DNA of 51,292 nucleotides, from assembly GCA_029262295.1 (NCBI GenBank), contig JAJCZR010000047.1, forward strand, positions 1 to 51,292, given 5' to 3'. How positions within the stretch are numbered: position 1 is the first letter of the stretch; each line of letters starts with the position of its first letter. Below, piece by piece: positions 1 to 51,292 of this stretch. The DNA is from Deltaproteobacteria bacterium (GTDB lineage Bacteria > Desulfobacterota_D > UBA1144 > Nemesobacterales > Nemesobacteraceae). The position numbers were made by a program, and so were the translations under genes. The notes beneath the pieces are model-generated. The model saw only the letters and a program-made list of their open reading frames with translations. It did no database searches and was not told the origin of the DNA.

Positions 1-1391
1 ACACCCTGTTCAATACGAGCAGGTGTATTATCAAGTGTTAGAACCTTTGGAGAAGAAAGAATTCTTCCATCTCCTCTGTTTTCAAGTGCTGAAAGCCTTA
101 TATCAAGATCGTATGCTCCTGTAATACTTCCAAGAACAATCCCCAAAACTCCACCTGCTCCGGTACCAGCGGCAGCAGGAAGGTCGATGATAAAGTTATC
201 ACCAGTTGTACCAGGTGCTGAACCAGATCCAGATCCACCGATACCAATACTTGATGGGAAATTTAAACCGGTCGGGTTACCAGTGGCGGCAGAGGCATTA
301 AAATTAAATCCCCACTGCACACCTAGTTCACGTGTAAAATCCAAAGTAGCCTGGACTATCCTTGATTCAATTAATACCTGAGGAGTTCTTGTATCAAGGC
401 TCTTTGCAAGTTCTTCAACCTGATCAATTTTAGATTCTATATCTGTTATAAGCAGGCTATTAGTTCTGGTATCAATTCTTATTTCCCCTCTAGTACTTAA
501 TATAGGATCAATAAGTGTTTCCAGTTCAGATGCCTGGGCATAGTTTATAAAAACCTGCCTTGTAACTAAAGGTTCTATTGCCTCTTTAGCCTGATTAGCA
601 CTACTAAGTGCCCTTTGTCTTGCCTGAAGTGTTTGGAGCGTGGCAATCTTCATAACATTACCATCAAGGGTAGCACCAAGGGCTGAATCTTCCAAAACAA
701 CATCTAAAGCCTGGTCCCAGGGGACATTATCTAATTTTAGAGTTACCGTGCCCTGCACATCACTTGCAATTACAATATTAAAACCACTTATATCGGAAAG
801 TATTCTTAGTACATCTCTAATATCTGCATCTTTAAAATCAAAGGAAACAAGCTCGCCTCTATATTGCTTTTGAATTCCTGGTGCCGAAGTAATAGCAAAA
901 TCAAATGCCCAGGGCTCTTTATCTTCAAATACAACTCCTGCCTGTTCACTTTTCTCATCTTCATCTTGGAAATTTAGTGTAAGCAACTTTCCATCAGAAG
1001 AAATTTCATGAGTAATATCTTCATCTTTGTAATCTATTACTAATAAAACATCATCTTCTTTAACAGGATCCCTGAAAGATGAAATAAAACTTATTGGGCT
1101 GTCATATTCAGTGACGTCCCTTGATATTTGAAATTTTTGAGCAAGAATTACATCTTTAAGCTTTAATGTAATTTTTGAAGGCTCAACCTTCACTTTCTCA
1201 AATTTTATTGGGGAGTCCGCTTCAACAGTCACAGTTCCCTTTCCATCATTCACCTCAAACCCAATTGCCTGAATTACATTAACATTTTCATAGGTTTCAG
1301 AAGCTGTCTGTGAATTTGAATTAATACCCATACAAAATATGAGTAGAAATATCATTATTGAACTCGTTTTAAAAATCAACCTGAAATTCAT
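1..1391 (-). CDS. pilQ: Type IV pilus secretin PilQ (partial, C-terminus outside window)
   Basis: Outer-membrane secretin through which the type IV pilus exits. The first ~463 residues are present and the frame is open to the window edge. An ATG at 1391 is preceded by GGAGG. Visible in order: an N-terminal signal peptide; a beta-rich AMIN-like region (about 35-110); an STN/secretin short domain (FKDADIRDVLRILSDISGFN, then VTLKLDNVPWDQALDVVL); a secretin N0/N1-type domain (VFINYAQASELETLIDPIL, IRIDTRTNSLLITD); and the start of the secretin core (TPQVLIESRIVQA, ELGVQWGF). It is the last gene in the pilMNOPQ order, the usual operon order. The gate and C-terminal beta-barrel segments are missing only because the window ends. 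Identification is firm from motifs and context. Confidence 0.96.
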   Translation of the reverse strand, partial: MNFRLIFKTSSIMIFLLIFCMGINSNSQTASETYENVNVIQAIGFEVNDGKGTVTVEADSPIKFEKVKVEPSKITLKLKDVILAQKFQISRDVTEYDSPISFISSFRDPVKEDDVLLVIDYKDEDITHEISSDGKLLTLNFQDEDEKSEQAGVVFEDKEPWAFDFAITSAPGIQKQYRGELVSFDFKDADIRDVLRILSDISGFNIVIASDVQGTVTLKLDNVPWDQALDVVLEDSALGATLDGNVMKIATLQTLQARQRALSSANQAKEAIEPLVTRQVFINYAQASELETLIDPILSTRGEIRIDTRTNSLLITDIESKIDQVEELAKSLDTRTPQVLIESRIVQATLDFTRELGVQWGFNFNASAATGNPTGLNFPSSIGIGGSGSGSAPGTTGDNFIIDLPAAAGTGAGGVLGIVLGSITGAYDLDIRLSALENRGDGRILSSPKVLTLDNTPARIEQG

Positions 1392-1427
1392 ACCATCCTC
1401 CTTAGCTTTGTAAGGTAAATAAATTAT

Positions 1428-2087
1428 TTACTCATCCTCCTCTACAAAAGCTAAAACAGATTTTTTAACCTCTACCTTACTGTTTCCAAATACATCCTCA
1501 AAAAACCTTTTCTCTTGCACTAATAAGCCATTATCCCTTACTTCAATAATTTTTCCGTTCTTATTTCCAATCTCATCATCAAGGCCTAAATAGTAAGTAT
1601 TTTGTTCAGGGTCAACAACCATAGCCTTTGGGCTATCGGCATATCTCACAATTCCTACAATTCTATACTGATTCAACGAATACCTTTTAATCGGTGGAGT
1701 TGATTCAGATATTGGAGTTTGCTTTGTTTCGTTTGGCGCTTGTATAAAGGCCTTAAACGGATCCCTTTTCCCTCTTGTGCTGTAAGGTTTTCTTAGAAAT
1801 TGACGCTCAAGATTTTGAAGGCTTTTGCTTTGAAACTCTGCCGGAAACTCTGCTTCAGGAGCATCAGGGTTATCAATTTTTTCGGACTGGTCATTATCAT
1901 CCTGAGATTTCTCTAAGGCTTCGCTTTTTGATCTTTCTTTAAGTTTATTTAGTGTCTCAACGCCACCTTCTATAGCTTTATCAGTACTTTCCCCAATATC
2001 AGGTTTCCCTTCTTGGGCAAAAGAGATTGCACTTAAGCTCAAAAACAAGATAGGTACAAGCAGCAAATTTGTGATCACTTTATTCAT
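1428..2087 (-). CDS. pilP: Type IV pilus inner-membrane lipoprotein-like protein PilP
   Basis: Periplasmic linker between the PilN/PilO inner-membrane complex and the PilQ secretin. It has a cleavable N-terminal signal (LLLVPILFLSLSAISFA) but no lipobox cysteine, so it is probably secreted or membrane-tethered, not lipidated. A charged, disordered linker (about 25-90) leads to the PilP beta domain, which contains the family signature KRDPFKAF and the strand-rich stretch IVGIVRYADSPKAMVVDPE ... YYLGLDDEIG. Start: a TTG at 2105 and ATGs at 2093 and 2087 are in frame. 2087 is chosen because the signal peptide begins MNKV and GAGA lies about 8 nt upstream; 2093 is equally possible. It lies between pilO and pilQ. 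Confidence 0.93.
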   Translation of the reverse strand: MNKVITNLLLVPILFLSLSAISFAQEGKPDIGESTDKAIEGGVETLNKLKERSKSEALEKSQDDNDQSEKIDNPDAPEAEFPAEFQSKSLQNLERQFLRKPYSTRGKRDPFKAFIQAPNETKQTPISESTPPIKRYSLNQYRIVGIVRYADSPKAMVVDPEQNTYYLGLDDEIGNKNGKIIEVRDNGLLVQEKRFFEDVFGNSKVEVKKSVLAFVEEDE

Positions 2088-2109
2088 AACCATTTTCTCT
2101 TTCAACCAT

Positions 2110-2724
2110 TTATCTTTTTAACTTATCCGTTTTACCAGACTCATCGGTGTTTTGAGCAGTTGGTAACAACCTGAACGTTACCGCAGTGAAATCAGCACTC
2201 AATTCACTATCTTCATCCTGACTTTTACTTTTATCAAGATTAATATTTCTTATATTTACTATTCTTGGAAGCCGTGAGACCCTGTCAAAAAATGTGGCAA
2301 GTTCAAAGAAACTTCCAGAGACTTTCATATCGATTGGAATTTCGGCATATATACTTTTATTTATCTGGCCTTTTTTGGAAAAAACTTTAGGGTCAAGACC
2401 AGAGGCAGAGACTTCGGAATATACACTATCTATTAACGCGGGTATCTCTTCATCTTTAGGTAATTTAAGTGAAGAGACTTCAAACTCTTTATTTAACCTG
2501 TTAAATTCTTCCTCAAATTTTGGTAATTGAGCAGCAATATTTTCGAGTTCTTTAAGTTTGGTTGTTTTAGTTTTAAGAGTATTGTTAAGGGATACTAACT
2601 TTTTATTATTTGGGGACCAGTAAAAATACCAGTAGGCAACAGAAATAATTAATACAATCCCAAGCAGCAACAAAAGCTTTGCCCCAAGTGATTTATCTTC
2701 TAGCCAATTTGATATATTACCCAT
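2110..2724 (-). CDS. pilO: Type IV pilus assembly protein PilO
   Basis: Bitopic inner-membrane protein of the pilus alignment subcomplex; it pairs with PilN. One transmembrane helix near residues 17-35 (LLLLLGIVLIISVAYWYFY) is followed by a coiled coil (about 38-80, KTTKLKELENIAAQLPKFEEEFNRL). A periplasmic ferredoxin-like domain of the PilO family comes next (IPIDMKVSGSFFELATFFDRV, SRLPRIVNIRNI). Length (204 aa) is normal for the family. It sits 38 bp downstream of pilN and 22 bp upstream of pilP, consistent with one operon. ATG start at 2724. Confidence 0.96.
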   Translation of the reverse strand: MGNISNWLEDKSLGAKLLLLLGIVLIISVAYWYFYWSPNNKKLVSLNNTLKTKTTKLKELENIAAQLPKFEEEFNRLNKEFEVSSLKLPKDEEIPALIDSVYSEVSASGLDPKVFSKKGQINKSIYAEIPIDMKVSGSFFELATFFDRVSRLPRIVNIRNINLDKSKSQDEDSELSADFTAVTFRLLPTAQNTDESGKTDKLKR

Positions 2725-2762
2725 AATGTTTTTTTAACTCTCCATAGCCAAATAACTAGATT

Positions 2763-3344
2763 TTATTTTTTTTCATCCTCTTTTTTCTCAACTTTTGTTA
2801 AAAAATTCAAATCTGAAGTGATTTCAAAATCTCTAAGAGCCAAATTATTATATTCTTCTTTTTGAATTGACTTAATCTGAACATTCTGGAAATAGTCTGA
2901 CAATTCGAGTGACTCAAGAAAATCTGCTACTGTAAATTCATTCCAGGCAATTCCCTTGATAGTGGCTTTTTGCCCTTTTGAATCAAACTCATTTATCCAC
3001 GCTCTTTCTGGAATAGCAGATGAGAGTGAATCAAGAACAAATAATGGTCCTGATCTTTTTTGTTCAAGTTCAGCTATAACCTGAATTCTTTTTTCAAGTT
3101 CCTCGTTCTTTTTCTTAAAGTCCGCGACCTTATCTTCTACATCCTTTAGATCAAGTATCTTTTGCTCTGTTGTGGCTATTTTGGCCTGAGTGCCCTTAAG
3201 CTTCCCAGCCTGATTTGAATGGGTAAGGAAAATTACAGCTAAAACAGCAATTATAGTAAATAAACCTATCCATAGTTCACCATTAGTTGAACTTTTTGGC
3301 TTTTTTCTTATTTGCTGTTTAGGTAAAAGATTAATCTTTACCAT
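2763..3344 (-). CDS. pilN: Type IV pilus assembly protein PilN
   Basis: Bitopic inner-membrane partner of PilO, tethered to cytoplasmic PilM. The extreme N-terminus MVKINLLPKQ is the conserved PilM-binding peptide (consensus INLLP). One transmembrane segment lies at about 25-42 (LWIGLFTIIAVLAVIFLT). A coiled coil (about 50-90) and a small periplasmic domain (AWINEFDSKGQKATIKGIA ... FLESLELSDYFQNVQI) follow. Its ATG directly abuts the pilM stop codon (TAA then ATG), implying translational coupling. Length (193 aa) is normal. Confidence 0.97.
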   Translation of the reverse strand: MVKINLLPKQQIRKKPKSSTNGELWIGLFTIIAVLAVIFLTHSNQAGKLKGTQAKIATTEQKILDLKDVEDKVADFKKKNEELEKRIQVIAELEQKRSGPLFVLDSLSSAIPERAWINEFDSKGQKATIKGIAWNEFTVADFLESLELSDYFQNVQIKSIQKEEYNNLALRDFEITSDLNFLTKVEKKEDEKK

Positions 3345-4391
3345 TTATCGATCTCCAAGTCTTCTTGATGCCAAACCTACAACAACACCCATTTTAGGGC
3401 CGACGTCGTTTAAATAATCAGGATCAAAATCAAGATTACTGTATGAAACATTTCTGAAAGGATTTAATAGCTCAACAGGAATATCAGTAATTTCTTCTAA
3501 AACTTCTTTTGCATTAGGCACTTTTGAAGAGCCGCCACTTAAAATGAGCTTATTTACTTTTTCTTTCCAAAAATTGGATGAAAAGAAATCCAAAGTCCTT
3601 TTTATTTCTCCAGTAAGCAAGTCAACAAAATCATTGGCTATTCTGTCAACATCATCAGGCTTATCTTCCTGGTTAAGTGTATATTTTGTCTGTTCGGCTT
3701 CTTCGTATGAAATATTCATATCTTTCATAAGCCATTCGGTAAACTGGTTACCGCCCATACTTACATCTCTTGTAAAAACAGACACTCCGTTTTTTAAAAC
3801 ATTTATGTTAGTAACAGAAGCCCCGACATTAGCCAGCGCAAGAATTCCAGGTTCTTTTTCATAATTTATTTCATACATATTTTCCAAAGCAAAAGCATCA
3901 ACATCCAAAACTATTGGGTTAAGGCCAATACTTGAAACAAGTGAAAGGTAACTATTTGCAATATCTTTTTTTGCAGCAACTATTAGGACATCCATGTTAC
4001 CATCGTCAGTTTCATTTGGAAGGACTTGATAATCGTAGTTTACATCTTCTATACTCTGAGGAAGGTATTGTTCAAGTTCCCAGGGAATAGATTCGTTAAG
4101 CTCTGCCTCGGACATCTTCGGAAGGGTAACTTTTTTTATTATTACAGAATTACCTGAAACCGATATAACAACATTTTTGGTTTTGATTCCGAGATCTTGA
4201 AGAAGTGTAAGGATAGTTTCAGCTACTGCTTCATTATTAGCAATAACCTTGTTTTGAATAGCATCTTTAGGTAACAGGGCTTCACCAATGTTCTTAAGCT
4301 CAAACCCTTTCCTAGATGTTTTTAATTCCGCTAATTTTATAGCATTGGAACCAATATCAATTCCAATGACTCCTTTCTTTCCAAAAAGCAA
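3345..4391 (-). CDS. pilM: Type IV pilus assembly ATPase-fold protein PilM
   Basis: Actin/FtsA-like cytoplasmic protein that binds the PilN N-terminus. Phosphate-1-like motif GVIGIDIGSNAIKLAEL is at residues 7-23. Family segments SEAELNESIPWELEQYLP and DVNYDYQVL follow, and a C-terminal nucleotide-binding motif KLILSGGSSKVPNAKEVL is near 290. Start is TTG at 4391, with GGAGGAGG 5-8 nt upstream. An overlapping ATG at 4395 is out of frame. First gene of pilMNOPQ; transcription probably begins in the AT-rich gap 4392-4585. Length (348 aa) is typical. Confidence 0.96.
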   Translation of the reverse strand: MLFGKKGVIGIDIGSNAIKLAELKTSRKGFELKNIGEALLPKDAIQNKVIANNEAVAETILTLLQDLGIKTKNVVISVSGNSVIIKKVTLPKMSEAELNESIPWELEQYLPQSIEDVNYDYQVLPNETDDGNMDVLIVAAKKDIANSYLSLVSSIGLNPIVLDVDAFALENMYEINYEKEPGILALANVGASVTNINVLKNGVSVFTRDVSMGGNQFTEWLMKDMNISYEEAEQTKYTLNQEDKPDDVDRIANDFVDLLTGEIKRTLDFFSSNFWKEKVNKLILSGGSSKVPNAKEVLEEITDIPVELLNPFRNVSYSNLDFDPDYLNDVGPKMGVVVGLASRRLGDR

Positions 4392-4585
4392 TCCATCCTC
4401 CTCCTACGAACTAATTAAATCATCTTTTTAAAATAATTTCAACCTCTAATTTAAAATAGTTAATGTAAAACCTTAACAAGTTATCTATAATACATTGATA
4501 TAGAATATTAATTCAAAATCAATAATAGTAAATTTCAACAGAAAAGACAAGTAGTAAAATAATATTTGGGAGGGAGGAAAATTTG

Positions 4586-4963
4586 CTAGTTTACTGGGTC
4601 GTAATAAATCTCTACTTCTTTTGAAAATACATCATCAAAATTAACTTGCTCAAAAACAACTGTAAAAAAAGAAACTTCTGAAGGTTCCATTATGTCATTA
4701 ATATCTTCATCTAACAAAACAGTTTTAGTATCAATAATATTCCCCGCGGCATCATTTAAAACAATTAAAACATAAACTGATTTTACAGGTATGGTTGCTG
4801 TATTTACCACAGAACCATTAAACTCGAGTCCACCGCTTCTGGACTGAAGTTCAAGTATTGGCCCATCAAGCTGTACAATACTTTCATCTGGATCCGGGGA
4901 ATCACATCCAGGGAAAACTGAAATCATTAAAATTAGTGAGAATAATATAATTAATCTTTTCAT
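4586..4963 (-). CDS. Putative lipoprotein with FxLYD/DUF3426-like domain
   Basis: Small (125 aa) secreted lipoprotein. Signal peptide residues 1-18 end in a lipobox (VFPGC, Cys19). The mature part is one Ig-like beta domain: LEFNGSVVNTATIPVKSVYV followed by paired strands ending FFTVVFEQVNFDDV, which resembles the FxLYD / DUF3426 pattern for substituent-change ('tail-to-neck') beta domains. Its ATG immediately follows the TAG stop of the gene at 4964, so the two are translationally coupled. Third gene of a three-gene operon with an HTH regulator and a membrane protein. Specific function unknown; domain assignment is by pattern only. Confidence 0.7.
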   Translation of the reverse strand: MKRLIILFSLILMISVFPGCDSPDPDESIVQLDGPILELQSRSGGLEFNGSVVNTATIPVKSVYVLIVLNDAAGNIIDTKTVLLDEDINDIMEPSEVSFFTVVFEQVNFDDVFSKEVEIYYDPVN

Positions 4964-5749
4964 CTATTTTTTTCTTTTTGAAGCTAAATTAGATATTGAG
5001 ATTACATTTTTGGCTAGCTCCTGATTAACCTTAACATCTTTTTGTTTTTTTGCTGCATCATTATCATCAGAACCACCAACAGCATGATCTTCAACAATAT
5101 CGCCTAAGACTTTGTGCATAACTTTAAGTGCACCAATTGAGTGTTCTTTAAGATAGCCTTTATCAATAATTTGTTCATCTTTCTTCCTTCTGGAAAAAAG
5201 ATAAAGGATAAACGCCTGGTTATTTAGAACAACAAGCATTGCTGCATAAAGTAAAAAATTATCTGAAAAAACTTTTTTTATGAGAGTCTTGTTATCAGAA
5301 TTAATTTTTACTATTCCAAAGGGTTCTTCTTTTTCAGGAGTTACAAAAGGCACTGAAACAGAAATTCGCCCATCGCCTTTTTTAACTGAATAACCTTCTT
5401 CCGGATAAAAATCCTTAAGGAAATAGCCTGACACCGCGCCCTGTTCCACATCTTTTTTAAAAACTACGCTATAAAAAGGAGAAATTTCAAAGGTATTAAA
5501 TAACCTTTTAATGCCTGATTTCTGACTTAAAAACATATAAAACTCATCACTGGTTGGCTCTTTTCCAAAATCTTCAAAAAAAGTGCCAGCCTGATCTCCA
5601 ATAGTTTCAGCGATCAAACGCGTTTTGCTAACAAACTCATTTTTTGCACTATCAAACTGAAAATAAAACACTACCCCTATCAAGCTAAGAATTGCCAGCT
5701 CAACAAGAATAAATTTCAATCCTAGTTTTAATCTTTCACTTATGCGCAT
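4964..5749 (-). CDS. Membrane protein with extracytoplasmic sensor-like domain
   Basis: 261 aa, unrecognised. Topology resembles a sensor: short cytoplasmic N-terminus, TM helix at about 12-30 (FILVELAILSLIGVVFYF), an extracytoplasmic region of about 140 residues (30-170) with dCache/CHASE-like features (LIAETIGDQAGTFFEDFGKE ... ISVSVPFVTPEKEEPFGIVKI), then a second TM helix (about 168-187, FLLYAAMLVVLNNQAFILYLF). A ~70-residue cytoplasmic tail ends in a lysine-rich stretch. No kinase, GGDEF or MCP signalling domain follows, so output must pass through a partner. The start overlaps the HTH gene stop by 10 nt, and its stop abuts the downstream lipoprotein start. A role in relaying an envelope signal is inference. 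Confidence 0.6.
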   Translation of the reverse strand: MRISERLKLGLKFILVELAILSLIGVVFYFQFDSAKNEFVSKTRLIAETIGDQAGTFFEDFGKEPTSDEFYMFLSQKSGIKRLFNTFEISPFYSVVFKKDVEQGAVSGYFLKDFYPEEGYSVKKGDGRISVSVPFVTPEKEEPFGIVKINSDNKTLIKKVFSDNFLLYAAMLVVLNNQAFILYLFSRRKKDEQIIDKGYLKEHSIGALKVMHKVLGDIVEDHAVGGSDDNDAAKKQKDVKVNQELAKNVISISNLASKRKK

Positions 5750-6153
5750 TTTGTAAACTCTTCGAGTACTTTCTGGACATCTTCGTTCTGAGTATGTCTT
5801 AAAAGCATGAAAATCATACCACTGAAATCTTTTCTCATCTCCTCATCAAGATTTCTATAAAGGTTTATAAGCAGTTTTTCCTCTTCAGTGAGAATCTCAA
5901 GATTTTCCTGGATAATATCTTCTTTATCCATAAACCTTTTTAGTCTCTCTCTCTTTGCAACATTCCACAGTTCATCTATTTTAATCTCAAGTATTGAAGC
6001 AAGTTGCTCGCAACGCTCTAATGAGGGGGCATCCACCTTTCCAGTTTCAAGTTGGTGAATGTAAACGCTTGAAACTTCAAGCGATCGTGCAAGATCTTCC
6101 TGGGTAACACTCTTTGTTTTTCTTTTACTTTTTAGATAGTCTCCAAATCTCAT
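5740..6153 (-). CDS. XRE-family HTH transcriptional regulator
   Basis: 137 aa. N-terminal Cro/C1-type helix-turn-helix (residues about 4-60: RFGDYLKSKRKTKSVTQEDL ... ARSLEVSSVYIHQLETGKVD), then a helical C-terminal region (LTEEEKLLINLYRNLDEEMR) typical of XRE regulators with a dimerisation tail. The ATG at 6153 has a strong GGAGGT 7 nt upstream. An upstream in-frame start at 6273 would run through tRNA-Phe and is rejected. The gene heads an operon with the membrane protein (10-nt overlap) and lipoprotein; it may control that operon, but its target is not visible. Confidence 0.85.
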   Translation of the reverse strand: MRFGDYLKSKRKTKSVTQEDLARSLEVSSVYIHQLETGKVDAPSLERCEQLASILEIKIDELWNVAKRERLKRFMDKEDIIQENLEILTEEEKLLINLYRNLDEEMRKDFSGMIFMLLRHTQNEDVQKVLEEFTKCA

Positions 6154-6243
6154 GTAAACCTCCGCTATTGGACTTAGGTTAATTGTACCAAATTTTAATA
6201 AAATAATATAGTGATTTATAAGATTAAATGAAGAAAGGGGAAA

Positions 6244-6316
<73 letters not shown>

Positions 6317-6386
6317 AATAAAACTCTTAATAATCGGGATTTTATTCTACCCAAAGGTTTTACTCTTTCAAGAATCAAATATGTAC

Positions 6387-6426
6387 AAAAAAATAGGCCT
6401 TAAACTTTAAGGAGAAGTTTAAGGCC
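6387..6426 (-). terminator. Rho-independent terminator of the amt-porin unit
   Basis: Perfect 12-bp inverted repeat (6396-6407 GGCCTTAAACTT with 6415-6426), 7-nt loop. On the minus strand it is followed by TATTTTTTT. It lies 78 bp past the stop of the porin gene at 6504. Confidence 0.9.
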
Positions 6427-6503
6427 CGGGTTATATTCACACATAAAAAGAGGTATGGAGAGATGAGCTTTATTTTTATGCGTGCTTACTAATTTTATTC
6501 AAA

Positions 6504-7706
6504 TTAAATATCTATCCAGTAAAGAACCTGGGCAGATATTGTGTGTTGTGTGTCTGTAAATTCATTATCTTCTTCTTCAAATATATCCTCATCAGACACA
6601 TCAAATCTATACTCTAATCTGAATTCAAAATTATCCAGGTAATCAAGATCAACAATTTTCCCTTTAAATGGCTTAAATGCCACTGTTGGGGTTATATTGT
6701 AGAGCTTTGCTCCACCAGGAGTGCCTGTTCTAAAACCATCGTCATCATCAAAATACTCTAATCTCAGACGTAAACTTACAGCAGGATGCACATCAGCCAC
6801 AGCAAATCCTGCAGCACCCCACCAGAAAACATCCTCTTCATCAAGACCAAGGTCACCGTCAGTCACGCCCTGTTCAAAACCAAAATCAGCGTAAGCACTT
6901 AAAGTTAACCATTCAATCGGGACCACTGACCCAAAAAGAGTAAAGAATTCTCTCCAGTCTCCACCGAAGAAATCACCGTCTTCACCTTCCTGCTCTGGAC
7001 CAAAATAACCTGTTAAAGAAAGTGAAAGTAGATCATCACTATATGCAATCTGGCCTTCAAGGGTTTTTCCATCATTTATGTCGTCAACCTGGTCCCAACC
7101 ATTATTTACACCAAATGTTAAATTAACTGGGCCTAATGGATAACTTGCCCTGACACCAGTGTGCGTGAATGGTTCTGCAAGTCCAAATAAGAATCCACGG
7201 GTAATATTAGGATTGTCTTTAGCCTGGATTAACTCAAAACCTGCAATAGTTGTAAATTTACCTGCAATAATATTCAGGCCATTTCCAACTGGTGCTAAAA
7301 TACTCAAATAAGCTTCAGTTAGATCAATTGTGTCATTGGATAAACCTTCAGAGGCAACCCTTGGGGCATTTTCACCAACAAGAAGCCAAATTCTAAAACC
7401 TATAAAGTCGGAAATATTGTCTCCCCACTCGGGAGTTTTTTCAAAATAAACACTTGCTTCCTGAATCTCAAACTCATTATGTTCCTCGTCAAGGGATCTG
7501 AAAGTGTTTACCCCTGAATCTGGATCATTAAAATTGTATTCATATAATGTATCAACATAAAATCCAAGGTCTATTGATTCAATTAGCTCAAGTAAACCTT
7601 TATTATCTCCATCTTCTTGCTGTGCATTTACGTTTGTTGAAATCAAAGTGCAAACAAACATCATAACAAGAAGCGATACTGCTGTTTTTCTTATTGTGTC
7701 AAACAT
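6504..7706 (-). CDS. Outer-membrane beta-barrel porin, OmpL/bbp2-like
   Basis: 400 aa with a cleavable signal peptide (about 1-28, ending NVNAQQ). The rest is repeated amphipathic beta strands rich in aromatic and acidic residues (IDLGFYVDTLYEYNFNDPDS, FEFRLEYRFDVSDEDIF, then HTISAQVLYWIDI at the C-terminus). Motifs FEIQEASVYFEKTPEWGDNI and NGLNIIAGKFTTIAGFELIQ match the pattern of the putative beta-barrel porin-2 (OmpL-like, PF07642) family, which is often encoded beside ammonium or anion transporters. It follows amt by 82 bp with no terminator between them, and a strong terminator follows it. Likely passes solute (perhaps ammonium) to Amt; the substrate is inference. Confidence 0.8.
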   Translation of the reverse strand: MFDTIRKTAVSLLVMMFVCTLISTNVNAQQEDGDNKGLLELIESIDLGFYVDTLYEYNFNDPDSGVNTFRSLDEEHNEFEIQEASVYFEKTPEWGDNISDFIGFRIWLLVGENAPRVASEGLSNDTIDLTEAYLSILAPVGNGLNIIAGKFTTIAGFELIQAKDNPNITRGFLFGLAEPFTHTGVRASYPLGPVNLTFGVNNGWDQVDDINDGKTLEGQIAYSDDLLSLSLTGYFGPEQEGEDGDFFGGDWREFFTLFGSVVPIEWLTLSAYADFGFEQGVTDGDLGLDEEDVFWWGAAGFAVADVHPAVSLRLRLEYFDDDDGFRTGTPGGAKLYNITPTVAFKPFKGKIVDLDYLDNFEFRLEYRFDVSDEDIFEEEDNEFTDTQHTISAQVLYWIDI

Positions 7707-7788
7707 TTAAACCCTCCTTAATTTTTCTTTAGTCTCTCCACAACCAAAGATAATATTTATGATCATTTAATTTTTTATAATTCTAATT

Positions 7789-9126
7789 CTATGTGATCTG
7801 AAAATCTGGATAAGCTTCCATACCATGCTCTGTAATATCAAGCCCTTTCATCTCTTCTTCTTCTGAGACTCTTAGTCCCATAGTTACTTTAATTAAAAGG
7901 AATAAGGCTAATGCACATACCGCTGTGAATGCACCATAGGCAAGTACGCCGATTAACTGCGTAAGAAAGCTGAATTCTCCTACACCAAAAATTCCAACAG
8001 CTAAAGTGCCCCAGATTCCACATACAAGGTGCACAGAAATTGCACCCACCGGATCATCAATTTTAATCTTATCGAATGAGACGACTGAGAAAACCACTAT
8101 TATTCCGGCTACAAACCCAATAATTACAGCACTTGTAATCCCTACGACATCTGCTCCGGCAGTAATACCAACAAGGCCCGCAAGCGCACCGTTTAAGGCC
8201 ATAGAAAGATCAGGCTTTTTAAACATAAACCAGGAAACAATTATTGATCCAAGTACACCGGCCGAGGCAGCAAGTGATGTTGTGCAAAGCACAAATGACA
8301 CAGGGCCCGGATCACCTGAAAGCACTGAGCCCCCATTAAATCCAAACCAGCCCAGCCAGAGCAAAAATACACCAATTGTAACAAGCGGCAGACTATGCCC
8401 TGGAATTGGCTTCATTCCACTTTTTGTGTATTTACCGAGTCTCGGCCCAAGTAGTATCGCCCCTATAAGAGCTCCCCAGCCACCGACGCTATGAACAAGA
8501 GTGGAGCCTGCAAAATCATAAAAACCCATCTGATCAAGCCAACCACCACCCCACTTCCATGAACCGGCTATTGTATAAACAAAAGTTACAAATATAGTTG
8601 CAAATACCATAAAGCTGCTAAGTTTAATTCTTTCAGCAACCGCACCGGAAACAATTGTGGCAGCTGTGGCGGCAAACATTCCCTGAAAGATAAAATCGGT
8701 CCAGTAACTATATCCACCATCAGCATAGGCAATAAGGCCATCAGCTCCTTCAGGGGTAGCTATACCAAAACCCGCAAATCCAAAGAACTGTCCAATGGAG
8801 AAATCTCCCGGATACATGAGGTTAAAACCCATAAAAGCATAGGTTAAAAGGCCCATGGATATAATGAACGTGTTTTTAAAAAGTATGTTTACTGTATTTT
8901 TTGATCTGGTTAGTCCGGCTTCAAGTGAAGCAAAACCGAGATGCATAATAAATACCAGAAAAGTCGCTACCATCATCCATATATTGTTTGCTACAAAAAC
9001 AGCATGATCGGCTGTAGCATCCTGTGCATATACAGAATAGGTGCCAAGTATTACAAATGTTAAAGTTGTCAAAATGAGCATTCGGCTTGAACTACCAAAT
9101 CTCTCTAAATAACCTAGAATCTTCAT
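7789..9126 (-). CDS. amt: Ammonium transporter (Amt family)
   Basis: Inner-membrane ammonium/ammonia channel. An N-terminal signal-like helix ends near VYAQ, then about 11 TM helices. Family signatures: DFAGSTLVHSVGGWGALIGA (including the pore histidine region), WLGWFGFNGGS, and the second conserved histidine in ISVHLVCGIWGTLAVGIFG. Cytoplasmic tail is short and ends EAYPDFQIT. The ATG at 9126 has GGAGG 9 nt upstream; a TTG at 9132 lies too close to the same GGAGG. No glnK lies next to it; glnK may be elsewhere. A sigma-54-type promoter 40 nt upstream fits nitrogen-limitation control. Likely co-transcribed with the porin gene. Confidence 0.97.
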   Translation of the reverse strand: MKILGYLERFGSSSRMLILTTLTFVILGTYSVYAQDATADHAVFVANNIWMMVATFLVFIMHLGFASLEAGLTRSKNTVNILFKNTFIISMGLLTYAFMGFNLMYPGDFSIGQFFGFAGFGIATPEGADGLIAYADGGYSYWTDFIFQGMFAATAATIVSGAVAERIKLSSFMVFATIFVTFVYTIAGSWKWGGGWLDQMGFYDFAGSTLVHSVGGWGALIGAILLGPRLGKYTKSGMKPIPGHSLPLVTIGVFLLWLGWFGFNGGSVLSGDPGPVSFVLCTTSLAASAGVLGSIIVSWFMFKKPDLSMALNGALAGLVGITAGADVVGITSAVIIGFVAGIIVVFSVVSFDKIKIDDPVGAISVHLVCGIWGTLAVGIFGVGEFSFLTQLIGVLAYGAFTAVCALALFLLIKVTMGLRVSEEEEMKGLDITEHGMEAYPDFQIT

Positions 9127-9165
9127 GCTCAACTTCCTCCATTATCAATTTTCTTCTTCTTTAAG

Positions 9166-9181
9166 TGCAAGCATGAGGCCA
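9166..9181 (-). promoter_or_regulatory. Candidate sigma-54 promoter for amt
   Basis: On the minus strand: TGGCCT-CATGC-TTGCA. This matches the -24/-12 consensus TGGCAC-N5-TTGCW except at AC, with correct spacing. It lies 40 nt before the amt ATG. Confidence 0.7.
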
Positions 9182-9423
9182 GAAAGTGGTTAGAGAACAA
9201 ACAGTAGGCTTAAGTTGTTGAAATGATTAAGAAAAGAACTCTAAATCAGGAATTAATCTTTTTTGAAAAATTTTTGCGTTAATTTTTGTTGCTTAAAAAG
9301 TGGGCAGCAAAAGAGTGCTCTTTAAGCAGAGGTTCCAATGAAATTAAAACTGAATTGATAGCAATAAAAACACTTTTGGCTATTATACTTATCTTAAATA
9401 AAACAGAATTATAGGAGTTATGT

Positions 9424-10728
9424 TTGAAAAAAGTGGCACTTGTAAGTCTTGGATGTTCAAAAAACCTGGTCGACAGTGAATTGATAACGGGTTCGCTTAT
9501 AAAGTCTGGGAATAAAATTGTTTCTGAAGAAGAGGCTGAAGTAATAATTGTAAACACCTGCGGGTTTATTGGTGATGCAAAAAAAGAATCTATTAATACG
9601 GCCCTGGAACTACTTGAGCATAAAAAAACCGGTAATTGCAAAAAATTCATTCTTACCGGATGTCTTGTAGAAAGATATAAAGATGAGTTAAAAAAATCCC
9701 TTCCCGAAGTGGATGATTTTTGGGGCACTGGCAACCTTTTTAAAATAAGTTCTCTTATAAATGACTCAGAAGAAAAATTATCTGAAAACTATAAACCCGG
9801 AACACTTTACGATCCTGATTCACCAAGAACCCTTCTCACAATGCCCCACACTTCCTATGTGAAAGTCTCGGAAGGCTGTTCAAGGAAATGCACATTTTGT
9901 ATAATCCCAAAAATGAGAGGATTAATGAAAAGCAGACCAATTGAGTCTATAAAAAAAGAAATTGAGAACCTGGGGGAAATGGGGGTTAAAGAAGTAAATC
10001 TTATCGCTCAAGACATGACAAGCTACGGTAGGGATATTGGAGCGAACCTTGAAAATCTTTTAATCGAAATAACAGAGGTAAAGAATATAGAATGGATCAG
10101 ACTGCATTACCTTTACCCTTGGGGAGTTACCGACAATCTTATTAACATTATTGAAAATGAAGAAAAGATTCTCCCTTACATTGATATGCCCCTTCAACAT
10201 ATAAACGATAGGATCCTAAAGCTAATGGATAGAAGGACTACTACAAAGAAAACAATTGAAATTATTGACAGGCTCCGCTCAGGTATTGCAGACCTTACTC
10301 TTAGAACAACTTTTATCGTTGGCTTTCCTGGAGAGACAGACAGCGAATACCTGGAGCTAGTTAACTTTATTGAAGACACAAAGTTTGATAGAGCGGGTGC
10401 ATTTAAATATTCATTTGAAGAAGGAACTAAAGCCGCCTTGCTTGACAATCAAATACCCGAAGAAATTAAGGATGAACGTTTTGAAAGACTTATGAATATT
10501 CAATCAGAGGTTTCTTTTCAAAACAACAAAGGGCTAATTAATAATACTTATAATGCTTTCATTGAAGGCACAGGGGATAATGTTCATGCAAGAATACCTG
10601 GCCAGGCACCAGAGATTGATGGTATAACTCACCTAAATAGCAATAATGACTATAAAATTGGCGATATGGTAAAAGTTAAAATAACAGATGCAGACATTTA
10701 TGACCTTCATGGAGAAATTATAAACTGA
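9424..10728 (+). CDS. rimO: Ribosomal protein uS12 methylthiotransferase RimO
   Basis: Radical-SAM enzyme that methylthiolates Asp in ribosomal protein S12. N-terminal MTTase domain with three cluster-ligand cysteines (SLGCSKNLVDSE, NTCGF, TGCLVERY), radical-SAM motif CSRKCTFCIIPKMRG (CxxxCxxC) near residue 150, and a C-terminal TRAM domain ending ADIYDLHGEIIN. The sequence after the first cysteine motif (SKNLVDSE) is typical of RimO, not MiaB. Start is TTG at 9424, GGAG ending 6 nt upstream. The ATG at 9420 is out of frame. fmt follows 10 bp downstream. Length (434 aa) is typical. Confidence 0.96.
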   Translation: MKKVALVSLGCSKNLVDSELITGSLIKSGNKIVSEEEAEVIIVNTCGFIGDAKKESINTALELLEHKKTGNCKKFILTGCLVERYKDELKKSLPEVDDFWGTGNLFKISSLINDSEEKLSENYKPGTLYDPDSPRTLLTMPHTSYVKVSEGCSRKCTFCIIPKMRGLMKSRPIESIKKEIENLGEMGVKEVNLIAQDMTSYGRDIGANLENLLIEITEVKNIEWIRLHYLYPWGVTDNLINIIENEEKILPYIDMPLQHINDRILKLMDRRTTTKKTIEIIDRLRSGIADLTLRTTFIVGFPGETDSEYLELVNFIEDTKFDRAGAFKYSFEEGTKAALLDNQIPEEIKDERFERLMNIQSEVSFQNNKGLINNTYNAFIEGTGDNVHARIPGQAPEIDGITHLNSNNDYKIGDMVKVKITDADIYDLHGEIIN

Positions 10729-10738
10729 GTTAATTGTT

Positions 10739-11665
10739 ATGAAGATAATGTTTATGGGAACCCCCGAGTTTGCAGTCCCTTCTCTTGAAAAACTTATTAA
10801 CTCTCGACACGAAGTCATTTCAGTTGTATGCCAACCTGACAAACCAAAGGGAAGAAGCAAAACTCCAATTGCTCCACCAACAAAAGTTGTTGCCGAAAAA
10901 TATTTAATACCTGTTTTGCAGCCGCAAAAAATAAAAACCGAAGAATTTCATGATGAGGTTAAATCAATTAAACCTGATCTTATAGCAGTTGTAGCTTATG
11001 GCAAAATACTTCCGAAAGACATACTTGAGTTTCCAAAATACAAGTGCATTAATGTTCATGCATCTATACTTCCAAAATACAGGGGCGCAGCCCCCATCAA
11101 CTGGTCAATAGTAAGAGGGGAAACTGAAACGGGAGTTACAACTATGCTCATGGACGAAGGCATGGACACTGGTGATATTCTTTTAATTGAAAAGGTTAAG
11201 ATCGCCGCTGATCAAAATTCAAATGAACTTGCAAACAAACTTTCAGAAGTTGGACCTGAACTACTTTTAAAAACAATTGATCTTGTTGAAAAAGATGAGA
11301 TTACACCAATCAAACAGAATGATGAAGAAGCAACATACGCTCCTTTAATGAGAAAAGAAGATGGCAAAATAGATTGGAATAAAAGTGCAGAGGAAATTAA
11401 TAATTTAATACGTGGGATGCAGCCCTGGCCAAATGCTTATACAACTTTGGATGGAAAAAACCTAAAGATATTTAAAGCTGAAATAAAAGAGGGGAATGGC
11501 AAACCGGGAGAAATAGCGCTTGCAGGGAAAGAGAGTTTAAAAGTTGCTACAGGCAAGAACCTACTTGAGATTAAGGAACTTCAGATTGAAGGTTCAAAAA
11601 GGATGAATATAGAAGATTTTCAAAGGGGAAGAAAGTTGGAAGAAGGTGCAGTTTTTGGCACATAA
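10739..11665 (+). CDS. fmt: Methionyl-tRNA formyltransferase
   Basis: Formylates initiator Met-tRNA using 10-formyl-THF. The N-terminal Rossmann-type formyltransferase domain starts MGTPEFAVPSLEKL. The catalytic segment is NVHASILPKYRGAAPINWSI, with the expected Asn/His, and TTMLMDEGMDTGDILL follows. The C-terminal tRNA-binding beta-barrel starts near GKIDWNKSAEEINNLIRGM. 308 aa, normal length. It is 10 bp downstream of rimO and probably in the same operon. The converging PIN remnant begins only 3 bp past its stop. Confidence 0.97.
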   Translation: MKIMFMGTPEFAVPSLEKLINSRHEVISVVCQPDKPKGRSKTPIAPPTKVVAEKYLIPVLQPQKIKTEEFHDEVKSIKPDLIAVVAYGKILPKDILEFPKYKCINVHASILPKYRGAAPINWSIVRGETETGVTTMLMDEGMDTGDILLIEKVKIAADQNSNELANKLSEVGPELLLKTIDLVEKDEITPIKQNDEEATYAPLMRKEDGKIDWNKSAEEINNLIRGMQPWPNAYTTLDGKNLKIFKAEIKEGNGKPGEIALAGKESLKVATGKNLLEIKELQIEGSKRMNIEDFQRGRKLEEGAVFGT

Positions 11666-11667
11666 CC

Positions 11668-12090
11668 TCAAGGAACATTTCTAAATTCCATACCGACCTG
11701 AATAAAATGCTCATCATTAGTGAGAATTTCATTAATATCAAGTTCTTCCATAACAACCATTGTGGTAAGATCGGTAAAAGAGATTTTTGGTTTATCCTGA
11801 AATTTTAAACGAAAATCAATTGCCTTTTCAAAACGTTCGGATGAGATTGTTTCAAGATTGAGATAGCCTGTGCTAATAGCATCCTGAATATATTCGATAG
11901 ATTCTTTTGCTTTTGAGAAATAAAGGCGTCTGAAAAGAAGGGTTATTGTTTAATCGAGTATGTAGTCGGTTGTAAAGACTAAACCATTTTCGGATATAAA
12001 TTCATTATAGAAACTTTTTACAGCTAAATGCTTTTCTTCTCTTTTGTTTGAATAAGAAACCCATCCCCAGGTGTCGATAAAAAGCTTCAC
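11668..12090 (-). pseudogene. PIN-domain toxin, interrupted by one in-frame stop
   Basis: A 140-codon reading frame (GTG 12090) looks like a whole VapC-type PIN-domain RNase except for a single TAA at codon 47 (11950-11952). Acidic catalytic positions remain: Asp6 (LFIDTWGW), Asp107 (ISFTDLTT) and Asp126 (LTNDEHF). The stop replaces the residue expected to be the second catalytic acid: the sequence reads YILD-stop-TITLL where the family has LDETLTLL, so GAA to TAA is the simplest change. The rest is intact, with no frameshift. It lies 3 nt after an equally broken antitoxin-like gene. A sequencing error is possible. Confidence 0.8.
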
Positions 12091-12093
12091 CCA

Positions 12094-12333
12094 CTACTCA
12101 CCATAGATTTCTTTATCAATATCATTGGCAAAAGGTTCAACATCTGCTATCCCACACATTTTAAGTATAGGATTTTTTTTAGGGTCAAGATTTTTTTGCA
12201 ATGCTTTTTTGTTTGAAGCTTGTCCGTTGCTGGAAACATTCTCAAGGAAATCGAGCACTCACCGAAGCTTACCATCTGGTAGCCTTTCTATTTTTTTTAT
12301 AATCTTTTCTTTTAAAGCACTCCGTGTCTTCAT
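12094..12333 (-). pseudogene. Antitoxin-like gene, interrupted by one in-frame stop
   Basis: An 80-codon frame from ATG 12333 to TAG 12094-12096. The N-terminus resembles small antitoxins of the DUF2281 type (LKEKIIKKIERLPDGKLR, then VLDFLEN; family pattern is 'kLpeekl.EvldFleF'). One TGA at codon 25 (12259-12261) breaks the frame exactly between KLR and VLDFLEN. The C-terminal tail (ADVEPFANDIDKEIYGE) is a plausible toxin-binding arm. The frame remains open upstream to 12432 without a clear ribosome-binding site. It is immediately upstream of the PIN remnant, the usual antitoxin-toxin order. Confidence 0.65.
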
Positions 12334-12433
12334 CTTTTTTTCTCTATTTAAAAGAATATTTCGTTTTTCAAGACAACTCAAGAAATAAGTATCTTTTCTA
12401 AGAAACAGTTTTATCAAAGTAGACATCTTCATT

Positions 12434-12514
12434 TGTCATTTCCGAAATCTTTTGTCGGAAATCCAAAATACTTACAAAGAACTGGATTCCGTCTTTAAAC
12501 ATGACGGAATGACA
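12434..12514. repeat. TGTCAT-family interspersed repeat, short copy
   Basis: Begins TGTCATTTCCG with a hairpin ending CGGAAATCCA, and ends CTGGATTCCGTC...GACGGAATGACA, a second hairpin. The two ends are inverted repeats of each other. The rest of 12340-12640 holds no gene that I can see. Confidence 0.7.
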
Positions 12515-12648
12515 GGAGGGATGAGATTCTTCGTCATTTCATTTTCAGAATGACCAAAAATCTTCACTATTGGAACAAAGTTGTTGTAACTTCAATTTAA
12601 ATATAAATTTAAACTAACTATGAGATAGTTCTTTATGTCCTATCGTAG

Positions 12649-13017
12649 TTATATCTTAATATCCACATCGAAAGAACCTATATTAACTTTTGAAGCAAGG
12701 CCATTTTTAAAGCACATATCCCTTAGCTTCTTTTGCAGTTCTTTCGGAACAAGTATTATCAGTTTAGCCCCAAGCCCCGAAACACTTTTCCAATATTCCA
12801 CTCTATCTTCGTTAATTGTGGATTTAGTTTCAACTTCAACAATCTGCACTACTTGTCCGTAACTTCCAAGAAGTATATCTGGATAAAAACCTTCAAACTC
12901 AGAGTTTTGTTCTTCACCGGGATTAATATTTATTTCGTTATAAAGTTTTGAAAATTTTTCTTTAGCCTGCCTTATCACCCAGTCGTGAAGAAACTGCTCA
13001 TCAGCTGATACTCCCAT
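12649..13017 (-). CDS. PD-(D/E)XK nuclease-fold-like protein, function unknown
   Basis: 122 aa with the layout of a small restriction-endonuclease-like fold: N-terminal helix (EQFLHDWVIRQAKEKFSKLY), then strand-Asp-strand (YPDILLGSYGQVVQIVEVET, with Asp and the E-x-E-x-K-type signature EVETK), then helix-strand (KLIILVPKELQKKLRDMC). A nuclease or nuclease-derived role is inferred from this motif alone. Its start overlaps the end of nadK by 17 nt in the same direction, so it is probably the last gene of the prfB-nadK operon. Similar genes may be conserved in that position; I cannot test this here. Confidence 0.6.
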   Translation of the reverse strand: MGVSADEQFLHDWVIRQAKEKFSKLYNEININPGEEQNSEFEGFYPDILLGSYGQVVQIVEVETKSTINEDRVEYWKSVSGLGAKLIILVPKELQKKLRDMCFKNGLASKVNIGSFDVDIKI

Positions 13018-13876
13018 ATCTTTCCCCCCACATAAGCTTTGTTTTAAGAATACTAAAATAATCCCTGAAAGGAGATTTAATAATGTTTATATGAGAATCA
13101 GAGTTTTTGAGATATATCTCATCACCTTTTTCAAGAGGAAAACCTATTTGCCCATCAAGGGTAACGTATGTGTTATGGGCATCCTGAAGAATTTCAACTT
13201 TAATTTCAGTGTCGCTCGAAACAACTAAAGGCCTGTTTGTAAGAACATGAGGGCATATTGGGGTCATAATGATAACAGGCAAGGTGGGATAGACTATCGG
13301 GCCACCTGCTGAAAGAGAATAAGCAGTTGAACCTGTTGGTGTTGAAAAAATGATTCCATCTGCCTTCGGAGTAGTTATATGTTCGCCGTTAATATAAATT
13401 GCAAGATCAACCACTCTTGAAACAGGTCCGTTATTAATAACAAGATCATTTAGTGCTGAATATGTTCCAACAACTTCATTATTTCTAACAAGTTTTGATC
13501 TTAAAAGTTCACGCTTCTCAGTCTCGTACTTTCCTTCTAGAATTTTTTCAAGAATCAAATAAAGCTCATCCTCAGTAAACTCAGTAAGGAATCCAAGGCC
13601 ACCAAGATTTACTCCAAGAATTTCAACATCATTTCCATCCACAAGCCTTGAAGCTCCAAGAAAAGTGCCATCTCCACCCAAAACAATAAGAATATCAATC
13701 TTGGAAACTAAATCATTTTCGTCAGCCAAATTACTTATATTTATTGGCTCACCTAGCTCCCTTTCAACAAGAAAATCAACTTTTTTTTGCTGGAGCCACT
13801 GGCAAAGCTCTTTTGTAATTTTAAAAACTTCTTTGTTTTCTTTTTTTCCAACTATCCCAAACTTCAATTTTTTCAC
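13001..13876 (-). CDS. nadK: NAD kinase
   Basis: ATP (or polyphosphate)-dependent kinase making NADP+ from NAD+. Signatures: GGDGTFLGASR (the GGDG motif), NVNLGGLGFLTEF-type segment (VNLGGLGFLTEFTEDEL), ALNDLVINNGP (NE/ND motif), and DGIIFSTPTGSTAYSLSAGG, all in order. 291 aa, normal. It starts 12 nt after the prfB stop. Its 3' end overlaps the next gene by 17 nt. Confidence 0.97.
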   Translation of the reverse strand: MKKLKFGIVGKKENKEVFKITKELCQWLQQKKVDFLVERELGEPINISNLADENDLVSKIDILIVLGGDGTFLGASRLVDGNDVEILGVNLGGLGFLTEFTEDELYLILEKILEGKYETEKRELLRSKLVRNNEVVGTYSALNDLVINNGPVSRVVDLAIYINGEHITTPKADGIIFSTPTGSTAYSLSAGGPIVYPTLPVIIMTPICPHVLTNRPLVVSSDTEIKVEILQDAHNTYVTLDGQIGFPLEKGDEIYLKNSDSHINIIKSPFRDYFSILKTKLMWGERYGSIS

Positions 13877-13888
13877 CCGGCCTTTAAA

Positions 13889-14999
13889 TTAAATGCTTTG
13901 CTCCAAAGAATTATATGAGAGATAACTCTTAATAAACTCATCAAGCTCTCCATCTAGTATTGCATCTACATTACTTGATTCAAAATCTGTCCTGTGATCT
14001 TTAACCATCTGATAAGGATGCATTATATATGATCTTATCTGGCTACCCCAGGCTATATCCATTTTGTTTGAATTTACTTCATCCACTACTTGCTGCTTTT
14101 TTGCTTTTTCAAGCTCATAAAGCCTACCCCTTAATATCTTCATGGCACTTTCTTTATTTTGCCTTTGTGATCTCTCATTTTGGCAGCTAACAACAGTGCC
14201 AGTTGGGATATGGGTTATTCTTACAGCAGAATCAGTTTTGTTAACATGCTGCCCACCTTTCCCGCTTGCACGGTAAGTATCTATCCTTAGATCTTTTTCA
14301 TCAATATTAACTTCTATTGAATCGTCTATCTCAGGAGAAACAAAGATTGAGGCAAATGAAGTATGTCTTCTTTTATTTGAATCAAATGGTGAGATCCTTA
14401 CCAACCTGTGCACGCCATTCTCTGCCTTTAAATAACCAAATGGGAACTCTCCATTAATCATGATGGTAGCACTTTTAATCCCAGCTTCATCCCCATCCTG
14501 TATATCAAGTGTTTTAGTTTCAAATCCACATCTCTCAGCATATCTCAAATACATTCTAAGAAGCATTTCTGCCCAGTCCTGGGCCTCTGTGCCACCTGCT
14601 CCTGCATTAATAGAAAGAATGGCATTATTAGGATCATCAGGTTCGCCAAGCATTCTTAAGAATTCAAAATTTTCTACTTTTTTTAGAATTTTTAATAGTT
14701 CTGCCCTTGCTTCATTTGCAGACTCCTCATCTTCTTCCTCCTCTGCTAAATTAAGCAAGACTGTTGCATCTTCAAATTTTGAATTAAGATCTTCAAAATC
14801 TTCAATAGAGTTTTTGACTTGTGCTTGTTCCTTTAGAAGCTCTTGGGCATTATCAGCATCATCCCAGAAATCAGGTTGTCCTACAATATGATTAAGTTCT
14901 TTTAATCTTTCTTTTTTTGTGCCCGGGTCAAAGATAGTCTCTTATCTTTATCACTCTTTCCCTAAGGTTTTCAAGGTCAACTCTTTGTTCATCACTCAT
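13889..14999 (-). CDS. prfB: Peptide chain release factor 2, programmed +1 frameshift
   Basis: Recognises UGA and UAA stop codons. Codons 1-23 (ATG 14999, MSDEQRVDLENLRERV...RDYL) end at an in-frame TGA. The +1 shift at CTT-TGA-C continues as DPGTKKERLKEL in the long frame to 13889, for ~369 aa total, the normal size. Domain II carries the UGA-reading SPF motif (RISPFDSNKRRHTSF), and domain III has GGQ (ASGKGGQHVNKTDSAVRI). The upstream Shine-Dalgarno-like element of the frameshift site is weak (AAGAGACTAT before CTTTGA). nadK follows in operon. A TTG-start reading from 14758 would miss the N-terminal ~80 residues. Confidence 0.96.
14928..14933 (-). promoter_or_regulatory. prfB programmed frameshift slip site CTT TGA
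   Basis: Minus strand CTTTGAC. The UGA stop of the short frame lies at 14928-14930. This is the classic autoregulatory site: low RF2 leads to frameshifting and more RF2. SD-like element upstream is only AAGAGA, weaker than the usual AGGGGG. Confidence 0.9.
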
Positions 15000-15129
15000 G
15001 GCAATTTGCCCTCCAAAACCAATAATATAAAGCCACAAAAACTAAATTCAAGAAAGATTGAAATCTCTTTAGTGTAAGGTAGATTAACGCCTTTAGTTCA
15101 AAGATTATTGAAAAAAGGAGAAATTAAAA

Positions 15130-16263
15130 GTGAAAAAATATGTATTTACACCAGGCCCTGTACCAGTTCCAAATGAAGTATTGGTGGAAATGGCAAAGCC
15201 AATTATCCATCATAGAACTGCAGAATTTGAAGATATTGTAAAAAAAGTAAGAGATGGACTAAAGTATATATTTCAGACAGAACAAGAAGTATTTATCCTT
15301 GCATCTTCAGGCACAGGAGCCATGGAAGGCGCAGTAGCTAATACCCTTTGCAGAGGAGATAAAGTATTAGTCGTAAATGGTGGTAAGTTTGGCGAGAGAT
15401 GGGGAAAGATTGCAAGGGCTTATGGATTGAAGGTCGAGGAAATAATGGTTGAATGGGGAAGGGCAGTAGATCCCAAGATTATTGAAACTAAACTTAATGA
15501 TGATCCTTCTATAAAAGCTGTACTTCTTCAAGCAAGTGAAACATCCACAGGTGTAATGCATCCAACCGATAAAGTTGCTGAGATCACAAATAAAAGAGAC
15601 GATGTAATACTTATAGTAGACGGAATAACCGGAGTGGGGGTTTTTCCATTACCTTTTGATAAACTAGGAATAGATGTATTGGTTGGAGGCTCACAAAAAG
15701 CCTTTATGCTTCCTCCGGGACTTGCTTTTGCATCAATGAGCGAAAAAGCCTGGAAGTTTAATGAAACATCTGATCTTCCAAAGTTTTATTTTAACTTTAA
15801 AGACTATCTCAAAAGTGCGGAGAAAAATACCACACCATGGACTCCGGCTGTTACATTAACAATTGGTCTTGCTGAGGTACTTAGAAACTTTAGGGAAGAA
15901 GGCCTTGAAAATCTACATAAACGGCATCAAAACTTATCTCATGCAACCCGTGAGGCATTTAAAGCAATCGGGCTTGAAATATATACAAAAGATCAGCACA
16001 GCACTGCTCTCACTGCTGCAATTGCACCTCCTGAAATTGGTGCGGCAAATGTAATAAAAGGATTAAAAGAAAATTTTGGGATGACTGTTGCTGGCGGACA
16101 GGATGAAGCAAAAGGCAAAATATTCAGGGTTTCTCATATTGGATACATAGACAAATCAGATACTGTGGCAATTATAGCTGCTGTGGAATCCACACTAAAA
16201 AAACTTGGACATAAATTTGAGCTTGGGGCAGGAGTGGCAAAAGCTATTGAAATTCTAGACTAG
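15130..16263 (+). CDS. Class V aminotransferase, serine-pyruvate/alanine-glyoxylate type
   Basis: PLP enzyme, 377 aa, beginning KYVFTPGPVPVPNEVLVEMA, the typical N-terminus (TPGP) of the alanine-glyoxylate/serine-glyoxylate/phosphoserine-related family. Active-site region: DGITGVGVFPLPFD then GGSQKAFMLPPGLAFASMS, where Lys in SQKAFM is the PLP lysine. Start is GTG at 15130 with AAAGGAG 9 nt upstream. In several bacteria this family member sits beside serA and acts in serine synthesis; no serA is in view here, so the exact amino donor is undecided. It is divergent from prfB across 130 bp. Confidence 0.88.
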   Translation: MKKYVFTPGPVPVPNEVLVEMAKPIIHHRTAEFEDIVKKVRDGLKYIFQTEQEVFILASSGTGAMEGAVANTLCRGDKVLVVNGGKFGERWGKIARAYGLKVEEIMVEWGRAVDPKIIETKLNDDPSIKAVLLQASETSTGVMHPTDKVAEITNKRDDVILIVDGITGVGVFPLPFDKLGIDVLVGGSQKAFMLPPGLAFASMSEKAWKFNETSDLPKFYFNFKDYLKSAEKNTTPWTPAVTLTIGLAEVLRNFREEGLENLHKRHQNLSHATREAFKAIGLEIYTKDQHSTALTAAIAPPEIGAANVIKGLKENFGMTVAGGQDEAKGKIFRVSHIGYIDKSDTVAIIAAVESTLKKLGHKFELGAGVAKAIEILD

Positions 16264-16302
16264 TAATTTAGTTACCAACCACTAACTACAAACCACTAGA
16301 AA

Positions 16303-16587
16303 CTAACTACTAAAGTGCTTTGAAACTTTAGGATCATTATCAATTTCGGAAATTAAATATCCAATTTGATATTGGTCTCCTGTATTATAATAAAGCTTTA
16401 CTCCCTGCGGGGTGGTAAGATAGTTTCCAGACTGTTTTGTGCTGTCTGGAAGAGTTACCTCATAAACAGAATAGCCTTGAGTACCGGCACCAAGATTAAT
16501 ATTTTTCCTTTCATCCCTTAGCTTTTTTACACTGTCGGCAAGTTGCCATACTTTTGGATAAATTTGCCCTTTTACTAAAATCTTCAT
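16303..16587 (-). CDS. Hypothetical protein
   Basis: 94 aa, unrecognised. Small, soluble, beta-rich: begins MKILVKGQIYPKVWQLADSV and ends EIDNDPKVSKHFSS. No signal peptide or metal ligands seen. It overlaps the upstream zinc-ribbon gene by 4 nt (ATGA), so the two are translationally coupled and share a promoter with the kinases further upstream. Confidence 0.55.
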   Translation of the reverse strand: MKILVKGQIYPKVWQLADSVKKLRDERKNINLGAGTQGYSVYEVTLPDSTKQSGNYLTTPQGVKLYYNTGDQYQIGYLISEIDNDPKVSKHFSS

Positions 16588-16937
16588 ATATTTTCCTCAT
16601 CTGATATCTCAACTCTGTTTATCATGCCAATGCAATCTAATATTCTATCTATTTTCGGGTCTCTTTCATGAACAAATTTAAACTCAAGGTTGGAATTACA
16701 GTTTTCACATACACCTTCTTCCTCAAAAGTTAAAGCACATTTATCACAATAAAAATCTTTTTCATTATACCAATGCAGTGATGAATAAACCAGTTCATTT
16801 AAACCACCTTTGCTTAAAAGTTCTCCCCAATCATTTATAGCTTCAATAAAATTATTTCTAAGATATTGAGGCATTTTCAAAAGAGGCCCTTTATATATTT
16901 CTTTATTATCTGCAAATATAGTAAAGAGTTTTGACAT
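16584..16937 (-). CDS. Hypothetical protein with C4 zinc ribbon
   Basis: About 117 aa from the ATG at 16937 (MSKLFTIFADNKE); an earlier in-frame start at 16991 would overlap the kinase by 35 nt and is less likely. It carries a four-cysteine zinc ribbon near residues 70-95 (FYCDKCALTFEEEGVCENCN), then an acidic C-terminus. Function unknown. It follows the hybrid kinase by 19 nt and overlaps the next small gene by 4 nt; the small pair may work with the kinases, though there is no direct evidence of this. Confidence 0.6.
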   Translation of the reverse strand: MSKLFTIFADNKEIYKGPLLKMPQYLRNNFIEAINDWGELLSKGGLNELVYSSLHWYNEKDFYCDKCALTFEEEGVCENCNSNLEFKFVHERDPKIDRILDCIGMINRVEISDEENI

Positions 16938-16956
16938 AGATTTGAATACAGAAGTA

Positions 16957-18897
16957 TTAGTTGTATACACCCAGGACTTCAGAAACTGCATCCCTTATCT
17001 GGCTCACGGTAAAAGGCTTATGGAGAAAAGATGCAGCACCTTCTGCGATGGCATTATCCGCAATATTTTTGCTCTCACTTCCTGTTATTATCACAACCAT
17101 ACAGCTTGGATTTGAAACTTTTATTTCACCTAAAAGTTTAAGGCCGTTCATATCCGGAAGCAGCACATCCAAAAAGATTACATCAAAACTGTTTTCTTTT
17201 ATCTGCTCTGCGGCATCTTCACCATTTTTCACCAAAACTATATTATGCCCGTCATCGGAGAGCGACTGTTCTATTAGATTTCTAATAAAATCTTCGTCAT
17301 CCACAACAAGTATATTTAACTTTCTTTCAGACTCAGATTTATTCAAGACATTTGCCGGAGTATGATCAGAATTAAACTCAATAGAACCAGATTCAGAAAG
17401 CGGTTGATTATAGGGAAGCTGTATCGTAAAAGTGGTTCCTTCGTCTTTCACACTTGATACTTCAATAGAACCTTTATGTCTCTCTATTATTGCATAACTT
17501 ACAGAAAGCCCTAAACCTGTGCCGCTTTGCTCTTTATCTTGATTTTTATCTTTAGTTGTAAAAAATGGATCGAAAATTTTTGGTATAACTTCTTTTGGGA
17601 TTCCAACCCCGGTATCAGAAACTTCAATTTTTATATCCGATCCTTCAACTTTTGTTTTTATACCAATCACTTTGTCATTTCCAGAGCCGCCATTTTGCAT
17701 TATGGCATGCTGGGCATTTATTATTAGATTTATTATCACCTGTTGTATCTCATTCTTGTTCATTCTTACAGCAGGAACCTTAGAGTAATGTTTTGCTATT
17801 TTTATACTCTCTTTATTAAGTGAGTTTTGTGTTAAAGAGATAGCGTCTTCAATAATCTCATCAATATTGGATAATGTGTATTTTTCTTCTTTTTGTTTAG
17901 AAAAAGTAAGAAGCTGCTTTATTACATCAATTGCCCTTTGCGAGGCTTTATCAACAACTTGTAAATCTTTTCTGACTTTTTCAATATCATCTCGCGTCAG
18001 TGCAAGGCTTGTATACCCTACGATACCAGACAATACGTTATTAAACTCGTGGGCAATACCTGCTGCAAGCTGGCCCACTGCAGACATTCTGGTTGAATGC
18101 AGGAGCTGCTGTTCCAGTTTCTTTTTATCTGTTATGTCATCTATTACCGCAACAATTCCAAAAACCTCTTCAGTCTCATAATCAATATACTGAGAAAAGT
18201 TTATTTCGAGGTGCTTATCACCATATCTGACTGCATGCTTACTTGTAGAAGCATTATTAATAATATTTGGTATTATCGTTTTAAAATTAATGCCTTTAAC
18301 TAGTGAACTGAGTTCTTTTCCAACACAATCTTCTCCCAAAATTTCCATGGTCTTTGGATTTGCTGTTTTTATAACCAGGGAATTGTTTGTAGTAATAATT
18401 GCTTCATTTGCACTGTTTAAAATATTTTTTAGTTCCCTGCTTCTGTCACTAACTTTTTCTTCAAGGCTACTGTTAATTTGCTGAAGTTTATCAACAAGTT
18501 CTTTATTTGTTTGTTGCAGCTCAAACTTTTCAATAGATTGTTTTATAACTTTTGTAAGTTTCGCAAAATCAAGTGGTTTTGTGAGGTAATCAAATGCCCC
18601 CTGCTTCACTGCTTCCATAGCAGAATCCATAGATGCAAAACCTGTCATCAAAATTACAGGAACATCCTCATTTAATTCACGTACATGGGACAGAAGATCA
18701 ATACCACTTTTCTCAGGCATTCTTATATCCGTTAACACAGCGCTAAATTCTTCTGCCTCAAGAAGCTGTATGGCATTGTGGTAATTTGGTGCAGTTCTAA
18801 CCTCATACCCCTGCTTTGAGAGAATGTCTGTAATTATGCGCAGAATTAAATGCTCATCATCTACAACAAGTATTTTTTGAACTTTATTATTACTCAT
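16957..18897 (-). CDS. Hybrid histidine kinase: REC-PAS-HisKA-HATPase-REC
   Basis: 646 aa, no transmembrane helix, so cytoplasmic. In order: receiver (about 5-120; phospho-acceptor Asp57 in VLTDIRMP), coiled coil (about 125-160), PAS (about 160-265), HisKA with phospho-His in GQLAAGIAHEFNNVLSG (about 285), HATPase (N-box NLIINAQHAI; G-boxes SDTGVGIPKEVI and SGTGLGLSVS), and a second receiver at the C-terminus (VIFLDVLLPDMNG). The first receiver sequence (ILVVDDEHLILRII ... LMTGFASMDSAMEAVKQGAF) resembles NtrC-family receivers. Start ATG 18897 with GGGTGAG just before; a GTG at 18906 overlaps the upstream stop by 4 nt. It probably accepts phosphate from the adjacent membrane kinase. Confidence 0.92.
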   Translation of the reverse strand: MSNNKVQKILVVDDEHLILRIITDILSKQGYEVRTAPNYHNAIQLLEAEEFSAVLTDIRMPEKSGIDLLSHVRELNEDVPVILMTGFASMDSAMEAVKQGAFDYLTKPLDFAKLTKVIKQSIEKFELQQTNKELVDKLQQINSSLEEKVSDRSRELKNILNSANEAIITTNNSLVIKTANPKTMEILGEDCVGKELSSLVKGINFKTIIPNIINNASTSKHAVRYGDKHLEINFSQYIDYETEEVFGIVAVIDDITDKKKLEQQLLHSTRMSAVGQLAAGIAHEFNNVLSGIVGYTSLALTRDDIEKVRKDLQVVDKASQRAIDVIKQLLTFSKQKEEKYTLSNIDEIIEDAISLTQNSLNKESIKIAKHYSKVPAVRMNKNEIQQVIINLIINAQHAIMQNGGSGNDKVIGIKTKVEGSDIKIEVSDTGVGIPKEVIPKIFDPFFTTKDKNQDKEQSGTGLGLSVSYAIIERHKGSIEVSSVKDEGTTFTIQLPYNQPLSESGSIEFNSDHTPANVLNKSESERKLNILVVDDEDFIRNLIEQSLSDDGHNIVLVKNGEDAAEQIKENSFDVIFLDVLLPDMNGLKLLGEIKVSNPSCMVVIITGSESKNIADNAIAEGAASFLHKPFTVSQIRDAVSEVLGVYN

Positions 18898-18902
18898 AAA
18901 TC

Positions 18903-21458
18903 TCACCCACTTATATTAGTACTATCAACAGGAATCTCAACCATAAACCTTGTTCCTTTTCCAACCTCACTATTCACAAGCACTCTTCCATTATGGCTGT
19001 TTATAATCTTGTATCCAACTGAAAGGCCAAGGCCTGTTCCCGATGCTTTTGTTGTGAAAAATGGATCAAATATTTTTTCGATACTATCATCACTAATTCC
19101 CTGTCCATTATCTTTAAAAATAATATATACGCACTTTTCTTCTTTATTTAACTCATTTAGAACCTTGTTGACGCCTGTCTTTATTTGTAGATGACCACTA
19201 CTACCCATCGATTCAAGAGAGTTTATAAGCAGGTTGACAAATACCTGCCAAATCTGATTTGAATCTACATATACACCAGGCAAATCAGGATCATATATCT
19301 TTTCAATTCGTACAGAATGGTCGTTAACCTGTTTTCTCGTAAGAATTAAAATATTATCTATCAGGCTATTAAAATTCACCTTCGTAATATCTGAATTTGT
19401 CGGTTTAGAAAAAAGTAATAACTCATCAATTAATCTATTTGTTCTTTGAACTTCATTGGCAATATATTCAAGATACTCACCAGCAACAGCATCTTTTTTT
19501 GTGCCAGACTCCAGATGATTGGCAAGATAATACCTTGCACCTTCAATAATATTTAGCGGATTTCTTATTTCATGCGCAATCCCGGAAGCAAGCTGCCCTA
19601 TTGAACTCATTTTTTCTGCATGCACAAGCTGAGATTGTACTTCTGTTAAATGAACGTTCTTTTTCTCAAGTTCATTAGAATAGCTTTCAATAAGCTTGAG
19701 TGCATAGGAATTTTCTATTGCAATTGCAGCCTGGTTAGCAAGAGTTTGAAGCAAGGATAAATCAATAGAATTATAAGGTTTTCCTGATTTCTTATCGCCG
19801 AGGCTTAAATAACCCAGCATTGACTCATCAATAGCAACTGGAATAACAAGGCTTAAGCTCTTTTCTTCAAACTCGCTGAGAAGTTCTTCTTTTTTTCCAA
19901 TAAAAGTAGTCTCTGAAAAAAGGTCTTCTCTGAATATCTCTCTGGTTTCTTTTTGCAGAAAGGAGAGAATCCTGTTTTTATTAACAAGAATGGATCTTTT
20001 AATAATAGCCGGCTCATTTTCTTTTACACCAGGAGTATAAGAGTCATAATGTCCTGTCTTTTTGTTTAGAATAATTAGCTCACAAGGCTCAGGCTGCATT
20101 GAATCTCCAATCGAGCTAACAACAGTATCAGCAATACGATCAACATTTAGGATTGTTGTAAGATCTTTACTTATCTTTGTAACAATGGTCCTGTAGTCAT
20201 ATTTGTTCCTAAAAAACATATGGTCTACAATGCCTTGTATTTTGTCACGAAGAGGATTTAAAGCTACAACCAGAAGACCACAAAAGAATATTACTGTGGC
20301 AGGACTCTGCCAGTTTATCTGATCTGAAACCACACTATTTAATACATATACAACCCCGATGAAAACAGCTGCAACTATACCAGTTGTTGCTCCATAAAGG
20401 ACAGTTCTTTGCATTATTATATCAATATCAAAGAGTTTGTGTTTAATTATGGAATAAGCAATTGAGAGTGGAAACAATATCACGGGATAAGTTGCATAAA
20501 CTAAATTTCCTTGTTTAGTAATAACAATAAAAAGAGCAATGAGTGCTGGTAAGATAAAGCCAAAGAATGCTCCATATAGAACTACTTTGCTTTTATATTT
20601 TGAAGTTAAATTTTTAGACTTACTAGATTTCCATATTAAGAAAATAAAAAAGATTGTTGCACTAACAACACATAAGAAATAGGAAAGATAGAAAAAAAGT
20701 TCCCATGGAAACTTAGTTGTATAAACTAAAAAATAAGCGACGGATATAATCACTAAAAATGAAATTGGCAAGAAATAAAAGTATTTAAAGTATTTTACTC
20801 CAGTGTCTCTGAACGGAAAAACTATTGAGAACCAAACCAATAAACTTGGAACCAACATCTGACCAATTAAAGAAATATTAAAGTAATAAAAATACGAATA
20901 ATTAGTCTGGTATTCAAAATCAAGGGCAAACCATAATCCAAAAGCTAAACATAAAAAATAAAACAACCTACTAATAAAAATATTAGATCTAAGTAAAAAA
21001 ACTATTGAACCAATTAGAAGAAAAGATAATCCAACTAGATATTCAAGAAGAAAAACCCTTTTAAAATCATACAAAGTAAAAAGGTAAGAAGGAATTCTTA
21101 ACTGGAGTGTTTCGTTGCCTCTACTAACTGCATAATTTATTTCTGCACCAAACTCATTACCGGATACAATATCATAAACTTCTCTAGAATTATTAACTTT
21201 AATTCCATTTACCTTTAATATTTTATCATATGGCTTTATACCAAAGTCTTGATTTTGAGCCCAATGATCCAACGAAACATCGCTAACAATCATTGGATTG
21301 TAAAGTAGAAATCCAGGAAAAGTTTTTCCAATCCACTTAGTTGCATTATAAAAAGAAAAAAATGTTATTAGCAAAGAAAATATTATTAAAGCTCTAATAA
21401 TATTTTTAATTAAGCTTTCTACGACTTTCTCTGAAATAAATCTCTCAATGAATTGCAT
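18903..21458 (-). CDS. Membrane histidine kinase with PDZ, 7TM and GAF domains
   Basis: 851 aa. TM1 (about 22-40), a PDZ-like periplasmic segment (about 60-130; GIKPYDKILKVNGIKVNNSR), then about seven TM helices (135-395) as in 7TM sensor families. A GAF-like domain (about 430-590) precedes HisKA (phospho-His in GQLASGIAHEIRNPLNII) and HATPase (N-box VNLLINSLESM; G-box DNGQGISDDSIEK; SGTGLGLSVG). No receiver. It overlaps the upstream PilZ-oxoamine synthase gene by 14 nt and the downstream hybrid kinase by only a few nt, so the three genes are coupled. The signal is unknown; the PDZ plus 7TM face suggests an envelope or lipid cue (inference). Confidence 0.88.
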   Translation of the reverse strand: MQFIERFISEKVVESLIKNIIRALIIFSLLITFFSFYNATKWIGKTFPGFLLYNPMIVSDVSLDHWAQNQDFGIKPYDKILKVNGIKVNNSREVYDIVSGNEFGAEINYAVSRGNETLQLRIPSYLFTLYDFKRVFLLEYLVGLSFLLIGSIVFLLRSNIFISRLFYFLCLAFGLWFALDFEYQTNYSYFYYFNISLIGQMLVPSLLVWFSIVFPFRDTGVKYFKYFYFLPISFLVIISVAYFLVYTTKFPWELFFYLSYFLCVVSATIFFIFLIWKSSKSKNLTSKYKSKVVLYGAFFGFILPALIALFIVITKQGNLVYATYPVILFPLSIAYSIIKHKLFDIDIIMQRTVLYGATTGIVAAVFIGVVYVLNSVVSDQINWQSPATVIFFCGLLVVALNPLRDKIQGIVDHMFFRNKYDYRTIVTKISKDLTTILNVDRIADTVVSSIGDSMQPEPCELIILNKKTGHYDSYTPGVKENEPAIIKRSILVNKNRILSFLQKETREIFREDLFSETTFIGKKEELLSEFEEKSLSLVIPVAIDESMLGYLSLGDKKSGKPYNSIDLSLLQTLANQAAIAIENSYALKLIESYSNELEKKNVHLTEVQSQLVHAEKMSSIGQLASGIAHEIRNPLNIIEGARYYLANHLESGTKKDAVAGEYLEYIANEVQRTNRLIDELLLFSKPTNSDITKVNFNSLIDNILILTRKQVNDHSVRIEKIYDPDLPGVYVDSNQIWQVFVNLLINSLESMGSSGHLQIKTGVNKVLNELNKEEKCVYIIFKDNGQGISDDSIEKIFDPFFTTKASGTGLGLSVGYKIINSHNGRVLVNSEVGKGTRFMVEIPVDSTNISG

Positions 21459-23082
21459 GATGTTTTTTTGAATTTATAATTCCAAACTCATTTCCAACTT
21501 TTTCAAACTTCTCTAAAGCAAAATCCAGATCTTCTCTTGTATGTGTGGCCATTACACTCGTTCTAAATCTTGTTTTATCTCTTGGAACAGCAGGGTATGG
21601 AACTGGATTTACATATACTCCTTCTTCATTCATTCTCTTACTCATTTTCTTAAGTATGTTTTCTTCACCTACTATTATTGGAATAATTGCAGACTCAGTA
21701 TTTGGCACAGTTTCAAAACCCAAATCAAGTAAGTTTGATTTAAAATAATTGATATTTTCTTTTAGTTTCAAATGTAATTCAGGGTCGTTTTCCAACACAT
21801 CTAAAGCCGCAAGAACAGATGCAACTACAACGGGTGGTAAACTTGTAGAGAAAAAATATGACCTAGCATAATATCTAAGGTAATTAACAATTTCCTTACT
21901 TGATGCGACAAAACCACCGATTTGGCCAATAGCTTTACTGAGAGTTCCAACAACAACATCAACTTTGCCCTCTACATTATGGTGGCTTGCAGTACCTTTA
22001 CCCATATCACCAATCACACCAGTAGAGTGGGCATCATCAACAATTGTCTTAGCATTATACCTATTGGCAATATCAATAATTTCAGGAAGTGGCGCAACAT
22101 CCCCATCCATACTATAAACACCATCTACGGCAATATACTTGTTTTCATGCCCGTCTTTATTCCTTTTTAGCAGATCTTCTAAAGCATCCATATCAGAATG
22201 TTTAAATGTTCTCAATTTTGCATTACTTAGCATACAACCATCAATAATGCTTGCATGAGCTAATCTATCAATTGCTATTAAATCTTTTTCTCTTAGTAAT
22301 GCAGAAATACAACCTATGTTAGTTGAATAACCCGAAGGAAAAATTATTGCATCTTCAGCGCCTTTTAATTTTGCAAGTCTTTTTTCCAACTTTTTATGTA
22401 TATCAAATGTGCCAGCAAGCAATGAAACTGATCCAGCACCAACACCATACTTTTCTATTGCTTCCTCTGCTGCTTTAATAACTTTTGGATGTGCAGACAT
22501 TCCCAAATAATTATTACTACCCATCATCACCATCTCTCTTTCAGTTTTAGTTTCCTCATCATAGACTAAAACTCTGTTTTTTGATGGTGACAATAAAGAT
22601 CTTCTATAGGTATGAGAACCCTTCTCTTTCATATCATTAATATACGAATAGAGTTTTTTTGATCTTTTCTCAAAACTTTCTTTAGAAACATTTGAAAAAT
22701 CAAATAGTGTATGCAAGTCTGAATTTACTGAATACTCAGTTTTAATATCAATAGATTGAAGAAATTTAGATAATCTTTTTTGATCAAACTCGGAAATTTT
22801 TACAAATTTAACTCCAATTCCATTTGAATCTTCTAGAGAATCTTCTAGGAATTTGCTCCACAAAACCTGACAATAAGCACTAATGGGCATTGGCCCGTCA
22901 GGAAGTTTAAATGTAAGGATAAACTTTGAACCTTTTTTATAAGGTACATCAGTTTTTATAAAAAAACCGTTTTCACTTACATTTAAAACTGGGAATTTGC
23001 ATTCAATTGAATTAATTGATTCAATCTTTAAATTAGTAGGTATTCTAGATGATCTTCTCCTGTTTAGCTGAGTACTTGCCAA
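21445..23082 (-). CDS. PilZ domain fused to alpha-oxoamine synthase (KBL/BioF/SPT-type)
   Basis: 545 aa fusion. Residues about 5-112: a PilZ domain with both parts of the c-di-GMP motif, R9xxxR13 and N34xSxxG39 (NVSENG). Residues about 150-540: a complete PLP alpha-oxoamine synthase with GSNNYLGMSAHP, DDAHSTGVIG (349-358) and PLP Lys383 in GTLSKAIGQIGG. This family condenses an amino acid with an acyl-CoA or acyl-ACP (glycine C-acetyltransferase, BioF, serine palmitoyltransferase, CqsA). The product here cannot be fixed by motif. TTG start at 23082 after GAGGGG. Upstream in the same direction are a porin, an NAD epimerase and aroC; downstream are two sensor kinases. Confidence 0.9.
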   Translation of the reverse strand: MASTQLNRRRSSRIPTNLKIESINSIECKFPVLNVSENGFFIKTDVPYKKGSKFILTFKLPDGPMPISAYCQVLWSKFLEDSLEDSNGIGVKFVKISEFDQKRLSKFLQSIDIKTEYSVNSDLHTLFDFSNVSKESFEKRSKKLYSYINDMKEKGSHTYRRSLLSPSKNRVLVYDEETKTEREMVMMGSNNYLGMSAHPKVIKAAEEAIEKYGVGAGSVSLLAGTFDIHKKLEKRLAKLKGAEDAIIFPSGYSTNIGCISALLREKDLIAIDRLAHASIIDGCMLSNAKLRTFKHSDMDALEDLLKRNKDGHENKYIAVDGVYSMDGDVAPLPEIIDIANRYNAKTIVDDAHSTGVIGDMGKGTASHHNVEGKVDVVVGTLSKAIGQIGGFVASSKEIVNYLRYYARSYFFSTSLPPVVVASVLAALDVLENDPELHLKLKENINYFKSNLLDLGFETVPNTESAIIPIIVGEENILKKMSKRMNEEGVYVNPVPYPAVPRDKTRFRTSVMATHTREDLDFALEKFEKVGNEFGIINSKKHHAIH

Positions 23083-23158
23083 TTTTTCACCCCTCTTTTA
23101 CAAAATATCCAGTAATTATAAATAATTACACAGAAAACAAAAAGAAAATTATTTTTTA

Positions 23159-24994
23159 TTATAGATCAAACCATGCTCTTCTATGTGTTGTGCTTGATCC
23201 AGTCCACTTACCAATCAGACTATCGAGAGTGATTATAAACCGTGCCTGAAGAGCAAAAGGTAGGTCAGAGTTATTACCATCGTCCAAAGATGGGATAGCC
23301 CCTTCAATAAATGCCCTCTGTGTTAGCAGATCATCAAGCCCCTCACCAGGCACAATCACAGAACCAATTAGGTCAACCCAAAAATGTTCTCTTAATTTAA
23401 ATGTCAAAGTAGTTTCCAGTTCTGTCCCCAAATACCTGCTAACTTCTGGAAGCGGTGTAAAAAGATCAGTTGATAGGGCATTTGTTTCATCATTAAAGGC
23501 AATAATAACCTGTGGTGTGAGAAAGATAGAATCATGAAGTTTAAGTGTGCTCCAACCCCTGAAATAGAATGAATTTATAACACTTCCCTCAAGTGCATAT
23601 ATTCCGGGTACCACATGTTTAAATAAAAGGTTGTCAATGGCATAAGCATTATTAAAGTAAACATTATTACCTTCGAGCTCATCTGGAGTTGTTGCATCAT
23701 CACCATTAGACCAACCGAACTCAAAAGCAAGTAAATCAACATATCTAAAATCTGGATAATACTCAGCTCTGGTAACTAAAGAGATATTCTCCGGACCAAT
23801 ATTAATTTCATCATCCCCTAGTAAATCACTTACAGGTGACCCAATATCGCCTATCTCACCAAATAGGTTTTGAAATTCAAAAGAAAACTTTAGGGTATTT
23901 TCATACAGATAACTTGCAAAAACAGACCAGTTTACGGCAGGTGAAAGATCAGCAGTAAGCCCACCTCCTAAATCAAAGTTATTTTGATATATTAAGAAAA
24001 TATATGCCCCTAACGATAATTTTTCATCTTCATATAGTGTTGCGAATCCTAAATCCCATCCATCACCTTCATCAAATGTACCAATACCCTGGCCTTCGCT
24101 TAGTCTGTCTACAATAAATGCAGTCAGCAATTTTTCCCATTTTTTATCAATGAGACTAAAAGGTGCTGTATCAAATTCAAAACGGTCAACAATACTTCCT
24201 AAATCCTGGTCAGGAAGTGATCCAGCATTATTAAAAATCCCCAAGCCCCAATCAAAAGGCTGCCTACCAATCCAAAATTCACCAAAAGGTACTTTGGCAA
24301 CAGCATATAGAGAACGTATATCTACTAGATCAACATCTTCTGTAGGAGAAATAATAGAACCCGTTAACGTGTTTGTAGAATCTCTAAGAACTGCTCCTCT
24401 AAAAGAATCTCCCGGGCTCGGGGCTTCAAATGCGGTATCCGAAATTAGCTCATCCCCAAATCCACCCCATATAACATTTCTTGCTATATCAAGTTGACTT
24501 CTAACAGATAGAAATTCTCCGATGTTTATTCTTGGAGAGAAAAGGAGTCTTGAGTCAATAAAAAATACTTCATCATCTTCACCAGTGGCTCCTACAAATG
24601 TGGCCCCATCTATAAACCTTGCCCTTGTTCTGTAATATGAGGGGAAATCCTTACTGTAAGTTATATCTATGAAATCATCTTTCTCTTCACTTTTAATATC
24701 AAGAATTACATCTTTTACTTTTTCTTTTAATGACTTATCATCAGTTTCAACAACAACTTCTTTCTCAATAATTTTTTCTTTTTGAATCTGTTCAACTTTT
24801 TCTCTAAGACTTTTTATTTGTTCAGCATTTTCACGCTGAAGCCTCTCAATCATTTCCTGATTGCTTTTCTGGATTTGTTCTATCTGTTTTTTGAGAATTT
24901 CTACTTCAGACTGAAAACTTTCTTCAGAAAAAGAATTTATAGTCAGTGAAAAAAACAAAAGTAAAAATGGGGTAATTATCCTAGTGTATTTCAT
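23159..24994 (-). CDS. Outer-membrane porin-like protein with coiled-coil N-terminus
   Basis: 611 aa. Signal peptide (1-22, ending NSFSEE), then a coiled coil from about 27 to 100 (SEVEILKKQIEQIQKSNQEM ... LREKVEQIQKEK), then a large beta-strand-rich domain: IDITYSKDFPSYYRTRARFI, VAKVPFGEFWIGRQPFDWGL, FALQARFIITLDSLIGKW. The coiled-coil plus barrel layout recalls OprP/OmpM-like porins that tether to the cell wall. The C-terminus is TTHRRAWFDL, without a classical terminal Phe. ATG at 24994. It lies between the epimerase and the PilZ-oxoamine synthase in the same direction. Function not assigned beyond outer-membrane barrel. Confidence 0.75.
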   Translation of the reverse strand: MKYTRIITPFLLLFFSLTINSFSEESFQSEVEILKKQIEQIQKSNQEMIERLQRENAEQIKSLREKVEQIQKEKIIEKEVVVETDDKSLKEKVKDVILDIKSEEKDDFIDITYSKDFPSYYRTRARFIDGATFVGATGEDDEVFFIDSRLLFSPRINIGEFLSVRSQLDIARNVIWGGFGDELISDTAFEAPSPGDSFRGAVLRDSTNTLTGSIISPTEDVDLVDIRSLYAVAKVPFGEFWIGRQPFDWGLGIFNNAGSLPDQDLGSIVDRFEFDTAPFSLIDKKWEKLLTAFIVDRLSEGQGIGTFDEGDGWDLGFATLYEDEKLSLGAYIFLIYQNNFDLGGGLTADLSPAVNWSVFASYLYENTLKFSFEFQNLFGEIGDIGSPVSDLLGDDEINIGPENISLVTRAEYYPDFRYVDLLAFEFGWSNGDDATTPDELEGNNVYFNNAYAIDNLLFKHVVPGIYALEGSVINSFYFRGWSTLKLHDSIFLTPQVIIAFNDETNALSTDLFTPLPEVSRYLGTELETTLTFKLREHFWVDLIGSVIVPGEGLDDLLTQRAFIEGAIPSLDDGNNSDLPFALQARFIITLDSLIGKWTGSSTTHRRAWFDL

Positions 24995-25103
24995 TCATCC
25001 ATTCCTCCCAAAATTATTAAAATCAAACCATCCTAATTTGATTCTATAAAAAAAAGCAAATAATTTCAATAACAAAATCTTGCTCTAGTAATTATAGTGC
25101 AAT

Positions 25104-26117
25104 TTAGAGAAATTTGTCTTTTTTGAGCCAGTCTATGGTTTTGGAGAAGATTAGATTTGTATCAATATTTGAGAAGCCTAAGTCTTGCTGTGCCTTTTTA
25201 GAATTAACAAACCAGTACTTTGTTGCATACTTAATAACACTAGGATCAAATATTGGTTCCAAACCAGCTTTTTCAAGTACTACTGACAGATACTTTATCG
25301 GATGTTCAATTAAAGAATTGGAGATTTGCCTTATTTTTTTATTTGGATTGGTAAGCTTTACAACTTGTTCTGCAATCTGTTTAATCGTTAAATTATCAGA
25401 ACCTAAAATATACTTCTCACCAGTCTTTCCAGTGTTCAGAGCTTTAATTATTCCATCAGCCACATCTTTTACATAAACAACAGAAGTGCCTCCATTCCAG
25501 CAAATACGAAATTTGGCAAAATCAATCAGGGTTTTTGCAGTTTCTAAACCATATTCACCATATACTTCGGAAGGCAAACAAATAACTACAGGCAAGTTTT
25601 TTTCTTTATAATAATTAAGGGCAATCTGATCACCTTTATATTTGGACTCAGCGTACCAATAACCCTTACCCAACAAAGAAAACTCGTGTGATTCATCCAA
25701 ATAAGTATTTTTATTTTCGGAATAACCCAAAGAGGCTGTTGAACTTACATGAACCATTTTTTTTATATCAAACTTGAGTGCTGCTTCACATAAATTTTTC
25801 ACGCCTTCAACATTGACTTTGTCCAATAAAGAAACTTTCTTATATGTAACACATGCTGCCAAATTGATAATGCAATCACAACCTTCTAAAGAACTAACTA
25901 AACTTTCAAAATCAGTTAAGTCTCCATAATGAACTTCTAAACCGGGAATAATTTTTTTATAACGCTCAACAAGATTTTTATCAGAAGAAGGTCTTACAAG
26001 AATTCTTACTTTTTTAAATTGATTTTCCTTAGAAATTAGTTCAAGAAGGTGTCGACCAATAAAACCAGTTGCACCAGTAATAATAATTCGTTCGAACTTT
26101 TTAACATTTAAATTCAT
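25104..26117 (-). CDS. NAD(P)-dependent epimerase/dehydratase (extended SDR)
   Basis: 337 aa. N-terminal Rossmann motif IITGATGFIGRHLLELIS (GxxGxxG), then INLAACVTYKKVS, and the catalytic YAESK (YxxxK, in YWYAESKYKGDQ). A family of bacterial SDRs with this layout includes 3-beta-HSD-like, HpnA-like and ceramide-reductase-like enzymes. Its ATG overlaps the aroC stop by 4 nt (ATGA). The exact substrate cannot be assigned; together with the second epimerase (27717) and the oxoamine synthase it raises the possibility of a sphingolipid-like or acyl-ketone pathway. Confidence 0.8.
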   Translation of the reverse strand: MNLNVKKFERIIITGATGFIGRHLLELISKENQFKKVRILVRPSSDKNLVERYKKIIPGLEVHYGDLTDFESLVSSLEGCDCIINLAACVTYKKVSLLDKVNVEGVKNLCEAALKFDIKKMVHVSSTASLGYSENKNTYLDESHEFSLLGKGYWYAESKYKGDQIALNYYKEKNLPVVICLPSEVYGEYGLETAKTLIDFAKFRICWNGGTSVVYVKDVADGIIKALNTGKTGEKYILGSDNLTIKQIAEQVVKLTNPNKKIRQISNSLIEHPIKYLSVVLEKAGLEPIFDPSVIKYATKYWFVNSKKAQQDLGFSNIDTNLIFSKTIDWLKKDKFL

Positions 26118-27184
26118 ATTTTTGAAATTTTAGCAAGCATTAAATGATCCACCAAAACAAGATTGACCATTGCTTCTGCTATAGGAACTGCTCGCGGACA
26201 CAGACATGGATCATGCCTGCCTTTTACAACTAATTCTTTTGGATTTCCATCTTTATCAACAGTGTTCTGAGTTTTTGATATTGAAGAAGTTGGCTTTATT
26301 GCAATTCTGACAACTAAATCTTCGCCATTAGATATTCCACCAAGCATCCCTCCTGCATTATTGGTTTTAAATCCAAGTGATCCATCATCTTTTTTATACA
26401 TAAGATCATTTGCTTCAGAACCTTTCTTTTCTGCCACAGCAAAGCCCATACCTGCTTCAAATCCCCTTATACCTCCCAAGCTCATCAGTGCTCCTGCAAG
26501 ATCGGCATCAAGTTTATTAAACACAGGATCGCCTAACCCAGATGGCAAACCTTTTGTTACCACCTCTACGACACCGCCGATGGAGTCCCCTTCCCTTCTA
26601 ACCTGATCTATAAGATCAAACATGTCTTCCGCTTTGTCCTTATCAGGGCATCTTACAGCATTATTTTCAATCTCATCAAAATCAAATTTTTCTGCAATTA
26701 TATTTCCAATTTGTTTCACATATCCTGTTGTTATTATTCCTTCATTGCTCAATATTTTTTTTGCTACTGCAGCCGCTGCCACTCTTCCTACTGTTTCACG
26801 GTTAGATGACCTGCCACCGCCTCTATAATCTCTGAAACCATATTTTTCATCATAAGTGTAATCTGCATGACCAGGCCTATAAGTATCTTTTATATCTTCA
26901 TAAGATTTTGAAATTGCATCAGTGTTCTCAACTATCATTGAAATTGGTGTGCCTGTTGTTTTGCCATCAAATACACCAGAAAGGATCTTAACTTTGTCGG
27001 CTTCTTTTCTTTGAGTAGTAATCTTGCTTTGACCGGGACGTCTTCTATCGAGTTCTGGTTGTATATCTTTTTCAGATAGTGGAAGACCCGCTGGACATCC
27101 ATCTAAAACCACTCCAAGAGCAAGTCCATGAGACTCTCCCCAAGTGGTTATTCTAAAAACTTTTCCAAAACTATTTCCTGGCAT
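26114..27184 (-). CDS. aroC: Chorismate synthase
   Basis: Last shikimate-pathway enzyme; makes chorismate from EPSP with reduced FMN. Signatures: FRITTWGESHGLALGVVLDG, DRRRPGQSKITTQRKEAD, RDYRGGGRSSNRETVGRVAA, and the C-terminal PTSSISKTQ ... GRHDPCLCPRAVPIAEAM. 356 aa, normal. ATG 27184. The DUF559 hairpin unit (27288-27701) lies upstream, separating aroC from the second epimerase. Its stop overlaps the next gene's start. Confidence 0.98.
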   Translation of the reverse strand: MPGNSFGKVFRITTWGESHGLALGVVLDGCPAGLPLSEKDIQPELDRRRPGQSKITTQRKEADKVKILSGVFDGKTTGTPISMIVENTDAISKSYEDIKDTYRPGHADYTYDEKYGFRDYRGGGRSSNRETVGRVAAAAVAKKILSNEGIITTGYVKQIGNIIAEKFDFDEIENNAVRCPDKDKAEDMFDLIDQVRREGDSIGGVVEVVTKGLPSGLGDPVFNKLDADLAGALMSLGGIRGFEAGMGFAVAEKKGSEANDLMYKKDDGSLGFKTNNAGGMLGGISNGEDLVVRIAIKPTSSISKTQNTVDKDGNPKELVVKGRHDPCLCPRAVPIAEAMVNLVLVDHLMLAKISKI

Positions 27185-27287
27185 GGGAGAATTTTATATG
27201 ATTAGTTTCGGTAAGCAAATTGGAGTCATAAAACAAAAACATTTAAAAAAATATATTACAATTTAGAGACCTCTTACATTTTATTTT

Positions 27288-27701
27288 CCTTCTCCCTTGA
27301 GGGGAGAAGGATTTAAGGATGAGGGTGATTTAGATGAACATAAAAAAGGCAAAAGAACTAAGAAAAAATATGACAAATGCTGAAATAAAACTCTGGTACC
27401 ATCTTCGCAATAGAAATCTTAATGGTTTCAAATTCAGAAGACAGCAACCTATTGGAAAATACATAGTAGATTTCGTTAATCAGGAGAAAAAATTAATTAT
27501 TGAAGTAGATGGCAGTCAACATTTAAAGCATGAAGATTATGATAAAGAACGCACAAAACTATTAAAAAAGTATGGATATAAAGTAATTAGATTTTGGAAT
27601 AATGATGTCCTGACTGATATAGGTTCTATTAAAGAATCTATTTTGGATAATTTAGAGTAAACCCCCTCACCCTTAATCCCTCTCCCTCGGTGTGGAGAGG
27701 G
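27288..27701. mobile_element. Hairpin-ended unit carrying a DUF559 gene
   Basis: Left end: CCTTCTCCC-TTGAG-GGGAGAAGG hairpin (27288-27310), then ATTTAAGGATGAGGGTG. Right end: the inverted counterpart, CCCCCTCACCCTTAATCC followed by a CCCTCTCC-8nt-GGAGAGGG hairpin (27678-27701). The ends are thus inverted repeats, each with a terminal hairpin. The only gene between them is the DUF559 nuclease. The unit is inserted between two minus-strand genes and points the other way. Related gene-less units are at 39990-40081 and 41013-41183. Confidence 0.7.
27334..27660 (+). CDS. DUF559 (Vsr-like) endonuclease-domain protein
   Basis: 108 aa. The DUF559 domain spans the whole protein: N-terminal MTNAEIKLWYHLRNRNLNGF, FRRQQPIGKYIVDFV, and the PD-(D/E)XK-type core LIIEVDGSQHLKH, ending VIRFWNNDVLTDI. 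Asp in YIVDF and Glu/Asp in IIEVDGSQH are the likely metal ligands. The SD (GAGGG, 27321-27325, 8 nt before ATG) lies inside the conserved repeat end, and the stop codon abuts the right-hand repeat. Known DUF559 proteins are not well characterised; this one looks like cargo or driver of the hairpin-ended unit (inference). Confidence 0.88.
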   Translation: MNIKKAKELRKNMTNAEIKLWYHLRNRNLNGFKFRRQQPIGKYIVDFVNQEKKLIIEVDGSQHLKHEDYDKERTKLLKKYGYKVIRFWNNDVLTDIGSIKESILDNLE

Positions 27702-27716
27702 AAACTAAAAAAAACC

Positions 27717-28703
27717 TCACTCCAATTGCCCGTTTTCCTTAAACCACTCATAGGTTTTCTTTAAAGTTTCTTCAATCGGAGTTTGGTTGAACCCTAATTC
27801 ATTTATTGCCCTAGAAGAGTCTACATGCCAGTTGTATTTTGAAAGCCTAATTGAATCGAGGTCTAAAGAAGAATAGTTTGGGAAGGAAAAACTCAAAAGC
27901 CTTTCTAAAATTAATGCTGTTGCATAAGCAAAAGGATATGGAATTTTCATCTTTGGTGCAGATACACCTGTGATTTTTTCCAGCATATTAAAATAACTTT
28001 TTACTGTTACATTTTCATTGCCTAGAATATAACGTTTTCCAGGTTCCCCTTTTTCAGAAGCAAGTATATGTCCCTCAGCCACATTTTCCACATCAACTAT
28101 ATTAAAAGTGCCATTCATATATCCGGGGAATTTTTTCTTTGCAAACCACAGTACTGACCCTGCACTTGAAAGATAAATATCACCCTCTCCCAATACTACA
28201 GATGGATTTAATACAACAACTGGAAGCCCTTTCTCAAAATAGTTCATTGCCTCTTTCTCAGCAAGATATTTAACATTCATATAACCAATACCTTCATTGT
28301 AAAGGTCATAAGTTGTATCTTCAGTAATGACAGAGCCGTCTCTTTCAATACCTATCGCAGCCACACTGCTTGTAAACATTACTTTTGATACACCACAATC
28401 CATAGCAGCAGAAAGAACATTACTGGCACCTTTCACATTAATATCTTCCATCTTTTTGTAATCAGATTTTTTGAACGAAACAAAACCGGCAGTATGAAAA
28501 AGTTTATCACATCCTTTAAAAGCAGCTTTTAGCGAATTAATATCAAGAACATCTCCGTAGATCTTTTCAACATCAAGTCCATCTATGTTTTTGGTATTAC
28601 TCGTTTCCCTTACAAGAACTTTCACGTTCTCGCCTTTCTCTAATAGTTTTTTTGTAATATGGGAACCGATGAATCCCGTTGCTCCTGTTACAATTGTTGG
28701 CAT
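27717..28703 (-). CDS. NAD-dependent epimerase/dehydratase, HpnA/dihydroflavonol-reductase-like
   Basis: 328 aa. Starts TIVTGATGFIGSHITKKLLE (GxxGxxG Rossmann). Contains DKLFHTAGFVSFKKSDY, the SSVAAIG serine region and YMNVK (YxxxK) before LAEKEAM. Patterns resemble HpnA-type 'hopanoid-associated' SDRs and dihydroflavonol reductases. It starts 26 bp after the RlmD-like gene and ends just before the DUF559 unit. About 39% of recognisable blocks are shared in order with the epimerase at 25104 by eye (not a computed identity), so the two may be related paralogues. Substrate unknown. Confidence 0.82.
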   Translation of the reverse strand: MPTIVTGATGFIGSHITKKLLEKGENVKVLVRETSNTKNIDGLDVEKIYGDVLDINSLKAAFKGCDKLFHTAGFVSFKKSDYKKMEDINVKGASNVLSAAMDCGVSKVMFTSSVAAIGIERDGSVITEDTTYDLYNEGIGYMNVKYLAEKEAMNYFEKGLPVVVLNPSVVLGEGDIYLSSAGSVLWFAKKKFPGYMNGTFNIVDVENVAEGHILASEKGEPGKRYILGNENVTVKSYFNMLEKITGVSAPKMKIPYPFAYATALILERLLSFSFPNYSSLDLDSIRLSKYNWHVDSSRAINELGFNQTPIEETLKKTYEWFKENGQLE

Positions 28704-28729
28704 CTTAACACTTCCTTCAATAAAAGATA

Positions 28730-29968
28730 TTAAAATTTATGGTACGACAAAACCACAACTGTTTCAATATGAAAAGTCTGGGGAAACATATCAAATGGTT
28801 TTATCTTTATGGCTTTATAGCCTGCTGTATCTAATTCTTTTAAATCTCTTGCAAGTGTCGTAGGATTACATGAAACATAGATAATATGCTTAGGCTTTAA
28901 ACGTATAAGCCTCCGTATCACATCTTTTGCACCTATACGTGGTGGATCAAGGAGTACAAGATCATAATGTTTTTGCTGAGGTCTTTTTAAAGAAGTTTCC
29001 ACTCTTTCATTGTGAAAATAAACATTAGTAATATTGTTTATTTTTGCATTCTCTCTTGCAAGGTTTACAGCTGTTCCATTTACTTCAACGCCATCAACCT
29101 TTTTTGTAAACTTTGAAATTGGAAGAGAAAAGTTTCCAATACCTGAGTAAAGATCAAGCACACTTCTCGGATTTACGCTCTCGATAAAACTTGAAACATA
29201 CAAAACAATCTTTTCATTTATATAATCATTGGCCTGGGTAAAAACAGATGGAAGTGAATGAAACTTACAGCCGGCAACAGTAAACTCAAAATAATTGTCT
29301 TCATTAACTGTTGAGCTAATTTTTTCATCTGCATTAATCCCACTTATTTTCTTAAAATCTGAGATTTTGTTTTGTGAAACAAAAGTAGTTGATGTGTTAT
29401 TGTCACCACTTGCACACAAAATTTTCTCAATGCTTACCTCATTCAATTCAAGTTTATTGATATTTTCACTAAGAAAATCAAGTGAGTTATTAATTAAAAT
29501 ATCAGCTATCGGGCATTTATTTATACTTACCTTTTCTTTTGAATTCTCTTTATTGTATCCATATTGGAATTTCTCATTGCTTTTCCAGACAGCTAAATTC
29601 ACTCTTTTTCTATAACCATATTCATTAATTGAAGGCTCGATTGGTTCAATTTCCATTTCGGGCAATCTTCCAATTCGCTCGAGTGAATCTTTTAGGATTT
29701 GTTCTTTCTCCTTCAACTGGGTTTCATACTCAACATTTTGCCACTGACACCCACCGCACTCATCAAAGTATTCGCATAAAGGTTTAACTCGATGTACGGA
29801 AGGTTTTATAATATTTTTTATTACAGCTTCTGAAAAAGTCTTTTTATCTTTAGTAATTTCAATCTCAACCAGATCACCTGGCACAGCCTTTTTCACAAAT
29901 ATTTTTTTGCCATCAATGGTGCCAATTCCCGCTCCACCATATGAAAGACTTTCAATTAATACTTCCAC
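28730..29968 (-). CDS. rlmD: 23S rRNA (uracil-5-)-methyltransferase, RlmD/TrmA family
   Basis: SAM-dependent m5U methyltransferase. N-terminal TRAM domain (about 1-55), iron-sulfur cysteine cluster CEYFDECGGCQWQ (near 72-84) plus a further cysteine, SAM motif VLDLYSGIGNFSLPI, and catalytic region HYDLVLLDPPRIGAKDVI ... YVSCNPTTLARDL with the nucleophilic cysteine. Cluster and TRAM point to the RumA/RlmD branch rather than TrmA; exact uridine target is unproven. Start GTG 29968 after AAGGAG. It lies 12 nt downstream of queA and 26 nt upstream of the epimerase. Confidence 0.88.
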   Translation of the reverse strand: MEVLIESLSYGGAGIGTIDGKKIFVKKAVPGDLVEIEITKDKKTFSEAVIKNIIKPSVHRVKPLCEYFDECGGCQWQNVEYETQLKEKEQILKDSLERIGRLPEMEIEPIEPSINEYGYRKRVNLAVWKSNEKFQYGYNKENSKEKVSINKCPIADILINNSLDFLSENINKLELNEVSIEKILCASGDNNTSTTFVSQNKISDFKKISGINADEKISSTVNEDNYFEFTVAGCKFHSLPSVFTQANDYINEKIVLYVSSFIESVNPRSVLDLYSGIGNFSLPISKFTKKVDGVEVNGTAVNLARENAKINNITNVYFHNERVETSLKRPQQKHYDLVLLDPPRIGAKDVIRRLIRLKPKHIIYVSCNPTTLARDLKELDTAGYKAIKIKPFDMFPQTFHIETVVVLSYHKF

Positions 29969-29980
29969 TAAAAACTCCTT

Positions 29981-30988
29981 TTAATAAATAAACATTGCAT
30001 CACCATAACTTAAAAATCTGTAGCCTGATTTCTTTGCTTCCTCATACGCTTTTAAAATTAAGTCCTTTCCAGCAAAGGCTGATACAAGCATTAATAGGGT
30101 TGATCTTGGCATATGAAAATTTGTGATAAGCACATCAACAAATCTGAATTTGTATGGGGGAACAATAAATATATCAGTGTAACCAGAAAAGGAGCTCATC
30201 AACTCATCATCTGATTTTATAGACTCAAGTGCCCTTACAACTGTCGTTCCGACAGCAACAACTCTTCTTCCATCCTTTTTTGCAGAATTAATAGCATCGG
30301 CCGTTTTATTAGAAATCTCTATATATTCACTGTGCATTTCATGATCTTCAATGTTTTCAGACTTAACAGGCCTGAAAGTTCCAATACCAACATGAAGGGT
30401 AACTCTTTCTATTTGAATACCTCTTTCAGAAATCTCAGTTAAAAGTTGTTCGGAAAAATGAAGTCCTGCAGTTGGAGCTGCTATTGCCCCTTCAGATTTA
30501 GCATAAACGGTTTGGTATCTTTCTTTATCAAGCTCTTCAGCACTTCTCTCTATATATGGAGGTAGTGGCATATTACCAACAGAAGAGAGGAAGGTATCAA
30601 CTTCTTGATTAAATCCTATTATCCATGAATTTTCTTCCCCTTTTTCAAGACTTCCAGATACACCATTACCAAAGTCTATATTCAAACCTTCTTTAGGTTT
30701 TTTTAAAAGTGCCTGCCACTTTTTATCTGAAATTCTTTTGGTAAGAAGTACTTCAATATCATATCGGCTTTCAGAATTGCCAATTAATCTTGCCGGAATA
30801 ACCTTTGTATCATTAAGAACAAGTAAATCACCTGATTCAAGACAGTTGGGAAGATCAAAAAAATTCTTGTGTTTTATAGAATTTTTTTCCCTGTTTAAAA
30901 CAAGAAGTTTAGACTGAGTCCTGTCTTTGAGTGGGTAGTAAGCAATTAACTCATGCGGAAGATCATAATTGAATTCATTTGTTTTCAT
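29981..30988 (-). CDS. queA: S-adenosylmethionine:tRNA ribosyltransferase-isomerase
   Basis: Adds the ribosyl moiety of SAM to preQ1-tRNA to give epoxyqueuosine. Family motifs: FNYDLPHELIAYYPLKDRTQSKL at the N-terminus, GDLLVLNDTKVIPARL, PTAGLHFSEQLL, HVGIGTFRPV, LITNFHMPRSTLLMLVSAF and the C-terminal GYRFLSYGDAMF. 335 aa, normal length. ATG 30988. First gene of a likely queA-rlmD-epimerase transcription unit. No tgt or other queuosine gene is in view. Confidence 0.98.
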   Translation of the reverse strand: MKTNEFNYDLPHELIAYYPLKDRTQSKLLVLNREKNSIKHKNFFDLPNCLESGDLLVLNDTKVIPARLIGNSESRYDIEVLLTKRISDKKWQALLKKPKEGLNIDFGNGVSGSLEKGEENSWIIGFNQEVDTFLSSVGNMPLPPYIERSAEELDKERYQTVYAKSEGAIAAPTAGLHFSEQLLTEISERGIQIERVTLHVGIGTFRPVKSENIEDHEMHSEYIEISNKTADAINSAKKDGRRVVAVGTTVVRALESIKSDDELMSSFSGYTDIFIVPPYKFRFVDVLITNFHMPRSTLLMLVSAFAGKDLILKAYEEAKKSGYRFLSYGDAMFIY

Positions 30989-31108
30989 ATTTGGGTAGGA
31001 AAAAACTATTTTTTATTTTAGACACTTCATTTCACTTGGAGCGAAATAATATAATTTGTTTTTCTGAACGCATTCGACTTAGCTCAGTGAAAAATTTCTC
31101 TTTTATCT

Positions 31109-31159
31109 AGATGCTTTGCTTCCCTTCGACAGGCTCAGGACAGGCGCTCAAGCATGACA
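31109..31159. repeat. TGTCAT-family repeat, partial hairpin end
   Basis: Read on the minus strand: TGTCATGCTTGAGCGCCTGT ... CGAAGG ... AAAGCATCTA. It matches the end pattern of the TGTCAT-family units elsewhere. 30989-31217 shows no gene. Confidence 0.55.
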
Positions 31160-31217
31160 GATTAATGAGTGCAGTATTACTTAAGAACTCTCAGGACAGG
31201 TGCAGCAGCAAAAAAAA

Positions 31218-32417
31218 CTATTTTTTCTCAAGCAGTTTTCTCATTGATAATCTAAGAGAGTTAAGTTTAATAAAACCAGTGGCATCAGCCTGGTTGTAAA
31301 CATCATCTTCTTCGAAAGTGGCAAGGCTTTCGCTGTAAAGCGAGAATGGGGATTTTCTGCCAACCACAATCACGTTTCCCTTATAAAGTTTTAGCCTTAC
31401 AGTGCCCGTTACGTTTTTTTGTGATTCATTAATAGCAGACATAAGCATTTCCATCTCAGGTGAAAACCAGAATCCATAGTAAATAAGCTCGGCCACTTTT
31501 GGTACAAGTGAATCTTTTAAATGCATAACTTCCCTATCAAGTGTAAGCGACTCTAAAGCTCTATGCGCAACATGAAGTACAGTGCCCCCCGGAGTTTCAT
31601 AAACTCCCCTTGATTTCATGCCAACAAATCTGTTTTCAACCAGATCAACCCTCCCCACTGCATTCTCACCAGCCACTTTATTTAGGAAATCCAGGATATC
31701 TGCAGCAGAAAAACTTTTACCATCAACTTTCACCGGCACACCTGATTCAAAATCAATCTCGATATACGTAGCTTTATCCGGGGCTTTTTCAGGAGAAGCA
31801 GTCATCTCAAACATATTTTCTGGAGGTTCAGTCCAGGGATCTTCTAAAACTCCACCTTCATAACTAATATGAAGAAGGTTTCTGTCGCAACTATAAGGTT
31901 TATCTTTAGTTACCGGCACTTCGATTCCATTTTCTTTTGCAAAATTTATAAGATCGTTTCTTGATTTAAAATTCCATTCGCGCCACGGGGCAATTACTTT
32001 TATATCAGGGTTAAGTGCATAAAAAGTGAGTTCAAATCTCACCTGATCATTTCCTTTACCAGTTGCTCCATGGGAAACAGCAAATGCGCCTTCCCTTTCC
32101 GCAATTTCAATCTGCCTTTTTGCAATAAGCGGCCTTGCTATGGATGTTCCAAGAAGATAAACACCCTCATAAATTGCATTTGCTTTTATGGAAGGAAACA
32201 CATAATCTGCAACAAATTCCTCTTTAAGATCTTCTACAAATACATCAACTGCACCAGTTGCATAAGCCTTTTTACGAATTGCCTCAATATCTTCCCCCTG
32301 TCCCAAATCTGCAACATAGGCAAGAATATCAGCGTCATATTCCTTTGATAGCCATTTCAAAATTATAGATGTATCAAGACCACCTGAATAAGCTAAAACT
32401 ATTTTATTTCTACTCAT
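31218..32417 (-). CDS. argG: Argininosuccinate synthase
   Basis: ATP-dependent ligase joining citrulline and aspartate in arginine synthesis. P-loop-like ATP site [15 protein letters not shown] at residues 9-23, [13 protein letters not shown] (citrulline/aspartate), [10 protein letters not shown], and [19 protein letters not shown]. 399 aa, normal. ATG at 32417 with GGAG about 10 nt upstream. No other arg genes are in view. 48 bp downstream of an unknown gene (32466) in the same direction, so possibly an operon. Confidence 0.98.
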
Positions 32418-32465
32418 ATTTTAAACTCCGGGAACCTGGAAAGTTTTCAAACTACATTTTAAAGA

Positions 32466-32900
32466 CTATGGCTGATCCTGATTTTCTGGTTTTGGTGGCC
32501 GTATGTTATAAAGATAAAATTTTGCTTCCTTATTTTCATAAAACTTCTCAAGTGAAAAGCCTGCATACTCTATCTTTTGTATATCGTCACCTGAATATGT
32601 TACTTTTTTCACTTCATCCGAGAGTTTGTACAACAACGGAATATCTTTAGCAGGTTTCTCCTGACAGATAAAACCAAGTTCCTGCTCTCCTTCCAGCTTC
32701 ATAGAATCTGGAATTGCAAAACCAACTACCACTTTTGCTGTAATTAACTCAACAACCAAAATTCTTATCTTGTTTTGATCTTGAGAGTCGGGCTCCTCAA
32801 CTTCCATTATATATGCATAAAAGTCTATTGATGCCTGTTTATCATTAAGAGAATTCAGATACCAGTAATCTTCTGAATCAAGCCAACACATTATTTTCAT
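32466..32900 (-). CDS. Hypothetical protein
   Basis: 144 aa, not recognised. No signal peptide or TM helix. Mixed alpha/beta composition (IRILVVELITAKVVVGFAIP, KIEYAGFSLEKFYENKEAKF) with a proline-rich C-terminus (RPPKPENQDQ). ATG at 32900 has GGAGG about 12 nt upstream. It sits between a TGTCAT-family repeat and argG; probably co-transcribed with argG. Confidence 0.6.
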   Translation of the reverse strand: MKIMCWLDSEDYWYLNSLNDKQASIDFYAYIMEVEEPDSQDQNKIRILVVELITAKVVVGFAIPDSMKLEGEQELGFICQEKPAKDIPLLYKLSDEVKKVTYSGDDIQKIEYAGFSLEKFYENKEAKFYLYNIRPPKPENQDQP

Positions 32901-32934
32901 TTTTTTACTGCCTCCAAAAATTATTAATATAATC

Positions 32935-33080
32935 TGTAATGCAGCACTTGATGCGGCACCCAGGATATTGAAATATATTTTAAACTCATTACTAAATCAC
33001 TTCACTGCTATAATACTAAATGTTAGCAATTATTTTTTCTTTCCCACCATACTGGATTCCTGGTCAAGCCAGGAATGACA
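32935..33080. repeat. TGTCAT-family interspersed repeat, long copy 1 (146 bp)
   Basis: Starts TGTAATGCAGCACTTGATGC, ends CTGGATTCCTGGTCAAGCC AGGAATGACA (split here by a space). It aligns by eye over its full length with the copy at 39773-39919. Each end can fold as a hairpin and the two ends are inverted repeats. It fills most of the gene-free gap 32901-33147. Confidence 0.85.
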
Positions 33081-33147
33081 ATACCTAAGAACCTAAACCT
33101 TTTATTTTACATTAGAATGTCAAAACATTTTTCAATTAATCTAATCT

Positions 33148-33831
33148 CTATAAAAGAGCAATAAAGCTGAGCATCCTGCCAGCATCTTTACCATCCCTTC
33201 TGTAAGATGGTAACAATTTATCACACTTTGTGCAGGAATCTAAAATATCTATTTCTTTAACACCTGCATGTTCAAGCTGAGATTTATTTAAATAAACCAG
33301 ATCGAGCAAAAATTTACCATTTTCCAGATGAGTTAAGAATTTGTTATTATCACCAAATCTACTTATAAACTGTGATGCAACATCCTCTCCAACTTCATAA
33401 CAACACTTTCCGATTGCAGGGCCTATAGCAGCTACAAAATTATAATTTTTATCTTTTGATACTTCCTTAATTCTATTTACTGATTTACTTACTATTTCCT
33501 TCAATGTGCCTTTCCACCCCGCATGCACAGCAGCAATATAACCTGATTCTTTCTCATAGATTATTATTGGCACACAGTCGGCAGTAAAAACTGAAACGCC
33601 TTCTCTTTTAATTTTTGTTAATATGGAATCACCTTGCAAGGAACTAATGTCCTTAGCTTCGTATTCAAAAAAAATAATATTATCACTATGAATTTGCTTC
33701 AGTGAATGAATATTATTTAACTCATGGTTCTCTGCAATTTTTTCTGTATCAATTCCCTTCTCACTATATATAAAACCGTGGGATAAACCTTTAATACTCT
33801 CCAAAACCTCAGATTTGATGATATTCATCAA
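33148..33831 (-). CDS. pgeF: Multicopper polyphenol oxidase-fold protein, PgeF/YlmD-type
   Basis: 227 aa laccase-domain (DUF152) protein; characterised members remove L-Ser-containing errors from peptidoglycan precursors. Metal-site motifs: FTADCVPIIIYE, AVHAGWKGTLKEIV (His) and CCYEVGEDV with AIGPAIGKCC. Its ATG overlaps the rluD stop by 4 nt. rluD-pgeF pairs occur in many bacteria, which supports the assignment. Confidence 0.93.
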   Translation of the reverse strand: MMNIIKSEVLESIKGLSHGFIYSEKGIDTEKIAENHELNNIHSLKQIHSDNIIFFEYEAKDISSLQGDSILTKIKREGVSVFTADCVPIIIYEKESGYIAAVHAGWKGTLKEIVSKSVNRIKEVSKDKNYNFVAAIGPAIGKCCYEVGEDVASQFISRFGDNNKFLTHLENGKFLLDLVYLNKSQLEHAGVKEIDILDSCTKCDKLLPSYRRDGKDAGRMLSFIALL

Positions 33832-34781
33832 CTTTTTTCACCAAGAAAGTCTAAAGTTGTTTCTATATCCTGAGGAACTGGTGCTTCAAATTCTAAATAT
33901 TTTTCAGTGCGTGGATGTATTAGACCAAGTTTTCTTGCATGAAGTGCCTGTCTATTTATAAGTTTACTTATAGCGCTCATAGCAAAATGTTTGGCCTTAC
34001 TGTTTCCGTATACTTTATCGCAGAGAATTGGAAATCCATTTTCAGCAAAATGCACCCTTATCTGATGCGTTCTTCCAGACTTGGGCTCAGCTTTAACAAG
34101 TGTATAGCCTTTAAACCTTTTCAAGACTTCCCATTTTGTTAATGATGCCCTGCCTTCTTTTACTTTAGTTGTCATTTTAATTCTGTTATTTGGATTTCGG
34201 GCAATCGGAGAATCAAATATACCAGAAGATTTTTTTATCTCGCCAACAACTATTGCAATATATTCCTTTATTACAGTTCTCTCTTTGAATTGATTAGAAA
34301 GATGGTGATGAGAAAAATCATTTTTTGCTGCAACTATTACACCAGAGGTATATTTATCAAGCCTGTGAACAATTCCAGGACGAATTTTTCCACCAATTCC
34401 CGACAAATCTTTTGATTTATATAAAAGTGCGTTAACCAAAGTGCCATTCGTAACCCCTGCTCCCGGGTGCACAGTTAAACCAGCTTGTTTATTAACAACA
34501 ATAATATCTTTATCTTCATGGATAATTTCGAGATCAATATTTTCAGCAGCTATATCAAGTGGTGTAGGAGGAGGTATCTTAATAAACACTTTTTCAGAAC
34601 CAGAAATGATCCGGGAAGGTTTAAAAGGTTTGTTATCTACCAGAATATTTTTTTCTTCTATAAATTTTTTGATCTGAGAGCGGCTAAAATCTTTTAAAAC
34701 TTCTGGAAGATATAAATCAAACCTTATACCTACAAACTCATCGGGGATTTTTTCAATTATCTGCTCTTGTGTTGCTTCCAT
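33828..34781 (-). CDS. rluD: 23S rRNA pseudouridine synthase RluD
   Basis: RluA/RluD family pseudouridine synthase, 317 aa. N-terminal S4-like RNA-binding domain (FDLYLPEVLKDFSRSQIKKF), catalytic segment IVHRLDKYTSGVIVAAKND (Asp in HRLDxxTSG), and KAEPKSGRTHQIRVHFA. The S4 domain plus catalytic motif fits RluD (positions 1911, 1915, 1917 in E. coli numbering) rather than RluA. ATG 34781. Overlaps pgeF by 4 nt and follows the unknown gene at 34789 by 7 nt. Confidence 0.95.
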   Translation of the reverse strand: MEATQEQIIEKIPDEFVGIRFDLYLPEVLKDFSRSQIKKFIEEKNILVDNKPFKPSRIISGSEKVFIKIPPPTPLDIAAENIDLEIIHEDKDIIVVNKQAGLTVHPGAGVTNGTLVNALLYKSKDLSGIGGKIRPGIVHRLDKYTSGVIVAAKNDFSHHHLSNQFKERTVIKEYIAIVVGEIKKSSGIFDSPIARNPNNRIKMTTKVKEGRASLTKWEVLKRFKGYTLVKAEPKSGRTHQIRVHFAENGFPILCDKVYGNSKAKHFAMSAISKLINRQALHARKLGLIHPRTEKYLEFEAPVPQDIETTLDFLGEKS

Positions 34782-34788
34782 CTAAATT

Positions 34789-35892
34789 TTATCTTGTTCT
34801 TCTAGCTTCTTTATAAAGATTTCTTGCCCCTATGGTAATAACACCTGGAAGATTTTTGTCTCTCATAATAGATTTGATGTCAATCTCTCTTAGATGCCTT
34901 AAATAGTTGAGTGAAATGTGTGAAGGGGTTTTTGGGTTTTTCACAAGTGAGAGCTTTACTTGGTAAAGTTTTGTCCACTTTCTATTGTCTGATATTTGTC
35001 TTAATATTTCATCTCCAACCACTTTTGATTGTGATATCTGAACAACTTCAGTTTCTGATATCTTAGCGTTTCTAAGAACAGAAGAAGAAATTATTTTATT
35101 AGGGTCCCTAATGAGAATGCGTCTTGCCTCGCGATTGCCCTGCAGGGCAACTTTTATCTTCTGGGCCATAGTTAATTTATTAATTTTCTGAAGTATTGAT
35201 TCTTTAATAGCATCAATATCTTCATCTTCCTCATCATACTCTTCGGTATCATCATGTTCTTCTACCAGTTCTTCTGAAATCTCAGCATCATCAAAAAATG
35301 ATTCTGTGAACTCATCAATATCCAGGTCTTCTGGTTCATCATCTTTCTCAACATTTTCACCAATAAACTTCTTGAGATCATCAGATTTTTTCAGGTGTAA
35401 ACTAAGAAAAGACAAAACATCATCCATAAGTGAACGTGAAAGGAGTGAATTCCTACTTAAGGCTTCTACAATGCTTACAGAGCGTAAAATTCTTTGTTTG
35501 TTATTTGCAATTATTTCCAGATTTGCAAGTGATGTATCCTTTTCGGCTATATATGCAAAAGTACTGTCTAAAGTTGATCTATTCAGTAGAATCGTTTGTG
35601 AATATTTTTGAAGCTCAAAATTTCTTGCAGAATAATCAAGCAACTCAGGGAATGAATTAGGGTCAGACAGGATGTTTTTCATCTGATCTTCAGGAATATC
35701 TTTTAAAGAATTTTTTGCAGCCTTTTGTATATCCTCATTTTCATCATTAATAAATACAACCAAAATCTTAACCAAATCAGATGGGGGAAGAGGGATTAAA
35801 CCCTCAGCAACCATCATTTTTTTTTCAAACGGTTGATCCTGGTCTACAAAATCCTTTAAATTTTCGGGAAGTCTATCAATCAAATCTTTCAT
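34789..35892 (-). CDS. Helical repeat protein of unknown function
   Basis: 367 aa, unrecognised, probably cytoplasmic. Mostly helical with HEAT-like pairs (IPLPPSDLVKILVVFINDEN, EDIQKAAKNSLKDIPEDQMK, VVGDEILRQISDNRKWTKLY, KNPKTPSHISLNYLRHLR). A strongly acidic spacer in the middle (about 190-225, runs of Glu/Asp) separates two repeat halves. It starts the cluster with rluD and pgeF. The second half, with NPKTP..I.L..L, resembles motifs in HEAT/leucine-rich-variant proteins seen in deltaproteobacterial genomes, but I assign no function. Confidence 0.6.
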   Translation of the reverse strand: MKDLIDRLPENLKDFVDQDQPFEKKMMVAEGLIPLPPSDLVKILVVFINDENEDIQKAAKNSLKDIPEDQMKNILSDPNSFPELLDYSARNFELQKYSQTILLNRSTLDSTFAYIAEKDTSLANLEIIANNKQRILRSVSIVEALSRNSLLSRSLMDDVLSFLSLHLKKSDDLKKFIGENVEKDDEPEDLDIDEFTESFFDDAEISEELVEEHDDTEEYDEEDEDIDAIKESILQKINKLTMAQKIKVALQGNREARRILIRDPNKIISSSVLRNAKISETEVVQISQSKVVGDEILRQISDNRKWTKLYQVKLSLVKNPKTPSHISLNYLRHLREIDIKSIMRDKNLPGVITIGARNLYKEARRTR

Positions 35893-35914
35893 ATAAATAC
35901 CTAATACCTGGAAC

Positions 35915-36682
35915 CTAAGACCTAACCATTATATCCAACTTGTCTTCATCAAACAGTTTGGAAGCGTCTCCTTTATTAATAGCTATCTCAAGATAACCAT
36001 TGCTTCCTCTAATAGCCAACAATTCCCCAACATCAACTTCTGAGTAGAAGTCTGAAACACCATGAATAACTTTATTCTTCAGTATAATTTTAGCATTCTT
36101 TCCAACTTCACCTGAAGGTATATTAGTTACAAGATTACCAAATTTATCGGTATAAATAACTTCACCCTTAATACTGGATTCATCTTTGAGATATTCATTC
36201 AAATGAATTATCTGAGGGCTAATCAACTTTTCACCAAACTCAGAAGGCAAAACTCCATTTGAAAGATGTGCAGCAACAGGAGAGAAAATGTCCCTTCCAT
36301 GAAAAGTGGAGCTTATATCTTTAAAAAAATAGTTTTCATTTTTAAGTTGAAAGACTTCATATTCAGAAGAGGAACTAAATATTAAACTAAAAATGCCATT
36401 GTCAGGCCCAATAAAAAAATGGTTATCATAAGAAACCAAAATTGCTTGTCGATCACTACCAACTCCAGGATCAACCACAGCAACATGTATTGTACCTTCA
36501 GGAAAATAACTATAAGAGTTTTTAATTATGTATGCAGCGGGCAAAATTGAATGTGAATCAACACTATGAGTAATATCAATAATGTTTGCTTCACTATTGA
36601 TAGAAAGAATAACCCCTTTCAGAACTCCCACATAATGATCCTCAGTTCCAAAATCTGTAGTAAGGGTAACAATTCTTTTCAT
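35915..36682 (-). CDS. SAM hydroxide adenosyltransferase (DUF62)
   Basis: Hydrolyses SAM to adenosine and methionine; relative of fluorinase and chlorinase. Signatures: LTTDFGTEDHYVGVLKGVIL, VVDPGVGSDRQAIL, FIGPDNGIFSL, STFHGRDIFSPVAAHLSNG and YTDKFGNLVTNI. Start ATG 36682 (255 aa), chosen because conserved sequence begins there; earlier in-frame starts reach 36730 and would overlap the divergent MBL gene. Only 19 bp separates the two starts, so their promoters must overlap coding sequence or sit inside one gene. No obvious SD. Confidence 0.9.
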   Translation of the reverse strand: MKRIVTLTTDFGTEDHYVGVLKGVILSINSEANIIDITHSVDSHSILPAAYIIKNSYSYFPEGTIHVAVVDPGVGSDRQAILVSYDNHFFIGPDNGIFSLIFSSSSEYEVFQLKNENYFFKDISSTFHGRDIFSPVAAHLSNGVLPSEFGEKLISPQIIHLNEYLKDESSIKGEVIYTDKFGNLVTNIPSGEVGKNAKIILKNKVIHGVSDFYSEVDVGELLAIRGSNGYLEIAINKGDASKLFDEDKLDIMVRS

Positions 36683-36701
36683 AATTGAATAAAATAACAT
36701 A

Positions 36702-37454
36702 ATGAAGTTAACAGTGTTAGGATCGGGCACATGTGTTCCGAATAAAAACAGGGGATCATCCGGTTACCTGTTAGAGCTCAAAGATAAAAAGATTCTGCTT
36801 GATTGTGGAAATGGAACAACATGGAAGCTCGAAAAGATTGGAATAGACTATCTGGATATTGATTATATATTCATTACCCATTTCCATCCTGACCACACTG
36901 CCGATCTCATACCATTTCTTTTTGCAACAAGATATCCTTATCCGTATAAAGAAAAAAGGGCAAAGAAACTTATGATTTATGGGCCAAAAGGATTTACAAA
37001 GTTCTATAAAAATATGCAAAATTTATATGGTGACTGGGTTACTCCCCATAATGTTGAAGTAAAAGAAATTGACAAAAAATTACAGACAGAAAATTTTACT
37101 ATAAAAACATTTAAAACCGTTCATACTGAAAATAGCATTGGATATGAGCTTTTTTCAGAAAAGAAAAAACTGGTTTACACAGGTGATACTGGATATTTTG
37201 AAGAACTCTCAGTTATTTCTGATAATGTGGACCTCCTCGTTATTGAATGTGCATTGCCAGATAAAGAAAAAATGAAAATTCATTGTAGTCCAAGCGATTT
37301 AATCAAAGTTTTAAAAAAATCCAATCCAAAAAAGGTTCTATTAACACACTTATATTCATCAATGGATAATATTGATCTTTTAGGATTACTCAAAAACAAG
37401 ATAGATGAAACTGAATTTATTATTGCAGAGGATTTAATGGAGATAGATGTTTGA
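36702..37454 (+). CDS. MBL-fold metallohydrolase, RNase Z-like
   Basis: 250 aa. Metallo-beta-lactamase fold with zinc motif THFHPDHTADL (HxHxDH), further ligands in VYTGDTGYFEEL and a late His (VLLTHLYSS). N-terminus KLTVLGSGTCVPNKNRGSSG is typical of RNase Z/ElaC-like and other MBL subfamilies. No exosite is evident, so tRNA 3' processing is possible but unproven; since the tRNAs here lack encoded CCA, an RNase Z must exist somewhere. Divergent from the SAM hydrolase gene across 19 bp. Confidence 0.8.
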   Translation: MKLTVLGSGTCVPNKNRGSSGYLLELKDKKILLDCGNGTTWKLEKIGIDYLDIDYIFITHFHPDHTADLIPFLFATRYPYPYKEKRAKKLMIYGPKGFTKFYKNMQNLYGDWVTPHNVEVKEIDKKLQTENFTIKTFKTVHTENSIGYELFSEKKKLVYTGDTGYFEELSVISDNVDLLVIECALPDKEKMKIHCSPSDLIKVLKKSNPKKVLLTHLYSSMDNIDLLGLLKNKIDETEFIIAEDLMEIDV

Positions 37455-37469
37455 AATTTACCTTTAATA

Positions 37470-37494
37470 CCTTCTCCCACGATGGGAAGAGGGG
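37470..37494. repeat. Single hairpin end of the DUF559-type unit
   Basis: CTTCTCCC-ACGAT-GGGAAGAG, a degenerate copy of the left hairpin of the DUF559 unit, 16 bp past the MBL gene stop. No partner end is visible nearby. Confidence 0.5.
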
Positions 37495-37537
37495 AAATAA
37501 AAACAACATTAATAAATTATCTATATTTGCAATGCAA

Positions 37538-38650
37538 TTAAAACCCCAACACCTCCACCGCCTTCTCATAAACCTCTTCAACACTTATTTCAGATAAACA
37601 TTTTACTCCATATGGACATCTTGGCGTATATCCAAATTTTGTACATGGACTGCAAAATAAATTTTTATTTATAATAAAATTATTCTTGCTTTTTGGTCCC
37701 CATTTCTCTTGTATTCCAGCACCAAATAATGATAAAGTTTTTACCCCAAGGCCATATGCGATATGCATAAGTCCAGAATCACAAGAAATGAAGAGATCAG
37801 CCTTAGAAATAATATTTGCTGTTTCTCCCAAACTTGTTTTACCAACAAAATCTATAAAATTAGTATTGGTATTAATCTCTTTCTTAAAATGATTAAGTTC
37901 ACCTAAATCGGATTTTCCACCTAGAAGTACCACACCAATATTGTTATCAATCAACTTATTTGCTAAATCAGCAAAATTCAAAACTCCCCACATTCTTTCT
38001 TTTACAGTTGCCCCATAAAATAGTCCAACAATAAATTTAAAGCCTGACTTTAACTCTTCAAGTTTATCTATAAGAGTTTCATTTTCATGAATAAGTGAAA
38101 TGAATTTTTTTTCAGCATCAAAAACCTCTTTTTTATCAGTTACTTGCGAAACCAGATTTAAAAAACTTTGAGCTTCATAATCATCTTGGGAGTAATCAAC
38201 AACTTTTGTAAAAAGCTTTGATCTACCATTTGTATCAAAACCAATTCTGATTTGTGCTCGGGTTAAATATCCAATTAATGAACTCAGTGTGTGCCACTGC
38301 TCTGTATCAATCACCAAGTCGTATTTATTTTTAAAAAGCCTTAATAAATCAAAGGTTTTTAGATCATCATATAAGTAAAGTTTTGATATTTCAGGACAGA
38401 ATTTGAAAATTCCTGCATTTCTTTTTTCTGCAAGAATATGAATCTCAGAACTTGGAAAAATTTTTTTTAGAACATTGATAGCAGGCAAAAGCAAAACCGC
38501 ATCACCTATACCACCGGGTCTGACAATAAGAATCTTATCAAGTTTATTTTTAGAATTAGTTCTTGGAGAAATAATTCTTGTGAAGAATTCAGATAATAAT
38601 TTTCCCAAAACTTTATCAAAAGTTTTGAGCATATTAATTTTTGAAACCAT
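37538..38650 (-). CDS. Glycosyltransferase family 9 (ADP-heptose:LPS heptosyltransferase-like)
   Basis: 370 aa GT-B enzyme. N-terminal domain begins LIVRPGGIGDAVLLLPAINV, typical of GT9. C-terminal donor site: LFISCDSGLMHIAYGLGVKTL then SLFGAGIQEKWGP. Four cysteines near the C-terminus (FCSPCTKFGYTPRCPYGVKC) are common in GT9 proteins. It may act on LPS core or, given its position 24 bp downstream of the pilin/ABC operon, on a pilus-linked glycan. No other LPS genes are in view. ATG 38650. Confidence 0.85.
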   Translation of the reverse strand: MVSKINMLKTFDKVLGKLLSEFFTRIISPRTNSKNKLDKILIVRPGGIGDAVLLLPAINVLKKIFPSSEIHILAEKRNAGIFKFCPEISKLYLYDDLKTFDLLRLFKNKYDLVIDTEQWHTLSSLIGYLTRAQIRIGFDTNGRSKLFTKVVDYSQDDYEAQSFLNLVSQVTDKKEVFDAEKKFISLIHENETLIDKLEELKSGFKFIVGLFYGATVKERMWGVLNFADLANKLIDNNIGVVLLGGKSDLGELNHFKKEINTNTNFIDFVGKTSLGETANIISKADLFISCDSGLMHIAYGLGVKTLSLFGAGIQEKWGPKSKNNFIINKNLFCSPCTKFGYTPRCPYGVKCLSEISVEEVYEKAVEVLGF

Positions 38651-38674
38651 TTGAATTAGATTATCAGTTTACAA

Positions 38675-39778
38675 CTAATTTAAGAAGGATTTGTCGTAAT
38701 CTACTTCACCCGTTTCAGAGTTATAAATGTAGTCTTCTCCTAAGGGGTGTTTGGGATAATCACGGAGAGTTGATGTCTGGCTAATATATTCTTCAAGTTC
38801 CGACATATTAGATGGGTATCTTCCATACTCATTTTTAAACCTGTTGGATCTTGAATTCAGGAAACCTATATTCTCTCTTAAAAACCTTTTTGCTAAAGCT
38901 ATGCTTTTGACAGCTTTTATATCAGGTGCAATAATAAAATTTTCATCGTCATGATCTTTTGGAACTTTTTTCAGATAGCCTTTCTTTACAAGTTCTTGAG
39001 GATTTAAAGGCAATCTTCCAAAATCAGAATCAAACTTTTGAACTAAATTTGTAAGTCTGTCTTCAAAATCCATAGTTTGGAGTTCCTTCAAATTTTGAAG
39101 AGCGAAGTTTTTTCTTCCTTCATTAGTAGTATTCTCATAAATGTCTTTCCAAATTTTTTTTGAAAGCTCTCTATCACCACCCTTTAATCTCGCCGTTGCG
39201 GCCATACCTTTAAATGATGCTTTTCTAAAATCAGATGAAACTCTTTTAGATGCTTCTTCAAAAAGAGTAGAAGCTTTTTTATAATTCTGTGAATATAAAT
39301 ATAATAAAAATGCCTCTTCGAGAGGAAGCCTGAAATTATTAGGGTTATTTTTTCTACCTTTATCTAAAAGGATCGCACCTTTCTCAACATCGCCAAGTCC
39401 AAAAGGTTCCGGTTCGGCTAAGAAAGTGCCCCCAAATCTATAGGCATTTACAAACTTCGGATCAAGATCAGTAATAATATCAAAATAGTTAAGAAGCAGT
39501 TTAGGATCTTTATCTGAGATGCGACCTTCGCTATCACCAAAATATTGAAGAACCCTAAACCAATAAATATCGGAAAGAAGTTCATCAAAACCTAAAGAAA
39601 CTTTTTTCAGTGTTGAGGAACTCAAGTATAAAGTTTCTTCAATAGATCGAAACTTGCTTCTTTGGTTGTCTATTTTTTTTTGAAAAGGTATGGATGCAGT
39701 TATTAGCAATGCTATGATTGCTAAGATTAATATTGGTTTATTTAGAATTTTGTTTAACATTTTTTTGTTTTTTGTCAT
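38675..39778 (-). CDS. Membrane-anchored TPR protein, possible PilG-like pilus accessory
   Basis: 367 aa. One N-terminal TM helix (about 13-28, LILAIIALLITASIPF), a periplasmic TPR-like helical region (about 75-245; AYRFGGTFLAEP, ASTLFEEASKRVSSDFRKAS, NLKELQTMDFEDRL). Two tandem C-terminal motifs follow (FGRLPLNPQELVKKGYLKKV and YGRYPSNMSELEEYISQT), each resembling the C-terminal region of GspG-like pseudopilins. The start codon ATG (39776-39778) lies inside the TGTCAT end of a repeat copy, with no SD; a second ATG at 39760 is possible. It lies downstream of an ABC permease in a pilin locus, like PilG of Myxococcus pilGHI, but sequence homology to PilG is not shown. Confidence 0.6.
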   Translation of the reverse strand: MTKNKKMLNKILNKPILILAIIALLITASIPFQKKIDNQRSKFRSIEETLYLSSSTLKKVSLGFDELLSDIYWFRVLQYFGDSEGRISDKDPKLLLNYFDIITDLDPKFVNAYRFGGTFLAEPEPFGLGDVEKGAILLDKGRKNNPNNFRLPLEEAFLLYLYSQNYKKASTLFEEASKRVSSDFRKASFKGMAATARLKGGDRELSKKIWKDIYENTTNEGRKNFALQNLKELQTMDFEDRLTNLVQKFDSDFGRLPLNPQELVKKGYLKKVPKDHDDENFIIAPDIKAVKSIALAKRFLRENIGFLNSRSNRFKNEYGRYPSNMSELEEYISQTSTLRDYPKHPLGEDYIYNSETGEVDYDKSFLN

Positions 39779-39919
39779 GCCGCACTAGATGCGGCATCCA
39801 AGATTTTGAGATGACTTTTAAACACATCCATAAATTCACCTTACTGCAACAATACTAATAGCAAATTATTAATTAATCTTTTTCATCACTCTGGATTCCT
39901 GGTCAAGCCAGGAATGACA
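39773..39919. repeat. TGTCAT-family interspersed repeat, long copy 2 (147 bp)
   Basis: Starts TGTCATGCCGCACTAGATGC and ends CTGGATTCCTGGTCAAGCC AGGAATGACA. It aligns by eye with copy 1 (32935-33080). Its first bases provide the start codon of the TPR gene (39778). With the next unit it fills 39779-40112, a gap without genes. Confidence 0.85.
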
Positions 39920-39989
39920 ATACTTAGACCCTTCGCGTAGCCTGTACTGAGCAACGTCGAATGTACTCGAGGATGACAAAGAAATAATC

Positions 39990-40081
39990 CCTTCTCCCTT
40001 GATGGGAGAAGGTTAGGATGAGGGTGGTGAATTGAATATCTACCCCCCCCTCACCTTAGTCCTCTCCCACAAGGGGAGAGG
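39990..40081. repeat. Gene-less hairpin-ended unit D (DUF559-family ends)
   Basis: CCTTCTCCC-TTGAT-GGGAGAAGG (39990-40012), GTTAGGATGAGGGTGGTGAAT, CTACCCCCCCCTCACCTTAGT, then CCTCTCCC-ACAAG-GGGAGAGG (40061-40081). Same end structure as the DUF559 unit, with the gene replaced by about 15 nt. Confidence 0.8.
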
Positions 40082-40112
40082 AGATTTATGTGGTAAGAGA
40101 ATTTTATATTCC

Positions 40113-40916
40113 TCACTTAAACTCCTTTTTCTGAAAAATTAAAATCGCCAGTAAAATCAGTACCGCAGTATAAATCAATGCATAAACTGTAGTATTCAAA
40201 ATGAGGCTCAACGAAATATCACCGCCATAAACCGCTTCACTTCTAATATTAAATTTTTCAAGGTTTGGAATTACTCTGTAAATAATTTCAGAAAAGTAAT
40301 TAACAATTGGATTTCTAACTTCTTCCGCAAAAAGCCTGATATCAGCAGAAAATCTTCCAACAGCAAAAAGAAGAAAACTGAGCAGAATCGCTAACACAGG
40401 ACTTGTAAAACATGAAAAAACGATCGCAATTCCTATTATTATCAAAAATTCCAGATATTGAAAATATACTGCAGCAAAAAACTCTCCAAAGTAGTGCCCA
40501 CCGTAGTAATATTTAATGAAACTTGAATTCGGAAGCTCAACATAAAGAACTATAAGAAAAACAATTACTGACATACAAAGAGTAATTACAAGCAGTGTTA
40601 GGGCCAGACCTAAGTACTTTCCAATTACAAATTGATATCTTTCAATGGGTTTGGAGAATATATTGTAAACTGTCTTCTTCTCAATCTCCTTATAAACTAG
40701 GGCAGTTCCTAAAAAAATTGACATTAGCACACCGAATAATGAAATTGCGGTTAAACCGAAGTCTTTTACTATTTTGTTGTATTGTTCGGCAGATATTGTG
40801 CTAAAGACTAAAGAGCTTAATATCATTATTACAGAAAATAATATCAGGCTATAAAGAACCCTGTCTCTTCTAGCTTCAAGAAATGTGTTTAATGCTATTA
40901 TCCAAATTTTTTTCAT
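40113..40916 (-). CDS. ABC-2 type permease, possible PilI-like
   Basis: 267 aa; start ATG 40916 (MKKIWIIALNTFLEARRD). Six TM helices by eye (about 20-42, 55-80, 100-125, 150-175, 175-195, 240-262). The motif EARRDRVLYSLILFS is typical of ABC-2 permeases, and KEIEKKTVYNIFSKPIERYQ is an ABC-2 family coupling segment. An in-frame extension to 40949 translates the TGTCAT repeat (MLKQVQHD) and is rejected. Between pilin genes and the TPR protein, so likely the permease of a pilus-associated ABC transporter (as PilI in Myxococcus), but substrate is unknown. No visible SD. Confidence 0.82.
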   Translation of the reverse strand: MKKIWIIALNTFLEARRDRVLYSLILFSVIMILSSLVFSTISAEQYNKIVKDFGLTAISLFGVLMSIFLGTALVYKEIEKKTVYNIFSKPIERYQFVIGKYLGLALTLLVITLCMSVIVFLIVLYVELPNSSFIKYYYGGHYFGEFFAAVYFQYLEFLIIIGIAIVFSCFTSPVLAILLSFLLFAVGRFSADIRLFAEEVRNPIVNYFSEIIYRVIPNLEKFNIRSEAVYGGDISLSLILNTTVYALIYTAVLILLAILIFQKKEFK

Positions 40917-40924
40917 AATATATC

Positions 40925-41002
40925 TGTCATGCTGAACTTGTTTCAGCATCTATAATATTTCTTCTGAAAAGTGTTAGATCCTGAAATAAATTCAGGATGA
41001 CC
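40925..41002. repeat. TGTCAT-family repeat, short copy (78 bp)
   Basis: TGTCATGCTGAACTTGTTTC AGCATCTA ... TTAGATCCTGAAATAAATTC AGGATGACC. It lies 8 bp upstream of the permease start and 10 bp from unit E. Confidence 0.75.
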
Positions 41003-41012
41003 AAAAACACTC

Positions 41013-41183
41013 CCTTCTCCCTTGATGGGAGAAGGTTAGGATGAGGGTGAATTGTATGTCTACCTACCCCTCACTTTTATCCTTAACTATGGTAAATATT
41101 TTTAATTTCAACAAAACTTTATTCAAATTTATATTTCAAAAATGTAACAAACTCCAAACATCCAAATCCCACCAGGAGAGAGG
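41013..41183. repeat. Gene-less hairpin-ended unit E, right end interrupted
   Basis: Left: CCTTCTCCC-TTGAT-GGGAGAAGG (41013-41035) followed by TTAGGATGAGGGTGAATTG. Right: CTACCCCTCACTTTTATCC, then about 90 bp of unrelated AT-rich sequence, then CCCACCAGGAGAGAGG (41168-41183). The interruption sits within the right hairpin. An ATG 8 nt after GAGGG sits at the same place as the DUF559 start. Confidence 0.7.
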
Positions 41184-41209
41184 AAATTTAAAATAAATTA
41201 TTTGTCTTT

Positions 41210-41242
41210 TGTCATCCTCGAATGCTTAAATCGGGGATCCAG
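41210..41242. repeat. TGTCAT-family repeat, single hairpin end
   Basis: TGTCATCCTCGAATGCTTAA ATCGGGGATCCAG. A lone end just downstream of the ABC ATPase stop. Confidence 0.55.
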
Positions 41243-41248
41243 TATTTT

Positions 41249-42178
41249 TCAATTTTCAATTTTTTCCTTCTTCCTTGCCTCTTCCTCAAAAATACCCTCA
41301 AGTGATTTACGCAAAGGATAAAGAGATATCATCTCTATTTCCGATTCAAGTATTTTATTAACCACTTCTTTTTTCTTATTTTCATCAAATCTAAGCACAA
41401 TAAAACCTGCTCTTTCGTCAATAGATATATTTTCTGTTTTAACAACTTTATCTACATCAGCTCTTTTACAATTTAGAAGTAATTCATAATCAGAATTAAT
41501 TTCTCTGTAAAGATCTGAAAGTGCACCAACTTTTACTACTACACCATTTAGTATGACACCAACTCTATCACAAAGTGATTCAACATCAGAAAGAATATGA
41601 GAACTCAAAAGTATAGTTTTACCTTTTTTCTTTTGTTCCAGAATAAGATCCCTTATTTCCCTTCTACCAATTGGATCAAGCCCACTCATAGGCTCATCAA
41701 GAATCAAAAATTCAGGATCATTTATCAAAGCCTGGGCAACCCCTATTCTCTGAAGCATTCCCTTTGAATACTTTCTTAGCTGCACTTTTCTTGCATGAGC
41801 CATATTTACTTTTTCAAGAAGCTCATCAATTCTTTCTCTTAGAATATCTTTTTCAACACCATGAAGATTCCCCATATAGCTCAGGAGTTCTTCTCCAGTC
41901 AAATAATCATAGAAGTATGGGCTTTCTGGAAGGTAACCAATATAAGTTTTTAGATCATTATCAATGTTGGGCTTGCCATTGATAGTAATTTTGCCTTCAG
42001 TAATTGAAACAAAGTTTAGGATTGATTTGAATGTAGTGGTTTTTCCAGCTCCGTTCGGCCCGATAAATCCAAATATTTCACCTTTTTCGACAGAAAAAGA
42101 AACTTCTTTCAGGACTCTGGTTTTTCGGCCAAAAAAGCCCGTTGAATAATCTTTTATTAATTTTTCAACCTGTAACAT
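41249..42178 (-). CDS. ABC transporter ATP-binding protein, possible PilH-like
   Basis: 309 aa. Walker [16 protein letters not shown] (about 38-52), Q-loop region [20 protein letters not shown], signature [17 protein letters not shown], Walker [20 protein letters not shown], and H-loop [16 protein letters not shown]-terminal DUF4162-like extension follows. First gene of an ABC pair; permease (40113) lies past two repeats. The position behind pilin genes resembles Myxococcus pilA-pilGHI. ATG 42178. Confidence 0.92.
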
Positions 42179-42247
42179 TATTGTTCAAAAAACCCAAAAA
42201 AAATATAAAAACTTAGATTCTACTAAATACTTTTTCATTACTAGATA

Positions 42248-42883
42248 TTAGTTACACGCAAGTGTAAGCCTGCTAATTTGAGAAAAATCCCCGATTGTGC
42301 CATTTGGAGAAGGGTTACCACTAGCATCAGGACCTGTTCCCTGTATCTGACACCTGATCGTACCGTCTGAATAAATGGCAAAATTTCTTCTACCTGTTTT
42401 ATTATAACTTACTGGACTAGCTTTCCACCCATAATCATCAAAACCAGAAGCTCCAACGATTACAGTATCTGTATTATCATGCACTATGCAATATCCCGCC
42501 TTTTCAATAGCACAAGCATTTCCAATTCCTGTTCCATCACCCCCTGAAGCTCCAGCATTTATATCAGCATTTGTAAATGTTGAATCAACTAACTGGTCCT
42601 CTATATCATCTGTATCAGCTGGATCTCTGAGTGTATTTATACCAGGGTTAATTACAGTACCTATAGCATCGCTATAATTGAGTGTAGAATCATCATTTAG
42701 ATCTTGATCGAAATATTCTGCTTCAGCATCTCTTAATACCTGCATCATCTTTCTTGCATTTGCTTCGTTTGCGGAAATCCTGGATTTCAAAAGATTAGGG
42801 ATAGCAAGTGCTAATAAAATTCCTATGATAGCCGCTACAACAAGTAATTCTATTAGTGTAAAACCTTTATTATTTCTAAACAT
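42248..42883 (-). CDS. Type IV pilin-like protein (second copy)
   Basis: 211 aa. Short leader with class III cleavage site NNKG|FTLIELLVVAAIIGIL (Glu5 of mature protein present). After cleavage it shares with the 43009 pilin the segment MMQVLRDAEAEYFDQDLND, the C-terminal AIYSDGTIRCQIQGTGP and GTIGDFSQ. Cysteines are conserved between the two. Downstream of the first pilin with a terminator-like hairpin between them; no sigma-54 promoter of its own is seen, so expression likely depends on readthrough or a weaker promoter. Could be a minor pilin. Confidence 0.93.
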   Translation of the reverse strand: MFRNNKGFTLIELLVVAAIIGILLALAIPNLLKSRISANEANARKMMQVLRDAEAEYFDQDLNDDSTLNYSDAIGTVINPGINTLRDPADTDDIEDQLVDSTFTNADINAGASGGDGTGIGNACAIEKAGYCIVHDNTDTVIVGASGFDDYGWKASPVSYNKTGRRNFAIYSDGTIRCQIQGTGPDASGNPSPNGTIGDFSQISRLTLACN

Positions 42884-42940
42884 AATATGTTGTTCTCACT
42901 CTTATGTTCCTAGAAACAAAATAAATAATGAATTAACAAA

Positions 42941-42981
42941 ACAGGTGAGGAAAAACGCAATTGTTTGTTTTCCTCACCTGT
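42941..42981 (-). terminator. Hairpin after pilA, probable terminator or attenuator
   Basis: Perfect 14-bp inverted repeat (42941-42954 with 42968-42981; ACAGGTGAGGAAAA) with a 13-nt loop, followed on the minus strand by TTTTGTTAATT. The U-tract is short, so some readthrough to the second pilin is likely. Confidence 0.75.
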
Positions 42982-43008
42982 AAATTTAAACTAATGAACT
43001 ATTAATTT

Positions 43009-43689
43009 TTACTGACAACCTGGAGTTGTTCTATCCACTTCAGCAAAATCTCCTATTGTTCCAGAAGCATCTGGAGTACCAGTACCTAATGGACCAGTTC
43101 CCTGTATCTGACATCTTATTGAACCATCGCCATATACAGCAAAATTCCTTCTTCCAGTTTTATTGTAGCTAACAACTCCGGCATTCCATCCAAAATCATC
43201 AAACCCCACAGAGGCTCCTCCGCCTCCTAATCTAACTCCATTAAGTGCATTAACGTTAGTATTATCATGCACTAGGCAATAACCAGACCTCGGGGCACCA
43301 CAACCATTTCCCACACCTGTTCCATCTCCTCCACCTGCTCCATTATTCAAATCAGCTGTAGAAAAACTTGAATCAACAAGCTCATCTTCAGCTTGAGCTG
43401 TCCCAGAAGGGTCTCTCAATACATCTGGACCATTTGCCGCTACAGTTCCAATTGCATCAGTGTAATTTCTTGTACCATCATCGTTAAGATCCTGTTCAAA
43501 ATATTCACCTTCTGCATCTCTTAAAACCTGCATCATTTTTTTAGCATTTGCTTCATTAGCAGAAAGCCTTGCCTTTAAAAGGTTAGGAATAGCTAGTGCA
43601 AGCAAAATACCTATAATCGCTGCTACTACGAGCAACTCAATCAGGGTAAAACCCTTTTCGTTCTTCTTACTTTTGTTTAAACTTGACAT
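43009..43689 (-). CDS. pilA: Major type IV pilin PilA
   Basis: 226 aa. 13-residue leader with NEKG|FTLIELLVVAAIIGIL prepilin peptidase site and Glu5. The hydrophobic N-terminal helix (residues 14-45) is followed by a soluble domain with paired cysteines (GCGAPRSGYC, IRCQIQGTGP, TPGCQ). Strong SD (GGAGG) 9 nt before ATG 43689, and a perfect sigma-54 promoter upstream. It shares the 'EANAKKMMQVLRDAEGEYFEQ' segment with the second pilin. The strong SD and promoter favour this as the major pilin. Length is longer than E. coli/Pseudomonas PilA (about 150) but normal for deltaproteobacterial-like pilins. Confidence 0.95.
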   Translation of the reverse strand: MSSLNKSKKNEKGFTLIELLVVAAIIGILLALAIPNLLKARLSANEANAKKMMQVLRDAEGEYFEQDLNDDGTRNYTDAIGTVAANGPDVLRDPSGTAQAEDELVDSSFSTADLNNGAGGGDGTGVGNGCGAPRSGYCLVHDNTNVNALNGVRLGGGGASVGFDDFGWNAGVVSYNKTGRRNFAVYGDGSIRCQIQGTGPLGTGTPDASGTIGDFAEVDRTTPGCQ

Positions 43690-43733
43690 TTTGTAATGTC
43701 CTCCTAAAAAATTTAATTTTGCTTATTTATAAA

Positions 43734-43749
43734 TGCAACAGGTGTGCCA
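43734..43749 (-). promoter_or_regulatory. Sigma-54 promoter of pilA
   Basis: Minus strand TGGCAC-ACCTG-TTGCA, an exact match to the -24/-12 consensus TGGCAC-N5-TTGCW. It lies about 45 nt before the pilA ATG. Confidence 0.93.
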
Positions 43750-43837
43750 AAAGAGCTTAAATATGCTGAAAACCCTTTAAAATCAATAGTTTTAGAGTTT
43801 TATGAAATTTAGACAAATATATACATATCTAATGTTT

Positions 43838-43852
43838 TGACAAATTTTGTCA
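43838..43852. promoter_or_regulatory. Candidate enhancer site upstream of pilA
   Basis: Palindrome TGACAAATTTTGTCA, about 90 bp upstream of the -24 element, where an NtrC/PilR-type activator would bind. Another TGTC lies nearby (TTTGTCTAAA on the minus strand). By analogy with PilR sites; not proven. Confidence 0.55.
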
Positions 43853-43883
43853 GATTATTGTGATAATTCTTGCCATAAAGCTC

Positions 43884-44783
43884 CTACTCTTTCATAGCAT
43901 ACGCCACCAAAACCTCTCCTTTTCCAATTGCTTTACCAAAAAATGCCAAAGGAAACATCAAAAAATTCCCAAAAACATCCCTTTGAATTTTAAAAAACAG
44001 TTTTTTTTGTTTTTTCCTCTTATTCATCATTTTATTAAAACTATTAATAAGCATTGGTGTCGAAATGAGGGTTTTAGATTCAATTACTCTGAATCCGGAT
44101 TTTTGAAGCGTTAGTTCCAGTGAAATCTTTGAAAAAAAAGATATGTGTTGTTTCACATTCCAATTATAGTTCTCTTTAAAGATCTTTGTCCCTATAGAGT
44201 TTGCATTAGGAACAACTATCAGCAGCTTTCCATTTTCTTTTAAAATACCTTTTACTTTTTCTAAAGTAGCATGTGGGTCTACAAAATGCTCTAACACATG
44301 AAACATAATTGCAGCATCAAACCTGTCTTCAAACTCAACATCTTCAATAAATCCTTCATAAACGTTGAGGCCAAATTTTTCCCTGGCAATCTCAGCACTA
44401 TTTGGATTAGCTTCAAGGCCGCTAACTTCAAAGCCAATATCTCTTGCTATTGAGGTTATCCAACCTGTGGAACAACCTATATCCAAAAGTTTAGGGTTAA
44501 AACTTGATTCAAAGTTGTTTTTTAAATTTTTAAGAAGTGGCCTAACTATGAGTCTTTCTTTTAGTTTTTCAAGAATAGTAGATCGAAAAACCTCACTTTG
44601 CCTTTTTGCATCATACTTAAACCCTACGCCATAAATAGCTTTTAAATCCTCTTTGCCTGGGATAGGTGAAGTCCTTAATAACCCACAGTTATTACATTCA
44701 TAAATAGAATAGTTTTTTTCTTTTTTAAGGGTAAATTTGTAAAGAAGGTTAGTTTTAGTCCCGCACAGGTAACAGTTATTCAT
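43884..44783 (-). CDS. SAM-dependent methyltransferase with N-terminal zinc ribbon
   Basis: 299 aa. Two CxxC pairs at the N-terminus (CYLCGTKTN, CNNCGLL) form a zinc ribbon, followed by a class I methyltransferase: motif I LLDIGCSTGWITSIARDIG, acidic SGLEANPNSAEIAREKFG, and HVLEHFVDPH. This C-methyltransferase/O-methyltransferase layout is common in polysaccharide and lipid loci. It is upstream of pilA in the same direction but separated by the sigma-54 region, so it is probably a separate unit. Possible role in modifying glycan; inference. Confidence 0.85.
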   Translation of the reverse strand: MNNCYLCGTKTNLLYKFTLKKEKNYSIYECNNCGLLRTSPIPGKEDLKAIYGVGFKYDAKRQSEVFRSTILEKLKERLIVRPLLKNLKNNFESSFNPKLLDIGCSTGWITSIARDIGFEVSGLEANPNSAEIAREKFGLNVYEGFIEDVEFEDRFDAAIMFHVLEHFVDPHATLEKVKGILKENGKLLIVVPNANSIGTKIFKENYNWNVKQHISFFSKISLELTLQKSGFRVIESKTLISTPMLINSFNKMMNKRKKQKKLFFKIQRDVFGNFLMFPLAFFGKAIGKGEVLVAYAMKE

Positions 44784-44880
44784 AAAATCAGATTTAAAAT
44801 TAATTTCGGATAAGGATTTATTTACACAAATTTAGGTTATAATAATCATAATAATTTAACTTTTACTACTAAACAAAACC

Positions 44881-45387
44881 ATGAAAAAAAACTTTTGTTA
44901 TCTCATAATTTTCTTTTTGCTTCTTTCCTGTGGCAATCTAAAAACAAGCTCAATCTTTGAGCAGCCAAACTCAAGCTTAAGAGATTTCGATGCACTTGAA
45001 ATCAGGGATTTTGAAACCAATATACCTAATTTTTCAAATGATTCGTTAACCCAAATCCCTTTATTTATAGAACAAGGGGCAAGGAACTTTCATTTTCAAA
45101 AGGTTAAATATGGCAATATTACCTCAGTGGATGAAGAAAAAACACTTGTGCTACTTGGTGAGATAACTGAGTATGAATCAGGTGGAAAAATAAAATATGA
45201 AAGTGGGGCATTAAAGTTTGGGGAAGTAAATCTCAATATATCAATTGCAATTGTTGAAAAGGGCACTGGGAATGAAATCGTAAGAGGTGAAATTGCAAGC
45301 TTTAGTTCATTTGGTTTTTCTGCAGGAGAGAAATTTCAAAAGTCTGTTGCAAATGAAATAATAAAATTTTTAGCTCAAAACACTTAA
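44881..45387 (+). CDS. Putative lipoprotein, DUF4410-like
   Basis: 168 aa. Signal peptide ends in lipobox LLLSCG (Cys17). The mature region has beta strands with pattern LVLLGEITEYESGGKIKYES and a C-terminal SFSSFGFSAGEKFQKSVANE, resembling DUF4410 lipoproteins. ATG 44881. First of three plus-strand genes (lipoprotein, TPR protein, small protein), divergent from the methyltransferase. Function unknown. Confidence 0.7.
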   Translation: MKKNFCYLIIFFLLLSCGNLKTSSIFEQPNSSLRDFDALEIRDFETNIPNFSNDSLTQIPLFIEQGARNFHFQKVKYGNITSVDEEKTLVLLGEITEYESGGKIKYESGALKFGEVNLNISIAIVEKGTGNEIVRGEIASFSSFGFSAGEKFQKSVANEIIKFLAQNT

Positions 45388-45417
45388 CATTTTTGTCTTT
45401 GAAAGGGGTGGAACTAA

Positions 45418-46416
45418 ATGTTTAGAAATTCAAGTCATAAATTATTTATTATTTTTATTCTAATTTTTTCTTTCATAATCGGAATAAACCCGGTCAACTC
45501 TGAGGAAAAAGATGATAAAAAATATAAAGAAGCAAGGGAATTGTTCTTTAAACTTGACGAAGATGGAATCGAAGAATCAATCAAAATATATAATGAAATA
45601 CTCAAGAAAGATCCCAATGCCGCAAGAGCTTTAGCTGGGCTTGCCGAAGCTTATTCCTTTAAAGGCTTTTTTAATAAGGCATCTAAAAATGAGTATGAAA
45701 ACGATTTCATACTGTCTTACCAGCATATGCAAAAAGCGTTAAAACTTGAACCCAAAAACAACCATGTTAAAAGAGCCCTTGCCTATGTCTATCTCAACTT
45801 AAACAGATCAAAAGAAGCTTTAAATATTGCAAACAAACTGGTTGAGAGTGAAGAAGACAATTATGAGAATATCTACCTTGCATGGTCAGCTGATGGTAAA
45901 AGACCTGAAGATGTGAGAATAACTAAGGTCCTTGAATCAAACTCAAATTTTATACTGGCCCACTATGATCTTGCAAAATCTTACTATATAAGGAGAAGAA
46001 ATCCCTCAAAAGCAATAATCCATTTGGAAAAAGTGGTAGAAATTTCTGATTCACCATACTTTAGGACTTATCTTGGAAAAGTCCTGAGATCAAGAAGATC
46101 AATCACAAGATCGATACAGGAATTTGATAAAGCCCTCAAAATTGACCCAAATAACAGTTTTGCAAAAGTTAACAAAGGAATTTCACTTCATTACAAAGCA
46201 AAATATAAAGAATCTTCAGTGCTTATCCTTGATGCACTTAAATCTAATCCAAACTTCCCGGAAGCTTACTTTTTTCTTGGAAGCAACTATTATATAGCTG
46301 GCGATAAAAACAACTCTCTTGTTAACTACAATAAATTTTTAAGTAAAGTTGCTGGTCAGTCAAAGTATAGCAACTATATCAAAAAGGCTAGAAACGATAT
46401 AAGCAAAATCAACTAA
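45418..46416 (+). CDS. Secreted TPR-repeat protein
   Basis: 332 aa. Signal-like hydrophobic N-terminus (residues 8-26), then TPR repeats from about 35 to the end (AARALAGLAEAYSFKGFFNK, NNHVKRALAYVYLNLNRSKE, SFAKVNKGISLHYKAKYKES, PEAYFFLGSNYYIAGDKNNS). Likely periplasmic scaffold. Its stop is directly followed by the ATG of the next gene, so they are translationally coupled. SD GGGGTG 5 nt before ATG. Confidence 0.85.
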   Translation: MFRNSSHKLFIIFILIFSFIIGINPVNSEEKDDKKYKEARELFFKLDEDGIEESIKIYNEILKKDPNAARALAGLAEAYSFKGFFNKASKNEYENDFILSYQHMQKALKLEPKNNHVKRALAYVYLNLNRSKEALNIANKLVESEEDNYENIYLAWSADGKRPEDVRITKVLESNSNFILAHYDLAKSYYIRRRNPSKAIIHLEKVVEISDSPYFRTYLGKVLRSRRSITRSIQEFDKALKIDPNNSFAKVNKGISLHYKAKYKESSVLILDALKSNPNFPEAYFFLGSNYYIAGDKNNSLVNYNKFLSKVAGQSKYSNYIKKARNDISKIN

Positions 46417-46749
46417 ATGAATATAGATAAAAACCTCATTCCTGAAAAAGCTCAAATTGATCTTTCTTTTCAACTTGAATCAAGTGCGACGCTTTGGGAT
46501 AGAATTTTTGAAGGTTTTGAATCAGAAGTAACTCTTGTAAGCAGGTTTGAAGCAAAAGACAAAAAATCCCTGAAGTTGCTATACAGGTTTGGATCAAAGA
46601 TTCAAAAGAAATTTAAAACCTGCAAGGTCGAGCCCAAAAGCTATGGAATTGTAATAATAAGGGATATAGATGAAGAGCAAAAAGAATTTATTAATGAATG
46701 GATAGATCTTATGAAAAGCCTCAGATGTGAAATTGTAAACTGCATTTAA
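46417..46749 (+). CDS. Hypothetical protein
   Basis: 110 aa, unrecognised. No signal peptide; mixed alpha/beta (SAKE-type RFEAKDKKSLKLLYRFGSKI, YGIVIIRDIDEEQKEFINEW). ATG is adjacent to the TAA of the TPR gene (TAAATG). Converges on birA with a 4-nt overlap of stops. Confidence 0.6.
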   Translation: MNIDKNLIPEKAQIDLSFQLESSATLWDRIFEGFESEVTLVSRFEAKDKKSLKLLYRFGSKIQKKFKTCKVEPKSYGIVIIRDIDEEQKEFINEWIDLMKSLRCEIVNCI

Positions 46750-47531
46750 AAAGAAAAGTCCCCCGTAATAACTTTTTCAAGCCTACCATCATCCTTCCTT
46801 ATATAAAGAAATCCGTTTTCATCAACTTTTTCCGCAATACCTTTATATATATTATTTCCATCTACAACCTCTACCATACTGCCAATTGCACCCCACAGCT
46901 TAGTCCAGTCTGAAAGAATTTTTGATATACCAGATTTTATAAATCGAATATAGTATTTATCAATATTATTGATAAGCTCAGCAGCAAATTCTTCCCTCTC
47001 AACTGCTCTATCCAACTCAATACTTAAAGAAGTTACCTTATATGATATATCCGGCATTAAGTTCAGTATCAAATCGCTATCCATGTTAATGTTTACACCA
47101 ATTCCAACAATGAGATAGTCGACAATATTTTTATTTAATTTAAGCTCTGTTAAGACGCCTGAGATCTTTTTGCTTTGAACCAAAATATCATTTGGCCACT
47201 TTATTTTTGATCCTACTCCATAGCCATCAAAAGTTTCTTTCAGAGCGCAAGAAGCAAGAAAAGTAAAGATAGATACAGTTTTTGGACTGATATTTGGCCT
47301 TAGCAGAATTGATATGTAAAGATTCTTACCTTTAGGAGAGACCCAGCTTCTTTCTAACCTTCCCTTTCCAGCGGTTTGTGAATCTGAGATTAAAACTGTG
47401 CCATCATCAAGATTTCTATCAAGTGCCAACTGATATAAATACTTATTTGTGGAGTGTACCTCTTCGAAAAACAATATTTTTTTCCCAACAATCTGAGTAT
47501 CAATTTTATTTTTTATTTCAACTATATTCAT
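46746..47531 (-). CDS. birA: Biotin-[acetyl-CoA-carboxylase] ligase
   Basis: Attaches biotin to the acetyl-CoA carboxylase carrier protein. 261 aa with catalytic core motifs SDSQTAGKGRLERSWVSPKG (GRG-type biotinyl-AMP loop: GKGRLER), KIKWPNDILVQSKKISGVLTE, and VGIGVNINMDSD. The N-terminal HTH of regulatory BirA is absent, so it is a monofunctional ligase without repressor function. C-terminal domain about 205-261. ATG 47531. Confidence 0.94.
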   Translation of the reverse strand: MNIVEIKNKIDTQIVGKKILFFEEVHSTNKYLYQLALDRNLDDGTVLISDSQTAGKGRLERSWVSPKGKNLYISILLRPNISPKTVSIFTFLASCALKETFDGYGVGSKIKWPNDILVQSKKISGVLTELKLNKNIVDYLIVGIGVNINMDSDLILNLMPDISYKVTSLSIELDRAVEREEFAAELINNIDKYYIRFIKSGISKILSDWTKLWGAIGSMVEVVDGNNIYKGIAEKVDENGFLYIRKDDGRLEKVITGDFSF

Positions 47532-47591
47532 AGAATTACTAAAATAAAATACTTAAAAAAAGGAAAAACTATATATACTTATTATGTATAT

Positions 47592-47620
47592 TTGACAAAT
47601 AAAATCGAATTAAATATAAT
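47592..47620 (+). promoter_or_regulatory. Sigma-70 promoter of tRNA-Ile2
   Basis: TTGACA (47592-47597), 17 nt, TATAAT (47615-47620). Exact consensus with ideal spacing; the tRNA starts 21 nt after the -10 element. Confidence 0.9.
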
Positions 47621-47640
47621 CTGCAATCTTAATATCATAT

Positions 47641-47714
47641 GGGCCTATAGCTCAGTTGGTTAGAGCAACGGACTCATAATCCGTCGGTCCCTGGTTCGAG
47701 TCCAGGTGGGCCCA
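47641..47714 (+). tRNA. tRNA with CAT anticodon, probably tRNA-Ile2 (lysidine)
   Basis: 74-nt cloverleaf with anticodon loop CTCATAA. Acceptor GGGCCTA/TGGGCCC with discriminator A. C4 and C5 paired with G are TilS identity features of tRNA-Ile2, whereas elongator Met usually has other bases there. CCA is not encoded. Confidence 0.85.
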
Positions 47715-47843
47715 AGAGTAAGCTGATTAAGTAATGAAAATATTAATACCTCACAACACCCAAAACAATCTTAACATAACAACCAAAAAACATTTTTCAT
47801 TCTCAAGAATTTTCAATTATTACTCAAACAATGGAGTTACGAT

Positions 47844-48560
47844 ATGAGGGAACAAATTATCACTCTCGAAAAACTTCAAAACATTGATAGCCAGCTACGT
47901 GAAATTGAAAAAGACCTTGATAAATATCCTAAGGAAATTTCAGCCTTCAACGATGAGTTAGAAAAAAGAAAGGATATAATTAATGGAAAGAAAGAAAACC
48001 TAAAAGAAATAGAAGATTCTAAAACTAAACTGGAACAACAGTTAAAAGATAACCAATCAGTAATAAAAAAAGCAGAAGAAAGGCTTTTTGAAATAAAAAC
48101 CCATAAAGAATATGAAGCCCTACAAAAAGAGATAACTGAGACAAAAAGAAGTAATTCTGAAATTGAAGATCAAATACTCAATTTAATGGAAGAATCAGAA
48201 AAACTAGGTTCTGACCTAAAAGATAAAGAAGAAAAGTTTTCTAAAATCAATGATGAATATTCAGAAAAAATCTCTGAATATGAGATGATTATCGAAGATC
48301 TTGAAAATTCTCATAAACCAATAAAAGAAGAAAAAAATAAAATATCAGGGCTGGTTGACCCCGAAGTACTTCCTGTCTATGAAAAAGCCGCAAAAAGAAA
48401 TGGTGAGGCACTTGCACTTGCAGAAAACGAAAGTTGCACAACATGCCATATACATCTACCACCTCAGCTTTATAACGAATTACTAACCCAGAAAAGAATA
48501 ATACTTTGTCCAAGCTGTAAAAGAATCCTATACACTGCCCAAGAGCAGGAAAGTGAATAA
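47844..48560 (+). CDS. Coiled-coil protein with C-terminal zinc ribbon, CdsZ/CT398-like
   Basis: 238 aa. A long antiparallel coiled coil (about 5-170), then a C4 zinc ribbon at 195-230 (ESCTTCHIHLPPQLYNELL ... ILCPSCKRILY). This layout matches the widespread 'C4-type zinc ribbon' family (Chlamydia CT398/CdsZ, which binds sigma-54 and a secretion component). ATG 47844 with GGAG 8 nt upstream. Overlaps rnhA by 8 nt, so the two are translationally coupled. Possible sigma-54 partner is suggestive given the sigma-54 promoters here, but unproven. Confidence 0.85.
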   Translation: MREQIITLEKLQNIDSQLREIEKDLDKYPKEISAFNDELEKRKDIINGKKENLKEIEDSKTKLEQQLKDNQSVIKKAEERLFEIKTHKEYEALQKEITETKRSNSEIEDQILNLMEESEKLGSDLKDKEEKFSKINDEYSEKISEYEMIIEDLENSHKPIKEEKNKISGLVDPEVLPVYEKAAKRNGEALALAENESCTTCHIHLPPQLYNELLTQKRIILCPSCKRILYTAQEQESE

Positions 48561-48978
48561 TATTCAAGAAAAGAACCTTACTAAAGTTTTCACAGACGGT
48601 GCATCAAGGGGAAACCCTGGAGATTCGGGCATTGGCGTATTAATTATTGAAAATAATGGCAATAGGTCTGAATTAAAAAAATACCTTGGTAAAAAAACAA
48701 ATAATCAGGCTGAATATAGTGCCTTAATACTTGCACTTGAAAACCTTACCAACTTAAAAGATTCTGAAATAATTATCCAAACAGACTCCCAGCTCATGGC
48801 CAATCAAATGAATGGCAACTGGAGGGTTAAAGATGAAGGGTTAAAGAGTTTATATTCAAAAGCAAAAAAACTTTGCCAGCAATATAATAAACTTAACATC
48901 ACCTATATCCCCAGAACCCAGAATAAAGAAGCCGATAGACTTGCAAACGAAGCAATAAATGAATATTTTATTGATTAG
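48553..48978 (+). CDS. rnhA: Ribonuclease HI
   Basis: Cleaves RNA in RNA-DNA hybrids. DEDD catalytic set: Asp15 in FTDGASRGNPG, Glu in NNQAEYSALILALE, Asp in IIQTDSQLMANQ, Asp near NKEADRLANEA. 141 aa, normal. GTG start at 48553, overlapping the upstream gene by 8 nt. Its TAG stop shares its last base with the first base of rnpB. Confidence 0.95.
   Translation: MNNIQEKNLTKVFTDGASRGNPGDSGIGVLIIENNGNRSELKKYLGKKTNNQAEYSALILALENLTNLKDSEIIIQTDSQLMANQMNGNWRVKDEGLKSLYSKAKKLCQQYNKLNITYIPRTQNKEADRLANEAINEYFID
48941..48969 (+). promoter_or_regulatory. Candidate promoter of rnpB inside rnhA
   Basis: TTGCAA (48941-48946), 17 nt, TATTTT (48964-48969). +1 predicted near 48976-48978, which coincides with the first base of rnpB. 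Fits a dedicated rnpB promoter within rnhA. Confidence 0.6.
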
Positions 48979-49345
48979 CGAGTTAACTTCGCAGTCGCTT
49001 GCAATTTATTGTAAGAGGAAAGTCCGAACTTCATAGGGCAGAGCGCTGGCTAACGGCCAGGTGTTGCGAGGCAAAGGATAGTGCAACAGAAAATATACCG
49101 CCTAAGTACTATTTGTTTAGTGCTGGCAAGGGTGAAATGGTGGTGTAAGAGACTACCGCTCGAAGAGTGATCTAAGAGGCATGGTAAACCCCGCTCGAAG
49201 AAAGACAAATAGGGAAGCACACGGATGTAAATCCGTAAAGAGTTGCCCACTCTTTGTTTCCGGGTAGTTCGTTAAAGATATTTGGTAACAGATATCGTAG
49301 ATGAATGGCTGCGCTAGACAGAATTCGGCTTACAGGTTAACTCGC
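48978..49345 (+). ncRNA. rnpB: RNase P RNA (M1 RNA, type A-like)
   Basis: 368 nt. Conserved core: GAGGAAAGTCCGAACTTC (CR-I) near the 5' end and ACAGAATTCGGCTTAC (CR-V) near the 3' end, with internal GGCCAGGTG, GGGTGAAATGGTG and CGGATGTAAATCCG. Ends form P1: GCGAGTTAAC (48978-48987) with GTTAACTCGC (49336-49345), followed by TTTT. The 5' base is the last base of the rnhA stop codon and the 3' end overlaps the tyrS stop by 9 nt. Confidence 0.96.
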
Positions 49346-50545
49346 TTTTATATTTACTTTAACAAACTCTTTTTTACCAATTTTCAATTCAAGATTATCT
49401 TCATCAGGAATAGTTTCTTTAAAATCAGAATACTTCTTATTATTAATAGTAAGCCCACCCTGTGATATCAACCTTTTAGCCTCACCCCTTGAGCTTAAAG
49501 AATTTGATGCCTCAAAAACCAGGTCAAGAAGAGTATTAATGGAATCTCTATCAAGGGTTAGTTCCCTTGCATCATCGGGAAATTCCTTATCAGAAAATTT
49601 TGTCTCAAAATCCTCTTTCGCTTTAGAGGCAAGAGCTTCATTATGAAGCCAGAACGTAAGCTCAAATGCAAGTTCTTTTTTCGCTATCATTGGATGACCT
49701 TTTTTTAACTCTTCAATTTCACTTTCAGATTTGGAGCTGAAAAAGCCATAGTATTTCCACATTAATTCATCTGACACAGACATTACTTTTCCAAAGATAT
49801 CCACTTCATTCTCTTCAACACCAATATAGTTTCCAAGCGATTTCGACATTTTGTTTACACCATCTAATCCCTCAAGAATTGGAAGGAAAATAGCCACTTG
49901 CGGCTGCTGGTTAAAATGTCTTTGAAAATCCCTCCCAAGCAAGATGTTAAATGTCTGATCGGTTCCTCCCATTTCAACATCAGCTTTTATTGCAACTGAG
50001 TCATAAGCCTGAATTAAGGGATACATAAATTCTTTTAATGAAATGGAAACCCCGCTTTTATACCTTTTACTAAAATCGTCTCTTTCCAAGATCCTTGCTA
50101 CATTAACAAGGGAAGTAAGCCTAAGTAGGTCGTCAACTCCAATATTGTTAAGCCAACTGGAATTAAACATCACTTTTGTTTTGTCTTTATCAAGAATCTT
50201 AAAGACTTGTCTTTCATAGGTTTTGGAATTTTTTATTATTTCTTCACTTGAAAGTGGAGGTCTGGTTTCGTTTTTTCCTGTGGGATCACCAATCCCGGCA
50301 GTAAAATCACCTATTAAAAAGATTATTTCATGCCCTAAATCCTGAAAGTCGCGAAGTTTTTTTAGTAAAAGGCAATGTCCAAGATGAAGATCTGGAGCAG
50401 TAGGATCAAAGCCTGCTTTTATACGAAGTGGTTTATTACTGTTTTTAGAATCTTTGAGTTTTAAAAGAAGTTCTTCTTCGGAAATTATACTTTCCGTGCC
50501 CCTACTAATTATTTCAAGTTGCTCTTTAGGACCAGAAAAACCCAT
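49337..50545 (-). CDS. tyrS: Tyrosyl-tRNA synthetase
   Basis: Class I aaRS, 402 aa. [19 protein letters not shown] (HIGH site HLGH near residue 56), then [35 protein letters not shown] and MSKS loop [11 protein letters not shown] (about 234). C-terminal S4 domain (residues about 340-400, [16 protein letters not shown]). The form with 'TGKNETRP' belongs to the TyrRS-S/TyrZ-like group. Its stop codon lies within the rnpB 3' strand. ATG 50545. Confidence 0.97.
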
Positions 50546-50553
50546 TTTAGTAT

Positions 50554-51292
50554 TTAAGGAAGATTAGTAGAACCCATAAGGTATCTATCACATTCTCTTG
50601 CAGCTTCCCTACCTTCATTTATTGCCCATACAACAAGGCTTTGCCCTCTTCTTGCATCGCCTGCTGCAAAAACGCTTTCAATATTAGTAGCATATTTCCC
50701 ATACTCTGCTTTTGCGTTAGACCTTTCATCTGTATCAATCTTCATCTGCTCAAGGATACCTTGTTCTGGTCCCAAAAATCCGAGTGCAAGTAAGACAATA
50801 TCAGCCGGCCACACTTTTTCAGTCCCTGAAACTTCATCAAATGCCATTCTTCCATTATCACCTGCTTTCCATTCAATCTCCACAGTGTGAAGTTCTTTTA
50901 CATTTCCATTTTCATCAGCCACAAATTTCTTGGTCATCAACTGATATTTCCTGGGATCATCACCAAACACAGCTTTTGCTTCTTCCTGCCCATAGCTAAG
51001 GGTATAAACCCTTGGCCACTCAGGCCATGGATTGTCAGTAGATCTTTGAAGAGGAGGTTTTGTGAGTATTTCAAACTGAAAAAGACTCTCGCAACCGTGC
51101 CTAATGGAGGTTGCAACGCAGTCAGTACCAGTATCACCACCACCTAGAACAATTACATTTTTACCTTTAGCAGAAATATAATTTCCGTCATTAAGATCAC
51201 TATCCAACAAGCTTTTTGTATTTGCCCTCAAAAATTCCATAGCAAAATGGATGCCTTTTGATTCCCTTCCTTCAATTGGAAGGTCACGTGGT
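50554..51292 (-). CDS. gltD: Glutamate synthase small subunit (partial, N-terminus outside window)
   Basis: C-terminal ~245 residues of the beta subunit, reading open to the right edge. Contains [20 protein letters not shown] (second GxGxxG-type nucleotide site, NADPH), [39 protein letters not shown] and [20 protein letters not shown] (FAD site GD). The N-terminal iron-sulfur region lies beyond the window. A start at 51240 is internal and not used. Transfers electrons from NADPH to GltB. Lies downstream of gltB in many genomes; here gltB would be further right. Confidence 0.95.

Follow-up and report, generated by a model that had tools for sequence, protein, structure and literature searches.

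We found that a small gene of the DUF559 family (PF04480), predicted to encode a nuclease, is enclosed by two inverted copies of an intrastrand triplex motif (TM) in a genome of the Nemesobacteraceae, and that small DUF559 genes from many phyla lie close to such motifs far more often than control places do. The explanation that we favor, with a probability of roughly 60%, is a minimal selfish unit resembling a REPtron, which consists of a DUF559 gene and two inward-facing TM ends and in which the nuclease would spread TM-ended units. TM repeats occur in hundreds of genomes, including that of E. coli K-12, and their spread has so far been without explanation. DUF559 is a very common family whose function is still to be assigned. 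A link between the two, if true, would account at once for the spread of the repeats and the function of the family.

The window, meaning the whole stretch of DNA that was analyzed, comprises 51,292 nt (positions 1 to 51,292, forward strand) of contig JAJCZR010000047.1 from assembly GCA_029262295.1 of a Deltaproteobacteria bacterium (Nemesobacteraceae). It contains the following features:
27287..27325, plus strand: left TM end, with the hairpin at 27287-27311, the linker at 27312-27315 and the mirror tail AGGATGAGGG at 27316-27325, towards the gene
27334..27660, plus strand: DUF559 gene with an ATG start, encoding a predicted EDxHD/Vsr-like nuclease of 108 aa (PF04480, E=6e-44; model pLDDT 92.7; structural matches 3hrl, 3r3p and 1vsr)
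27664..27702, minus strand: right TM end, with the hairpin at 27677-27702, a linker and the mirror tail GGGTGAGGG (minus strand, 27672-27664), towards the gene
39989..40084, no strand assigned: gene-free two-ended unit, resembling a non-autonomous element, with a left TM at 39990-40023 (plus), a short spacer and a right TM at 40049-40082 (minus)
41012..41078, plus strand: an additional left TM end, whose right counterpart has decayed (TACCCCTCACTTTTATCC)

The left hairpin reads TCCTTCTCCC-TTGAG-GGGAGAAGGA and is followed by TTTA and the tail. The right hairpin, read on the minus strand from 27702 to 27677, is TCCCTCTCC...GGAGAGGGA, followed by TTAA and its own tail. The inner tails end 8 nt 5' of the ATG and 3 nt 3' of the stop codon, respectively. 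The first-pass annotation had described the gene as enclosed, alone, by two inverted hairpin ends, and this was borne out: when the left end was locally aligned to the right end in reverse complement, the score was 21, a value reached by none of 2923 random places with the same spacing in the window (mean 9.0, maximum 16.5). Single-strand folding z-scores were -4.1 for the left end and -3.3 and -2.6 for the two strands of the right end, and both ends were detected as TMs with 0 mismatches by a mechanical TM detector. The encoded protein matched PF04480 with 148.8 bits, against a curated cut-off of 20.6. The neighbors of the unit, which from their translations, read by eye, we take to be an aroC-like gene (26114-27184) and a sugar-nucleotide epimerase-like gene (27717-28703), are both on the opposite strand. 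An Rfam search of the unit matched no family. A phage origin was rejected, there being few phage matches, and an identity as a defense system was rejected as PADLOC gave no match. The annotation had overlooked the gene-free unit at 39989-40084, the left end at 41012 and the fact that the inner tails mirror a hairpin arm.

A TM consists of a hairpin, a linker, usually of 3 nt, and a tail that repeats the purine (3') arm of the hairpin in mirror order. Across the DUF559 loci the tail was the mirrored 3' arm, as a rule with one A replaced by T, as in the arm and tail pairs GGAGAGGG / GGGTGAGG, GGGGAAGG / GGATGGGG and AAGGGGGG / GGGGGGAT. Arm and tail covaried across these loci as mirror images (z=17 over shuffled tails). 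A tail formed as a direct repeat was considered instead and gave a weaker signal (z=7 versus 17). In the purine (reverse-Hoogsteen) triplex motif, either A or T may face an A-T pair, and the mirror rule with its A-to-T exchange therefore fits what an intrastrand triplex would impose. Judged by their sequence, the ends of the unit belong to the intrastrand triplex motif class.

The E. coli type of the motif, TM_ECO or the PIT element, was reportedly described by Hoyne et al. It has the same hairpin, short linker and mirror purine tail as the ends studied here, and likewise occurs as inverted pairs, whose two types differ slightly. However, the arms found here vary far beyond its consensus while keeping the mirror rule. 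The left end of the unit in the window (CCTTCTCCC/GGGAGAAGG, tail GGATGAGGG) is such a covariant variant and fails the exact TM_ECO consensus CCCTCNCCCN3-6GGGNGAGGGN3GGGNGAGGG, which defines the E. coli subtype only and is matched by the E. coli copies; the ends were therefore assigned to TM and not to TM_ECO. The TM class was described by Holder et al. (2015) in more than 260 genomes, with the E. coli type in 262 and 23 copies in E. coli K-12 (PMC4666352). The same study showed by CD and NMR that the E. coli motif forms a stable triplex in vitro, and tied TMs to local instability in E. coli. Its authors noted neither a mobility gene nor any functional class in the vicinity of TMs, whereas the link to DUF559, which includes the E. 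coli gene ycjD, is new here.

We assembled 156 distinct small DUF559 genes from the phylum of the window, from a set of 80 loci on genome contigs and from Gammaproteobacteria, together with further copies in the same genomes. The contig set was picked by similarity to the window protein, while for the other two profile score was the main criterion; identical genes were removed and related copies were kept at full weight. With the mechanical detector and a reach of 250 bp, a TM was found near 98 of the 156 genes (63%), compared with 28 of 731 control places from the same loci (3.8%), and TMs with inward tails stood on both sides of 36 genes and of none of the control places. The first reading of the sequence had asked whether DUF559 genes lie between such ends more often than chance, and whether they are usually flanked by them in other genomes; the counts answer both in the affirmative. 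The association was seen in the Gammaproteobacteria (40 of 51 genes versus 11 of 148 control places), in the window's own phylum (15/18 versus 1/50) and in the remaining loci (43/87 versus 14/516). For about 37% of the genes, no TM was detected within 250 bp. The orientation was not uniform, since 35 of the 156 genes had an outward-facing TM upstream. At one locus (L253, G321:C2:356728-360042), the DUF559 gene lies between two outward-facing TMs at about 358149 and 358560, the reverse of the usual arrangement. A scan of 0.8 Mb of genome G321 for all TM-bracketed genes yielded 14 TMs, too few for a useful count, and a single DUF559 gene, which has an outward-facing TM on either side.

The association was also seen at the level of whole genomes. 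Among 274 gammaproteobacterial species genomes, treated without phylogenetic correction, at least five TM-pattern hits were present in 38 of the 60 with a strong DUF559 match and in 27 of the 214 without (OR 12, p=2e-14); some TM-rich genomes have no strong match. Genomes with only weak PF04480 matches, mostly to long proteins, did not have the association (OR 0.94). Reading the pattern backwards proved unfit as a control because, with two mismatches allowed, the reversed pattern is matched by an exact motif, and a composition-matched permuted pattern was used in its place. In the same test the OR for this pattern was 2.0 (p=0.08); among its hits were several TM variants that bracket the DUF559 genes of one genome (G106). 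The OR for the TM pattern was still 7-12 once the backwards-pattern hits were subtracted. The repeats also track the protein: units whose proteins are more identical have more similar arms (Mantel r=0.29), and none of 2000 permutations gave as high a value.

We modeled the 108-aa protein with AlphaFold (pLDDT 92.7), and the predicted fold is that of a nuclease. Structural matches of the model were NGO0050, a DUF559 protein from Neisseria gonorrhoeae (3HRL; rmsd 1.0, with 48% identity when structurally aligned), I-Bth0305I, an EDxHD homing endonuclease of which the catalytic domain was matched (3r3p; TM-score 0.69 over the query; PMC3943268), and Vsr (1vsr; TM-score 0.59 over the query). E17, D46, H63 and D70 were invariant in 42 sequences, in the order that gives the EDxHD family its name, and one paper places a DUF559 gene in that family (PMC9403480). 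It is plausible from the model that the protein shares its catalytic set with I-Bth0305I and Vsr. VsrA, a DUF559 protein of Caulobacter, reportedly causes the SOS response of cells that lack a cytosine methylase and has been proposed to work in a Vsr-like pathway (PMC12907096); by this effect on the SOS response, the DUF559 family is probably active on DNA. Several DUF559 proteins (L120, L128 and L143) end in repeat-encoded peptides, for example PHPNPLPEGEG and PSPQPSPRGERE, apparently because the reading frame includes the 3' TM.

The window's own genome has a single DUF559 copy. It also has gene-free two-ended units, at 39989-40084 in the window and at C23, C24:22550 and C30:6335 elsewhere, plus single ends. 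Gene-bearing and gene-free units have the same arm asymmetry, with a left arm of the CCTTCTCCC type and a right arm of the CCTCTCCC type. A locus of the candidate division FCPU426 (L091) carries one DUF559 unit and three gene-free pairs within 6 kb, and these pairs, like those of E. coli, combine two types of linker.

Copies of the unit were found in different flanks. Two loci from different genomes (L107 and L124) shared 690 bp at 97.8% identity, covering the gene and the TMs, with unrelated flanking sequence. Related units in different flanks were also found within one genome (L048 and L065, 94%) and on one contig (L140 and L142, 89%), and in both pairs the 3' border of the similarity was the outer edge of the hairpin. 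Several genomes hold 3-9 DUF559 copies, including decayed copies and fragments. The annotation had called for empty sites and target duplications. The former were found in a genus search with joined flanks, in which three congeners kept both flanks of L142 with a 48-bp spacer lacking both gene and TM, the right border of the insertion being obscured by other repeats over about 200 bp. The latter were not: no clear target-site duplication was seen at E. coli hrpB-mrcB or at the empty site of G069, where the borders are blurred, and no exact insertion junction could be defined among the sites compared. With the TM association, the units in unrelated flanks and the empty L142 site, the suggestion of a minimal element of hairpins plus nuclease gained support. 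In an evolution experiment with Legionella, three repeated segments with a transposase and a DUF559 gene were reportedly hotspots of mutation and recombination (PMC12308824). Units from Anaerolineales/Chloroflexi (L081, L088, L095, L103 and L080) were 84-91% identical over about 540-720 bp and lay repeatedly beside sequences that read like C-terminal fragments of hsdS, and this sequence context suggests that the units preferentially target places close to type I restriction loci.

The DUF559 gene of E. coli is ycjD (1351407-1351760). The TM 168 bp downstream of it is no. 9 in Table 1 of Holder et al., and in strain EC10 a second TM, with its tail inward, overlaps the ycjD stop codon. On the 5' side of ycjD there was no TM, only a hairpin after sapF that is the shared sapF terminator; the same kind of hairpin also occurs in strains without ycjD. 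Gene-free TM pairs are scattered in the genome. In the four K-12 pairs that we inspected, two of which were also compared between strains by alignment, the repeats are longer, at about 130-150 bp, and their outer arms resemble one another (for example GCACCGTTTTCT and GACTGACCGAG); the end of ycjD is followed by an outer arm of similar sequence (GCCGACCGAG). JJ2434 and SK1144 lack the pair at hrpB-mrcB, and an O111 strain has it with an internal deletion. At this locus in E. coli O111 (L278) and at alx-sstT in AVS0528 (L280), TM pairs apparently collapse to a single hairpin, seemingly by deletion between repeated stretches. Among 59 genomes, the median number of TM places was 17 in those with ycjD and 11 in those without (p=5e-8), a difference that follows phylogroup structure; O157, in which ycjD is absent, has about 12. 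A clean empty site of ycjD was not found in E. coli. In genomes without ycjD, the 7-kb efflux operon eefRABCD lies between fabI and sapF (PMC12817139), and the presence or absence of ycjD is therefore a swap and no evidence for simple insertion.

REP-associated transposases had been named as a precedent, and as architecture the comparison is apt. As in REPtrons and REPINs, a small gene is flanked by inverted palindromes, gene-free inverted pairs are scattered in the genome, and the repeat sequence follows the lineage of the gene. However, the enzyme here is predicted to be a nuclease of the EDxHD/Vsr fold, whereas that of a REPtron is an HUH tyrosine transposase (RAYT/TnpA-REP), and a mirror (triplex) tail takes the place of the GTAG tetranucleotide at the palindrome foot, a defining REPtron feature (PMC3733652). 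GTAG was absent from the foot of either window hairpin, and the Pfam search returned DUF559 and MTES_1575 REase only, with no HUH tyrosine transposase; the unit was therefore not filed under REPtrons. MITEs and insertion sequences similarly include short non-autonomous units with inverted ends beside a gene-bearing copy, but the window unit contains no DDE, serine or HUH transposase and no target-site duplication was seen. The predicted nuclease fold is shared with I-Bth0305I and Vsr, but the DUF559 protein is small (108 aa) and free-standing, lies outside introns and has no added DNA-binding region. The family is that of 3HRL, an entry titled only 'putative endonuclease-like protein', with no function given there. 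The unit is a putative new variant of the selfish elements made of palindromes and an enzyme.

Other explanations were weighed against a nuclease that spreads its own TM-ended unit. That the hairpins are transcription terminators or mRNA stabilizers which look alike by chance is very improbable. Strong G+C hairpins do flank both sides of the gene, but neither is followed by a T-run, and a terminator scan of 27150-27800 found none, on which ground ordinary terminators, the refutation first proposed for the element, were rejected as the identity of the ends. The conserved tail, moreover, mirrors the arm and does not base-pair with it, and according to an earlier study, as cited in PMC4666352, the E. 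coli motif acts neither as a terminator nor as a promoter. It is also doubtful, though less so, that TMs are fragile, recombinogenic sites at which DUF559, as a defense or mismatch-repair gene, landed or survived. TM-linked instability in E. coli (PMC4666352), the Vsr-like pathway proposed for VsrA (PMC12907096) and the Anaerolineales copies beside hsdS-like fragments agree with this, but passive capture of this kind is at odds with the absence of inward TM brackets from all 731 control places, with repeat arms that follow protein similarity and with the lack of a PADLOC match.

Somewhat less unlikely is homing, in which TM pairs spread by other means and a free-standing DUF559 nuclease cuts the spacer of a gene-free pair and is copied in, with the TMs as homology arms. 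This fits nearly as much of the data as a self-spreading unit: the DUF559 gene is located exactly at the spacer position of the gene-free pairs, the nearest solved relative with known activity is a homing endonuclease (PMC3943268), and shared TM arms in different flanks would be expected here too. However, the congeners at the L142 site lack the TM pair as well as the gene, which weighs against homing, and the rarity of TMs in genomes where DUF559 is absent would require a second mover. We therefore disfavor homing.

Under our preferred explanation, a self-spreading unit of DUF559 gene and TM ends, the purine strand of a TM that becomes single-stranded, for example on the lagging-strand template, would fold back into a hairpin, to which the mirror tail would add the third strand. 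The EDxHD/Vsr-type nuclease from the unit would recognize the folded TM and nick near the outer hairpin foot, and host repair or replication would copy or re-join the unit at another place; recognition, nicking and copying are steps that we infer. Gene-free TM pairs would then be non-autonomous, REPIN-like derivatives of the DUF559 unit. We propose tentatively, at slightly less than an even chance, that DUF559 proteins are dedicated mobility enzymes of triplex repeats, which recognize the three-stranded fold at both ends and form a separate class of transposase-free mobile DNA. Repeat, protein family and REPtron architecture had each been described before, but their combination, and with it a candidate mover of triplex repeats, appears new. 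A literature search for DUF559 together with TM repeats, with most subscription journals outside its scope, found no paper linking them. The link predicts, in a form open to testing, the substrate of a 108-aa enzyme from a family with a crystal structure (3HRL), and ycjD offers a direct route to such a test in E. coli. If the link is true, DNA triplexes would have a naturally occurring protein that reads them.

The CGTC-tagged REP superfamily is without a dedicated transposase (PMC3733652). A second hairpin family in the window, of the form GTCAT-hairpin-ATCCAG (for example CTGGATTCCTGGTCAAGCCAGGAATGACA), resembles this superfamily and occurs at about 33063-33085, 39776-39806, 39893-39921, 40927-40950 and 41211-41240.
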